Assembly: GCA_019044685.2 (NCBI GenBank)
Contig: JAGTXX020000007.1
Coordinates: 558,001-622,000 of the forward strand
Length of the DNA stretch: 64,000 nt
Origin: Nannochloris sp. 'desiccata'
Lineage: Eukaryota > Chlorophyta > Trebouxiophyceae > Chlorellales > Chlorellaceae
Direction of reading: 5' to 3'
Part shown: positions 1 to 64,000 of the stretch, one piece after another
Layout of the letters: every line of letters starts with the position of its first letter
Numbering within the stretch: position 1 is the first letter of the stretch
Translations under genes and position numbers: made by a program
The notes under the pieces: model-generated
What the model was told of the DNA's origin: nothing
Database searches by the model: none
Seen by the model: the letters and a program-made list of their open reading frames with translations, nothing else

Positions 1-356
1 ATACGTGTAGCAATGCAATGATTTGTTTGGCAGTTCAGTAGATTACATAAATCAATTGTCTTTGTTGTACATGGTGTAAAAAGTTGCAATATTTTTATTT
101 TAATAGAAAGACGGGAGCACAGGGGTTCTTCTGATAAGATGGGTTCTAGATTATAGTTGTAATTAGCGGAGATGGGTGTAGTCGACTTGAGAAAGTATTA
201 ACCTGGCCTAGTTACATCTTTAGTATTTAATCGATAATAGTACACATGAATTAATAATTAAACGACAGAAGAAGAATGAAATAGCCTAAAGGAAAAACTG
301 CTCACAGGTTAATCTAATGATCTTTTATATTTATCAATCAATATATCTACACGTAT
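1..356. other. AT-rich 3' flank, no gene seen
   Basis: This is the window edge and the 3' flank of the KEN-box gene on the minus strand. I see no coding segment, RNA gene or repeat in it. Confidence 0.5.
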
Positions 357-1327
357 CTACGTTAACAGATATAAATCTTGTAGGGCCCAAGTCGTCAAGA
401 GTAAGGAAACAGCTGCAATGCCTGCAGCAATAAGTCCATATCCAATAAACTTTGTTGCAACGTTGCCAACAGAGGCAACTGCCTTTTTCAGAGAACGGCC
501 TCGTTTCGCGAGGCTTCGAGCAGCAGTCGCAGCAGCAGTCCTGACAACCTTGACAGCAGACAAAAGAGCGGAAGGAAACCTTGCGAGGGGTGTTTCAACA
601 CCAGGGGCCACGTCCGCAACAGAGGAAGACGTGAAGGGGTTGTATGATGTAACTGCAGCAACAGAAGCGACGACATGTCCAACTGCACGCAGGGCCTTCC
701 AAAATACTCCCTCTTTGACCGGCTCACTGGGACGAGGAGCGACAGTAATAGTAGGATTGGTAGTAGTGGTGGTAGCATCAACGGTCACCATGATGGCTGA
801 GCCTCCTGAGATAGCCTTTGTCTCTTCACGAGGCGCCGCAGCAGCTGCAGGCGACTTCAAGGGAGAATCGGCGTCCTCAGAAGTAAGAGCAGCATATGGG
901 TTGCTGCAATCGAAGCCTGCGACCGGGCTTGTGGGTACCAATTCGGCGCCTTTGGCCTTGGGACTATTTTCGCGGCTGGTCTTGTGCGGCGAATCTGCCG
1001 CGGCGACAGGGCGAGTTGGAGACTCTGCGGGGGTGCTCAACATGACATTGTCCTGCTCATCAGGCTCCTGCATGGCAAACTTATTGCCCCGTGCCTTGTT
1101 TCGTTCAATGTTGAAGCGCTTTCCCCCTTTAGTTTTGTTGTTGTTATTGCTGTTCTCTGCCGAGATGAGTTCGAAAGGAAGCAATTAACAAATGAGATCG
1201 CAATCTGCCAGATGGCAACGATCTGAAGGAAAACAAAGTAGGTAGTAGGCAGTAGAGATGAGTAAAATATACCTTTGTTACTGCCAGTGGCGTGCCCGGC
1301 CTTGGCCTTAGAGCGTTTGCTAGGCAT
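357..1327 (-). CDS. Tail-anchored membrane protein with KEN box, function unknown
   Basis: Two exons, 1327-1273 and 1156-357, give 284 residues; the 116-bp intron has a GTATAT donor and GGCAG acceptor. The protein starts very basic (MPSKRSKAKAGH). Splicing creates a KEN motif at residues 18-20, with the E19 codon split by the intron. KEN is a known recognition motif for the anaphase-promoting complex. A low-complexity region follows with several SP/TP sites (TPAESP, ENSPK, PTSP, SPLKSP) that could be CDK targets. The end is one hydrophobic segment (about 256-276) with only a short tail after it, the layout of a tail-anchored protein. A TATA box (1508-1502) and the palindromic module shared with the H3/H4 promoter lie upstream. 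I do not recognise the family. A nuclear-envelope or ER protein degraded once per cell cycle is an inference. Confidence 0.72.
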
Positions 1328-1501
1328 GATTGTTTGTTAAGAATGCCGTCGCAAAACAAACAAATCGATAGGATGGGTACTTGTATAGCAGAAGAAGCTA
1401 CAGTTGGGTGTAGGATATCGCAAGTTCCGATAGAGTTTAGGTTTCTATACTTTCTAAGTTTATAGAAATTATAAATACCTCCAACTGCCCCAGAAGGCTG
1501 G

Positions 1502-1508
1502 TTTTATA
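1502..1508 (-). promoter_or_regulatory. TATA box of the KEN-box gene
   Basis: TATAAAA on the minus strand, about 175 bp before the ATG at 1327 and 67 bp from the near edge of the palindromic arms. The H3 gene has the same arrangement (59 bp). Confidence 0.55.
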
Positions 1509-1550
1509 GGCAAAATTTGGACTCAATGAGAGTCACTCATTTCACACACA

Positions 1551-1679
1551 GCAGGAAGGGCGAGCTGGGGAGAATGGCACACCTATCCGGGTTCCAGTCA
1601 TCCCTGGCCTCTCAGGGCATCACTTTGCAGGAAATCACCCCAGAGGCCAGGGATGACTGGAACCCGGATAGGTGTGCCA
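1551..1679 (-). promoter_or_regulatory. 129-bp palindromic promoter module, copy 1
   Basis: The module has a 24-nt flank (1551-1574), a left arm (1575-1612), a 29-nt loop (1613-1641) and a right arm (1642-1679). The two 38-nt arms are perfect reverse complements. Each arm starts with TGGCACACCTATCCGGGTT on its own strand and ends with CCTGGCCTCT towards the loop. A second copy of exactly the same length and part order lies between H3 and H4 (39164-39292), and the 24-nt flanks agree at 23 positions. In both places the flank faces a TATA box. I take it as a promoter element; a short inverted-repeat transposon is the alternative. Confidence 0.75.
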
Positions 1680-3100
1680 CCAAGGTGAAATCTTGCGGTG
1701 AAGGTGCAACATTATTCTCCTCCCCTGTGGCATTAATTTGGAAGTTAGGGTAGCTAGCCAAAAAAAAACAGGAAAAATACCTCAATATATACGACATCAT
1801 ATACAAATCACGCAGGGTCTCCAAATGCTGCTTCCGAGCGATACCAGAGAAGGTGTTAAACTGCCATGGGCGTCAAATTAACACAATTCAGTCTCATCTC
1901 CATTCTTCTCCACTCTTGTAACATAGCAAAAAGCTCTACAATATCTTCAAGCCTATCTTACGACTTGTCTGCCACTCCAGCAGTGGAAAAAAGTACGCAA
2001 CTTTTCTCGCCAATGGGTACCATGCACGATCAGTAACAACCCACCAACTCTCTAAGCTCTCCGCAAACAATCAAACACATGCCAAATGCGTTAAAGGGCA
2101 TATTCCACAGTATCGCGGGGCTTGTAGCTGATTAGAGGGCTGTTTCAAGTTCCAAAAAATCCAACTGCTAATTCCCGACTTTTAATCATCAGCGGCTCTT
2201 TGCGAAAGGCCTATGAATAGGATATAAACCCCATCCTCGAGTGTTATGGCGCTGGATTCACACCCCAGTGTGATAACAAAACCGAAGCATCTAAAGAACT
2301 GCGAAATAATATCAACTGTTGGCTCCCTCCAGCTCCGTCGATGAGGCCCCGCTCCTCCGCTGAGATAAACCCTCAAAGTCCTTCAAAGCCAAAGTAGCTC
2401 GCTCCACAAGAGCTGCTGGTATAATATGGCCTTCATTAACCGTCCACTCCAGATAGTACCGGGAGGTATTGCCGCTAGCAGTTCATCTCTGAGAAACAAG
2501 GAGGCATTGGCGTATACCTGCAGCCATACCTCGGTTTCTCACAAAACATGGCCATCTTTAGTAATGAGGTGGCAATATCAAGCCATTTCTTCAGCAAAAA
2601 TCGCAGCAGTGAGGCTGTATCCGGGTTAAAATATAATTCCTGATCACATCAGTCAACTTGGTTCCTAGGAGCATCAAGACAACTGCAGTGCTAGGAAGCT
2701 GTTGAGAAACGACTTTCGCATTTTTGCAAGTATACTGAATTGAAACGCTTCGCTGAGTGGGAGGAACTTCATCATATTCAATAACTTTAACAAGCAGACG
2801 CTGAGCTGCCTGCACCGGTGTGTTGATTGCACTGTTTGCAGAATGAACAATCAACTTCTGTTCTATAATTACTATGTCTGGTTGCACTACAACCTATGAT
2901 TTGCAAAGCCTGCTAAATAGGGAACAAAAAAAAAAGGACCTGCAGTGCTGTTGGTGGCGGCGGCAGCCACCTGCACGATGATGTTGTTTGAAATTATTGA
3001 TAAGTACAACAGATTATACAGTGATTTTAAAATATGTGCATGAAGAAAGAGCTGCAGTTTTCTTTGAGCTGCTTTTGCAGAGCTTGTGGAATTTCGCGCC
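1680..3100 (-). pseudogene. Unresolved coding-like fragments, possibly a split or decayed gene
   Basis: Several minus-strand stretches look protein-like but cannot be joined with confidence. About 2887-2640 reads in one frame and includes INTPVQAAQRLLVKVIEYDE and STAVVLMLLGTKLTDVIRNY. Another frame near 2450-2350 reads WTVNEGHIIPAALVERATLA. A third (2376-2182) ends QRAADD and stop. A last piece near 1850-1790 ends at a possible donor. The alanine- and leucine-rich helices faintly recall a cyclin fold, but no motif settles it. It may be a real gene with many small exons or a relic. Confidence 0.25.
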
Positions 3101-3579
3101 CATTAATACGCCAACAACCCTCAGGGAAGGCTTCTGACGTTCCAGCTGTTTTTTTCTTTTCTCTCTACATGCCCGCTAGATAGATACGGGGAGAGATTAA
3201 ACTATATAATAATATAATAAGGGTTGGAGTGACTGTCAGCAGCTTTTTCTGAGAGCTGCGTGCCCTCCTAATATGCTGTGCCTGGACTTGAGCGTCCCGG
3301 ACGGGAGTCCCTAGCTGTTATCTGTTTTCTACGCACTTTTATACTTATTATCCAGTTACATGATTAATAGAACGCTAATGCACTGCGCAGTCGTAGTTGT
3401 ATTAGTAGTAGGGGCGTAATGTTCAATTGTTATTCAAGATGAAGCAGATGAAAAGAGGAAACAAACAAACTTTGAGAAGCGCCGCCTCAAAAGACGCCAG
3501 ATAAGTCAAAACTGTTTTTCCTCCAAGTTGTAAAAAGCTTATGACCGGTCAAAAAAGCTCAAGTAGCTATCAAATTTGT
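3100..3579. other. Intergenic, no gene seen
   Basis: 3' flank of the linker-histone gene. It holds only scattered A/T runs and a very short palindrome (TCCCGGACGGGA) near 3296. I see no coding sequence. Confidence 0.4.
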
Positions 3580-4412
3580 TTACTTGCCCTTGGATTTCTT
3601 GGCAGCCTGGCCTTTCTTACCAGCAGCCACACGCTTAGGGTTCTTGCCCTTGCCTTTACCCTTGGCAGCAGCAGCAGCACCACCTTTCTTCTTGCCAGCA
3701 ACGGGGGCAGGAGCTTCCTCTTCTTCTTCTTCCTCCTCCTCGCCTTCAAACTCTTCTTCTTCTTCCTCAACCTCCCCCATCTCTTCTTCTTCTTCACCAG
3801 CTTCAGCTTCTTCTTCTTCTTCCTCGCCAAGCTCAACCTCTTCTTCTTCTTCCTCCTCCTCGGCCGCAGCCTTGGCGCCCTTTTTCTTTCCAACAGCACC
3901 TCCAGCGGCTTTTCCTCCCTTTTTCTTCGCTCCACCATGCTGATGCAAGATAAAATGAGCGTGGTGCTGATGGTGACGTTTGATTTCACCACTTTCTTCC
4001 ATTTTCTTCATTTCTTTAAGAAGATTCTTCTCCCAGTGAGAATGCAAGGCCTGCCCATATTTAGTAGTGCAGTACTTTTTCAAAAGGGGAAGAGAAGCAC
4101 CTTGACGACCCTGTATTTGAGTAAAAAAAGGACTAGATTTTAATATTTTTGATCTAAAAACGGAGGAAATCTAAGCAGAAATCGATGTTTTCTTTGAGAA
4201 ATGAAGGTTGATAAAAGAAAGGACAGGGTGCTTCTTTTCTTCCAGACAGCAGCTTCCTGCCGAAGAGAGGGACTATTTTCAAGAATTCTCTTCCCCCCTC
4301 TGCTAGAGAGCAGCAGACGTACCTCTTGCTCCAAGGCGTCATGAACAATCTTCTTGTAAGGAGGGTGTCTAGGGTGCTCAGACCTCTTGCGGGTAGCGGT
4401 TTCACCTGCCAT
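3580..4412 (-). CDS. Linker-histone-like protein with acidic C-terminal tail
   Basis: Exons 4412-4323 and 4110-3580 (phase 0) give 206 residues. Residues about 17-85 match the H1/H5 winged-helix domain: PPYKKIVHDALEQ, then GRQGASLPLLKKYCTTKYG and a helix with LLKEMKKMEESGEIKR. The domain is split by a 212-bp intron. Histidines follow (KRHHQHHAHFILHQH). The tail is unusual: a short KKKGG segment, about 50 residues dominated by glutamate (about 114-162), then an Ala/Lys-rich basic end (KGKGKGKNPKR). Ordinary H1 tails are basic throughout. It may be a linker-histone variant or a chromatin factor that has only the H15 fold. The H3/H4 stem-loop is not present at its 3' end, so it may be polyadenylated and not tied to S phase. 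Confidence 0.8.
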
Positions 4413-4926
4413 GGTTTGCTGTCACAGAAAAAACGAGTGTTTTTGAGGGGTATGCGCGTTTGCAACGAGGTTGTAGACCTCTATTCAGCCGTAAATAGCC
4501 TTGGAATGCGATACACAGTAGTAATTTGCTTTAAAATGCTGCAAAATAGGGAGAAATTGAGGAAATAAAGGCAAGAGTGCGTGTGTTGTGCGAACGCAGG
4601 GTGCTGCAACTTTGGTCCGAGGCTTCTTGCCACCTCAGCCTAGCACCTTCAGCTTCTCTTCAAACAAATCTTTCCCCATCCGTTTTTCTTTAGTAAATCA
4701 ATCAATCCACGAGCTTTACAACTGTATTATCCTTCTATCATAAAACTAAAAACAAAACATGGAGTTCAAAAGAACAAAAATTAGACAAAAATTATGGGGT
4801 TTTGAGTTTCAAGTTTTTATTTTCTTCGGCCAAACGGGGGTCCGCCACACAAACAAAATTTAATTAATTAATCTTATTCCTGCGAAGGAACGTAGCTCAA
4901 CAAAGAGCGCTCTCTCTCCCTCTCTT
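4413..4926. other. Intergenic between linker histone and WD40 gene
   Basis: 5' flank of the linker-histone gene and 3' flank of the WD40 gene, both on the minus strand. I see no further gene and no copy of the palindromic module. Confidence 0.45.
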
Positions 4927-7848
4927 CTAAAGCCATTGCGGTAATCCAATATTCTCATAAACCTTAATTTCTCCACCGTACCCTGCAGCTAAGATAATTT
5001 GCCCTCTGGCAGCAGTCGCTCCACCGAGACTCACGTTTGCACTTGCACTGCCGCTCCCAACAACCGACTGCTCTAACGCCCTTCCTCCCCCTGTAGCAGT
5101 AGCAGCTGCTTCTTCAGCTGCTGCAAGAGCAGTTGGACTGAAGTTATCCAACGGCCTGTGTGTACATTCGGGGCCGAATAGAACGACAGTGATCACGTCA
5201 TTTGATATTCGGAAAGATTCAAATGACGCGTTCTTTTCTTTAGCGACTGGATCTGTCATTGGTCCTGCTGCTACAGTAATAGCAGGAGTGGTAGTAGCAG
5301 TAGTAGTAGCACTACCAGGCCGAATTAATGGAGAGATTTGTTCTACCTGACCACCACCACCGCCACCACCACCGCTCGTAGTGTTACCGCTAGTCGAAGT
5401 ATTCCTAAAGATATTTGAAGAACTATTCACGTTCCGTTCAGGCGATCCAGGCACAGCTGTCTTTCGCGTACTCCAAATATACGCCAACCCATCATCAGAT
5501 CCACAGATTACGTAATCACCTTTGGGACTGAAAGATGCTTTTATTTGAGTAGATTTATTTGAATGCCCTTTATATTTGGAACGTAAGGTATATCCATCGT
5601 AGAGACGAACGCGAGAATCGTTGGAAGTGATTAATAAAGAACCACAACTGGCAGCGGCCGCAGCGGCGGCGGTGGCAGCGGCACTGGAAACACCGCCGCC
5701 GCCGCCGCCACCAATCGAAGATGTGCTGGCACCGTGGGAAGTTGATATACGCCCAGTGGTACTACCACTACCACCGCCTTTACTACTGGCACCAGCACCA
5801 CCAGCACTGCCACTAGAACTAGAAGAAGAAGAAGCTGCCGACGGTGCAAAGTACAATCCGGTCACTTTCTTCCCTCGTGCGTGCTGCCCTCTTTTATTCT
5901 TCACATCCACCTGTGCCTCATATTCTAGTGTGCCTTTACTACTCACTCCATAAAACCTACACTTACCCCTCATCGTTCCCACGACAGCTCGTCTACCATC
6001 ACGGCTGTAGCTCACGGCAGTGACCATGTCGTGGACGTCTTGCCAACTCACCACCCGCTGCTCTGGGACGTTCCAAAGTCGGACTTTCCCATCAATTGAC
6101 CCTGAAACGAATAGTTTATCATCTGAAGGATGAAAATCTATCGCAGTGACAAAGTCTGTGTGTTTAAAGACGCGTAAACACTCGTCCATGGATACGTGCC
6201 ACAGTCGAACAGTCTTGTCCATAGAGGCCGACAACAGAAAATTTGTCCGAGACCAAGCGAGGTCTAAAATATCTTGTTTGTGGCCACGGTAGAGTCGTAC
6301 AGGGCGAGATCGGAGGACAGGGACACCATACACAGATCCAGAAGGGCTGTTAGAAAGTGTGCCGGCCGTGTTGGCTGTGGCATCACTTCCCAGAGGAGAG
6401 TCGGGGGCAGATGAAGGATGACCGCCACCACCAGCAACGCCAGTTTCTAGAGTATTAATACCAGAAGGCCCTAATTCTACTCCACTGCGTTCTCTTTCTC
6501 TATGTAATACCACTTCCCATACTGCAATAACACAATCTTGTCCAGCAGTGGCCAAATAACGCCCAGATTTGGAAAATCGCATCGTCCATACCACCCCTTG
6601 ATGTGCGGCGACAGTTTGGACTAATCTTAAATCCGTTAATTCTTTAAATGGCTTTTTGCTGACGTTGACTTTAACTGGGAGGCCTTGACCGTCAGATGCG
6701 CGCATTGAGGATGCGATCGAGGTAGGGGAGCTATCACCAAGAGAGCGGGGTGAGGCGCCAAAATGGCCACTCCCTGGACTAGTGTCGTCAGTTTGGTGGT
6801 GGTCGCGACTAGAGGACATGCGTTCTTTGGCAGCTGCAGCTTTGACTTTAATCCAATTCGCACTTGAAGAAGCAGCTACATAAAGAGAAAGAAGGGGACA
6901 TAAATTTAGTTAAAAAAAAGGAAATAAATCAACGCCTTGTTGACAAAAAAATAACTTCAAATCAAAAACAAAGTCCAACTTACCTAGACTAAGAGAATGC
7001 AGTCCACGCTGAGCTAGCATCTGTGCATGTGCTGCTAAATCACGCTCTTCATCTTCATCATCATCTCCATTCAGTGACTCTTGAGATACAGAGTGCAGCG
7101 CTGGCGGCTCCCTAAAATATCCCAACGTGTTTTCAAACTCTTCCAGAGTCAGCTCTTGGCCACTGATTAAGTCAGAAACACGTACAGAAGATGTAGTACC
7201 TGGTGTTGACCTACCACCAGCAGACCCAACTCTATCACCACCACCACCACCGCCGCCTTGTTCTTCATTCTCATCCGGCTCTAATACATACACCTTCCCT
7301 GTATCAACATCTTTTATCCAATATCTCTTATCTAGCTGGAAAGTTTTGCCGCTATCTAGATCCCTGAACTCAAAGGCTTCTAGAGGCATGTCGTAGACGC
7401 CAGAGTGAGGAGCAGAGGAGGGAGGTACTGAGAATAAAGAAGCGCCTGATGGGCGCGAGAGGCCTTGTTCGGCTGCTGTCGGCGGTGAGGGGAGTTGATA
7501 TGGTTCTTGGTCTAGCTGCTCTCCGGCAGCTGTATTCGTGGGGTATGTGTCCTCCTGTTGTTCTTGTTGATAGCGTTGCTGTGGTTGATAAGTATATGGT
7601 GGTTGTTCTTCTTGGTCTGCCACGTCAGGTTGCGAGGGGGCAAAGACGTTGATATGATTAATGTTCTCTTCTTCTTCCCACTGGTCCCCAGGATTTTCAT
7701 CTGGGCTTGATGCAGCTTCATCATTAAGAGCTAGGTCGCCAGAGACTGATGTGAGGGATTCGCTGCGTGCTGCTTCGTTTGCAGACCTCCACTCACTCTC
7801 TTGATCATCATTGAGATTTACAGTAGTATCTCCTCTATTAAGATCCAT
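4927..7848 (-). CDS. WDR44-like WD40 repeat protein
   Basis: Exons 7848-6984 and 6875-4927 give 937 residues; the phase-1 intron of 108 bp has a GTAAGT donor and ATGTAG acceptor. The first 300 residues are acidic and Gln/Pro-rich and include FEFRDLDSGKTFQLDKRYW, a segment typical of plant members. WD40 repeats fill about 370-930. They include RLYRGHKQDILDLAWS, LLSASMDKTVRLWHVS and LFVSGSIDGKVRLWNVPEQ, the most conserved part of the WDR44 family. Low-complexity Ser/Gly/Ala inserts separate the later blades. Animal WDR44 binds Rab11 on recycling endosomes; whether the algal protein does so is not shown. The start is the ATG at 7848, since the frame just upstream has no other ATG. Confidence 0.85.
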
Positions 7849-8858
7849 CACGATCCTGAACAAAGCATACCAGTTCTGTAGATATCGCGAATCAACCTTG
7901 TCAACGATTTCCCTTATTTAGGTAGCAAAAAGAACCAAAGGATGTTTAAAGTCGAAATTGTGTACAAATATTGCAAATTGGTGTGCTGAACTCCCAATTC
8001 TATATCGTAGCTCCTTGAAGCGTGTGTAGAAACAAACTGCAATTTACAAAATTACAAATATAAAATTGTTCTGCTTTTGACTTTTCTGGCTGACGGAATC
8101 AAGTATCTACACATCTTGTGGCGCTGCCCCATTTCAGCCTCCCCACCCAACATGTTTCTAGTGGGCTTTGAAGAGAATATTACAGAGGAAGCTTTCGATA
8201 CGCAACCTAGTATTGCAGACGTGTGGACAAAGAAGAACCATAAAGAAAACGAAGGAGAAAAGAAGGAATAGGGCCGAACACCGCATGGCTGTATCAACGC
8301 TCTTTCTTTGTACTCTAATAAGCAAAAGCCTACCAACTAGCTAGCGAGCTAGCTACAAGTACAAAAACAGCGTTTCCATAGATGCAAGTATTAGACAGAT
8401 GATTAGCTTGGAGTTGGTAAAACGAATAATAAACGACAGAAATTGAAATTTAGCGAGAAAGATAAAAAGAAAGGAAGAAAAAACAGGGTCTTAAAAAAGA
8501 TCTACATCGATAGGCATTGTACTTGGAAATCAATTAAGAAGTAGCTATAGATAGATAAACTATGCAGTCGAACGCAACAGAACAACAAAACGTGAGGTTG
8601 TAGATACCGTTTGTTGGGTATACAGGGCTTGAGTGAAAGAGAAAAGTGGGACCCTTCTCAAAAGACCGCTTTCAGAAAAACAGAATTATATAGTATTCAT
8701 CAACTATCAGATATTCAGAAATAAGAAGGACGCTTCTTGAGGGAAAAAAAAACGAGAATATGTGCATTACTAACATATATAAACAAAAACGAAGCTTAAA
8801 TTGGCTTGAAAAATTAAAAGGGACTGACTACCTAGGTAGTCTATTCTAAATATTATTA
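7849..8858. other. Intergenic, about 1 kb, with a small perfect palindrome
   Basis: 5' flank of the WD40 gene and 3' flank of the next gene. An 8-bp perfect inverted repeat around two bases (TAGCTAGC-GA-GCTAGCTA) lies at 8338-8355. I find no convincing coding region. Confidence 0.4.
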
Positions 8859-11030
8859 TTAAGCAATTGCCTTGCCTTGAGCACCTTCTTCAGACGCTGC
8901 CCGAGACCGAACACCCCCAACAACACCGCCATCATCAGTGTTGGTATTATTATTAGTAGCAGAGGGGTTTTGCATCTCACCTAAATTTTGTGCCATCAGC
9001 ATTAGCAATTGCACTTTAGCCGTGACATCACTATCAGTAAAACCTCCAATGGGTTGAGGTGTTGTCCCTCTTTGAGGAGCAGTACTCGGCCCAGCAGCTG
9101 GTGGCAACACACCGGTACTGGCCCCACCACCACCGCCGCCCCCACCGCCCTTGCTGGGACTATTTCTTTTCCGGTTAACACCAGCATCACCAGCACCGCC
9201 ACCTCCATCAGAGTAATAGGGATAGTCGGCATACACGTGTTCCGTATTAAAACGAGAAGGGGCAATCCTTTTACTCCCATTTCTATTAAACTTATTACCT
9301 TTCGATGCCGGTGCTGTTCCCGTTGCTTCCGCCCCAGCACCAAGAGAGACAAGAGCAGATGCAGCAAGCTCATCAGCAGCCTTTTGTACAACGACTCTCC
9401 GTAAGGGACGGTTCGTATTGGGGTTGATAGTGGGCGTAGGAGAGCGACCTCTATCCATTTCAAGATCAGCATACCCATCACTGCCACTGCCATCTTCTCC
9501 TTCCTCATCTTCACCGTCATCATAAGCAGCAGCAGCAGCGGCATTGCCATAAGAAGGCGCTCTCTGAGGAAACATTTGGTTATTTTGCATCCTAGCATTG
9601 ACGAAATTAGCATTATTGTTATTATTCATCATACTAGGTCCTTTACTGGTGTAGTTGACATTACTTAACGCTTTAAGCAACTCCAAAGCGGGCGTTTTGT
9701 CCACCCCGGCTCGGCTTTGTCCTGCGAGTGCCGCTGCAGTGGCAGCAGCAATCGCTGCAGAATCTGCTGCACTGGGTTGGTAGTAGTGCTGCTGTTCTGG
9801 TGCGCCGGAAGCAAGGCAACTTTGTAATTGATTGTGGTGGTGGTTATAGTGATTAAGGTGGGAATCTAGTTGAGACGACATTCTTGGATCATAAGTTGCC
9901 GCTGCCACTGTGTTGTTGTTGTTGTTGTTATATCCTGCTTGCGCCGCAACGATTGCTCGTCTTATTTTCTCTTGAATCATAGTATTTTCAGCTCCTCCCC
10001 CACCTTGGGTAGTCATGGTTGTGATGTTGGTGGCGGCATTGGCTTCTCCGACACCGTCGGCTGATATATTATTATTATTATTTTTTATTATTACTCGATC
10101 GGAGAGTCCTGAGGCTACTGCAGGCTGAAATTGTAATATAGAAGATGTATCCCAACCTGCTCTGAGTGGAGGCATTGTCTGTGTCGGAGCTTGTGGTTCC
10201 TGGACAATTTCAGCTTCATTACCGCCATCGCCGCCTGCGGCAGCAGCTGCAGCAGCTAAAACGCTATTTTCCAGATTAGACAACATAGAAGATAAATTCG
10301 CTGCTATTCCAGAAATATTCTCTACTCTAACGCCACTACCTCCAGCGACAGCACCATTACCACCAGCAGCAGTATTATCAACCTGAGGCAGTGTCGCTAA
10401 ATTTTTCGGATTCAACATTGGATACACTACTGGAGCTAAAGTAGGATGGCAATTAATAAACACATCAAACTGTTTATATACCGTATCCAGATCATCACAA
10501 GAGATATGGGTATGCATCATCACTTTCGCATTCATTGTTGTTAAAGTTTCTTGCAAAGTGGTGGTGGCAGAGCGGAAGACCACAGGGTTGAAGTTATTTA
10601 TTTCAGGAAGGTCACCGGTAGCATCATCTTTACTTTTATCATTATGACTAGGTTTTTCTGCTTTTTCTTCGTTTTCTATTGGTGTATCATTGCCATTTGC
10701 ATTGTCGTCAGCCGCTGCTGGGTCGACCGGATCGACTGCAGGCTCTATTTTGTCTTCAGTTTCAATGGGAACGGCATCTGCCGCGGCGGTTGGGGAAGGT
10801 GTAGAGGATGTTTTTTTATTGAGCTCGTCTTCTTCCGCTGTTGCCTTCCGTTCTCCGCTGCCGCTAGGTTGTTCTTGCGCTACTAGGTCTTTATTCGGGC
10901 TGCGAGTCTTCTTATACGCAGGACTAGAAGAGGCTCTGGCAATTGGTCGGGCTGTCGACATTCCTTCGGCCGTAGTGACAGGAACATTTGGAGCACTACT
11001 TCTTGTTCGCTTTTGCCTGCCAGTGGCCAT
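8859..11030 (-). CDS. Unknown nuclear-type low-complexity protein
   Basis: One exon, 723 residues, ATG at 11030, stop TAA at 8861-8859. The N-terminus is basic and Ser/Thr-rich (MATGRQKRTRSS) with possible nuclear-localisation patches near residue 40. A more ordered segment runs about 145-220 and includes FNPVVFRSATTTLQETL and DTVYKQFDVFINCHPTLAPV, which looks like a small helical domain. The rest is Asn-, Ala- and Gly-rich. It also holds an acidic patch (DDGEDEEGEDGSGSDG) and basic spots such as NRKRNSPSKGG. I do not recognise the family. Codon use is like the neighbours and the frame is open throughout, so it is very likely real. Confidence 0.7.
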   Translation of the reverse strand: MATGRQKRTRSSAPNVPVTTAEGMSTARPIARASSSPAYKKTRSPNKDLVAQEQPSGSGERKATAEEDELNKKTSSTPSPTAAADAVPIETEDKIEPAVDPVDPAAADDNANGNDTPIENEEKAEKPSHNDKSKDDATGDLPEINNFNPVVFRSATTTLQETLTTMNAKVMMHTHISCDDLDTVYKQFDVFINCHPTLAPVVYPMLNPKNLATLPQVDNTAAGGNGAVAGGSGVRVENISGIAANLSSMLSNLENSVLAAAAAAAGGDGGNEAEIVQEPQAPTQTMPPLRAGWDTSSILQFQPAVASGLSDRVIIKNNNNNISADGVGEANAATNITTMTTQGGGGAENTMIQEKIRRAIVAAQAGYNNNNNNTVAAATYDPRMSSQLDSHLNHYNHHHNQLQSCLASGAPEQQHYYQPSAADSAAIAAATAAALAGQSRAGVDKTPALELLKALSNVNYTSKGPSMMNNNNNANFVNARMQNNQMFPQRAPSYGNAAAAAAYDDGEDEEGEDGSGSDGYADLEMDRGRSPTPTINPNTNRPLRRVVVQKAADELAASALVSLGAGAEATGTAPASKGNKFNRNGSKRIAPSRFNTEHVYADYPYYSDGGGGAGDAGVNRKRNSPSKGGGGGGGGGASTGVLPPAAGPSTAPQRGTTPQPIGGFTDSDVTAKVQLLMLMAQNLGEMQNPSATNNNTNTDDGGVVGGVRSRAASEEGAQGKAIA

Positions 11031-11782
11031 ATTTATCTGTACAGAACATATGTACGTGTTAGAACACGGACAGATATCCAGGTAGAGCGACGTCTCGGGG
11101 AAAAACTTTGTAAATCACAAAATTTCTGGAAGAATTCATTCAATGCTGTCCTGCAAGCTCATAAACTATAACAAGCTCCCACCAATACCTCACCTGCTAA
11201 CCTTATCGTACTTTTATGGATCCTTGTCAAGCGTATCGGCTCATTTTACTCTTTTCATTCCAGCGTCCTATTAACATGCATGCTTGCAGCGATTGCAATT
11301 GCCCTTCCCAAGCTTCCTGTCCTCCGTTGATCAGGTAGAATATTAATTCAATGATTAAAGAGCATCTTAATGGTGTTCAGTAGTAACTTAAGAGGTTACT
11401 CGCCTGCGATATTTCCCTTAAATTTCCTGAGGTTGCAAGATCGATATCGTGAGGGAAGCGTCACGAGGTCATTGTGACAGCTGCATGAGGAAGCCTCCGG
11501 CTTTGTTCTTTACTTTTCTATCTATAGTCTGTCTACTTGTTTGCTTACAAGTATATAAATTTAGGAATTCACCTTCATGAATAAAAATCTGACATATTCT
11601 AACAACAGAACCTTGCTTAAGAAGGGAAGAGAAAAAGAATCTTAAAAACCATATTTTTAAATAATCTGGCAGGGGCTCACTTTTTTTCTTCTTCTTCTAT
11701 AAACTTTTTCTTTCGGTTCAGCTCGCGTGCCCCAGGCTGTTTCGATCGTCGAGCATTTAAAACTTTCCATTAGTCTTCTTAA
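11031..11782. other. Intergenic, about 750 bp, no gene seen
   Basis: Promoter side of the unknown low-complexity gene and 3' flank of the LSM14-like gene. I see no coding segment or repeat worth naming. Confidence 0.4.
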
Positions 11783-13276
11783 TTACGCAGCAACAGGTGC
11801 AGCGCCCTGGCTTTGGCCTTGACCTCCACGTCCACCTCCACGCCCTCTGCCACCGCCAGCACCTCTTCCTCCAGCACCTCCTCCTCTTCCATTGTACCCA
11901 GCCCCTCCACGCCCACGTCCAGCAACTCTACCAAATGTCTCCATATCAGTACGACGCCGAGCAGCAGCCATTCCACGACCGCGACCACGACCACCCTGAG
12001 CATTAGGTCCGCTTCCCGGCCCACCACCGCCACCACCAGCAGCACCAGATCCGTCTCCCACAGTTAATTTCTCCAACGCTTCGCAAGATATTTCGTCAAA
12101 AAAGTCATCTTTCTTATATACTGGCTTTGCAGCTGCTTGAGCCAAGGCGGGATCCTCCGTGGCCACGCCTTTTAATAATTCATCCTTGTTGAATTTTTTA
12201 AGAGCTTCTTCGAAATTAAATTCTTCGGTAGGGATGGTCATTGCGGGCACAGGGGCATGGGTGTGGTGTTGATGATGGTGAGGGGCGTGTCTGCCACCAG
12301 CGCCACTGCGGCCTCCAGGGCCGCCACGACCACCGCCACGGGGAGCGCCACGACCACGGCCAGCACCAGCACCACGGCCGCCAGGAGCAGAGGTGCCACC
12401 AGCAGCGTGAGCGTAGCTGACAGGACGAGGACGAGGGCCATCTCCATTAGCTTTGGGCACAGAGGAGATTGCCACAGTCGGTGCAGGAGCAGGAGCGTCC
12501 TTGCTTGGGGCGACAGGAGCAGTGGCAGGAGGAGCAGGAGGAGGAGGTCCAGTAGGAGGGGCTGCAGGAGCTCCCCAAGGATTGGATCCAAAGCTTGCTT
12601 GAGGTGCTGCAGCAGGAGGCGCAGGAGGGGCTTGAGGAGGAGCGCCCCAAGAAGTAGGCGCTGGCGGTGGCTGCATGGGAGGAGGTGCAGTTGGGTATGG
12701 TGCAGGAGTACTTTGAAGCATAGTAAGATCCTTTACTTCCGCAGCTGCAAGATGTCAACGGCCAGGGTAGAAACAGAGGTTTAGATATAAGTAATAAAGA
12801 GAGAACTGAAAACAATAATAATTCTCAAAGAGCAGAGATCAAAATCGAAATGAGAGCTCACCTTTGAAAACAACGGTCTCGAAGACCTGATCGCTTGGGC
12901 GAACAGCAGCATCTCCATGTGCACGCCCTTCAGTGCCAATGCAACGGACTGCAAATGGAAGAACACGGTGAAAAATAAAAACCATCTTAAAATCATCACA
13001 GATCCATAGGGAATAATAGCTGAAGTAAATATCTTGGCGGAAATATCAACAGATTCATAGAACTCATAATCAAAAAGTAAGAGCAGCATACGGGGCATCT
13101 AGCGCACAACAGTAGACCCGGTTTTATTGCAAAGGTGCAATGGGGAAAAACAATCACATACCATTTGTGAGCCTGAGAGAGCTATTGACCATATCTACCT
13201 CAGCGAGAATACCTTCATATCGAACCTCGCCATGGGTGACAAGGGACATTAACGAGCCCAAGTAATTTTCCCCCAT
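11783..13276 (-). CDS. LSM14/SCD6/DCP5 family mRNA decapping regulator
   Basis: Exons 13276-13162, 12948-12862 and 12744-11783 give 387 residues, both introns phase 1. The LSm domain covers about 1-75: MGENYLGSLMSLVTHGEVRY, then VRCIGTEGRAHG and PSDQVFETVVFKG, ending VKDLTMLQ. A Pro/Ala-rich linker follows. The hallmark C-terminal blocks are present: the FDF segment (EEFNFEEALKKFNKDELLK, about 250), the FFD box (KKDDFFDEISCEALEKL, about 280) and the TFG box (DMETFGRVAGRG, about 333). The protein ends in RGG-type repeats. Family members act in cytoplasmic P-bodies, repress translation and promote decapping with DCP2 and a DDX6-type helicase. The first two coding exons, which carry the LSm fold, are short and easily missed. 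Confidence 0.92.
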
Positions 13277-13635
13277 CGCATTCAAAAACCAAGATGTGTG
13301 GTATAGGAACCGTTGTTCGGATGCAGCCCACTCGAAAGGGCAATAATATGAATTAAAAATATGGTACTCGGCCTGTATTGAGCATTATATCTGCATAGAG
13401 CCCCCTGCTAGCATTCTACTGCTGTGGCCTCGTCAGCGCTGTGTGCCGAGCACGCTGGTCATGCAACGAGAGAGATAGTTATGTTGGCTTACAGCGGGTA
13501 CAAATAGAAACAGCGTACTATTAAGAAGCTAATAAACTAGGCAAGGTACAGGGACACTGATTTATAAGAAATAAAAAATCGTATTAAAATCCAGCAGCAG
13601 CAAAAGACGGTAAAGAATAAAATAATAAAAGGGGT
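13277..13635. other. Intergenic spacer between LSM14-like and phospholipase B-like genes
   Basis: Both neighbours run on the minus strand. It holds the promoter of the LSM14-like gene and the 3' flank of the phospholipase gene. No other gene is visible. Confidence 0.4.
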
Positions 13636-16242
13636 TCATACACTAGCCAATACAGCAGCATCTACCTCCCCTTGACTCCCACCTCCACAGCCACTACCAC
13701 CCTCCATCAACGTTCCAGGAGACTGTCGTTCAAATTTGAAATTAAACCTTTCCGGTTGACCACGGTGCAAAAGTTCCTGCCCCACCGCCTTTTGAGCCTT
13801 TTCCCAATTGAACTCTGGCAACGCTTTACTAAATACATTATTATTGCTAGGATCTACTACATTCTTTATAAAACTATGCACTCTACTAGTAACACCACCA
13901 GTATCACCACGAGTACTACTTCCTCTACTGCTAAATGCATCAAGACCACTATTTTGACTCAAACTAATAGAGTTGCTGCTGCTGCCAGTCGTGGGGCCGT
14001 TGACCGCCTCAGCCGACATCTCCAGAGCAAGCCTCCATGAAGTGACTTTGGTGTCATAGCAGCCACGGGCTTCAGGGAATGAAGTATCAAGATCACCACG
14101 ACCACAGATAGCGCAGATTGGATGGCCCTCAGATAACTGTAAAGAAAAAAAAAAGAAAAAAACCGAGGGCGTCAGATTTTTTTTTTAATATTATTTTTAT
14201 TTTATAAGCTCTCTCTACTCTCCTCTTTCCTTCCGCCCCAAAACGCAGCCAAACAACAAACACAGCACCACGAATACCCACAGTACTTCTCCACGAACCA
14301 ACTATATATACTACCTAACAATCTCTCTCTAACTATGAACTACAATCTATTCTATTCTATTCTAACTTACCGGATCATTTCTCCAATTGTTTGATCTCAT
14401 AATGGCCTTTATGCCTTCTAAACTACTCACCCCAGCCTGATCTCTTCTGAAAATGGACGCTCTCGGGGAACTTTCATAACTCAACCAATGCGTACTTTTC
14501 GTATATTTCTGCCCGTACTTTTCTAATTTACTAATAAAGTCAGGATAGCCACTCTGATTATAAATTTCAGAAAAGGCAGGGACGTTGAAACTTGGCCAAT
14601 AGCCTAAAGATAACACTGCCGTCATATCAGCAGATACTACTAAACCGGGAATTTGTTCGGCAACCCATAACAAGCCTGGATGAGGACCTTCCCCTGGAAT
14701 AAATTTAGTTAGATCGACAATCATGTATTGGTTATTATATGTGCCGGAATTTTCCATTTCTAATAGCGTAGACCATTCTTGTCCTGAAGTAGCCAGCCAA
14801 TTGGCCGCTCTGATTCTCTGCCAGCTGAGGACACTATGTGGCGTAAGCTTCTCAAACAGCTCATCATTGAATATCTTGTTTGTTGTTTGAAGAATAACCA
14901 TTTTGGAAGAAAGAATGAAAAAGTCATCGTCACTGAAAACTTCACCCGGGTAACTGGAAAAAGACATTCCTTGTGCCGCTGGTTGTAATTCGGTTAAGTT
15001 GAATGCATAGTGTTTGTAAATACGGAGCATCGCTGTATATGAATCCCAGGTACTATGGCCCATGTAAATATCTGATAAATCAGCAGCGATTTTCACAAGA
15101 GCAGAGCATTTTCCGGAAAGAGCGAGATCATGGAAGAGCTTCTCCGCCGAAGGCGGTGGTGGCGGCGGCGGTGGTGGTGCCGCTTGCATTGTAGACACCT
15201 TGTATGGTCTAGTAGCTTCTTTGTATTGTTGATCATCGTCTTGTGCTTGATTTTCTAGGTCCTCGTCTGCTGTTTCTTCTGTTTCACCACCTGGAGACCA
15301 CGACGGGCGTTGTGTGGGATCCATCTTATCGATCACATCATACAAATCTCCATTAGACTCCATGAAAAGGAAGTCAGAATACGACATAGTTCCCATAACA
15401 TCATCATCAAAATCGCGTTTTTCATGGGTTCTACGAGCTTCAGAAGCTCGGGCTTGATATCCAGCAACGACACCATCAAATTGACGGATAGCGAGGCAGG
15501 TAGCATCCCAAAATCTTGATTTAAAATCACTGCTGCTCCCGTCACCTCCACGACCTCCGCCTTCACCATGGTGATGATGCCGGCGGTGCTTGTGGTGGTG
15601 GCCATGATGATTAGATACTGCATCAGTAGTCTCATATTTGCTGTTTTCTATTTGAACTTCTTCAGAGTACTCACTGGAGCTGTAATCTCCTTGATCATCA
15701 CCCCCTTCCCCAGAGCGAGCACCCCCACCAGCTTGTCCCGGAGGCATCTGGAAGCCTCTTTTATGTTGGCACTGTTTCCTCACCCATGCATCTTGCTCTT
15801 CCATCCACGCCATGGGCTCTTCTAACGACGCATTCAGTGTTTTGATAAAGTAAGTATGTAGATTTTGATAATTTTCATAAATACGAGGAGCAGAAAGGAA
15901 ACCCTCAAGCCATCCAGCCGCAAAAACTTGGTTTGCATCCGAGTAGTCGCCAGAAGTGGTGACACGGAGCTGTCCAAAGTTACTCACAGTGTGAGCACCG
16001 TCGAGATAAGAGCCCCAAGCTACTGCATTCGTGGCATGAGAGTGAGGAACGAATTCAAATTGACCGTCGGGAGTTATGATGACACTGCCAGGTTCTGTGT
16101 GTTCTACATATCGAGCTTGTCTGAGACACGTCTCGTCAAGTTGTAAATTGGGGAGTCGAGTCGCTGAGACAAGAGTGCAGGTCAAAAGCAGTATTTGCAA
16201 AACTGCCAGAGGCAGCTGAATTGAATTTGGGTTTGATTTCAT
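13636..16242 (-). CDS. Phospholipase B-like (PLBD) luminal hydrolase
   Basis: Exons 16242-14371 and 14136-13636 (phase 0) give 790 residues. A signal peptide (about 1-27) precedes the PLBD fold, an N-terminal-nucleophile hydrolase known from lysosomes. Landmarks are GWLEGFLSAPRIYENYQN, then GKCSALVKIAADLSDIYMGH with the likely catalytic Cys379, and YMIVDLTKFIPGEG, PGLVVSADMTAVLSLGYWPS and the C-terminal CYDTKVTS. Family members self-cleave in front of this Cys. Animal PLBDs are about 550-590 residues. The excess here comes from an acidic and His-rich insert (about 165-225, including HHGHHHKHRRHHHH), an acidic stretch, and a run of about ten prolines (about 354-363) just before the cleavage site. 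A vacuolar or secreted location is likely; substrate is unknown. Confidence 0.9.
14345..14366. repeat. Pentamer microsatellite TCTAT in PLBD intron
   Basis: About four copies of TCTAT in a row, at the 5' end of the 234-bp PLBD intron (14370-14137) on the minus strand. Confidence 0.6.
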
Positions 16243-16755
16243 CGCGACGCTCGTTAATAGAGCTGTTTACAGAGTGTCCGCTTGGTAATGATACAGTGCC
16301 GTTTGCTATCTGAAATTATTTTAGCTAGAGGTAGCTGTCCAAGGCCTGGTTAAAAAGAAGACCTAGCTGGCTGTTCTTGGAAGCAGCGGCTGGTTGTCAA
16401 AAAGGCGCAGAGAGAGAGGTGTTGGTATTAATATCATCTTAATTTTCTTTCAAAGTTTGGGATCCGCAGATCCCTTGACCATTGCAATGAATGCCTCAGC
16501 ATCGATGGCAAATATCTGATTAGCCTTGGAATTGAAGACCTTCTGTTTGAACTAAAAAATTTCCCGCCCACCTTCCTTCTCTCTGTTTCTAAATTTCTAC
16601 AAAGTTAAGCCGATATCTCAACTGAAGAATGTATCTGTGTTACAGAAAATTTACTGTTTTTTATGGGTATTATTCTCTACTAATTTATAATTTTTAATAA
16701 GAAACGAAACCTATTACACACCAAACCTGTTTTTTTTTAAAGACGCATAATTCTC
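16243..16755. other. Intergenic spacer with probable poly(A) signal of eS7
   Basis: Promoter of the PLBD gene and 3' flank of the eS7 gene. TGTAA on the minus strand at 16718-16714, about 40 bases after the eS7 stop, fits a green-algal poly(A) signal. No gene is seen. Confidence 0.45.
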
Positions 16756-17695
16756 TTACTGCGCCTCTGTCACAGGGAACTCAAAGGCAACATCCTGGCC
16801 TGTGAGCTTCTTGTACACTCCGCTGAAAGTTTCAGTTTTGTATTCGGCGGCGTTACGGTCCTTGGGGTCGAGCAACACCTTGAGAATACGGGAGCCATCT
16901 ACTCTATATCTGATACGCTTACCAACGATTTCAGTAGGGTAGACGAGATCCTCAAGCCAAGCCTCGTGAACAGAGGTCAAAGTACGGGTGCGAGGGCGCT
17001 GGACACGGCGTCCCTTCTTGGGGGGAGGGAGGATACGGCGGACACCGACAATGACAACATCGCGGCCGCTGAATTTCTTCTCAAGCTCGCGAACGAGACG
17101 CTGCTGCACCTTGTGGAAGGATTTAAGAAGACGGAAGGGCACCTGAATTAAGATAGCCTTGCGAGAAGCAGAAACATCGATTTCCTTGGCTCCTGCGATG
17201 TATAAATCTCTGAGGTCGGCCTTGAGCTCGGCATTGGTAGCCTCAAGATCGAAAAGAGCCTGCAGAAATTAGAAAGTTTGGGCATGGTGAGGTGTATACC
17301 TAAGTATTATGGTGGTAAAAATTGATGCTTGGAATGCTCTCCGGGCTAATTTAGCTGGGCCATCAAGCCAGTTTCCAATCGAATTTAAATTTGCCCATCT
17401 TCGACGCAAAGCTGCTGTGAAATGCCTGGCTGGGCTTGGAATTAATCACCATATAGCTGCCTATCTGGTAATAAAATGCTAGATGTATACGTTGCTTTAA
17501 TTCTCCTCTAGTATTTAGGCTGCCCATTTGTAATTTCATCATCGAGTCTGCTCAAAGGCACAGCTAAAGCATCCAATATCCTCCCTAATTGCTATAAATA
17601 GACTCTATACGTACCTGAGCAACCTGTTCTTCGAGCTCATCTACAACGGCGCCAGCCTCCTTCACGATTTTCTTGCGAGCAGTGATTGATGCCAT
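16756..17695 (-). CDS. 40S ribosomal protein S7 (eS7)
   Basis: Exons 17695-17615 and 17259-16756 (phase 0, 355-bp intron) give 194 residues, the usual eS7 length. It starts [15 protein letters not shown] and continues [24 protein letters not shown]. Core motifs are [40 protein letters not shown] and [21 protein letters not shown], ending FEFPVTEAQ. It is a structural protein of the small cytoplasmic ribosomal subunit. It stands head to head with PPIL2, with 530 bp between the start codons. Confidence 0.97.
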
Positions 17696-18225
17696 GGTGC
17701 CACACCTGCTAAGCTAGATATGGGACCTGCGAAATAAACCAATCATAAATTAATCCAAATCCCACCTTTGTGCTATTGTATCTCCCTAAAATGTGCCCTT
17801 TAAATAAAATCTCAAGCACTGTTCAGAGCCGTCGGCTGCCATTGCCGACGCCAACGCAGCGGTTTGCCTTCTAGATGTCAAGTTCTCACCTGCCCTTTGC
17901 TATATAGCTACCAAAAGCGTTGAAAGAGGACGAATCCTGTTGGTTGCGGCCTCTTAATAAACTGTGTAAGCAACATTGCGGCATTTGATCCTGGCCTGAC
18001 CAAGTGAGCGAAATTCATTCGAGTTTCTCTTAGCGGAGGTTTAACCAGGCTTTATAAGATACATAGATCTTACCGCTGTATTATTTTGCAAACTCGTTGC
18101 ACTGCCCTCCAACTTTTCTCGTAGGCTTTGATCAAATTATTTAAAATCATAGTTTTGAATCCCAACTTAATTTTTCACTATATCGCAGCTTTAAAGCGTG
18201 TTTTAATTCTCCAATATAATTTCTA
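17696..18225. promoter_or_regulatory. Divergent promoter region, eS7 and PPIL2
   Basis: The 530 bp between the two start codons should hold both promoters. I see no clear TATA box for either and no other gene. Confidence 0.4.
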
Positions 18226-20157
18226 ATGGGGAAAAAACGCGGCCAAAAGGACCGTGCCTACATCACCGCCTCAGAATGGCGTGAAGAAGGCGGTGGCCAC
18301 AGAGGCCGCCTTCAAGGAGCTGGCGCTGTCTTCAAACGCCTTCCCTTCAACTGCTGTGCCATCTCGTTCCAGCCTTTTGAAGATCCAGTATGCACCCCCG
18401 ACGGTACCACCATGGATATCATCAATGCTGTCCCGTACATCACAAAACATAAAAGACATCCTGCGACTGGGGGCCCGCTCGAGCTCAAAGAACTCACTAG
18501 ACTCCATTTTCATAAAAATGCCGATGGGGAGTACGCATGCCCTGTTCTTAACAAGGTATTCAACGAGAATACACATATAGTAGCTATTAAAACCACGGGA
18601 AACGTGTATTGTTGGGAAGCAATTGATGAATTATGTCTCAAACCAAAAAATCTTCGAGATCTTCTCACTGATGAGCCATTCACAAAAAAGGATCTGATAC
18701 ACTTGCAAGATCCTTTGAACCTTTCGGGTAAGAATTTAGCCGAGTTTGATCATGTCAAGCACGGAAGAATGGTAGAAGAAGAGCTAGAAAAGGCAGAGAA
18801 GCAAGCAGCAGATCCTCTGTATGGCATCAACGCTGGGGCAATTGCTCAAGACACTCAAAGAGCATTGCAAGCGCTAGGTTCTGATGAAGCTGCCAAGGCG
18901 TTTGAAGCAGGTGGAGGAGGTAAAAAAGCACAAGCGGAACGAGCATTGGCTGATGCGAAAGCTAAAGAAGCAGCAAATAAACAGAAAAACAGTGCTGCTG
19001 CTGCTGGTGGTGCAACAATAACAACAACAAATGCAACAAGTGATCCCAGGCTACGTGGAACACCACGAGATCCCTATGCCAATGTCAATTTCAAACCAGG
19101 TACACACACCTGGAACACTGATGCCCCTAGCAGCACCACGGCTGCTAATGCACAAAAAGAACTCAGCAGAGACAAAAGTATACCTCCCCCATATTCAGCC
19201 ACCTGGATCGAAGGCCACACTTCCACTGGCGCAGCATCCAAATCCTTCACATCCACAGCCATGCCTGTAGCTACTAAAAATGAACGGACAATGGTATTAC
19301 AACAACTCTGCCCTAAAAAGAAAGGCTACCTCCGCCTTCACACCTCTCTCGGAGATTTAAATATAGAACTGCATTGCGATTTGGTGCCTAAAACCTGTGA
19401 AAATTTCATGGCTTTAGCTGAGTCTAGCTATTACACTGGCACCAAATTCCACAGATCTATAAAGAACTTTATGATACAGGGGGGGGATCCAACAGGCACC
19501 GGGAAAGGCGGTGCTTCGGTGTTTGGGCCGACCTTTGAAGATGAGATAGTGCCTCAGTTGCTCCACGATGGCCGTGGTGTATTGGCTATGGCAAACTCAG
19601 GTAAAAATACGAATGGCTCTCAGTTTTTTATTTTATACAAATCTGCGCCGCACTTGAATTATAAGCATACTGTCTTTGGAAAAGTGGTCGGGGGTTTCGA
19701 GGTGTTGACGTTAATGGAAAAAATCCCGACAGATGATGAAGATAGACCTGTTCAAGAGATTGAGATTACAGGAGCAACTGTATTTGTGAATCCGTATACA
19801 GAGTTGATTGAAGAGGAGAAGGAGAAAAAGAAGAAAGCTGAAGTAGAAGCAGGAAAGAAGGAAAGAAGGGGAGTTGGCGGCGGCGGCGGCAGCGGTGGAG
19901 TTGGTGGTAAGAGGAGTGGTGGTTATGCTCAGACTTTGCCAGGGACAGAAGGAGATTTTGGGGCATGGTTTTCTGATCCTGGAGCGTCCAGTGCTGCTGG
20001 AGGTACTGGTGGAGGAGTAGGTAAATACCTCAAGGGCTCCACTCTGGGAGCGGTCAGCGGAGTGGCTGGATCTGATGCGGTCGGTGTTGCTCAGCCTGCA
20101 GCAAAGAAGGTGAAGCCATCTGCAGGAGCCCCGTTAGCTAACTTTGATGCATGGTAA
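18226..20157 (+). CDS. PPIL2-type U-box cyclophilin (spliceosome-associated)
   Basis: One exon, 643 residues. The N-terminal part (about 1-110) is the divergent U-box typical of PPIL2: MGKKRGQKDRAYITASEW, FNCCAISFQPFEDPVCTPDG and YACPVLNKVFNENTHIVAIK. A helical linker follows. The cyclophilin domain lies at about 363-520: GYLRLHTSLGDLNIELHCD, the active-site arginine in FHRSIKNFMIQGGDPTGTG, and GSQFFILYKSAPHLNYKHTV. The Tyr in LNYKH stands where classical cyclophilins have the cyclosporin-binding Trp; this is known for PPIL2. The C-terminus is Gly/Lys-rich and ends NFDAW. Family members are nuclear and associate with the spliceosome, with ubiquitin-ligase-type U-box and proline-isomerase-type domains. 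Confidence 0.95.
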   Translation: MGKKRGQKDRAYITASEWREEGGGHRGRLQGAGAVFKRLPFNCCAISFQPFEDPVCTPDGTTMDIINAVPYITKHKRHPATGGPLELKELTRLHFHKNADGEYACPVLNKVFNENTHIVAIKTTGNVYCWEAIDELCLKPKNLRDLLTDEPFTKKDLIHLQDPLNLSGKNLAEFDHVKHGRMVEEELEKAEKQAADPLYGINAGAIAQDTQRALQALGSDEAAKAFEAGGGGKKAQAERALADAKAKEAANKQKNSAAAAGGATITTTNATSDPRLRGTPRDPYANVNFKPGTHTWNTDAPSSTTAANAQKELSRDKSIPPPYSATWIEGHTSTGAASKSFTSTAMPVATKNERTMVLQQLCPKKKGYLRLHTSLGDLNIELHCDLVPKTCENFMALAESSYYTGTKFHRSIKNFMIQGGDPTGTGKGGASVFGPTFEDEIVPQLLHDGRGVLAMANSGKNTNGSQFFILYKSAPHLNYKHTVFGKVVGGFEVLTLMEKIPTDDEDRPVQEIEITGATVFVNPYTELIEEEKEKKKKAEVEAGKKERRGVGGGGGSGGVGGKRSGGYAQTLPGTEGDFGAWFSDPGASSAAGGTGGGVGKYLKGSTLGAVSGVAGSDAVGVAQPAAKKVKPSAGAPLANFDAW

Positions 20158-20691
20158 TAACTACCAATTACCGATAGATATGATGTCTATTAAACTCAAT
20201 ATCTTCGGAACGAAAAATAAATATAAGAGTAAAAATTACCGGGTATGATCACGTTTGACTTGTACTATTTACTTTGACTATTACAAAAAGCCTATAAACT
20301 AGTTATTATCATGTTATATTTATATATATATACCGTGTTGCTTTAGAAATTTAATGAATTGAGGTTCTTAAGAGGCCGAATTAATCGAATTAATGGAGGA
20401 AAATACCGGAGGAAAGATAAAGCAGAAACAACAAAGCGTCTTACTTCACAATTTAAGATTTCTAAAGAATAGAGCTGATTCGGGTTTCATTCTTGCTATA
20501 CACACGTCAGTAAGAGGGGAAAACCCAATTGCTGATGCGGTAGAAAGAATAATAAGCTGTATAGAGCCGAGAATTATTAATGCATTAATGAAATCGCCTA
20601 TTGACAAATTTCACCGGCAGTTATTTTTTTTGGAAAAAATATATAAGAAATATTAGAGTATGTTCATTTAAAAAGTCTTATCTTCAATCTC
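20158..20691. other. AT-rich tail-to-tail spacer
   Basis: Lies between the stops of PPIL2 (plus) and the DUF4079 gene (minus). An 87-codon open frame at 20393-20656 is AT-rich, matches nothing I know, and is probably chance. Confidence 0.45.
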
Positions 20692-21558
20692 TTAAATGCT
20701 GATTCCAAGCTGGAGACCAAGAGCAAGGTGGATGAAGAACAAGGCCATGATACCGGTTCCGAAGAAAGCGTGCTGCAAACAAAGAAAGAAAGAAAGAAAG
20801 AGATAAGTCAATGGGTTGCTATTAATAATTAGAAAGGCGGCGAGTTTTTCTTCTTCAATTTTTAACTATTACTATTATGGTCGAATAAACTTACCAAGCC
20901 ACGGCTATTGGGATCTTCAGAGAAGAACAAAGGAAGCATTGCTTGTCCAGCCAAGGCAATTAATCCAATAACGCCAGTAATAAAATGAGGGCTAGACATA
21001 ATGTCCTTGCCCTGCATGGTGAGACTGATTAATCCACCAACAGCGCCGAGTGCGAAAAACACAGACATGCCTGCTGCTAATTTGGGATGCATATCCTTGG
21101 CCTTTTCAATGACATCAGCATCGTCACTGAGACGGATCTGCCAGCCAAGGTAAAGAGCCCCGTAGCCACCCATGGCGAGCAACACGACAGCCATGTTTCC
21201 GGGGTGACCCCAGTGGATGAGCCAGTCAGGTAAGCCAAGTTCGTTCAAGTTATCAGCGATAGGCTTTAAGGAAGCCTGGATGGGGTTGATAGCGGCCAAA
21301 GTAAGGGCTGCAATGAAGAAGGGATAGAAAAAGGGAGGAGTGAGAATTTGAATCAAATCTATTTGAGATGATGGGGGAATGGGTCATGATTTTATATGAC
21401 ATACCAGGCACAAGGGCAGAGTTGAGTTTGATCTCGCTACCGGATTCCTTCTTGGCGGCGCAGATTACACGGCGAGCTGCCAACACGCGAGTTTGAGGCC
21501 TCGTGGCTTTGATCGCCACAGCTGGGGCTGTTGCTTTAATCATGCTTTGAGCCTGCAT
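20692..21558 (-). CDS. Chloroplast DUF4079 membrane protein
   Basis: Exons 21558-21405, 21307-20895 and 20772-20692 give 215 residues. The first about 37 residues are a typical chloroplast transit peptide, rich in Ala, Lys and Arg (IKATRPQTRVLAARRVICAA). The mature part matches DUF4079: LPDWLIHWGHPGNMAVVLL, GGYGALYLGWQIRLSDDAD, MHPKLAAGMSVFFALGAVGG, FITGVIGLIALAGQAMLPL and a last helix GIMALFFIHLALGLQLGI. I count about four membrane helices. Such proteins are shared by cyanobacteria, algae and plants and are placed in photosynthetic membranes; the biochemical role is not established to my knowledge. An AAAG microsatellite lies in the second intron. It is divergent from the RNase T2 gene. Confidence 0.88.
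20779..20801. repeat. AAAG microsatellite in DUF4079 intron 2
   Basis: About five tandem AAAG units next to the splice acceptor; on the transcribed strand they form part of the pyrimidine tract. Confidence 0.6.
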
Positions 21559-22179
21559 TGTGCTTGTTTTTTGGAAATAGATAAACTGCGAATTGTAAAT
21601 GAGAAGCGACAGCAGCAGTTGTTGCCTTTGGAGGCCAAACCCTCGCTTCTTTGGCCAGTCCTGCAGCAGCCCTTTCTTCGTCGTCTGCTCAACAGAAAAC
21701 AAACATCTAGACCGCTCACCCAAAGCTTAGATGCGTTGAATGCGTTACTTGGAATACCAATCGCATGATGCTAGTCCTAGTTGAGCGGGTAATGCTATAA
21801 AGGTTTTGGGGTGGGCGCTCTTTCTATCTAGCGGCGGTGGCGGGGCGGCAGGAAGGTTGTCACTCTATTTGAGGCTCATTAAGGCGCCTGTTCCTTGCTC
21901 CATCTCCACCACAGGGTCTGATCGGTGTAATTATTGAATATTTTGTAATAAATGTTAATTCCCTGATTACCTTGGTGCTGCTGGGTTGTTGACTTTCAAT
22001 GAACAGGGGCACTGCGGGGGTCCACCTTTAGACCTCGATAATTCTCCCTCTTGAAATCAAATTTGGAAGCTTTCGCATTGCATAACTATTACAACATATA
22101 TTTTGTTACAGAACAATACCCCACTTGTTCCGTTGAGTAACCTTGTTTAAGATTCTTTTTACCATAGCTATAACCCGAA
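21559..22179. promoter_or_regulatory. Divergent promoter region, DUF4079 and RNase T2
   Basis: 621 bp between head-to-head start codons. It should contain both promoters; no other gene or repeat is apparent. Confidence 0.4.
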
Positions 22180-23388
22180 ATGAAGGCAATTGCTCTCGTA
22201 ATTCTATTCCTTGGAGCTGCAGCGGCACAAAGCACCGACTTAGGTTTCGATTATTTGGTCCTCGTGAGACAGGCGAGTTTGAATCGTGGGTTTGAAGCGT
22301 ATTGCCGTTACTAGCTTGATAATTAGGATTTCAATCACCCTGCCGAGCCAAGCCAGTATTTCGACATTAATACCCCCATCCTTATGCTATGCAGTGGGGA
22401 CCTACATTCTGCTCTTTTAATAACTGCAATAATCAACCAGTGTACGTATCTGAACGAACCTAACCTAAGATCTGCAATTACTATTTTTTTTTCGACGCCA
22501 CCACCACCCCAGCAATTAAAACTAAATAACCCCTACCCTTCCCCCCATTTCGCAGTGCTGAATTCACCATTCACGGATTATGGCCTAACTACGCCAGCGG
22601 TGGGTACCCTGAAAATTGTGATCCATCCGATAAATTTTCCACCAACAACATTCCAACGACGCTTCTCAACCAGATGGGATGCGAGTGGGTTAGCTACACA
22701 GGAACCAATGCCGGATTTTGGAGCTACGAATGGGGAAAGCACGGTACCTGTGCATTGAGTTTGTTTCCTACCCAGGAAGACTATTTCGATGCTAGTATTG
22801 ATCTTAATAACAAGTATGAAGCTACTCAAGCGCTCGAGGCATCCAATATCGACCCCGCCACCGCCAGCACCCAGCCCATTTCTACGCTCCAAAATGCATT
22901 TAAATCCGCATGGGGTGTCTCTCCCGTCATTACTTGCAACGGTGGTAAACTATTTGAGCTCTGGCTGTGTTTAGATACTGATTTAAATGCTATTACCTGC
23001 CCTTCGAATATGAATTATTCAAAATGCTCTGGGGGAGCAGCGACCTTCCCACAAGGCAATGAGGCAAGAAAAAAAAATTCTTGTCATTATTTCTTTATAG
23101 ATTTCATGCTTTCATTTTATTCATACATGTACCCAATAACAAAGAGATTATATACACTATTACTTATCTGTCTCCTTTTTATTACAGGTGCCTGCTGTCT
23201 GCGCCCAATATTATCCTTCTGCAAACGACGATGACGGGAGCGGGACCACCAGTGGTGGCAGCGGAGGTGGTGGTGGTGGTTTCTTGCCTAATTCCGCTGC
23301 TGTCTCTACTATTAGTACAAACTGGATGTCTGGTGTGATGGGCATCGCTATGTCTGCTTTGACTGTGGCTTTTAAAATGCTTTCTTAA
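22180..23388 (+). CDS. Secreted RNase T2 with C-terminal membrane anchor signal
   Basis: Exons 22180-22272, 22395-22441, 22556-23063 and 23188-23388 give 282 residues. A signal peptide (MKAIALVILFLGAAAA) is followed by the T2 core. CAS I is FTIHGLWPNY with His53; CAS II is FWSYEWGKHGTC with Glu105, Lys108 and His109, so all catalytic residues are present. The family motif VRQWGPTFC and the join GNE/VPAVCAQYYP require introns 1 and 3 to start with GC (CAG|GCGAGT and GAG|GCAAGA). Intron 2 is GT-AG. After a Gly/Ser-rich linker comes a hydrophobic end (WMSGVMGIAMSALTVAFKML), fitting a GPI-attachment signal or a membrane anchor; ordinary T2 RNases are soluble. It cleaves single-stranded RNA via 2',3'-cyclic phosphate. 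TGTAA follows at 23424. Confidence 0.9.
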
Positions 23389-23963
23389 AGAGAGAGAGAA
23401 GTTTGAAATATTTCCCTATTTTTTGTAATCAAGAGGTTTTACTTGCAATATACTTAATGTAATGACTAGAATATATGAATTATTTGGATTATGATGAGGA
23501 GCATTGATCAAATAGCACGGTTAGAGAAACAATAGAATAGTATGATAAGTAGAAGCGGTGTCTAGACCACCCGAGCGGGCATCATGATCAAGGATGAAGA
23601 GCTTGCAGGCTCTGGCGCATGATGTATTCACAACCTCAAATATTAATTCAATTGGCTGACAACCAATTAAAAAATGATATATGCGGTTTTTAATACGTTA
23701 AGAGGACAAAACAGCAATTAAAATGGGCTCTGAAATTTTTCCGCCGGGACGAGTCTACAATTTCATTTCTTAAAGATAAAAATGATGTACTAAAATTTAC
23801 AGAACATGACTTAATCTGAGTTCAATAAGATCGTGAATAACAGAATTAAGATGAAAAAAGGGGGAGAAATAGAGAGCAGCTCAGCTGGGGATAGCCAAAC
23901 CTTGAACGTTCACCGCCTTTGCGTTGTGCCCAAAAACTTACTATATATACACTAAACACCGCC
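23389..23963. other. Tail-to-tail spacer with poly(A) signal of RNase T2
   Basis: TGTAA at 23424-23428, about 36 bases after the RNase T2 stop, is the likely poly(A) signal. The rest shows no gene. Confidence 0.45.
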
Positions 23964-24974
23964 TTAAACCATCAATTTACTACTTTTCAACACATGTCCA
24001 TGCGGTGCTTCCACCACATCCACTTCAAACTCTTGATCAGGCATCGATCCTTGAGCGACCCTCAACCTCATGTGGTGAGTCACCCCTTCTTTATCCCCAT
24101 TTGACCCAGGAGTCTTTGTCGCACTGATAACTTTCTTTAACTGGAACGGAAAGAGAGAATTTGATTGTTGGGAGAGCTGTTGCACCGCATACGACGCAGC
24201 AGCATCAACTTCTGGGTCATTTCCGCCCTCTGTGTTCACTACTCCTGCCGCAGTCGCAGAAATTTCTTCGAGCTTTGTGACCTCAATAGCCCCACCATGA
24301 GCAGGGAGTTTAGCCCAGACTTGTGCGTCGTAATATTTGGTGTCAACATGGCTATCATCTGCTTTGATTTTGAGGCGATAGTTGGTTCCAGCCACGACTT
24401 GAGATTGGGCAGTGATGATGGAGACCTTGACGGGGCGTCCCATTTGCTCTTTCAGCTGCACAGTTTAAAATTAGCAAAGAAATGGGTGCCGTTTAGATGA
24501 GTGTTAAGGCTGGCGAGATTACTTTAAAGGCATTATCTAGAGAAAGAGAAAGGAAACGAATAGAGATATATTGTAGAGACGATTTTATTCTTTTATTCTA
24601 CCCACCTTGTCGGCAACGGCTTTGCGAGCTGATTCAAGACCTTCGTCATTCGAGTTTGAAGCAGCGTTAACCTCGCTAAATCCACCAAGAAGAGACTGGG
24701 GAGGAGCAGAGTTTGAAGAGTTTGAGCCTGCAGAGCATAGGTTTAAAAAACTAAAAAAAATCAGACAGGTGCAGAGCGGGTGCCAGCGAGAAACGAGCAG
24801 TGATCACAAGATTCTTGCAAGTCTCACTTCAAAAAAGAAGAAACCCCATACTGCGACACTGTCTATAGGTATGTATCTGATACAAACAACTTAGAAACAC
24901 TCACCGCCCATGTTTTGGTAGCTGTATATGCAACCTAAGACTACAGTGAGAATCAACCAAAAAATTAATCTCAT
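23964..24974 (-). CDS. Cystatin, probably two tandem cystatin-like domains
   Basis: Exons 24974-24905, 24727-24606 and 24455-23964 give 227 residues. A hydrophobic start (MRLIFWLILTVVLGCIYSY) is a signal peptide or anchor. The first domain has the inhibitory elements of family I25: the N-terminal glycines in LLGGFSEV (Gly38/Gly39), a helix (ESARKAVADKLKEQMG) and the QVVAG loop at 83-87 within ITAQSQVVAGTNYRLKIKA. The second half (about 135-227) repeats the plan (VDAAASYAVQQLSQQSNS, LKKVISATKT, THHMRLRVAQG) but lacks a QxVxG loop, so it is probably a degenerate cystatin unit. Cystatins inhibit papain-like cysteine proteases, here in the secretory route or outside the cell. Confidence 0.87.
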
Positions 24975-25338
24975 ACGCTAGATGGGGCGAATGAGGAATA
25001 TCGCGTGCCGGTAACGTCTATTACTGTATTTTTAGGTCTGAAATGTGTTATGTTGCGCTGTTTAGAGTGAATAAAAATCATGAAACCGTGAGCGTGCCAA
25101 TGCGGCACTGAGTGCCAGCGTGCAGATTTTCTTCCTCCAAATTCAAAAACTTGCAATTGCAAAAACCCCAAGCCCAACAAGCGATTTTGCACATTTTGAA
25201 ATCTATACAACCCAAGTATTATTATACGACTGTTGCAATGGTCTTCCCCCGCTTCACCTTTTTTGGGTGCTGCGGTTGATTCCGCGATCAGAGTTTAGAG
25301 GTCGAAAAGTTTAGATAGTGCAAAGAAAATCACTAAAT
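24975..25338. promoter_or_regulatory. Divergent promoter region, cystatin and 3R-MYB
   Basis: 364 bp between head-to-head start codons. No other gene is visible. Confidence 0.4.
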
Positions 25339-28300
25339 ATGAGTGGACTTAAAGCAAATAAAGTAAGATTTACGCCTAGATGTTTGCGGGGGTTGTCCTA
25401 TTTGAAGCCATACTTCATCATGCCCTCGTCTTGCGTCCAAAGCCTTCTTACTCACTAACCTTCCTTCCTTTCCCCCGCAGTCTGGCGTATGGACAGCCAA
25501 TGAAGATAAACTATTAGCAGAGTGGCAGGTAAGGCATCCTAGATATTTGTAGACGTTCCGCAGTGAACTTTCAAATTCAAAATTCTAATAATGATCTTGC
25601 CCCTATTTACCCTAGATTTCGCCCTCATTTCCCACTATTTCAAACTATCTCTTTGCAGAGTCAATTTGGTAACAAGTGGGCTGAGGTCGCTCGTCAAATC
25701 CCAGGCAAAACTGGCCAGCAGTGTGCCCAGCGATGGCGCCACAGAGTAAACCCAGACATTCGCCGCGAAAAATGGGGCGCAGAGGAAGACGCTAACCTCG
25801 CTGCTCTTGTTCAGAGACATGGAAACTCGTGGGCAATCATTGCCCGCTCCATGCCTGGACGTACTGACCAGCAATGTATGGGTCGGTGGAAGCGCCACCT
25901 TGATCCTTCAATCCGTAGAGAAGGCTGGACCCCTCAAGAAGATGCCCTGCTTTTTCAGCTTGCAGAAGAGTATCAAAACGCATGGAGCGCAGTTAGCCGT
26001 GGTTTAACTGGCCGTACACCACAGCAATGCCGTACCCGGTGGCACTACATCTCCGGCAATCCTAATGCCGCTGAAGCCTCTCGAGCTGCTATCCAAGCAA
26101 TGCGTGATGCTCAAGCAGCTGCTGAAGCTGCCAAGGCAGGATTGAAGAAACGCAGAGGAAGACCTTCAAAGAATGCGTTAGCTGCTGCAGCTGCAGGGAT
26201 GCTTACAGTCTTGGCCCCTCTTCCTAAGGGCACTGTCGTGTACCACCCTCGCCATGATCCTACTTGTACTGATGCCGGCACCGCCGCCACTGCCCCACCG
26301 GCCACTGTAGTAGGTGGCAAACGCTCTGCTCCAGCTCGCCGCCCTGGTCGCCCTCCTCGTAAGAAAGTCCCTGCGGTTGAAGACCATGGCGGAGACTATT
26401 TTGAACCTGCCGCTACGACTGTTGCAGGAGGAAATGCTCGATACAGCAATCAGTTTGACCCTGGTACTTACCAAAATAATATTATTAATAATAATAATAC
26501 TGATGATAATCTCCGTGGTAGTATTGATGGTGAAGAAGCTATGTTGCTTGATGGATTCTGGAATGCAGTTACTGCTGGCGTCCCGCCGCCGGCGTCCTCT
26601 TCTGGGCCTTTAGATCTCGCAGAAGGAAGGACTTCTGGAGCTGCCAATGGTGGTGCTGGGGCAGTTGTTACTGGGCGTAGAAATCGTCCCACTCGCGCTC
26701 GTATTTCTTCACGAAGACGTACTTCATTCTCAATGAGCAGTGAAGACGAGGGCAGCGAAGAGGAAGAGGAGGATGACACAGAGGCAGGAGCTTATGATGA
26801 CGAAGATGACGAGGATTTTGTTGTTAAAGAAAGGCAGAGGTATCGGAGACAACCACAGCAACAGCGTCAGCAAATTTGGAGGCCTCAAAGACATCACGAA
26901 GGTGATGATCAATCTGAACCTGCTGCTGCTGCTGCTGCTGCTGCTGCAGGTGCTGGTGCCAATGTCGGTGTCGGTGTTGAAGCTGATAGTGATTTTGAAG
27001 GCGAGGATGAAACTGACAATGATGAAGAGTATATTCCTAATGGTGCTACAGGAAAACGTGTTTCTCTTCACGCAGGTCGCATTGCTGATGGTGGAGCTAA
27101 CGACAACAACACCAACGACGATGAGGGCAAGGTTCAACACCACCGAGAGGAAGGGTACATGTTTGGAAGTATTAGAACACTTCCTGTGAACCAACAACAT
27201 GTCATTCCTATGTCTCCTAGTAGCTTTGACCCTTCTATAAAGCAATTGCATCAACAGCATCAACAGCAAGAAGCAAACACTGCTGCTGCTGTAGCTGCCG
27301 GCAATGCTGTTCCTACTGATGCCGCTACAACTGTGGCTGGTCAGCAACAACAGCAGCAGCAGCAGCATTATTTTGAAGAGCCAGCTCTTTTACTTGGTTC
27401 CTCTAGAGCAGAACGTCGTGTCAGTTTAGGTGATGTCCCTCTCTCGCCTGCTGTCTTTTCTCCAGCACTGACGCCCCCATGGTCTAGACGGAAAAGACAC
27501 AACCACGCTCGTCTTGCTGCATTCGGACCTTCTGTACCCACCACAGGCGGTCCTGGCATTGGTAAGACTCTGAATAGTAATATGAATTCTCAGCAACATG
27601 GGACTCCTCGTCGTCAAATTCATCATGCTGGCACCGCCGCTGCAGCAGCGCTCGAAGCCGGTGCCCCCTTGGCCTCTCCTGGCATCTTAGACTTACTTCA
27701 CTCTCCTGAAAGTTTCCACCATCAAAGAAGTCGTCGTTCTTCCGATGGTAAAGCCGATGTAAATGACCACCAGCTTGGTGGGCACCATGACCGCCACAAC
27801 GACGATGGCACTGGTGTGGGCAACCACCACCATCATCAAGATGATAACCACAATGAAGAAGACTTTTTCCCAGGTGCCTTCCCTGAGTCACCAGCCTTAC
27901 CTCAATTCGCGGGTTTAATCACCCCTGAATGGGCTAGAGCAGCAGCTGCTGCCTCTGCTGCTGCTGAAGACGCTGAAGTTCGTCGAATGTCTATCGCTTC
28001 TGTCGCACGAAGACTTGATGTCGATAGCGTTGCTGTTAAAGTTGCTGTTAATGGCGCTACTCAACGTATTGGTACTGGTGATTCTCCGCCGCCTCAGGCT
28101 GGTTCCTTATCTGTTTCTCTCTCGTTATCTGCTGGAGGTATCCCTCCTGCCGTGGGAACAGGAGCTGGAATGGTACCTTCTAGTAGGCAAGGAGGTACAG
28201 CTATTACTCCGGCAGCTGCTGCTGCCATCGATACTGCACCTGGAATCGAGCACACCTTCTTCTCTCCTATAGAAACAGCAGCAGCAGCAGCAAGAGCACA

Positions 28301-28904
28301 TGCACTTCCTCCATATTCCGGTACCACAACGGTCCCTTCATCAGCATCTCATGGACGGACTTTCTTAGCTGCTGCGTTACAACGTACTGTAGGATCTGGT
28401 CTTATCCCTGCTTCTGGTACGTTCTTCCCTACTTGTACCGCTGCTACTGCGGGCACAGGTGGGGCTGGAGGTCACATCGCCGGAGCTACTACTGGTACGG
28501 GAGACTTAGCTACCCCAATGGCAATTGAAGAGTTATTACTTACTCCTATGGGTCTTCATATTGCTGGTTCAAATGTTCCACAAGTAGCACTTACCGCAGC
28601 ACCACCAACTGGCGGGGCTGTGCCTGTCGTTGTACCTATGATGGAAACAAGGGCACTTACTCCAGGCGCTTCTGGAGATGGTGGTCTCTCACCCGATGTT
28701 GCTGCAGCTCTTCAACAAGCTGGACTTGTTGCTTTGCCTGCTGGTCAGTATAATAGAGTTGTATTACAAAATACTACATTAACAGCAAAGAAAGATGCCC
28801 CTCCTGCTGCTCTGCCTGCTGTAGTCGCTGCCACGGGTGTTACTGGCCCTCTGAGCAGTAGCGATGTTCGAATGAAGCTGCAAGCTCTCTTAGAGCAAGT
28901 ATAA
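25339..28904 (+). CDS. Three-repeat MYB (3R-MYB) transcription factor
   Basis: Exons 25339-25362, 25481-25528 and 25659-28904 give 1,105 residues; the first two exons are only 24 and 48 nt. Three MYB repeats in a row cover about 9-165: SGVWTANEDKLLAEW with RQIPGKTGQQCAQRWRHRV; EKWGAEEDANLAALVQRHG with RSMPGRTDQQCMGRWKRHL; and EGWTPQEDALLFQLAEEY with GLTGRTPQQCRTRWHYI. The regularly spaced tryptophans are present. Two AT-hook-like basic patches follow (RRGRPSK near 189, RRPGRPPRKK near 251). The remaining about 850 residues are low-complexity, with acidic, poly-Ala, poly-Gln and His-rich stretches. In plants 3R-MYBs control G2/M genes; a cell-cycle role here is likely by family but not shown. 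Confidence 0.92.
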
Positions 28905-29504
28905 ACTATCATATAGAGTATAATAGTATGTTTAAACACGATATTTTTCTAGCTGCATTCCTCCCTTGGGAGGTGTTTGTTGTTCTTTTAATTTCCATTT
29001 TGCTTTCTTTGCCTGTCCAGGCGCTGCACTCTTTGTACCAGCACCACTACGACTGGCAAGAAAATTGTTCTCTGCATATAATTTTTTCTTCAAAGCTCTC
29101 CCAACATTTGAATATCTTTTCTTTCCCCTCTCCTTCCTTTTCTAATTCAGTTTTACCGCTATCCCACTGACTTGCAATTTCACAGCGACCTGACAGAAGA
29201 AAACTTGTTTTGTTTTAATTTCCATTCTTTTTTACAAGGATTAAAAACATCGTGCGCACTCGATTCTACTTTATTTATTAAAACGCCGAAAGGCTGTTTG
29301 TGCTGTTCATCTATAGCGAGGTTAATGTTCTTTCATTATCTTCCGACTGCCTTCTGGCCCCCGGGGCCGGCGGGGAACTCTGCCTCCTTGCGTTATGCTC
29401 TGATTGCAGTGCAGGCTGGCAGGGAGAGGATAAAAATATACACACACATGCTTCTGGTACTGCAATGTAAAAAGAAAACCTCTTTCGACTTAATAGAAGA
29501 AGAG
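28905..29504. other. Spacer between MYB gene and LINE fragment
   Basis: 3' flank of the MYB gene. Short open frames here have no family features and are probably chance. Confidence 0.4.
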
Positions 29505-29528
29505 AAAATAAAATAAAATAAAATAAAA
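29505..29528 (-). repeat. TTTTA tail repeat of the LINE
   Basis: About five pentamers directly downstream of the LINE 3' untranslated region; marks the 3' end of the insertion. Confidence 0.7.
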
Positions 29529-30592
29529 GGACCCCAAGGGGGTGACTTAAGGGATCGTGAGAAGCTTGCACCCAAGCTTCAGGCCACCCCTATATAGAAG
29601 GAAAAGGAAGTTTAGCCTACACCAGTAGGTACTAGGAGGTTAGAGCGGTGGGCGGTAAGTAGTTTATACCGAGTGATTAGGAGACTGGAATTGTAATTGA
29701 GGATTTGAAGTTGAATAGACTTGAGGAGAGAGTTGATTGCATGGGGAGTCAAGCCACAATCAGTTAAGAGGGTTCTAAAGGAGGTGGTGACGCAGCCAGA
29801 GTGCGTGAAGACAATAGGGAAGAGTTTCGGCTGCCAGCCAAGGGTTTGGAGGTGAGTAAAGTAGGGGTTGTGGTGGCTCATTTTGTGCTGGAATCGTTCT
29901 TTGACTTTACTATCATCAGTGATGGTGGCATCAATAAGAATGATATGTTTGTGTTGGGCTGTGGGGGTGAAGAGCGCACTGGTATTGTCTGCGCTAGTAG
30001 ATTCCTGCTGGGGAATAGCAGCGCTATCAATTTTTGGGAAGATAATAATGTCAGGGAGGCTTGTCGGTGTAGTGTTGCCGTTGGCGTCAGTGGTGGTGGG
30101 TGCTTGTGGGTACCAAGGGATGTGTTCTGTGTCTCTGGCTGTGCGTTCTCCGCCTTCAGCGTCAACAAAGATGGCACAGTTGCCAATGGTGGTGCTCTTT
30201 CTGATCGCTGCTGCGATGAGGGTCGTCGCTTTGCCGTGGCGATTAAGTTTGATGCTGGTCATCGTTGGGTGTTTGCAGTAGCCCAGGATATGCCCCTGGG
30301 TTTCTTGACCTGTGTTGCAAATGGTGCAAATGGAAGATGGTGTCTTTACTGGGTTGACGATGTGGTTTCTGCTGTTACCATATAAGTGGCGCAGTCGAGT
30401 TCTAGCAGCTAGAGCTTGGAGGTGGGTTGGGATCTGATTATTTGTAGCTATGCATTGAATGGAGAAAGGATCAATAGGGGCTACTGCAGCGGTTTTATTG
30501 CCCATTAACTCTGTTAATCTTGGATTTGTAGTTTTTCTCTTTCGTTGGTGGAGACTAAGGGCTGTGATGACAAGAATTTCACTGAAAAGTCA
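29505..30592 (-). mobile_element. 5'-truncated LINE (non-LTR retrotransposon) with R2-type 3' end
   Basis: One open frame on the minus strand runs from before 30505 to the stop at 29612; it stays open back to about 30592 without a good start. It encodes only the C-terminal part of a LINE polyprotein. The zinc knuckle after reverse transcriptase is present as CTICNTGQETQGHILGYC (C-x2-C-x8-H-x4-C). It is followed by a restriction-like endonuclease block (PDIIIFPKID, then HIILIDATITDDSKVKE and a later LGWQPKLFPIVFTHSG), as in R2/CRE-type elements. The element ends in about five TTTTA units (29528-29505 on its strand), a typical LINE tail. Reverse transcriptase is missing, so it is a dead 5'-truncated copy. 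The open frame suggests a fairly recent insertion. I could not find target-site duplications. Confidence 0.85.
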
Positions 30593-30839
30593 TCTCCGAC
30601 CAAACTTCAAGGAATTCACCTTCAAGTTGAAGGTAGTGGGGTTTTTTTAATAAGAGGCTTTCTCGGCTCGTGGCATCAGAGAAACGTATATTTTTTTGTT
30701 AAAGTTCTAATAACCACACTAAGGCGGTTCAGTATCGCGACTTGAGAGCGGGAGCGTTCTAAATAATTTGAATTAAGACAAGGCAATGAAGGATTTCACT
30801 CTTTTTTAAAAGTTCAGCTCGGGCTTTGCTCACTTAAAA

Positions 30840-31670
30840 ATGCCTTCTAAAAGCGCAGATGATATAGAGAAGTCTTTAGACGTGAAAGTGTGCACAGCGT
30901 GCAACAAAAGAAACCAGAAGTATGGAACTCTCTTGCAATGTGTTTCCTGCCCCCATGTTCAACACGCCTCTTGCGCTGGCTATGGTAGGTTAAATTCCAC
31001 TCTGATAATTCCAATTATTCTATTAGGATAGAAGAGTCTTTGATAACGACCTTTGGCGAGAAACAAACACGCCTGGGGTTGTTTTTACAAGTGCCGGTGA
31101 TTTCAACCGCCCTCCTTGTTGCCGTCACTAACCTTATTCTTCTCCTCGACATTTGAGCGCTTCCTGCAGCCAAAACTGACACCTTGCCTCATCCATGGAA
31201 ATGCTGGCACTGCGCTGGCGGTGCTGAACACTGGCAGCACCCTACAGAGCCTCTCCACATCTCCAGCAAGAAAGATCTAGACGCCAATGCCAACAAAAAG
31301 TACACCATCTTCATAGCTTCTGATGAGCTTTGCGAAGTCTTTTACAAAGCAATTGTGGTCAAACATACCCCCGATAGTGTCACGGTCAGATATCCAGAAT
31401 GGCCTGCATACCCCGTGGAAAGGTTCTCCTTAAATGATCGACGCCTATGGCGGGGGAACCTTTTGAGGGCCGCGTGGCATTTTAATGAAGAGGATAAGAG
31501 CCTGCAGCCGAAATCGAGGCTGTTCACCTTTGATGGGGTAGTAGAAGAACAGGATACTGGTACTACTGTGAATAACAACAATAATAACAACGGGAATAGT
31601 AATAATGATGTAGTAGAAGAAGGTGAGGACACTCATCAAGGGCACCCGCCAGATGCGGAGGAAGCTGCCC

Positions 31671-31719
<49 letters not shown>

Positions 31720-34700
31720 AGAGGCTGGCAATGCTGCTGCTGCTGCCCATATTGCCCCTTCTGTGCTGCTAGCAGGGAATGATGCTACTGAGGAACCTAG
31801 TACAGAGAAGAAGAAGAGGAAACTCGAGGAGCTTGAAAAATCCGAGCGTTTGGGCAAAGACGGTAAAAAGAAGAAGAAGAAGAAAAATAACATTGCTCCT
31901 GCTTCTCCTGAGGCTGTTGCAGAGGAAAAGGAACCAGAGGATGTTGATGATGATTATATAGAAGAGATAGATATAGGAGAAGGAGGCTTTGATGATTCTT
32001 ATAGAGATGACGATCATACACAAGGCGGCGGCGGTGGCGCAAGCGGCAGCGGCACCGCCCCTGTCAATAATGCTAGAGACGATGGTGGTGGTGCTCATGA
32101 AGGCAATGATACCAGAGATGATGGTCAACAACCATCACCTGCTCGTACAGAAAGCCTGGGAGATGGTGATTATGGTGGTGGTGGTGGCTGTGGAAATGCC
32201 AATGGTGTGTGTGGCGATGAGGAGGAAGATGTAGACATAATAGAAGGAGGTACAACTACTGCTCCTATTCTTGCTCCTGCGCCTGCTCCTGCTCCTGCTT
32301 CTATTCCTGCTCCTGCTCCTGCGCCTACGCCTGCTCCTGCTCCAGCCGTTACGAACCTCCCGAAACGCACTATTCTTGTTGCAAAACGCTTAACAAAGAG
32401 CGATATAACCATCGGACGTATCATACTTCCTCGTTTTGCTGTTGAAGCCAACCTGTCTGACTTTATTGACCGTGCCCAACCTCTCGTCGCTCGAGACCAT
32501 GTGGTCAACGACAGGTCTTGGGCGTTCACAGTTCAAACCAAGCTTTTCTATGATAGGGGTAACAGGACTCTTCACATGTTGGAACAGGCACACGCGTACT
32601 TGAGATACCATGCCCTACAAATTAATGACGTCATTGGCATCTCCCGGAGCAATGAAACTGGAAAATATTTTGTAGAGCACAACACTGATGAGGTGTCGAT
32701 TGCTGTTACAGTGCAACAACATGCTCGTGGAGAATCGCTATCTCAGGGCGCTGTTGCAAATACCGGTGGCGGTGGCGGTGTGAGTGATGTGGAAGACCCA
32801 GTAGATACTATTTTTCCAGCCTCAAACGGGTTTCCAGAGCGCATTCTTCTCGTTACAAAACTCTTAACAAGCACTGATGTTAGGAAAGGACGTATCAGTC
32901 TCCCTCGACTCCTTCTTGAACAGAAGTTTGATCTCCCAGGTAGGGGCAGTCCGCTGCCGATCACCGTTCGAGATTCTTTATCTGAAACGTGGGAGTTCCT
33001 TGTTGCGTTCCTGGTTAATCGTCATACGGGGAGCGCATATAACCACGCGATAGAGCAGGCAGGGGATTTTATCCGACATCATGCACTCCAAGCTGGAGAT
33101 GCAGTTGCCATCTCTCGGAGCACTGCAGAGAGCGTGTGTGAATATTTTATAGAAATCAACACAACAGAGGCGCTTACAGCCATTGCAAGGCAATACGGCA
33201 CTGTTGGACAAGGCAGGGTGCAAGGTAAATTTCCTTCTTCTCGTCAAGAACCTCCTCGAGACTTTCTTCCTTCCCCAGGTGGTATGGAGCAGTTGCAGCA
33301 CGTAGAGCAGCAACAGCAGCAGCACGTAGAGCAGCAGGCACTCAGTTCTGAACTTTCTGATGAGGATGACGATGTTGATGGCGGTGAGTATCTAGATGAT
33401 GGTGAGTATCAGCCTTCACCTGCTCCTACAGTGAGCCTTGAAGAAGAAGAAAATGAAGAAGAAGAAGAAGAAGAAGAAGAGGATGCCGATGATGAGGATA
33501 CCTCTTCTGGTGCAGGTGCAGGTCGTCTCGGAGAAAATGGGATGGAACAAGTAGCAGACGAGAGAAGGACGCAAGGCCCTACAGGTCTTCCCGCACAAAG
33601 AACTATCCTCGTTGCAAAACGTTTAACGAGCACCGATCTCAAAGGAGGTCACATCTGCCTCCCTCGTGCCGCTGTCGAAGCCAATCTTTCTTTTGCATTT
33701 AGTAACATCGACCCGCCGTATACTCTCAGCCTCTTAGATTATACGAGTACCCATCCCAAAACGTGGCAGTTCGATCTCAATATTGTACAACATAGCAGGG
33801 TAGTATACTTTCTTGAGCGGACTCGTGGCTTCACCCAGGATCGTGACCTCCGGGTTGATGACGTCATTGGCATCTCTCGAAGCAATGAGAATGGAGATTT
33901 GTTTATAGAATGTAACACTGAAGAGGCGTATGCAGCTGCTGAAGTACAGCATGGTAAGTTTAGGCCAAGTGCAATGGTTTCTGCTGCTCAAGTACATCGT
34001 ATCTGCCCTTCTTTTAGAGGTGGTGGTGGTGGTGGTGGTGGTGGTGGTGGTGGTGGTGGTGGTGGTGGTGGTGGTGGTGGTGGTGGTGGTGGTGGTGGTG
34101 GTGGTGGTGGTGGTGGTGGTGGTGGTGCTGCTGCTGCTGCTGCGGAAGTAGATATGTCCACTATCACTCCAGGTCTTTCAGCACAAAGAACATCTATCCT
34201 CGTTGCAAAAAGATTAACCACTACCGATATTAGTAGAGGACGTATCGTTCTTCCTCGTGCCGCTATTGAAATGAATCTTTCATTTGCTATTGAGGGCGCC
34301 CATACGCTGGTCGTTCGAGATTCTATATTCAGTGACAAATTTTGGACATTTACACTGCAATCTTGGGCAAATGCTAGTAGGAATACAAATAAACTCTACA
34401 TGTTGGAACAGGTAATAGATTACATCAAGCACCACTGCCTGAAAGTGGATGATGTTATCGGAATTCTTCGTAACAATGAGAATGGTGAGTTTATAGTACA
34501 GCATAATACTGCCGAGGTGCGCAGAGTCGCTAAAGTATTGCAAAAAGCTGCTGCTCGGCGTATCTCTACTGGGAAACAACAGCAGCAACTGCAGCAATTA
34601 CAGCAACGGCAGCAGATTTCTGTAGAGCGCAGTTCGTCTCCGGATTCTGCTAAAGATACTGCCGCCCGTCCTCCTACAAAGTCCTTCTTGCTATTTGATG

Positions 34701-35900
34701 ATATAGAACATGAATTTAATTCAGGTTCAGGGATTGGTGAAGATAGTGCAGGCAACGCAGCACTAGCAGCAGCACTGGCAGCAGCAGCAGCTGGTGGTTA
34801 TAGTGGTGACGTAGAAATGGCTGATCTTGATGTAGAAGAGTCCCCTGCTGTTCAAATTATTACTGTTGGAGATCAAGAGATTCTAGTTCCTAAGCTGTCT
34901 TCTGTTCCTGGTAATGGCTCTGGCTCTGGCGGTGCTAGGGGAAGTGCGGGTGATTCCGTAGGAGGAGTGGCTACTGGATTGCGCCAATTTTTTGATGGAG
35001 GAGGAGGCCTAGGGTTGGGTGTAAACAACCATAGCAATGGGAATGATCCTCGATTACCAAGACTGCCTCAAATCAAATCTCCTTTTGGTATAGCTCCACA
35101 AGCTGTACCGCCAGCTGCACCGCAGGCGCTGCCGATTGCTCCGTCAGCTGTTGTTGCTGCTGCTACTGCTGCTGTTTTTACTCAGCAGCAACACCACCAC
35201 CAACACCAGCAACAAATCAAACCATTGGTAATCCGTTCTCGTCCAGCTGTCACTCTCACTCCTGCTGCGCCAACCTCTGCACCACAACAAACACTGGCAA
35301 TTACTACCAGATCTCTGCCTCCTACCACTGAGCCTGAGCCTGTATATACTCATTATGATGTATCTAGAGTGCTTCTCTGTGGCGGCGGTTTCGATAATTT
35401 CAAAACTGAAGGGGTATTCTTATACGAGCTACGCAGTGATACCTGGGTGTGTGGTGCCTATGCTAGGCATGTAAATGAAAATAACGAGTACCCAGCACCA
35501 CCTCAGTCACCTACGAACAGCAACAGGATGGGACTCCTTCCACAGAGCGGGACTGCTGGAGGGATGCAACCGGGAACAGCAACCATGGTCTGTTTTCCAG
35601 GCTTTAAATATATCCTTCCTCCACAGGATAATACGAATGTCGTTAGCAATAGAGATAGGGTAGCTGCTGGTAGAGACCCTGCGTACTTTAAGAGTAGAGA
35701 CGATTTTCCAAGTTGGCTTAAAAGGCAATTGAAAACCCGGGGTCAAGTTGCGGCATTGGGTTTGAGGTGGAAAGAACCTGAAGAGTTGCCTAGACTTGGT
35801 GCACGTGGTTCTGGGAGTGGCAGTACGAATACTGGTAGTGGTGGGGTACTTCGGTGGGTAGCTCTTCCAACAACGCAGGAACAACAGCAATCACAAGAAC

Positions 35901-35931
<31 letters not shown>

Positions 35932-38146
35932 TGGTGCGTTGCAGGCGTATTTGTTACAACTGCTGGGTGCTGCAGCCGCTGCTACAGGTCCGTCTTCAAT
36001 TGCTGCCCCTCGTGGCCCTGCTTCTCTTCCTTTAGAAACTGGTAAGCACGCCACTGCCACTGCTGCTGATGCAGCTGGTGTAGAAAGAGAGAAAGAAGCC
36101 CACAAGACGCCTGAAGAAGTTGATGAAGCTGCGATGCTTGGCGCTGCAAATGCCCTAGCAAATCTCGCTGAAGCTGCTGTTCCTCCACCTCTAACTGGGT
36201 TTACTACGCATCAGAACCCTGCGTTCTTCAGTGGTCGGTCTCCTTTACGTTCTAAGAAACAGAGACGTATCGCTTCACCAACCTTGGGCCTCCCAACTGA
36301 TATTAATAGCAACACTGTCAATACATTAAATTTAAATGTGCATGATTACGGGCTTCGGCCTACACTTACGTCTCAATCTCTCGATATTGGCAGTGAAGTT
36401 GAAGTCCGTTGGTTTGATGAAGCATGCGGTATCCGTGGCTCTTGGTACGCTGCTAAGATTATCGACATCATGCCCTCACCTGCTCCGGCGCCTCATTTTA
36501 GATTTTATAGAATTGAGTGCTTGGAGCTGTATAATTCTGGGAATATGAATGACCCTGTGAGAGAATGGATGCCATTAGCTATACCTGCCCCTTGGGATAA
36601 AGAAGAGCTGGTTGTGCAAATTAGGACTTTGCCTAAAACACGAGCATATCGCTCGATTAGGAACCCAAACCTTGTTGCTACTGCTGCTACTGCTGCTACT
36701 GCTGCCGCCATTGGAAGTAGTAAGGGCGGTGTGTATAGTACTAAGATTAGTACCGCCACAGGTAATGGTGCTGGTCCAAGTAGTGAGCCATCAACGTTCC
36801 CTCGATTACGGAAAGGTCAACGTATCGAGGCCTATTGGGGTACGGGATGGTGGATGGGGTTTGTACGACACATTAAAGGATCTAAAATTGAAGTCGATTT
36901 TGATGAAGCCCCAATGGGTGAAGGTGGAGATCCACAGACGGTGCAGCGGTATGAAATACGACCAGGGCATCCAAAGGAAGAGAGATGGTTTGGCATGTTG
37001 GAGCCGGGAGAGTATATTTACAATTCTAATTTTCATAATGGTCATAATCATCATCGATTTGAAATTCCAGGGGGAGTTACGGCAGCGCCACCGTCAATGC
37101 CGCCGCCACTGCCAATACCATTGGAGCAGCAACAACAGCAGCATCCCCATGATACGTCTACTACGAATTTTGTAGCAACAGCAACAGTTTCCTCCCAGAA
37201 CCAGTTGAATGCTGTCCGGCAGTCAATGGACCGTTACTATGAGCAATTGACACAAAGAGGGCAGCAATGCCTTGAGTTTGAAGGCCAAATACAAGCTTTT
37301 GGACAAAGTCTTGTTGCTCGACGGCATGCTGTGCGTGAAATGCAAAAGAGAGTGAGTGCAGAGGAAAAATCAGTGAATGAGTTGGCGGAACGAGTCAGGC
37401 ATCGCCAACGAGATTTGACCACGTTGCGTTCTCAATTGCATTCTGCGGAAGTGGAGTTACGGGTACAGCATGAGCAGGTGAAGAAAGCGATATTTGATGA
37501 TGCGCAGAGAACTGCTGTGATGCTGGGGGAGCAGGTCAAACAACGAGGCGAGGAAGCAAAGCGGCAGATTGCGGACTTTGCGAGAAGAGAAGCAGAGGCG
37601 AAGAAAATCTTTGAAGAGCATTTGTTAGAGATGCAGCCTGACGGTGGAAAGCTGGGGAAAGCAGTAGCTGATAAAGCAGCAGAGATCCTGCGCCAGGAGG
37701 AAGAATTAAATAAAAAGGCAAAAGAGCTGGAACAGCGGAAGCGGCAACTTGAGGCGGATGAAAATAGATTAAAAATAAATTATCCCAGTAGAGTGAATGC
37801 AATGCAGAGTGGATCTGTAGCTGGAAATAGAGCTGCACCTGCTGCTGCATTTGTTAATCCAAATGTACAGGCGCAGGCGAGAGTATTGCCTTCATTACCT
37901 CACTTGCAGCAGCAGCAACAGCCACCTGTGGTAGTAGCCCGGCCTGCTGGAGCGTCATCCCCACCGCACTTGCCAGTAGTGATGCTGCCGGCTGCAGCTG
38001 GGAGATATAACATAGTAATGCAGCATCAACAGCAGTACTTACAATACCAGCAGCCTAAGAAGTTCATTCCAGTGAACAATACAAACGGTGTCGTTGGCTG
38101 TGATACAAATACAAGTGCTGAGCAACCCCCCCAGCAACGCCAATAA
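30840..38146 (+). CDS. Giant PHD - four B3 domain - Agenet chromatin protein
   Basis: Exons 30840-30984 and 31170-38146 (phase 1, 185-bp intron) give 2,373 residues. A PHD finger spans the intron with C18, C21, C34, C37, H42, C45, C60 and C63 (C4HC3). A Tudor-like segment follows (about 83-150, KYTIFIASDELCEVFYKAIV). Four B3 DNA-binding domains lie at about 447-560, 605-720, 859-975 and 1055-1168, each with a form of ILVAKRLT.(S/T)D...GRI.LPR and DDVIGISRSNE; the second is most divergent. A conserved-looking block of unknown type is at about 1439-1588. Two Agenet/Tudor-like domains lie near 1785-1858 (GSEVEVRWFDEACGIRGSWY) and 1925-1980 (GQRIEAYWGTGWWMGFV). A long coiled coil (about 2062-2252) ends it. 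Poly-Ala, poly-Gly and Gln tracts link the parts. A DNA-binding chromatin reader and scaffold is the likely role. Confidence 0.9.
31672..31721 (+). repeat. GCT repeat coding poly-Ala
   Basis: About 16 GCT/GCA triplets in a row inside the PHD-B3 gene, likely variable in length between strains. Confidence 0.75.
34018..34126 (+). repeat. GGT repeat coding about 36 glycines
   Basis: About 107 bp of uninterrupted GGT triplets, followed directly by GCT triplets, between the third and fourth B3 domains. Long pure triplet runs are length-unstable and prone to assembly error. Confidence 0.9.
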
Positions 38147-38464
38147 CTGCCGCCACCGCAGTAAAATAATCTACTGTTTGTTTATTAAAAGAGTTTGAAG
38201 GATTGATTTTTTCTCCCTGCCTATTGCAATTACCTGTTTATACATCTGTCTAATTGAAGTGTAGTTTATATTCCATTTATATTTAAAAATTAAGGAATAG
38301 AAAACTAGCAAAAAAATATTTGAAAAATTTCAACCGTCAAGATTGTTTAAAATTATTAAGAATTGATTCTGTGCTTATAGGATTTCCAAGAAAGGTGGTG
38401 TTTAATAACACCAATGGGTTGGTTTTTTGTTTTTGTTGCTTAGAAAGCAGCAGCAGCAAGGCGC
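38147..38464. other. Tail-to-tail spacer, PHD-B3 gene and histone H3
   Basis: Contains the 3' end of the H3 transcript with its stem-loop (38397-38412). No other gene is seen. Confidence 0.45.
38397..38412 (-). terminator. Histone H3 3' stem-loop
   Basis: On the minus strand GGTGTTATTAAACACC, a 6-bp stem with a 4-nt loop, 52 bases after the H3 stop. The same 16-mer follows H4. It fits the size and position of the stem-loop that ends replication-dependent histone mRNAs. Confidence 0.85.
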
Positions 38465-39083
<619 letters not shown>

Positions 39084-39121
39084 TTAATAATAAGGATAAC
39101 AAAATGGAGCAGGTTTCTCTG

Positions 39122-39129
39122 AATTTATA
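39122..39129 (-). promoter_or_regulatory. TATA box of histone H3
   Basis: TATAAATT on the minus strand, 51 bases before the ATG and 59 bases from the palindromic module arm. Confidence 0.65.
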
Positions 39130-39163
39130 GCCAGCGGAGGGCTGCTACGCGTTCTGAAACGCA

Positions 39164-39292
39164 GCAGGAACGGCGAGCTGGGGAGAATGGCACACCTATC
39201 CGGGTTAGGCCCAATCCTGGCCTCTGAGGGGTGCTCCCAAAAAGTGATGCCCTGAGAGGCCAGGGATGGCCAGAACCCGGATAGGTGTGCCA
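39164..39292. promoter_or_regulatory. 129-bp palindromic promoter module, copy 2 (H3/H4)
   Basis: The flank is 39164-39187, left arm 39188-39225, loop 39226-39254 and right arm 39255-39292: the same part lengths as the copy at 1551-1679. The outer 19 nt of each arm (TGGCACACCTATCCGGGTT) and the inner CCTGGCCTCT are identical in all four arms; the middle 9 nt differ between arms here. The loop matches the other copy only when read on the opposite strand (14 identical bases). It sits between the H3 TATA (minus) and the H4 TATA (39310-39317), so it can serve both genes. Confidence 0.85.
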
Positions 39293-39309
39293 CCCTGCAA
39301 ATTTCTCCT

Positions 39310-39317
39310 TATATTTA
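39310..39317 (+). promoter_or_regulatory. TATA-like box of histone H4
   Basis: TATATTTA, 18 bases beyond the palindromic module and 73 bases before the H4 ATG. Confidence 0.55.
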
Positions 39318-39383
39318 GCTTTCCCCGCTTCTTTTCGCTTTATCTTAACTTTGGTTTTCTTTTGAAACCCCCAACTCAACTAA

Positions 39384-39701
<318 letters not shown>

Positions 39702-39780
39702 GCAATTTACTCTGCTCGCTGAGTCTAGTGCTGAACGTCTGCTTGCAGCTTCATGTGCTAACAACAAACCAACAACAACT

Positions 39781-39796
39781 GGTGTTATTAAACACC
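39781..39796 (+). terminator. Histone H4 3' stem-loop
   Basis: GGTGTTATTAAACACC, 79 bases after the H4 stop; identical to the H3 stem-loop on the other strand at 38412-38397. The following bases (ACCTT) also match. Confidence 0.85.
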
Positions 39797-39980
39797 ACCT
39801 TACTGGGAATCAATTCATATATAGCAACTTACACAACCTTATTGAAACACAGTTATGGCTTAATTTTATTCCAAAAAATCCTTTAGATCACATCTGTCTC
39901 TTTCCTCGTTTGAAAGTTAATCTGATCTGCACTCAGTGAGTGCTTTCCCCAAACACGTATCCATGTTCTATCTACGCTTC

Positions 39981-42425
39981 TCACTCTTCAGGTATCCTAA
40001 ACTTGGTTCTATCCCCTCCAAGCTGCAACTCCTGCCACATCCAATCCGCTGACCGTGGCCCCATTTTTTTCGCCTTTGACTCGATTATTAGCATTGCCAA
40101 CTCTTTTGATGCTTTTACTAAATCAACCTTTGGGCTTGCTACTGTTCCTGTGACAGTAATAGGCACTCCAAAATCAGCTGGTAAACCTGTGATACCTGCT
40201 ACCTGTTCTAAGGCATCAGCTGGAATGGCGAGAGTCATGTTGACAGCTCCAGTTGGGGAGGTATGAGCCGTACCAAACGAAACAAAATGAAGTGGCCGAC
40301 CAAGCCCTGGAACACCTGCAATAATTGTTTTTTTTAGGAAAAATCACTTGTGATTTAGAGTGCAATTAAGAATGTGTAAGAAATCCTAGCTTATATATAG
40401 CCTCTTAACGAAAAGAGAAGATTCCCAAAATCTAAAATTGTTTGCCTGTTCAATAAGGACTTGGGGGGGGGGGGGGGAGGGGGGGGTTTCAAAATAAAAG
40501 AAACAATAATCATCTTCTTTTACTTCTTACCTACTGCCAAATCTACTCTTTTAGTAACAATCTTCCCGTCAGCTCCAATCTCTGCTTTCAACGGACTCAC
40601 GTCAACTTGCAACATCGCAGCCTTTGCCGCTGCACCAATCCATTGGTCGGCTAATCTTAGAACTTCCAATCCTCTTGAAATAGCGGCGCCTTGACCGATG
40701 TTCAGTCGAAGAGGACTCAATTGAAGCTCAAGACGAGCTGAAGGCCATACGTGATCACTCGGAGTGAGCCATGCTGCTATTTTAGAGCTCCCACGGAGCT
40801 CCACCGCATTTCCCAACAAGGGGTTGAGTCTTTTCATAAATACGCTTGTGAGTTTCGGCGTCAAGTTCATCTCTGCTTCTACAGGTGATGCGAGGTAGGT
40901 GTATCCAGCAGAAGTACGCCATCCAGCGAGTGTACACTTGAATGCAGTCGAGTCCACCCTGACCGCCATTGGCGATGTTAGGTAGCCTGAAAAGATAGAT
41001 TAGAAAGTATAAGAGGAATAGACAGAATGAGAATAGACAATGAATGAATGAGGGGGACACATGATGAAGTGGTACAAAAGAAGTTCAGTAAACGTCAACT
41101 GATACTGATGATTTAGCATTAATTTGTCTTTTTATTAACTATTTTATTTTATTTTTTATCTTCTTACCGACATCTGGCGGTAATTGAACCGATGGTTTTC
41201 GTCTCGCCCAGTCAGCTAAACTACTTTCTTCTTCTTTCTTTTCGTGATCTTGACCGGTATATACGAATCCTGCCTGTTGTTCTTCTAATTTAGCTTCTTC
41301 TTCTATACTTTCCCCACCCATCAACACTTCAAAATGAATCTCGGGGACCTCGGCTGCATTTCCCGACTTGATGCCGGTACCTCTCGTGGTGTCTTTGTTA
41401 TCAGCGAAAAGTTCTTGAAACTCAGTCGGAGCCAAGAACTGACCTGAAGTTAACGCCACGTGCACTTTTCCAGCTCGGATCTCCCCAGAAAAGGGGATTG
41501 AAATAGCTACTTGCTGCAAAGAACTCGACGCCATGGTGCCAGCCTTAGCGGTATTGGGAGCATCAGCAGCAGCAGCAGGAGCAGCAACATCAGTTACTGA
41601 AGAGGTCGAAGGAATTACAACGTGTTGTTTTCCATTTTGACGAGGTAAAGGTGCTAATCCTGCATCTTGCAACGCTTGCAACACTCTCAAGTTCCCCTGC
41701 TCATTCATCGTCACATCTACCAGAGGCCTTGTAACTATCATATCACTAGGACGGCCTAGAAGAGCAAGGTCTAGTAACGTAGCTGTACTTTTAATCTTCT
41801 GTACCTCTAGTAACGTCCTTTTGCTATCAAAATTACTCTTATTATTGCCAGTATTTTTAATATTTTTCTCGATAATTTTGACTCCTTTAATTTCTAAAGG
41901 CTGTCGCCACCCTGCTTTTAGGGAGTCTACCTCCACAGTAACTGCTGGTACAGTAGCGTTGACTAAATTTAGAGCAGTAGATAGTCCAGTTGGGTGGGAT
42001 AGGAGCGTCGGGGTAATGGCTAGTAAGGCAAGAGCTACACCAGAGAAAACTGCCGCTGCTGTAACAATACGGCGGAGTAACTGTAAAAAGAAATTTTCGA
42101 TTGTTTTGAGACCAAAGGCTGGTTTCTTGTTTTCGAAGATGTTCGATCTAAGTTGTGAAGCATATTCAGTATCATCATATGAGTCTTCTGATGGATCTCC
42201 AGAAGCAGCAGCAGCAACTGGTATGGAGAGGTATCTGCGAGAGGTATCAGTCTTGAGGGCAGCAGCGGGTCTGGAGAAGTGGCTGCATCCCCAATGAGAA
42301 GAAATTAGAAGAGAGTTTGTATTAGATAGCCTTAAATCACTTCTAGAGCTATGTATATATCTGCGCTGAATATATGAAGATGATATAGAGCCGAGATATG
42401 CGGGTCTGACTTTACACGAGATCAT
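39981..42425 (-). CDS. AsmA-like membrane-anchored organelle protein
   Basis: Exons 42425-41168, 40986-40531 and 40315-39981 (both introns phase 1) give 682 residues. The N-terminus is Ser/Arg-rich with no acidic residues for the first about 30, fitting an organelle-targeting peptide. One membrane helix (TAAAVFSGVALALLAITPTL, about 125-145) is followed by VTVEVDSLKAGWRQPLEIKG, the start expected of AsmA/TamB-like proteins that bridge envelope membranes. Later parts are beta-rich (MAVRVDSTAFKCTLAGWRTS, RLELQLSPLRLNIGQGAAI). In bacteria such proteins help lipid movement between membranes; chloroplasts have related envelope proteins. Assignment to AsmA-like is by pattern only, and plastid versus mitochondrion is not decided. 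Confidence 0.72.
40463..40487 (+). repeat. G-run in AsmA-like gene intron 2
   Basis: Fifteen or more consecutive G, then A, then more G. It lies in the intron at 40530-40316 and is a C-run on the transcribed strand. It could form a quadruplex in DNA. Confidence 0.7.
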
Positions 42426-43147
42426 CTTTGATCATTCGTTCTAATCAGTTAATCGGAGGATCAGAGCATGGTTTACGTCTTCTATGATGACTATCGGCTG
42501 TGGGCAGTATATTTACATAGGTATAATATAAAACACAGGCGCCGTGGTGCTGATTATCTCTATTTTCTCGAGGAGCTGCAGTGAGAAGGACTCCTCACAC
42601 CCAGCTTCCCAGGAAAAAGGGAAAAAATGAGAACAACACAGCAAGCAGGCAGTAGTTAAAAGAGGGGTAAGCTCAAGTACATAAAAGGAAATAAAATGAT
42701 CAGAAGGTAAGTACAGTACTTTAGGGGATATAAAAGAAGGAAAAACGAGAAATTTCAAACAAAAAAGAGGAAAACAAGGAGAAAGAGGAAGAAGAAGAAG
42801 AAAAAGAAGGCCTCGTTTTTTATTTTCTTTTCTTCTAAAGGGATCCCAACAGCCAAAAGAAAGGGGTAAAATTGTCTCAATGAAAAAAAAGAAAAAGAAA
42901 ATCTCTCTCTCTCGCTTGCTCGCTCGTAAAGAAAGGTAGTGCTGCAAAAAAAAGCCACAAACACGACGGTAGGGGGGAGGTAGAAAATGAAAACATATCC
43001 CTATTAATAATTTTAATCCTCTCAAATGCCATCTAGCTAAAATAGGCGGAGTCTGTAGTGTCGTAGTAAGTCAATATCTCAAATATTTGTACGTAAATAG
43101 GTTCATTTTCTTATCAAATCTATCTTCTTTTTTCTTCTTTTTTTTCT
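42426..43147. other. Spacer with purine-rich tract
   Basis: Promoter of the AsmA-like gene and 3' flank of the GATA gene. About 42760-42910 is strongly purine-rich on the plus strand, followed by a TC-rich stretch near 42901-42927. No gene is seen. Confidence 0.4.
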
Positions 43148-44207
43148 TTAGCTGACGATAAGGCGGGGTTCCTTGTTTGCTCGGCTGCTCTGCAACTGCA
43201 ATTTTTCTTCAGCTGCAGCAGCTTGCTGCGCACAGATACCAGAGAAAGGACGCTTCCTCTGATCGGAAGGAATGGGAGGACCGAGTTGCTGGGTGCGCCT
43301 GCAAAAAAGGAGTTCAGGGAAAAAAATTAATCACCGAGCTCCGAAATTCAAATCAAGAAAAGAAGAGCAAATGTTGAGTACACGAATGTTTAATGATGGT
43401 ATTCAACCGTCCCCAAGAAACATACCTGTAACGAGTGCCACATGCATTGCAGAGGATGGGTTTCTCTTCAGGGCCTTTACGCCATTGAGGGCTCTCTGGA
43501 GGGCAAAAAAAAGTCAACGCTGGTAAATGTAACAAGTCAAAATTATGGTTAAGATGGAATTGCACGAGTACGAGCCGTGTGAAACTTCAGGATTGACTGG
43601 TAGTTCTACAGAAGCGCCGTTTTGCCAGAAATGCTTCCCAATTTGAATTTAAACAAGTTTCAAGCATTGGGAAAGATGAAGCAGTACGCATGGGCTCTTC
43701 AGCGACCCCAGTCAATCAGAGCTTGCTACTGAGCACGTTCGTATTGATTTCGAGATCGCGTCGAAGCGTGTTCTCTGGTCAAAAGATTGTCTTTGATGAC
43801 TCTTTCCCTCCAACCACCTACACAATTCTCCAATTAACAGTTTGCTTACCTGTAGCTCCACAGTGGTCGCACATAGGGCCCGCACCGTTCCTAGCCGCCG
43901 CCAAAAGCTCTTGCAGGGACGTAGTTTTAATGGGCTCTTTTGACTTGGCCACCTTGGTCTGCACCTTGGTCTTATTGCAAGTCAGCGGTTCCACAATTTG
44001 CAGCGGTGACAACTCATAAAGCTCTTGTTCGGTTGCAGGACGCACAGGATCGCCAGTGACCTCGTCTATTACAGCAAGCATGTAGAGCTCTCGCTCTTGC
44101 TCCAGTTGTTCAAAGAATGACGGCTTCTCATATGACTTACTCTCGAGGTCAACTACATCCAAATTCGCAAAGACCTCGAGGTCATTATCACCCTGGAATG
44201 GAGGCAT
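43148..44207 (-). CDS. GATA-type zinc finger transcription factor
   Basis: Exons 44207-43850, 43495-43426 and 43298-43148 give 192 residues. The single finger is split over exons 1 and 2: C113 and C116 in MCDHCGAT, then ESPQWRKGPEEKPILCNACG with C135 and C138, giving C-x2-C-x18-C-x2-C, the plant spacing. GTRYRRTQQLGPPI follows, as in plant factors. The N-terminal 110 residues are acidic. The C-terminus ends NKEPRLIVS and has no other domain. Plant GATA factors bind WGATAR sites and often act in light or nitrogen responses; targets here are unknown. The middle exon is only 70 nt. Confidence 0.93.
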
Positions 44208-44733
44208 TGCTACCTACCCACTGAATATCTCACTAGTATAGAATATTTGTAATACGATAAGGAAGATTGCTGCCAGGCTTTGAATAGCACACTCCTCTCA
44301 CGCATCAGCTCCTACACAGAACCTCGCTGACACACAAGAAAGTCGAGAATCTAATTTATCCCATCCTTTGACAAAATGTCTTGCCTCTCTCCCCTACTAA
44401 AGAACCTTTCTATAGACTTTAGAACGTCCTTCAAGATGCATTGAGTTCTTTGGATTACTTTTGTGACGTTGAAAGTAAGGGAAGGGCGAAATTAAAGGGG
44501 GAGATTATTGCTTTTGCTCCTGTCCTTTGTTGGTCACCGTCGGGGGAAAAAAAATACAACCACCACCGGTTTTAAACTTCTTTTTCTCTATTGTTCCCTT
44601 TCAAACTAGTCCAATTATCAAATCTGTTTGGATATTACAGTACCTACTAAACCAAAAGAAATATTCTACATATAACATCCACCCTAAGGACCATATTTAC
44701 ACCCAAAGTTAACTAAGTTTGTATTGTCGACAT
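44208..44733. other. Spacer with probable poly(A) signal of PRP19
   Basis: Promoter of the GATA gene and 3' flank of PRP19. TGTAA on the minus strand at 44701-44697, 33 bases after the PRP19 stop. No gene is seen. Confidence 0.45.
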
Positions 44734-46541
44734 TTAACTAAACACTCTGAGGTTATGATCAGCAGCACCAACCAACAAGCTCTTTGCATCAGTGCCCCAC
44801 GCCAAGGAATACACACCCTTTTTAGGCACATCAGTGAACTCTTTCACCACCTCCCAATCTTGTTTCACTCCATAGACCCTCGCATCCGCACCACCAACAC
44901 CCAAAAATAAACCACTATGGTCAAATTTCACCGCTGTTGCTGCCGTGGATCCGTTCTTTGCCCCCCCTCCTGCGTCTCCATAGGGCATTAAACTCTTAAA
45001 ATTCTTTAATTTCCTTAAATCCCACAATTTCACACCATCTGCTGCAGCAGATGCCATGTAATACCCATTTTCTGAGAAGCTCATTGAGTTAATCGCACCC
45101 GAGTGGCCATCAAACTTGCCGACACACTTTTGCGTGCGAGTTTCCCAAATACGAACAGTCGATTTCGCGCCTCCTGTGCATAGAATCAACCCATCAGGGT
45201 GTAATGAAGCGGAGCTGTAGGCCTCTGGATCACTACCACCTTCTTTATCTTGACTCACACGGGCAAGGCACTCTGAGCGGGTTATGTCGTAAAACGACCA
45301 TACCCCATCAGAGGCAGCAGAAATTAAATAATTATTTGTTGGGTGAACTGAAACAGAGACGACTTCACCTCCAGCATCATCAAACACTGCGGCACAGGTA
45401 TACTTACTACTATCTTCCTCCCCACTATCTGCTTTCCAGAGACGTACAGTTTTATCAGAAGAACCAGAAGCGAGCAAGAAGCGGGAACTAATAAACGCAA
45501 TCTCGTTAACTTTCTTGCTGTGTCCCTTCAAAGTACACACCGTCTGTCCTGCTGCACGGTCAAATACATTGATGTTTGTATCTGCGCCACCTGAAGCGAT
45601 TATATTGTCTGAATCGGGGCTCACAGCTAAAGAAAGGATGCCGCCTTTCCTGGTGCCGTGCAGTGCATGTGAGCTTGTTAAAGAGAAGTCTTGAATCTCC
45701 GATGGGGTAGCTACGGTGGGTGAAATAACACGTTTCTTACGTGTTTTACTGAGTTCTGTACTGCAGGCAGTCAGTGCGTCAACTACGTCAGAACCAAGAG
45801 CAGGGCGAGCTTTTTTAGAGGGCTCTGCTGCTTCTGCTTCTCCCGTGCCTTGATCTGGAGCGGAGCGTTTGCCATTGCCATCAGCTGCTGCTGCTGTGGA
45901 AGGTGGCGGTGCTGCGAGTTGCAAGGTTTCCATACGTGTTCTGTAGGAGTCACGTTCCCTCATTAAACGAGCTGCAAGGTATAGAAGAGAAGGGCTTTTA
46001 TTTAGTTGGTGAACAAACGAGGGAATTATTTAAATCCTTTGAAAATATAACTTCATTTTAGATGCTGCTTTGATTATATTTTTGAAAAAATTGTTTGTAA
46101 AGCTTACCAATAACACGGGTAGCAGCATCATGCTGATATAATGCATGAGACAGCTCTTGTCGTGCTGCGTGCAGCGCTTGCCGGAGCTGGTGGGCTTCAA
46201 GCACCGTGGCATCCCATTCGTTCTGTAGCAAACTTAACAACCCAGGGATAGATGTCGCTGGCGTTGGCCTGGGTTTAATAGTATTTCCAGTAGATACAAC
46301 CACAAGATCAACTTTTTCAAGAGGCTCGTCTGTGATAGGGCACCTTCCAGTTTCTTGGACGACTTTTTCAATTAAACGGCGTTCAAAGAGTAATCCTGAT
46401 TTTTTGGAAACTACGGGCTCTTCAGGCACCGTGCCGCTAACTGCAGGTTGGACAAGTAAAATTTGTGAGGTATTTGGTAATTTATATTAAGAGGAAAATG
46501 ATACCAAAGCACTGTCCCCTGTCCTTACTTGAACACAACAT
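44734..46541 (-). CDS. PRP19 (PSO4) U-box E3 ligase of the spliceosome
   Basis: Exons 46541-46529, 46440-46108 and 45971-44734 give 527 residues. Exon 1 codes only 13 nt (MLCS and one base). The U-box reads ISGTVPEEPVVSKKSGLLFE and RCPITDEPLEKVDLV, followed by PRPTPATSIPGLLSLLQNEW, diagnostic of PRP19. A coiled-coil segment (ALHAARQELSHALYQHDAAT, RLMRERDSYRTRM) precedes a Lys/Arg-rich linker and the WD40 propeller (about 210-527; e.g. LLASGSSDKTVRLWKADSGE, DGLILCTGGAKSTVRIWE). PRP19 is the ubiquitin ligase core of the NineTeen complex, needed for spliceosome activation and DNA repair. It is divergent from uL30. Confidence 0.96.
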
Positions 46542-46907
46542 CAGAAGGATTTTCAACCGATCAGTGACAAACACAAGATTACTTGCGCGTTAAAATTGGT
46601 ATATACTTAGAAGAATGCCTCCTTGGGCTTTGTTGCGTGCGTTGGCTAGGGTGAAGACGAAAAAAAGCACAGTGATTGCACGCAGTAGGTGGCGTCTATG
46701 AGCCAAGATTGGCCGAGAATTTAAAGTTTTGATGTTAAAATAGGTATGCAATAAAGAATTAACGAGTAATCAGGCTTCTAAGCCCTTCAAAATGGCCAAA
46801 ATGCTAGCAAGCAATTTACAAGGAAGAAAGAACGCTCCGCCGTCTTTCACCATTTTAATCCGATTTTCAGGGCCTAGATCGCCCCTTTTCATATAAATAT
46901 TGACGAG
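46542..46907. promoter_or_regulatory. Divergent promoter region, PRP19 and uL30
   Basis: 366 bp between start codons. A TATAAATA sequence at about 46892-46899 lies only 9-16 bases from the uL30 ATG, so it may not be a working TATA box. Confidence 0.4.
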
Positions 46908-48136
46908 ATGGCACCCGCAGCTGTTCCCGAGAGCGTGCTGCGCAAGCGCAGAAGGGATGACGACTGGGCTGCCAAGAGAGCTGCCGCTGGAGCCGAGGTA
47001 AGCACGCATTCGAACAGGGGGCGGCCTTTTGGGGGCCGACTGATTGCGTGGATATGATAAACAGCATTCTTTAGTTATTGGGCGGCGATATATGAGGCAT
47101 TTGGAGTAAGCGCGGTCACTGAACATCAATTTCCAACTTTTGATTATTTGCAGGCCAAGACCAAGGCTACTGGACAGCGCAAGGAAATCTTCAAAAGGGC
47201 TGAGCAGTATGTGAAGGAATACAGACAGGAGGTAAGAATTCAGCATAGTTGAAGCCTGCTGGGCTTTATTATAGCATGTAGATGGTGGAGGGGAGATGCG
47301 CATAGTTTAAGAGGCAGACAGCACTGCAGCACCGCAGCGGAAGCCTGAAATATGAATATTTGGAGAAGTTGATGAATTTGAAACTGAAGATTGCCAGTTT
47401 GCCCGTGTGGCAACCTTAAAATCACAGCTTGATGATGGGAATGCTTGCCAAGTGTTTCAAAAGAGCTCATTGTGCTCCTTCTCCCCTCCGTATCTCCAAG
47501 ACAGTACTTGATATTTCGAATACATTCTTTCTATGGACATCATTCTCACCAAATTTTCTCCCTGTTTCTCTATTTCTACAGGAGGCCGACCTCATCCGTC
47601 TCCGCCGCGCTGCCAAGGCCAAGAACGGTTTCTACGTCGAGCCCGAAGCCAAGGTAGTCTTCGTCATCCGTATCCGCGGTCTCAATGGCGTTGCCCCCAA
47701 GACGAAGAAGATCTTACAGCTCCTCCGTCTTCGCCGCATCAACTCTGGCGTCTTCCTCAAGGTCAACAAGGCCATCATGAACATGCTTCAAAAAGTTGAT
47801 CCCTATGTTGCCTATGGCTACCCTAACTTGAAGACTGTTCGTGAGCTCATCTACAAGCGTGGATTTGGTAAGGTCAACAAGGCCCGTATCGCTTTGACTG
47901 ATAACTCTGTCATTGAGGGTACTCTTGGTGAGAAGGGAATCATCTGTGCTGAAGATTTGATTCACGAAATTTACACTTGCGGACCTCATTTCAAGGAAGC
48001 CAATAACTTCCTTTGGCCTTTCAGACTCTCTGCTCCCAAGGGTGGTATGGATAAGAAACGTATTCACTTTATTGAGGGTGGTCAGGCAGGTAACCGCGAG
48101 CACCTGATCAACAACCTCGTCCGCTCCATGAACTAA
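46908..48136 (+). CDS. 60S ribosomal protein L7 (uL30)
   Basis: Exons 46908-46997, 47154-47231 and 47582-48136 (all phase 0) give 240 residues. It starts [20 protein letters not shown]; the core includes [59 protein letters not shown] and [18 protein letters not shown]. It ends [11 protein letters not shown]. This is a structural protein of the large cytoplasmic subunit. Introns are 156 and 350 bp. Confidence 0.97.
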
Positions 48137-48578
48137 ATTTGAAAAATATGTAGTTTTTTTTAGTTTGGTTCTGAGGTTTTGGATTAGGCTGTGTTAATTT
48201 GTGGGCTTATTGGTCTCTCTGCGTTTAAAAAAATAAAAATATATATAAAATGATAGCTTCTAGTAAATAGTCGGTAAACTTCTCTTCTACTCTTTTTTGG
48301 GAGAGATTTGTTTTATTCCTGTAAAATTACAAAAAAAAAATGGCTTAATTAGAGTCACAGACCCTAGAGAAAATAGATCCTTATCAGTAGAATTTCCTTC
48401 CGGCCACAAAGCCTCTCTGCCGGCTGTTGAGCAGAGCTCCTGTTGTTCTCCTCTATTCTAAACTTTTCTATTTTATAATTTTACAGAGTATTGTATTGTT
48501 ATTATTTTTCATAATACTACTACTAGACACAAAAGCACCATTACAATCATTTTAAAATCAGATAAACGACGATACTTT
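48137..48578. other. Tail-to-tail spacer, uL30 and eL18
   Basis: TGTAA on the minus strand at 48545-48541, 34 bases after the eL18 stop, is its likely poly(A) signal. No gene is seen. Confidence 0.45.
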
Positions 48579-49833
48579 TTATGCCTTGTATCCACGTGAG
48601 CTACGACGACCACGAGCCTTTTCGAATTTGCGACCCTTGCTGCGTACATAAGGCTTGGTGCTGGAGTTGGGTACACCAGGAGCTCTTCCAAAGTGCTTGA
48701 CGGACTCACGGGCGTTCTTGGGACCGCGGAGAAGGACAGTGTTGGAGCCAGTAGGCTGGGTTAAGGCAAGCTGATCAAAAGTGATGATCTCGCCACCCGC
48801 TTTGAGAATGCGAGCACGAGCAGTCTCGGTAACGCGGAGAGCGCAGATACGCATCTTGGGGACTTCCATAAGACGGACATCGTCAGTGATGCTACCGACA
48901 AGAACTGCGGTCTTGCCTTCTTTGCCCTTCATAAAGTCAACAAGCTTGGAGAGGGAAAGAGGAGGGCGGTTCATCTTAGACATGAACAACCTTCTGAGAA
49001 CAACCTTGTTGAAATCGCTATCTGTGCGGCGCACGAGGAAGCGGTAAAGCTGCAGAGAAGAAAGTGAGAGGAAGAATGAGGTAAATTTCAAAAACAAAAT
49101 GGTTTGGAGAAGATCTGCTCACTCGGTATTTCTGAATCAAGATAAATGTTGTGTACAGAGTTAAAGAACATACCTTCACCAGCAATTTAACATAAGGATT
49201 GTCACTCTTAGGTGCCTGCCTATGGACGGTCTTGTTTCTACCGCCAGCTCTGATATCAATACCCTGTAGTAAAAAGAGAAATAAATAGAAACAGCAAGTA
49301 AGTATTCTGGAATGCCGCTCGTAATAAATTAAAAAATGCAATGATGTTCAAGAGCCTCAGTCTTTTCTTCCCGCGGAGTTATCATGTCAAATTTAGATTT
49401 TGAGATCAATAGTTGAAGTCAAGCTGCTGCATGCTTGCAAGAGAAAAAACTAGAAGAGCTTGCTCTGCAGGATTCTCTCGAGCTCCGGCAAAAAAACTTT
49501 TGGCTAGCCTCAGTCCAGCGAGCCTCATAGCATCCGAAATAGAAACTTTGCACTTATTTGCTAGCAAAGAACAGTCTGAAACAAGCGGCGAACAGAGCCT
49601 CAGCACAGCGAGCAAAAAGCCTCCAGTAGATGCAAATTTGTAAATGCAATCGATTTTTACTCTCATAGCATTTTCAGCGTCGCGGCAGCCTATCTATCAA
49701 CTTTTGATTCAAAATCTAATTCCATAATACACCAGCGGGAGAAAATCCCTAGTATGCTCTTAACGCCTCCATCACATTCAAATGCTTTCAATGATGGACA
49801 TTAAACAATCAGTCTCCCAGCCCTACGCACCAT
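48579..49833 (-). CDS. 60S ribosomal protein L18 (eL18)
   Basis: Exons 49263-49174 and 49049-48579 code [20 protein letters not shown] through [20 protein letters not shown] to the end SSRGYKA. Exon 49263 begins exactly after the expected initiator Met, behind a clear acceptor (TTTACTACAG), so the ATG must lie in an upstream exon. The best candidate is ATG at 49833-49831, directly followed by a donor (ATG|GTGCGT). This makes a start-codon-only exon, a 566-bp intron and a 187-residue protein, the usual eL18 length. Core motifs include [20 protein letters not shown] and [20 protein letters not shown]. The two downstream exons are certain; the first exon is inferred. Confidence 0.93.
49507..49613. 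repeat. Short direct repeat in eL18 intron 1
   Basis: GCCTCAG-xx-CAGCGAGC occurs at 49507-49523 and 49597-49613, 90 bases apart, differing at two central positions. Function unknown. Confidence 0.5.
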
Positions 49834-50067
49834 TTTGCCTTCCTATTACTCTATTATGGGCTCAATGTTGCCCGAAGAATTAAAAGGACAGATGCAGCCG
49901 TGAAAAATTGGCAAAATAGCTCCTCGGAGGCGTTTTTGTTTGACCCCGAACTTAAGTTTAATTCGCTGCTTGTCCAAATGTAGCTATTGCCTGTCTCCCT
50001 TTGTTGCACATTGTGAAAATTGTACCGCCTCTCAAATGATCTGATCGTAGCAGTAAAGGCCCAGAAG

Positions 50068-53000
50068 ATGGCTGGCGAGGCGATCCAGCAGTGCCGAACA
50101 TCCTTGAAAAAATTGAAAGAAATTTCATCTTCCGGCACCAAAGGCCTGGCTGATCCAGAGCTCCGGCACTTGCGCGAAACAGTGAAAGATACTTGTTTAA
50201 AAGCCTTGCAACTGGAATATGAAAAATCTCAGGTACGTTTTTGTACTGATTATTGTTCTTGATCACTCAAATTTGTCGGCGGTGATCAATCAGCTAAAAA
50301 CTTGTTTAATTATTCAACCCAGCTTGGTTTAACCGTTTCTCTTTCCTATCACTTTCAGAGAGATGATGTAGAACGTAAGCTGTGGAGATTCGCATTCTAT
50401 CTCCCTATTGGTGAATTTCGCAGCAGGCTCGCCGCTCCAACAATCAATGAACAACTTAAAGCAAAGACACTGGTCGCTTATTTGAAATTTCTTGACGATG
50501 CTGTGTCCTATTATCAAACCCTCATCGCCCACCTCACGAAAGCTTTGGATGCAGCTAAATCAACAACTACTATCTCGTCCTCATTATCTACGCTGAACAA
50601 CACAACACATAAAGAGGATGGCGACACCATCAGTACGCTGCAGTCTTCTTTACGAACCTCCCTGGCTCGGTGCTATATCTGTATTGGAGATTTGCGGCGC
50701 TATTCTGCTGCAGCTACTGCTAATTCTACTGGTGGCAATGGTGCTGCTAGCAACAACCCCACAGCAACGCCAGTGGTGGCAGCAGGCCCCAATAAAGACA
50801 GTGACAGAGACAAAGCCAATGATACTGTATCTCTTGCTTCTCCTCAGAGCTCTCTCTATAGTTTTGCTCGACAAGCATATGCTGCTGCAGTCGGAGTTGA
50901 CCCTACATTTGGCAATGCATACAATCAACTTGCAGTCCTTGATGAACTCGAAGGCAATCCACTTGCTGCTGTATTTTTCTACTTACGAGCGCAATGTGCT
51001 CTAACTCCGTTTCCTTTAGGACATCAAAACGTTGCGTTGCTGTTTGGGGCAGCAGTCACGGCTGAAAACACCGCTCAGGCTGCAGCTACTGCTGCTGCAA
51101 CGGGTGGTGGCGCCGTAGGAGGAGCGGCATCGAATAAAAAAGCTCGAAAAGAGTATTTCACTGCAAAGAAGAATACGCAACAACAACGTGGATCGATGCC
51201 TACTCCAGTCCTTGAAAAAGAGATTATTAATAAATATTTAGCTCTCTCTGGATGTCTTTATGAAAAGATTGATGTAGATGCAACGCCACGTCACCTCTCT
51301 ACTGCGGGAGCTTTTCTTGATGAACTACTCAATAGAATCAAGCAGCAAACTGGGAGTGGAGGTGTTGCCAAGTGCTCTCGGCGTGTAGCACAAGAATTTC
51401 ATTCCATGCCGACTTCAGTGCAATCTGCGGTGGAGCAACGGCCTGTGTCGTTAGTGATGTTGATCACCTCCGTGCCTCTGCTTCTTTTTCAAATATTTGA
51501 AGATTCTTCTCTTAATAATAGCACCAGTAGGCTTACTCCTAGTGGTACTTTTACAGCGTCTGCTGCTGCACGAGGGTATACGATCTCTTATGTTTTAGAT
51601 ATTTCAAGTAGATTGCTAACTACCGCAACGAAGCTTCGTCTTAGTACAAAAGGACCGATTGGTGATGCTGCATTGAGCTGTCCGGTATTTGCAGCGATAT
51701 CTGTTGTATTACGGTGGCTGGTGATGAGAAAGGCACAGCCTGCGTTGGGTTATGAAAGACAAATAGAAGAAAATGAGGATGAGACGATGGCAGCAATGGT
51801 CGTAGAAGGGGAAGAAGAAGAAAACACCGCTGGTGCTGTTCCTCCTCCTCCTTCTTCTACTCCTCTTTCTATTTCTATTTCTATTTCTAATGTAGAAAAG
51901 ACTGTCTCTGGTTTGAATGCAAGCAGGATTTCTTTTTGGAAAGCGTGTACTGCTTTGTGCCGACTTGTACCTTCAAGTGGTGTTATAACTGTTGCAGTTG
52001 ATGAAGAGGAAGATAATAAGGTTTTATTAAGTGAAGATTACCTATTAACAGGGTTTACACCATTATTGAAATGCGTCGTCACATATGAAGCAGGAGAACA
52101 GGAGATTAAATTGAAAAAAGAAAAAGCCGAGGAGGATCCTGTGGCTGCTAGAGCACTCGCAGATGCCTTATCTGTTGCATCCACTTCTTCTTCCAATACA
52201 CATCAATGGAGTGTTAGTGACCCAGGAAAGCCTGGAGAGCTTCGTGCACGTCGTATTTGGCAAGATTTACAAAATTTAACTTCATACGCTCGAGCATGGG
52301 TACTCCACCAAGATGATTATAAAATGAGCAGCGCTATGAAGGACGATGCTCAACTGGAGGAATTGAAAGAGGCTGTGAATGAATTTATAGACGCCATGGC
52401 TGTCTCTGTTGGGGGCCCACGTGCAGCAACAAAAGACAATAAAAATGAGCAAACCCCACTAGTGGAATGCGCTGCAGCTGCAGCTGAAGAAGAGGATGAG
52501 GAAGAAGATATCGTATTTGCTCCTGTCTCTGCTCCTCACCGCAGCAGTTCTGCTGCGTTATTGAATGGGAATGGTAGTAGTGGTGCTGGTGGTGGTATTT
52601 CTGGTCGTAGCACACCTGCACCAGGAGCTGCACCAGCAGCAGCAGCACCGCTCTTGGGAAAAGCACAACGTGTTGACGTTGGAGCTAGTAGCCAAAGAAT
52701 GGATTTGGAAAGCAATGAAATTGCTGCTGCTGCTGATTTACATAATAATGATGATGATGATGGCATGGGAGAAGGAGAGGACCCTCAAGCAGCGATGGAG
52801 CGAACTGGCTACGCAATGGCTGCGACGGTCCTGTCAAGTGATGACGCTGAAATTGTTGTAGGAGAAGTACATCATCTGCGACCACCTCCGCCTCCACCAC
52901 CGTCTTCTGGGTTGTTAGGCTCTCTGGTGTTTGGAGGGGGTGGTGCCATTGGTGGTGGTTATTATACCGATAGTGGAGAAGCAGGAAGAAGTCTATTAAT

Positions 53001-53241
53001 GTCATCTTGGCAACAGCAGCAGCAGCACCACCCGCAGCCTGGTGCTGGTGGTGATGCTGTATTTGGTGGTCCTCCACCGTTCCCTTCTTCCGCGTTGATT
53101 GGTGGCGCAGTAGCACACCAGCAACAGCAAGAACCGGCGGAAGGTTTGAGGGCGGTCTTATTTGGAGGTAACATGCAGCAGCAACACCGCCAGCCTCCTG
53201 GCGGAAGTCATGGCGGTGGTGGCGGTGGTCTCTGGGGGTAA
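50068..53241 (+). CDS. SMG7/EST1-family protein of nonsense-mediated decay
   Basis: Exons 50068-50232 and 50359-53241 (phase 0) give 1,015 residues. The N-terminal half has the 14-3-3-like/TPR fold of EST1, SMG5-7 and EBS1: a first helix pair (AIQQCRTSLKKLKEI, LRHLRETVKDTCLKAL), then VERKLWRFAFYLPIGEFR, SSLRTSLARCYICIGDLRRY and PTFGNAYNQLAVLDELEGNP followed by LAAVFFYLRAQCAL, where the signature GNAYNQLA sits. There is no C-terminal PIN nuclease, so SMG7 or EBS1 fits better than SMG6. The C-terminus is low-complexity with QQQQ, Pro and Gly runs. SMG7 binds phosphorylated UPF1 and links it to mRNA decay. Confidence 0.88.
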
Positions 53242-53671
53242 CTCCATCGTTCTTTGATTTCATTCCGGTTGTCCTTTTGTTTTTTAAAAATTGGCCACTG
53301 CTACATTGGATTTATACAGACAGACAGGCATAGAAGTGATAATTAAAGCAGCTAAAGACTGTACGCAATTAGTAAGATTTCCGATCATTGCCCTGCTTTG
53401 CCAGAAATTTTGCTGCTGCGGTCGAGTAGAGGGAGGGGGCAATGAAATTTCTTCCTGCGCGTTGCTAAATGCGAGAACATCTGTGCTAGACAGTTAGATA
53501 CTTTTGTAGTAGACCTCTAGGTGGTTTCTTGCAGTTCGTGAGAACTCACATCTCGCTGCAATTGTATCACCTTTCGCGATTGCGGCTTCTGACTCACATC
53601 ACATCATAGTTTGTCAGCCCCAATTTCCCTGTTTAGGCTCGTTTCGTTAATCCTAACGAAGCTAATAGACA
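53242..53671. other. Spacer between SMG7-like and Cys-rich genes
   Basis: 3' flank of SMG7-like and promoter of the next gene. No convincing coding sequence. Confidence 0.4.
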
Positions 53672-54607
53672 ATGCGTAGCTCAATTGTTTTGATCCTGGC
53701 CGTTCTGGCAGTAGCATCCCATGCGCAAGATTACCCTGAGAAGCCCGGAAACTGCAACCAAGATACCTGCGAAGGCTGCGTTCCCTACTTGCCCAAACAA
53801 GGCAAAGCTACTGATATGCGCTGCGGTGTTCAGGACGTCTATTTCCCTGTCCCTGTCTCCATTGTCCGTAATGACACGTCGGTAGCTCAAGAGCTTACCC
53901 CTCAGCAGTGGCTCTGTGTTCCTTGCTGCCTCGCAGGCTGTGGCTTTGCTAACGCCAATTCTGTATGCAAGGTAGATTACTACAGCTTCCCTACCAACGA
54001 TAAATTTGAATTTGGGTGCACCAAGTGTGTTGGTAGTACATCAAAGAACCCAGGTGGGGGAACCGTCAAGACTTATTTTGAAGATGCATCTACAAATAGC
54101 GTCTATAAAGTAGAAAATATGCCTTGGACTAGTAAGTTCTGTATATTCAAAAACTTAAAGTTCAGCAATTCACACGCCCACTATCTTGAAAGTCCATAAA
54201 TAACGATGCAAACTACCTCTCTAGATATATAATTATTATTATGGTGTTTGTTTTTTAAACCGCTATCTTCTCCTGTTTCCATTTTCTTCTCTAATTTCTT
54301 TGCAGCTTGCGTTGAAGGGCCTGTTCCGTCCCCTCCCGTCCCTGTTCCATCCCCTATCCCTACCCCAATAGCCCCTACACCAACTGTAGCACCTGCTCCT
54401 GCTGATTCTCCAGCTCCTTCTCCAGCTGTTGCACCTGAGCCAGAGCCCGAGCCTGCACCAACTCCTGTAACGCCCACTGCTCCCCCACCCCAAATCATCA
54501 TCACCTCTACTCCCCCCCCAAGCGCGGCAATCCGTAGTACTACAACTACCACTGCTACCTTTATGGCTGTCTCTATGTTGGTCGCTATGGTCACTGTCTT
54601 TGCATAA
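53672..54607 (+). CDS. Secreted Cys-rich/Pro-rich surface protein
   Basis: Exons 53672-54131 and 54306-54607 (phase 1, 174-bp intron) give 253 residues. A signal peptide (MRSSIVLILAVLAVASHAQ) precedes a compact domain with about 12 cysteines (NCNQDTCEGCVP, WLCVPCCLAGCGFANANSVC, FGCTKCVG). Exon 2 encodes one more Cys (CVEGP), then a Pro/Ser/Ala/Thr-rich stalk (PSPPVPVPSPIPTP, APEPEPEPAPTP) like hydroxyproline-rich algal wall proteins. The end is hydrophobic (ATFMAVSMLVAMVTVFA) and fits a GPI-attachment signal. A cell-surface or wall location is likely. I do not recognise the Cys-rich domain. Confidence 0.82.
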
Positions 54608-55347
54608 AAAAAAGAGGCGATTTCCTTTCTAATTATTTAGAAATTATAATATAGACGTTAATAGGATAACTATAAACTTCCTTAGTTTACCAAGATTTCA
54701 TGCATGATTGATAAGTATTACTATTAGTACCTCGTTGTCCACAGTAATATGGTAGCGTTAGCCTAATGTAGACAGAAGAGGGAAATTGCAATTTATTGCC
54801 CGTAGGTAGGATTATTAAGACATTCAAGTACTCGTACATCTATATCAGGCGTCTCTTTTTCTAATTTTTTGAGCAATAACCTACCAGCCCTTTTCCCCTC
54901 TCTCCTTTTTCTTTCTTCAAGTGGAAAATTTCCTTTTCAAAAAACAAAAAAAAAGTACCGCCATAACAAAAAAAAAAAAAATTAAAAGCCACATAACCTG
55001 TTCATGCGTCACCGTTACCCCATTTTTCATATACTACAGACTAGTGTTATAGGTCAATTAAATACATGGATAATCGATTATTTGCTCTATCTATGCTCTA
55101 TTTTTGCCTCTGCGTCCTCTTCACCTTCCGTCCTCACTTCAAAATCCCCTCCCTCTCTCTTTCCACCGATGTGCTGTATATCTCTGTCCCTCTACACCTC
55201 TTTCTATTTCAATTTCTCTCTCGTTCTCTCTTATTTATTAGATCATGCTTGTGTACATTTCTTTCTTTTGATTACAGATAAACAGATATCAAACTTAAGT
55301 TAAGGATGGGGTGTACATAATTAAAATACTAAGAATATAAAATCAAG
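54608..55347. other. Tail-to-tail spacer, about 740 bp
   Basis: AT-rich with A-runs near 54940-54980 and pyrimidine-rich stretches near 55110-55240. Open frames here look like chance. Confidence 0.4.
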
Positions 55348-56244
55348 TTAAGAGGCCCACGTCCCCGAGCCCCATGTCCTCCCTCCATGTGCCCCACCAT
55401 TCCCACTTCCGTGACCGCTCGCAGCTCCAGTACCATTTCTCCTAGTACTATTATCATTATTCCGTCGTTGCTGCTGTCGAGCTGCATTCCGTCTATATTC
55501 AAATTTCACTCTTTCTACCACTCTGGATATTATATAAATGTGGACCAAGCCAGCAAAAATGCCGCTGAGGTGGCCTAAGAATGAAGATTCTGGTGTTATA
55601 ATCGAGATTAAGACGAGTTCTGCCCATGCAGCATACTTGGTAGGTAAATTAAACCCTGCTATTGAACTCCACCCAGGGCTATGCGCGTTCAATACTACTT
55701 TTAGACCGAATAGAACACCGCTAAAGCCTACTGCACAGGAATTAAACGCTCGCTTGCCAAACCATAGTCCTGTTGAAACTGCACCAGCCGCGATACCGAC
55801 ATATATTAGTCCAGTGAGAAGTAAAAGTTCAAGAATCAATGCTGCAAAGCCTAGAGAACCCATAAAAGGCTCTATAATAGATCCTTTCCACAGCAAACTT
55901 GCCATGTTGTAATAGAGATGTAGGTCGTCTTGATGGAGGAATGGGCTCCATAGCAAACGAGACCATTGTCCACCAAAGAGGATTTTGGCTGGTTGAAGGC
56001 AGCCTGAACGTGTCGATGGGATGCGAGGTAGTACATCAGAAAGACTACTTGGTTTTAGGTAGGCTAAGACGTTGATAGCTCCCAGGGCGAGGGTGACCGG
56101 AGGTTTCTGTTCCATCATTAGAATTTGTTGGACGAGAGCTAAAATGAGGCGGATGACCTGCTGATCATGGTAGGCATCTCTTCTGCGTCCATAATATCCT
56201 CCTCTGGCAGGATAGGCAAAGGCTCCAGGGCCTCTTCGGTACAT
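55348..56244 (-). CDS. Rhomboid-family intramembrane protease (RHBDD1-like)
   Basis: Single exon, 298 residues. Six or so membrane helices lie between about 30 and 245. Rhomboid landmarks are HLYYNMASLLW (H109, N113), the catalytic serine in GFSGVLFGLK (S175) and the catalytic histidine in SFLGHLSGIFAG (H225), so the Ser-His pair is intact. The N-terminus is Arg/Tyr/Gly-rich, and the C-terminal tail is basic then Gly-rich, ending WGSGTWAS. No UBA domain is visible. RHBDD1-type rhomboids act in the ER in protein turnover; location here is inferred from family only. Confidence 0.9.
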   Translation of the reverse strand: MYRRGPGAFAYPARGGYYGRRRDAYHDQQVIRLILALVQQILMMEQKPPVTLALGAINVLAYLKPSSLSDVLPRIPSTRSGCLQPAKILFGGQWSRLLWSPFLHQDDLHLYYNMASLLWKGSIIEPFMGSLGFAALILELLLLTGLIYVGIAAGAVSTGLWFGKRAFNSCAVGFSGVLFGLKVVLNAHSPGWSSIAGFNLPTKYAAWAELVLISIITPESSFLGHLSGIFAGLVHIYIISRVVERVKFEYRRNAARQQQRRNNDNSTRRNGTGAASGHGSGNGGAHGGRTWGSGTWAS

Positions 56245-56530
56245 TTTGTGTCTAGATGCTGGAGAGATGTTTAACTTTAAGATCGAATATTGTGTGCAAG
56301 TTTTGGCTGAAATGCAAGGGCAACTAGGATTGTGGTTTTAGCGACGTATTTTACAAAGTAATGTGCATTTACCCGAGGCATTTGAGTTACTTATTTTCAA
56401 ACAGAGCAAATTCGAATGAGGACTCGAAGTGAATTCTGGCGGCCTTCTTCGAGGGCTTCTTATGTCCTCTCCTTGCACAATTCTTCATTACATTTCACAT
56501 AATTAGTAAGTGTGCATTACAATCTTTGAT
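56245..56530. promoter_or_regulatory. Divergent promoter region, rhomboid and Tic40
   Basis: 286 bp between head-to-head start codons; should hold both promoters. Confidence 0.4.
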
Positions 56531-58165
56531 ATGCAGACTTTAGCAGCCGCGAGTGCTCTTCGTGGTGGGCTCATTGCCCTTCCAATCTCCAGAAAGCCTT
56601 CTTCTCGTCGGCCCAGAACTTTATTGATCGCAGGTGAGCACTTTTGCAAGAACTATCAAATATGCTTGATGAGCTAGCAAGCGTGCTTTGTACTTTCAAA
56701 GCACTTGCCGCCCTTTTTGTCACATCTCTTGTGAATGGAACATCTTGAACTTTGTTTTATGTCCTTATGCATTTCATCTTTGCTAGCCCAACCTCCCTTT
56801 CTATTCTACCTACTGAACTCCTCCTCCCATCCAATGCAACTATCAGATGTTAAGAAAGCAGAGACTGCTGCTACCCCATCTCCTGCCCCCGAGGATGCAG
56901 GAGTCCCTCCCTACTTCCTTCCTCCTGCTCCCGAAGCTGGAGCCCCTGGTCAACAACCGACCGTATACCAAGCAGTACCTCAATACCCTGTAACACCTGC
57001 CCCTCCAGCAGCTCAGCCTACAGGATTCTGGTCCTCTGTTCCTCCTCTTGTATGGATCGGCGTCGGCATCCTTGTTGCCAATGTCATCGGCTCTGCCCTC
57101 AATTTCGTGAAAGGAGGCCCTCAGAAAATGCAGGAGATGGCTATGAAAACTATGATGGATCAAATGATGAAACAGGCAATGAAGGGGGCACCTCCTGGTG
57201 CTGCTGGGGGTAACCCTTTTGCTGGCATGCCTGGCGGTTTCCCTGGCGGTATGCCTGGAGCTGGTGCTGGGTTCCCTGGAGGCTTCCCTGGTGGTGGTGC
57301 TGGAGGCTTCCCAGGCGCTGGATTCCCTCCCTCACCCACTGCACCTGCACCTAAACCTACTACTGCTGCTTCTCAGCCTCCCATTGATACCACTGCCTCC
57401 CCTGCGACTTCTACTTCACCATCATCTTCATCTTCGGGAGCAGCAGCCTCCGGCAGCGGCAGCAGTACGAAGAAGAAAAGCGCTTTCAAGGACGTAGATA
57501 CAAGTGCAACTAGCTCGACTAGTGCCTCCACTACCTCGAATGGATCCAGCTCTTCTACTTCTACTGCTAGCCCGCCTCCCTTCACCATGCCCCCCGGCAT
57601 GCAGATGCCACCCATGGGCGGTGGTGCAGGTACCCCCCCTCCTCCGGGAGTAGGAGGTGCTGAGTCAGCAGGTTCTATGCTTGACATGCTTAAAAACCCC
57701 GAGATGCAGAAAATGCTCTACCCATACTTACCTGAACCAATGCGCAACCCTGAAACTTTCGAATGGATGCTCAACTCACCAGAATACCGAGCTCAGCTCG
57801 AGGGGATGCTGACACAGCAAATGGGTGGCGACGCACCTGCTGCGGTACAAGAATTGATCAAAGATGCAGACATGTCTCCTGATAAAATGAAAGAACAGTT
57901 TGATGCTTTGGGAATGACTCCAGAAGAATTTGTTGGAAAGGTTATGAGTGATCCAGATTTGGCAGCATCAATGACAAAGCCAAGTGTGATGGCCGCAATT
58001 GCAGAGTGTACAAAGAGTCCTATGAATATTTTCAAATATCAGAATGACGAGGAAGTGATGAGGGTGTTTGAGAAAATGAGTGCCATGTTTCCGCAAGCCG
58101 CTGGTGCCATGCCTGGAGGTATGCCACCTGGAATGGGAGGAATGACACCACCACCAAGTTCTTAG
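56531..58165 (+). CDS. Tic40-like chloroplast inner-envelope import protein
   Basis: Exons 56531-56633 and 56847-58165 (phase 1, 213-bp intron) give 473 residues. Exon 1 encodes a transit peptide (MQTLAAASALRGGLIALPIS, then RKPSSRRPRTLLIA). One membrane helix follows at about 96-118 (LVWIGVGILVANVIGSALNF). A Gly/Pro/Met-rich middle is followed by STI1/Hop-type C-terminal domains: DMLKNPEMQKMLYPYLPEPM, NPETFEWMLNSPEYRAQLEG and PMNIFKYQNDEEVMRVFEKM, the Tic40 signature. Tic40 is a co-chaperone at the inner envelope, working with Tic110 and Hsp93. TGTAA at 58248, about 83 bases after the stop, is the likely poly(A) signal. Confidence 0.93.
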
Positions 58166-58864
58166 CTTATTAGAGGGCGTTGCTTCAATTGTTAGTCAAA
58201 GGTAAAGAGTCTTTAACTCTCTTTACCAACTTCTTAGGTAGTGTGGATGTAATATACATATGGTGGCTTCTCGCCAGTGGCGTTGCTTTCTCTTTACAAA
58301 AGTTTTGTTGTTTATAAATGATTTAAAATATACAAAGTTACTGTTTTTCTTTCTCTTCTCTTCTTTTTTGAATGCAAGCATTCATATGCACACTAAAAGC
58401 AGCCTGTTGGTCTTCTCACTTACAGAGAAAAGGCCCCTTTCAGTCACTTTTAATAGTGTTGTTCTCGATGTTCGTTCCTGGGACCACTTCAGAAATGGTC
58501 TTGACTTTCTTCGCTGAGGTGGTCCCAAGTTGCTGGGAATGGTCAAGGCCAGGTTGCTCGCAGCTGTCCCACATATACCATAGGTTATATTATCTAGACT
58601 TGTCTTATTATTACAAGCTAAGCCACGAGCTTTGGAGGCCTCTATCCGCTAACCCGCTTGACAATCACATCTTCATCTTACTTTGACTTGGCAAGCTCTT
58701 CCGTTGGAGAGATTCGCGTGCGTAGCTCCTGCGCATATATTGTTGGTTATTGTGTAAGCTTTCATGAGCACCAGCTGGTGTTCCATAAAAACTATTTTAC
58801 GTCACCGAACGTTTCTCATTCGTCAATAATTTGCTCTGCAGCTTCCTCCTCTTGCTTGCCCACT
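58166..58864. other. Spacer with 14-bp hairpin
   Basis: 3' flank of Tic40 and probable promoter of the next small gene. It contains the inverted repeat at 58479-58527, listed separately. No coding segment is convincing. Confidence 0.4.
58479..58527. repeat. Inverted repeat, 14-bp arms
   Basis: TGGGACCACTTCAG at 58479-58492 pairs with CTGAGGTGGTCCCA at 58514-58527 with one mismatch, over a 21-nt loop. It lies between Tic40 and the small unknown gene. It is unrelated in sequence to the histone module. Confidence 0.65.
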
Positions 58865-59212
58865 ATGACGACGCCCAGAACCGCCGCTACAGCTTTATCT
58901 GAGCAAGATAAAGCTGATATTGAGACCACCAAGCAGTTACCATGGACACCTCAGCTCCTTCCTCTCGCCATCCGTCGTCCCACTTTGATCTGCGAGCAAC
59001 CACCCGCTGGCACCCCTCCAAGCGAAGCAAGCTCCTTCTTACCTGAATCTGGAAAGGACCCTGCCACTCCTCGCAATCAAGGTATTGTCATGCCCACGCT
59101 TGGAGCTCCTCTTTGCCCTCCTCTGCTGGAACAACTGCAAAGTTCTTTCAATAATTCTATTGAGCAGCCAGCATGCACTCTCCAGTCCGTCGAGAAGCAA
59201 GCAAGCAGCTAA
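58865..59212 (+). CDS. Small Pro-rich protein, unknown
   Basis: 115 residues from ATG at 58865: starts MTTPRTAATALSEQDKADIE and ends TLQSVEKQASS. It is Pro/Ser-rich with two cysteine-containing stretches (RRPTLICEQPPAG, GAPLCPPLLEQLQ). No signal peptide, membrane helix or known motif. The frame also stays open upstream to 58658. The codon use resembles the neighbours, but the gene could include further exons. I do not recognise it. Confidence 0.45.
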   Translation: MTTPRTAATALSEQDKADIETTKQLPWTPQLLPLAIRRPTLICEQPPAGTPPSEASSFLPESGKDPATPRNQGIVMPTLGAPLCPPLLEQLQSSFNNSIEQPACTLQSVEKQASS

Positions 59213-60328
59213 TATACGAGACCACGGCCTTCTTAGCAACAATTTCGTATTATACTTTCTTTCTACCATGTCTATTTCATGTTGTGCTAGCATTCGTTTC
59301 CCTTCTCGCTTTATTTAACTTCCCCTCGCTATCCCCACTCTATCCCTCTTTGCTGACTTTTTCTCTACTTGATCTCTCAGCAAGTGCAGTGAACATATAA
59401 TCCCTCATATCTTGTATACGACCGTCTTTCTCGTTAATATAGGCGCCGTCGTCATCCTCTTCTGGCATTCTTTCTTTCTTCCTTCTCACTTGCGATCTCT
59501 TCGCCTCACCTATGTTTATCCCTTTATTTTCCCTTTTCTTAATTTTCCAACGGAGAATGTATCTCCTTGATATATTTGGGGTTTTGCGTGAACTACGCAC
59601 TCATCCTAACAACTCTGCCACTGTTGCTTGCATATGCAGCAAGGGTCGACGTGAACTAAACAACCACTGTTTTGTTGAGGTCGTTTAAGCAAGCAATACT
59701 TACGTATTATTGATATTCTGTCATCTTGAGCACTTGGCGCTCTATCTTTTTTTTCTTCCTCCTTATAAATAATAATAAATAAAGCAGTAAAATACTCTTC
59801 TTTATTGATACCTATACTTTTTTTCCTCCGTCGGCTCGGCTTTTCGCTGTTTTTATGAAAAGACACAGGCTTGTTCATTCTATTTCATTTTTCGTGCTGT
59901 AGTTTTAGTAGCAGCAATTTTGTTGACAAACAAAATTTGATAAAGCAGCTCTCTCTATATATAGCCCCTTCCTTCCTGTCTCCCCTTTTTCCCCTCAAAC
60001 ATTCTTCATAATTCTTTTTTCCAACCACAGCGCCTCGTCCATGTAAAAAAGAAAAGAAAAAGAGGAGCTCATTCTGTGAGATAAACGACAAAAAAGGGGA
60101 AAAAGTGGCACAGACCACTCTAAATTAAACGTGCTGTATAGTCGTTCATGTTTAAAAAAAAGGGGGGGAACAGACCACCCTAAATAAACGTGTTATATAG
60201 TCGTCGTATCACTAGATTTTTTAACAGAAAACAGCGCCTGCTCCTCTTGCAGTATTACAATACGACTACGAATGAAATAAGAAACCAAGTAAAGGAATTA
60301 AGTACTACTAATTCTATTGCTTCTCCTC
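59213..60328. other. Spacer, about 1.1 kb, with imperfect tandem repeat
   Basis: No convincing coding region. Holds long pyrimidine-rich stretches (59420-59560) and, near its end, the tandem repeat at 60090-60204. TGTAA on the minus strand at 60259-60255 is the likely poly(A) signal of PP4. Confidence 0.4.
60090..60204. repeat. Imperfect tandem repeat, two copies of about 60 bp
   Basis: Two head-to-tail copies share an A/G-rich start, then CAGACCAC, CTAAAT, AAACGTG and TATAGTCGT (60111-60145 and 60171-60204). It lies in the 3' flank of the PP4 gene beyond its probable poly(A) signal. Confidence 0.7.
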
Positions 60329-61086
60329 TTAAAGAAAATAGTCTGGGGCGTGCAATTTTGCCGGCATCCCTTTGCCCTCTGCCGTCGATGCATGAAAGAC
60401 TTTATAGTCTCTTTCTAAATTCTCGTTTAGCACGAGTATCGCAGCGACGTTTCCACACCGATAACAATAATTCGGTGCAGACCATACTGTGACCAATTGA
60501 TCATCAAACATAGTTTTATATCCCTCCATGACCAATTGATGTGCTCGAGCTATGAGCTCTACACCATTCACCCGACAAAATTGTGAAGCGATGTCACCTC
60601 CAAATAGATACCCAGCACCACGTGGACTCAACCCCCACCCTTCTACCCCATCTTCAGGATCACTCCATAGTAAATCACACATGGCTCCATCGTGCGGTAC
60701 CTCTTGCTTTCTATCAATCGCTCTGATTTGATTGATATTTTCTATGGCCGGGGAAAGCCCGCCGTGGACACAAAATGCTCGATCGTCGATTATTGCAGCG
60801 AGAGCAAGGTAATCAAACACTTCAGTGCAGTACCGCCATATAGAGGCAGATCCGTATTTACGAAGGCATTCGTCGTAGAATCCGTAGACTTGGGTGATCT
60901 GACGTGATTCGTGATTGCCCCTTATGAGGGTGATGCGATCTGGATAGCGGACTTTAAGAGCTAGTAGGAGTAGGAAAGTTTCGACGCTGTAGAACCCTCG
61001 ATCAACGAAATCGCCTAGAAATAGATAATTTGTCTGTATATAAATGTGGAGGAGAAATGGGGTTCATAAAATGTTTTCAAAAGAAG

Positions 61087-61117
<31 letters not shown>

Positions 61118-61524
61118 GCGGCGAGGGAAGAGAAGATGAAATTTGATCTTTTAATTAAAAAATTATACCTTTGGGCAGTCTCCTCCTACTTTAAATAGTT
61201 CAATCAAGTCATAGAATTGTCCATGGATATCACCGCCTACAGAGGAGTACATAAAATCAAACTAATCAGCTGATGGCTTCCAGTGAAAGGCGGTCTAAAA
61301 TAAAGATTGTTTCTGCCGACTGTAAGTGGGGAAAGCTTCAAAGTACCATAATAAAATACAAAGTCTCTACTTCTCTACGTACATATTGTGACTGGTGCAT
61401 CTACTCGTTGGACGTTAGACTCTTCTACTAGGATTTCTGTTGCCATTTCACAGAGATATTTAACTTCCTCTTCTTTCAAGCACTCGCACCGCTTGAGCGT
61501 CTCAATCCAAGTATCTAAATCCAT
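60329..61524 (-). CDS. Protein phosphatase 4 catalytic subunit (PPX)
   Basis: Exons 61524-61383, 61236-61169 and 61033-60329 give 304 residues. The metallophosphatase motifs are intact: GDIHG, GDFVDRG, RGNHES, and HGGLSP with HQLVMEGY. It ends in the DYFL tail that PP2A-class enzymes methylate. PP4 is favoured over PP2A and PP6 by [36 protein letters not shown] and [12 protein letters not shown]. It is a Ser/Thr phosphatase acting with regulatory subunits in DNA repair and cell-cycle control. An in-frame ATG at 61566 would add 14 residues; 61524 fits the family better. Intron 2 contains a GA microsatellite. Confidence 0.96.
61092..61119. repeat. GA microsatellite in PP4 intron 2
   Basis: About 13 GA units in the intron 61168-61034. 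Confidence 0.8.
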
Positions 61525-62295
61525 CTCTAGAGATATTCCAAGCTCATAAATGAATGATTGATGCACTAATAATATATTTCAAGGGCAGAGCACGAGCTAG
61601 AAATCTGCTTGAAAGACACTGATCTCTTAGAACCGATCTTTTTTAAATTTGTAATGCTGCCGTCCAGGACGGTAAACAGAAGGAATACAGCTCTTGGTTG
61701 AGTTTACCTCAAGATTATTTATTTTAACTATGATAGTAATCGCCCTGAGCTCTTGATTCTTGTCTTTTTCACCCCCAAAGAATGAGCTGGCATCTGCTGC
61801 CACAGTGACCCCTGCCGCTTGAGTTTTCAAGACTCTTTGGCAGAGTAACATCTCTTAGCTGAGAGCGTAGCATGAGGGCGAGCTCAAATGAAGGTTTTAT
61901 TAATGCCAGTTTTCTCACGAGGATCTTCTCCCTAGGGGTGGCGCTTCGTATTTCTTTCTTAGAAGGCAGAGGCAATAGTGCCGCCGACCTGGTCTGAGAC
62001 CAGCCAGGCCATTCTTCTGTTGCCTGCCAGGCACGTTGGGGCACTGAGCATCACTAGCAGACTTACGATATCAATGCCAAGGGCCCATGCTAGAAGGTAG
62101 CATCTGTCTTCTTGTGTGTCATGGGCATGTGCATAACATGTGCAAGAGCTTCTTGAAGAGCTTCTTGATGAGATAGAGCCAAGGGTCCAACTACTTGAAG
62201 ACTGCTACTTGGGCTTAGTACCAGACTTCTTGGACAGAAAACGTATACTAATTTATATCTACGCAAATTTGCATTGCTGCTAGGTACTTGGAGCC
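61525..62295. other. Spacer with unassigned open frames
   Basis: Promoter side of PP4. A 91-codon open frame on the minus strand (62044-61769), with an amphipathic stretch ILVRKLALIKPSFELALMLR, and a shorter one at 62314-62090 may be exons of an unrecognised gene. Splice sites joining them are not clear. A short palindrome (CTGGTCTGAGACCAG) lies near 61989-62003. Confidence 0.3.
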
Positions 62296-62982
62296 ATGAG
62301 TGGCTTAGAGCCATGCTCTTTTGTGATCATCGCTCTGCTACTATTACTCTGTGATGAAGCTTCCGCAGTGCCAGATTTCGAGTCCTGTGGCAAATTACCT
62401 AGCAATAACATCACTGTCCCGGGCGGAGAAACAGTTTTACACCTGCACGCCAGCGGCACTAGAAATTACACATGCTCACAGCCTGGAGGCCCCGCTATCA
62501 TTGGCGACAACCAAGGGGAAGTCCTAGCTGATTTTATCCTGGAAGGGGATGGAAACGAAACGGCAGGGTTCTCGTATTCCTCTGGTGGCAAATATATCTT
62601 TGTAGTCGATTATCCATCTGAAGGCCTCTTTGGAAGGGCTGAGATGGATAGATCATTGGCAGAGCCTCTTGGAACTTCACCCATCTTTCAACCTTCTCCA
62701 CGAAATGACTCTATTCCCTGGGCGCGATGGCGCGTTTCTTCCTCTGGAGGGACAGGGATACTGGAAAATGTCACCTACGTAGCGAGAGTTGACACAGAAG
62801 GAGGTGTAAAACCAGAGAAATGCTCTCCCGGCAAGAAAACTGCCGAAGTGCCGTTTAAGGCAGCCTATATATTCTATGCCTGTAATCAATCTTCTAATGG
62901 CTCCTTGAGCACTTCAACAAGATGTATACCATATGCAGTATGTCTGACGACTGTAGCTTCAATTTTATTAATCTTACTCTAA
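62296..62982 (+). CDS. Secreted DUF3455 protein with C-terminal anchor signal
   Basis: Single exon, 228 residues. A signal peptide covers about 1-24 (SFVIIALLLLLCDEASA). DUF3455 hallmarks are ETVLHLHASGTRNYTCSQPG, then the conserved IPWARWRVSSSGGTGILENV and TYVARVDTEGGVKPEKC, ending KAAYIFYAC. Six or so N-glycosylation sites (NIT, NYT, NET, NDS, NVT) support export. The C-terminus is hydrophobic (IPYAVCLTTVASILLILL), typical of a GPI signal. Function of the family is not known to me. Confidence 0.85.
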   Translation: MSGLEPCSFVIIALLLLLCDEASAVPDFESCGKLPSNNITVPGGETVLHLHASGTRNYTCSQPGGPAIIGDNQGEVLADFILEGDGNETAGFSYSSGGKYIFVVDYPSEGLFGRAEMDRSLAEPLGTSPIFQPSPRNDSIPWARWRVSSSGGTGILENVTYVARVDTEGGVKPEKCSPGKKTAEVPFKAAYIFYACNQSSNGSLSTSTRCIPYAVCLTTVASILLILL

Positions 62983-63417
62983 AGTTATATCCCATAAAGA
63001 CTCCAAGACCAGCCCCAAAGATGACGCCAACCAAGCTTCTTAATATATTTTCTTCTATGTTTTATTTTTTTACTGTAGTTTAACCAAGTAAAGCTTATTA
63101 CGTTATCTTACCAAGTGTTTTCCTTTATATGAAGTTCTTCTTTTTCTCCTTCCAAGCAGTTAATCTCAACTATGTAAACCCTCTCTCTCTTCATTCACAT
63201 TCAGAAGTTCTGGCCATGCTTTCCAGCAATTTGCTGAGCAAATTTAAAATTCTCATCCTTTGCCCTATAAACTTAAGCGGGTAGCCCAAATATCCTGCAA
63301 CCATAGCAAAATAGTCTTATATTTACTTTTCGAATAGTTTAAACGTTTTAGAAACGAGCTCTCTTGGCTTAATAGAAGCCATCCCTCGTCTGTTTCCACA
63401 AGCGATTCAATTTCAAG
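62983..63417. other. Spacer, no gene seen
   Basis: 3' flank of the DUF3455 gene and promoter of the last gene. No coding segment or repeat of note. Confidence 0.4.
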
Positions 63418-64000
63418 ATGGCTACAGCAGACGCCTATCGGCTCGCTGCACTGAATAGCCCTGATGGTCAAAGACCATTGCCTGAAAGTAGTCCGGTCAA
63501 AGGTGAGCCCCAGGACGCCACACAGTTTCCTGATTTTCAAATTTGGTCACAAAATTTTGATCCCAACTTTCTCCACGGAAACAATTTCGCCCCCGAGGCA
63601 TTGCGATCCTTTCCTTGTATGCTCGATATTGTTATGGGGCTGCGGGTTGGGTGATCTGGGGTTGGTGTATCTGATCTTTAGCTTGCTGATGCTAAGCTTC
63701 ATGGGATACGCTCCTTTCACCTCGCAACCCACGAATTTGCCTCTTGGTGGCTAGCGCATTTACATCACACTGATATAGATGCGTTATGAAGCCTCCAAAA
63801 GATCGATTTTGTGGTGTTTATCCCTTGATCCTAGCGATGCATCTTTGCCTAGTGGCAAAATCTCTAACACAATCAGCGGTATCTCACCTTTCTATTGCCA
63901 GATCTAACATCTCTTCACCCATCCCTACCCCCTTGCAGTGCCCGCAAAACCCGGTTTCGTCCCCTTGAGCCCTGGACCTGAAAAGGCTAAGCTTCACATG
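63418..64000 (+). CDS. Partial gene at window edge, unknown
   Basis: Exon 1 (63418-63502) reads MATADAYRLAALNSPDGQRP and on to SPVK, ending at a GTGAGC donor. After a 436-bp intron with a CCTTGCAG acceptor, exon 2 (from 63939) continues VPAKPGFVPLSPGPEKAKLH and runs off the window. The frame is kept across the junction (G|TG gives Val). No domain is visible in the 49 residues available. Confidence 0.6.

Follow-up and report, generated by a model that had tools for sequence, protein, structure and literature searches.

Histone promoters of Volvox and Chlamydomonas reportedly carry the motifs TGGCCAG-G(G/C)-CGAG, CGTTGACC and CGGTTG (Fabry et al. 1995; Mueller et al. 1990). The genes of these algae also reportedly resemble those described here in forming divergent pairs, H3 with H4 and H2A with H2B, that share a short promoter, in having TATA boxes for most genes and in ending with a 3' palindrome in the mRNA. 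Plants have the histone hexamer ACGTCA which, together with the plant octamer and like the element reported below, is a short promoter signal of H3 and H4 genes. The octamer CGCGGATC is listed for histone genes of wheat, maize and Arabidopsis in PMC1832190. For fungi and animals, Marino-Ramirez et al. 2006 (PMC1794435) describe core-histone cis-sites that all core families of a lineage have in common and that give way to others in other lineages; the timing of core histone genes is alike from yeast to human, while their DNA signals vary by lineage (PMC1794435). Here, we report an element that lies upstream of all four core histone families in a trebouxiophyte alga. We estimate at roughly 0.74 the probability that it is a cis-regulatory element of replication-type core histone genes, with a half-site that would be bound by a sequence-specific transcription factor and activate these genes with DNA replication.

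The window, by which we mean the whole 64-kb stretch of DNA analyzed (C7:558001-622000, 45.7% GC), holds two copies of the element. A reading made earlier from the letters of this stretch (the sequence-only reading) had described them as 129-bp modules built of a 24-nt flank, a 38-nt arm, a 29-nt loop and a second 38-nt arm, and both the coordinates and the lengths proved correct for the two copies (Table 1). It had also placed copy 2 between H3 and H4 and copy 1 before a non-histone gene, with which the gene matches agree. The outer 19-mer of the arm gave four matches in the window with up to 3 mismatches allowed, all four of them exact, and none in 100 shuffles, and the inner CCTGGCCTCT was identical across all four arms; the window search and the anatomy thus bear out the proposed invariance of both stretches. 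Arm against arm, copy 1 has no mismatches and copy 2 has mismatches at 5 of 38 positions. Inverted-repeat arms at the ends are true of these two window copies; the site at an orphan H2A gene on C9 is single. Between the two copies, the window contains a 1,123-aa open frame with three Myb repeats (25533-28904).

Table 1. Positions of the two element copies and of the genes and signals beside them (window coordinates, except for the gene on C3)
Feature	Position	Strand	Details
Copy 1, whole module	1551-1679		24-nt flank, 38-nt arm, 29-nt loop, 38-nt arm
Copy 1, 24-nt flank	1551..1574	.	found in H3/H4 promoters too, on the H3 side
Copy 1, first 38-nt arm	1575..1612	+	core 14-mer 1578-1591
Copy 1, 29-nt loop	1613..1641	.	
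Copy 1, second 38-nt arm	1642..1679	-	core 14-mer 1663-1676; perfect inverted copy of first arm
Copy 2, whole module	39164-39292		lengths same as copy 1
Copy 2, 24-nt flank	39164..39187	.	
Copy 2, arm I, towards H4	39188..39225	+	core 14-mer 39191-39204
Copy 2, 29-nt loop	39226..39254	.	
Copy 2, arm II, towards H3	39255..39292	-	core 14-mer 39276-39289
Copy-1 non-histone gene	357..1327	-	exon 1 1327-1273, exon 2 1156-357; 284 aa
C3 non-histone gene	C3:1136920-1137928		two exons, 242 aa
Histone H3 gene	38468..39071	-	two exons matched: 39071-38997, 38812-38468
Histone H4 gene	39390..39698	+	103 codons, stop codon excluded
TATA-like box (CTATAA), copy-1 gene	1504..1509	-	
TATA-like box, H3	39125..39130	-	
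TATA-like box, H4	39310..39315	+	
3' stem-loop of H3 mRNA	38397..38412	-	GGTGTTATTAAACACC
3' stem-loop of H4 mRNA	39781..39796	+	GGTGTTATTAAACACC

The assembly that we searched comprises 21,550,525 bases in 18 contigs (21.55 Mb). It contains 29 matches to the chlorophyll a/b-binding family, and these, together with algal protein matches, led us to reject a fungal source. With up to 3 mismatches, the 19-mer had 20 matches genome-wide (reversed control, 1), two of which, on C11 and C14 with 3 mismatches each, look like chance; a 150-bp query gave 21 alignments, both strands counted, at 10 places. The common core, CACACCTATCCGGG, was matched exactly 20 times, once with 1 mismatch and 30 times with 2 mismatches. 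The reversed core, used as a control, yielded 42 matches at up to 2 mismatches versus 51 for the core itself, and the 30 two-mismatch matches are therefore background. Scaling a dinucleotide model of the window up to the genome gives about 0.05 exact matches expected by chance. Seventeen of the 20 exact cores lie upstream of core histone genes (8 at the four H3/H4 pairs, 8 at the four H2A/H2B pairs and 1 before the orphan H2A on C9), and the other 3 precede two remotely paralogous non-histone genes (2 in copy 1 of the window and 1 on C3); the 1-mismatch core is the partner of the exact C3 site. The element thus occupies 11 places, 9 of which are histone promoters. The sequence-only reading had named as support for its view a concentration of matches to the repeated arm sequence upstream of core histone and other S-phase genes, and a genome search showed such a concentration at core histone genes (17 of 20 exact cores). 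The exact 19-mer had no matches in viral contigs, and a tRNA scan of the 64-kb window found none.

Inverted repeats in several copies might point to a miniature inverted-repeat transposon, all the more as another, real transposon occupies one of these promoters. However, no direct repeat longer than 2 bp surrounds any of the four palindromic copies tested (TT at C3 and none at the other three), in the genome-wide search every exact or 1-mismatch core was at a histone promoter or at one of the two related genes, the arms are turned inside out in H2A/H2B, and only one arm exists at C9. Scattered copies and target-site duplications, which the earlier reading had named as the marks of a miniature transposon, were both looked for (among the 20 exact cores and at the 4 copies tested, respectively) and neither was found. 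As the copies are gene associated and lack target-site duplications of more than 2 bp at the 4 copies tested, we rejected this explanation, whose chance we consider negligible. The preference for a promoter element over a random insertion stands on the same evidence: core-histone promoters contain 17 of the 20 exact cores, the remaining 3 precede two related genes, and no duplication above 2 bp was seen at the 4 copies tested. The real transposon (L072, C7:459639-461161) is a 1,523-bp insertion with inverted ends CAGTGCTTCGTTTA and an 8-bp target-site duplication, CTCTGAAT, and is hAT-like by these marks. It lies between the start codon of one H3 gene and the TATA box and element of that gene, and the H3 copy behind it may be silenced or may have a long leader.

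Next, we looked at which histone genes carry the element. It was present at 4 of 6 canonical H3 genes, at all 4 H4 genes, at 5 H2A genes and at 4 H2B genes. The four element-bearing H3 genes have A31 and encode one protein form, QSSAV. The canonical H3 genes without the element (n = 2) are C7:512 (A31, QSAAV) and a gene on C4 (T31, QSAAV) that we call H3.3-like, taking its T31 to be as in H3.3. No site above background was found in the stretches fetched around the H3.3-like gene on C4 and a CENP-A-like gene on C14, and two H2B-like genes, C7:434 and C11:1412, are without the element; the labels H3.3-like, CENP-A-like and H2B-like are our reading of the translations and should be taken as provisional. 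Near the sole linker-histone match (C7:533936), no core site within 2 mismatches was among the matches listed. Weak histone-fold matches on C2, C15, C17 (two), C9:1171141 and C6 were left out of the gene classification.

Two divergent H3-like domains, at C1:14102-14410 and C16:6301-6609, have equal scores and 48% identity to H3; they lie near contig starts within open frames of 586 and 203 aa. A loose histone cluster of about 140 kb (C7:458982-597796) contains eight core histone pairs and the unpaired H3 at C7:512, and it also holds the linker-histone match and the copy-1 gene.

The unit of the element is a directional half-site of about 44 to 53 bp. It consists, in order, of TGGCACACCTATCCGGG, a variable stretch, CTGGCCTCTcAGGGC and a looser TCACTTT; half-sites that face H2B have GACCACACC... 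in place of TGGCACACCTATCCGGG, and BLAST extends the similarity between half-sites to 51 to 53 bp. Scored with a 44-nt matrix derived from ten representative half-sites, the 21 sites reached 50.9 to 67.1 bits in-sample, and no other position in the window or in 14 loci exceeded 1.2 bits. Core starts are 85 bp apart in all six convergent pairs of half-sites (H3/H4, copy 1 and C3) and 28 bp apart in all four divergent pairs (H2A/H2B), and the orphan H2A on C9 has one half-site only. All 19 genes (17 histone and 2 other) have a half-site directed at the gene, and all except the orphan H2A also have one directed away from it. When the first box is left aside, H3/H4 and H2A/H2B promoters are 74 to 81% alike in their class I half-sites and 88% alike in their class II half-sites, while classes I and II inside one pair type are 55 to 74% alike. 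These values indicate that the two pair types hold the same two half-site classes in opposite order. Furthermore, because divergent gene pairs have inverted half-sites with one aimed at each gene, the module is palindromic in appearance.

We also evaluated the distance between the nearest core and the TATA-like box, which is about 60 bp for H3, 20 bp for H4, 68 to 70 bp for H2B and 56 bp for the orphan H2A, and 68 bp for the copy-1 gene and 25 bp for the C3 gene among the non-histone genes. For the paired H2A genes, the promoters examined showed no TATA-like box nearby. The sequence-only reading had put the 24-nt flank at 59 to 67 bp from TATA and had based its case for a promoter element on a fixed position. 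That figure belongs to the arm (57 and 65 bp between arm and TATA), the flank being 33 and 41 bp away, and the position is not fixed: the distance from the nearest core varies from 20 to 70 bp, with only 17 bp from arm to TATA on the H4 side of copy 2. Although this argument failed, the conclusion that the module is a promoter element does hold on other grounds.

The same positions bear on the possibility that a hairpin or cruciform acts in folded form, as RNA or as extruded DNA. The arms of copy 1, perfect over 38 nt, would suit such a structure. On the other hand, an element upstream of the TATA-like boxes found should be outside the mRNA, the arms of copy 2 have 5 mismatches, those of H2A/H2B diverge, and the half-site of the orphan H2A is single and unpaired. 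The place upstream of the TATA-like boxes, the single C9 half-site and the mismatched copy 2 arms led us to disfavor folding, which we regard as highly improbable. Sites that lie upstream of TATA, singly or in twos, in two topologies and with two spacings, and that are directional fit a transcription-factor site better than a hairpin, a cruciform or a transposon.

In the mechanism that we propose, a sequence-specific transcription factor would recognize the half-site as double-stranded DNA upstream of TATA and, once bound, would switch histone promoters on with DNA replication; protein binding, activation and S-phase timing are what we infer here. That the replication-type genes have the element and the H3.3-like gene does not makes S-phase activation the natural reading. 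At a divergent gene pair, the two inverted half-sites would serve one gene each, and the arrangement on C9 suggests that a single half-site suffices at the orphan H2A. A small non-histone family, made up of the window gene and its remote C3 paralogue, would have acquired a promoter of the same type. Alternatively, the element could be negative, that is, a repressor site rather than an activator site, shutting histone genes outside S phase in an HIR-like manner; HIR-dependent repression of histone genes in budding yeast is described in PMC3115976. The association with histone genes, the orientation and the conservation suit repression equally, but the closeness to TATA (20 to 70 bp) suits an activator at least equally and is not decisive. 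We consider a repressor site unlikely.

To see how far the element is constrained, we compared promoter copies column by column. The four H3/H4 promoters are near-identical to one another, as are the four H2A/H2B promoters, and the set therefore amounts to only about four independent contexts: H3/H4, H2A/H2B, the orphan H2A and the non-histone family. In the H3/H4 promoters, none of the 105 columns of the body was variable versus 13 of 215 elsewhere (P = 0.006), with 11 of these 13 on the H4 side. In the H2A/H2B promoters, 3 of 96 element columns were variable versus 11 of 239 in the surroundings (P = 0.76). An element that is as variable as its surroundings, as in H2A/H2B, would suit passive paralogy, in which it was copied along with the paired genes, gene conversion kept the copies alike, and it had no function of its own; the same holds for the near-identity of the pair copies over the whole intergenic region and for copy 1, which has the H3-side flank and may derive from an H3/H4 promoter. 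However, the similarity that can be aligned between H3/H4 and H2A/H2B promoters is almost confined to the half-sites, which have opposite arrangements, and the copies on other contigs (C3 and C9) are diverged elsewhere while their core is exact at 2 of 3 sites and has 1 mismatch at the third. Passive copying is thus a very unlikely account, and we retain a bound, activating element as the best explanation.

The histone genes also share a signal at their 3' ends. An exact-pattern search of the window and 14 loci found GGTGTT-(4 or 5 nt)-AACACC at 18 places, behind 17 of 17 element-bearing histone genes and behind the H3 at C7:512. The stem-loop at all 17 genes, together with an SLBP-domain gene described below, favors the proposed regulatory role of the element; the H3 at C7:512, which has the stem-loop yet no element, counts against it. 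No such stem-loop was found for the two non-histone element genes in the pattern search of the window and L079. With the stem-loop only at C7:512 and the element only at the non-histone genes, the two signals are separable. Rfam gave no matches in 12 sources at the gathering threshold; at a lax threshold, RF00032 gave 13 matches genome-wide, all below the gathering score and 8 of them just behind C7 histone genes, in a search that also gave matches in 14 of 14 control genomes. A gene with an SLBP RNA-binding domain was matched on C12 (262898-263187, L086) in two stretches (E values of 5.8e-14 and 2.8e-11), the second with one in-frame stop, as expected across an intron. Volvox and Chlamydomonas are named in PMC6827988 as exceptions among plants, whose histone mRNAs are without a stem-loop, and one is therefore expected in a green alga. 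A sub-threshold Histone3 (RF00032) match at C5:295392-295436 (L087), for which we read 301 surrounding bases, has the hairpin GGCGTTTTTCAACGCC and is either chance or the stem-loop of another mRNA.

We also examined the two non-histone genes. Their proteins match deposited hypothetical proteins of Nannochloris sp. 'desiccata' (Chlorellaceae, Trebouxiophyceae) of equal lengths (284 and 242 aa), one at 99% and the other with a difference at one residue, which points to this alga or a close strain as the source. The same-species entry was the only match of the 284-aa window protein among the best 8,000 candidates scored, and the C3 protein matched one same-species entry and one metagenome protein, P0123, a metagenomic relative with 41% identity (E value = 1e-28). 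Compared directly, the window and C3 proteins gave a BLASTP E value of 5e-7 in a one-sequence database without composition correction; the C3 gene was not listed in the genome search with the window protein. In both genes, an intron of the same phase interrupts the GAG codon of an E-N pair, and the two have a TATA region in common (81% over 42 bp). Moreover, the window, C3 and P0123 proteins have in common the motifs P-x-E-S-P, V-x-V-D-A and G-x-F-x3-LR-x2-G-x-VVA-x-VA. Judged by these sequence features, the window and C3 proteins are remote paralogues. The term tail-anchored, which the earlier reading had used, fits the window protein insofar as this has a long hydrophobic C terminus, but does not extend to the gene family, in which that feature is limited to the window protein. 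A KEN sequence at residue 18 and three S-P-x-K/R sites, which we take to be candidate APC/C and CDK signals, are further features of the window protein; the C3 protein has neither.

The element before the window gene may have a composite origin. Copy 1 has a 24-nt flank like that on the H3 side of the H3/H4 promoters, whereas its body is closer to the H3/H4 body in the inverted orientation (83% over 105 bp) than in the direct one with the flank (78 to 79% over 134 to 136 bp). A gene conversion in which a histone promoter of the same contig was the donor, combined with a flip between the arms, would account for this direct H3-side flank beside a body that fits inverted. The C3 element is more diverged (70 to 77%). 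Going further, and only tentatively, one may picture a nearly closed histone regulon under a dedicated, undescribed algal transcription factor, the sole non-histone members of which would be this small family (the window gene and the C3 gene, with the metagenomic relative P0123). Their S/T-P-rich products, the window one with KEN and a hydrophobic C terminus, would then be produced at S phase along with the histones, and their targets would be new chromatin or the nuclear envelope. We rate this picture as possible and somewhat doubtful.

CCAAT, the MSA core AACGG, the I-box GGATAR and the hexamer are established motif names, and we included them in a test of known motifs against 6 element-bearing and 2 element-less promoters. 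Among the 6 element-bearing promoters, the volvocine motif TGGCCAG was found in 3, GG(G/C)CGAG in 1 and neither CGTTGACC nor CGGTTG in any; unlike this motif set, the core here is CACACCTATCCGGG in inverted pairs. Both the plant octamer CGCGGATC and the hexamer were absent from these 6 promoters, as were the E2F motifs TTTSSCGC and TTSSCGC. We rejected CCAAT (1 of 6), the MSA core (2 of 6) and Site II (2 of 6) as explanations. An I-box-like GGATAR was present in 6 of 6 element-bearing and 0 of 2 element-less promoters, but this sequence belongs to the core. PMC1832190 has entries for the octamer, Site II and E2F motifs.

We found no description of this element in the open-licence literature, and in a search of open-licence papers with pieces of the core, no algal histone promoter was among the matches listed. 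Lineage-specific histone promoter motifs are an established kind, to which this one adds a case for which we found no report. It gives a trebouxiophyte alga a candidate histone signal with a 14-bp core suited to isolating the binding protein, it comes in natural single, convergent and divergent versions with natural controls (the H3 genes without the element), and it nominates an uncharacterized gene family as histone co-regulated, which offers a direct route to the function of that family. To our knowledge, the core-histone cis-elements of fungi and animals have no sequence relation to it. Unlike them, the element has long tripartite half-sites at a constant inverted spacing of 85 or 28 bp, and in this alga it is carried by two non-histone genes as well.
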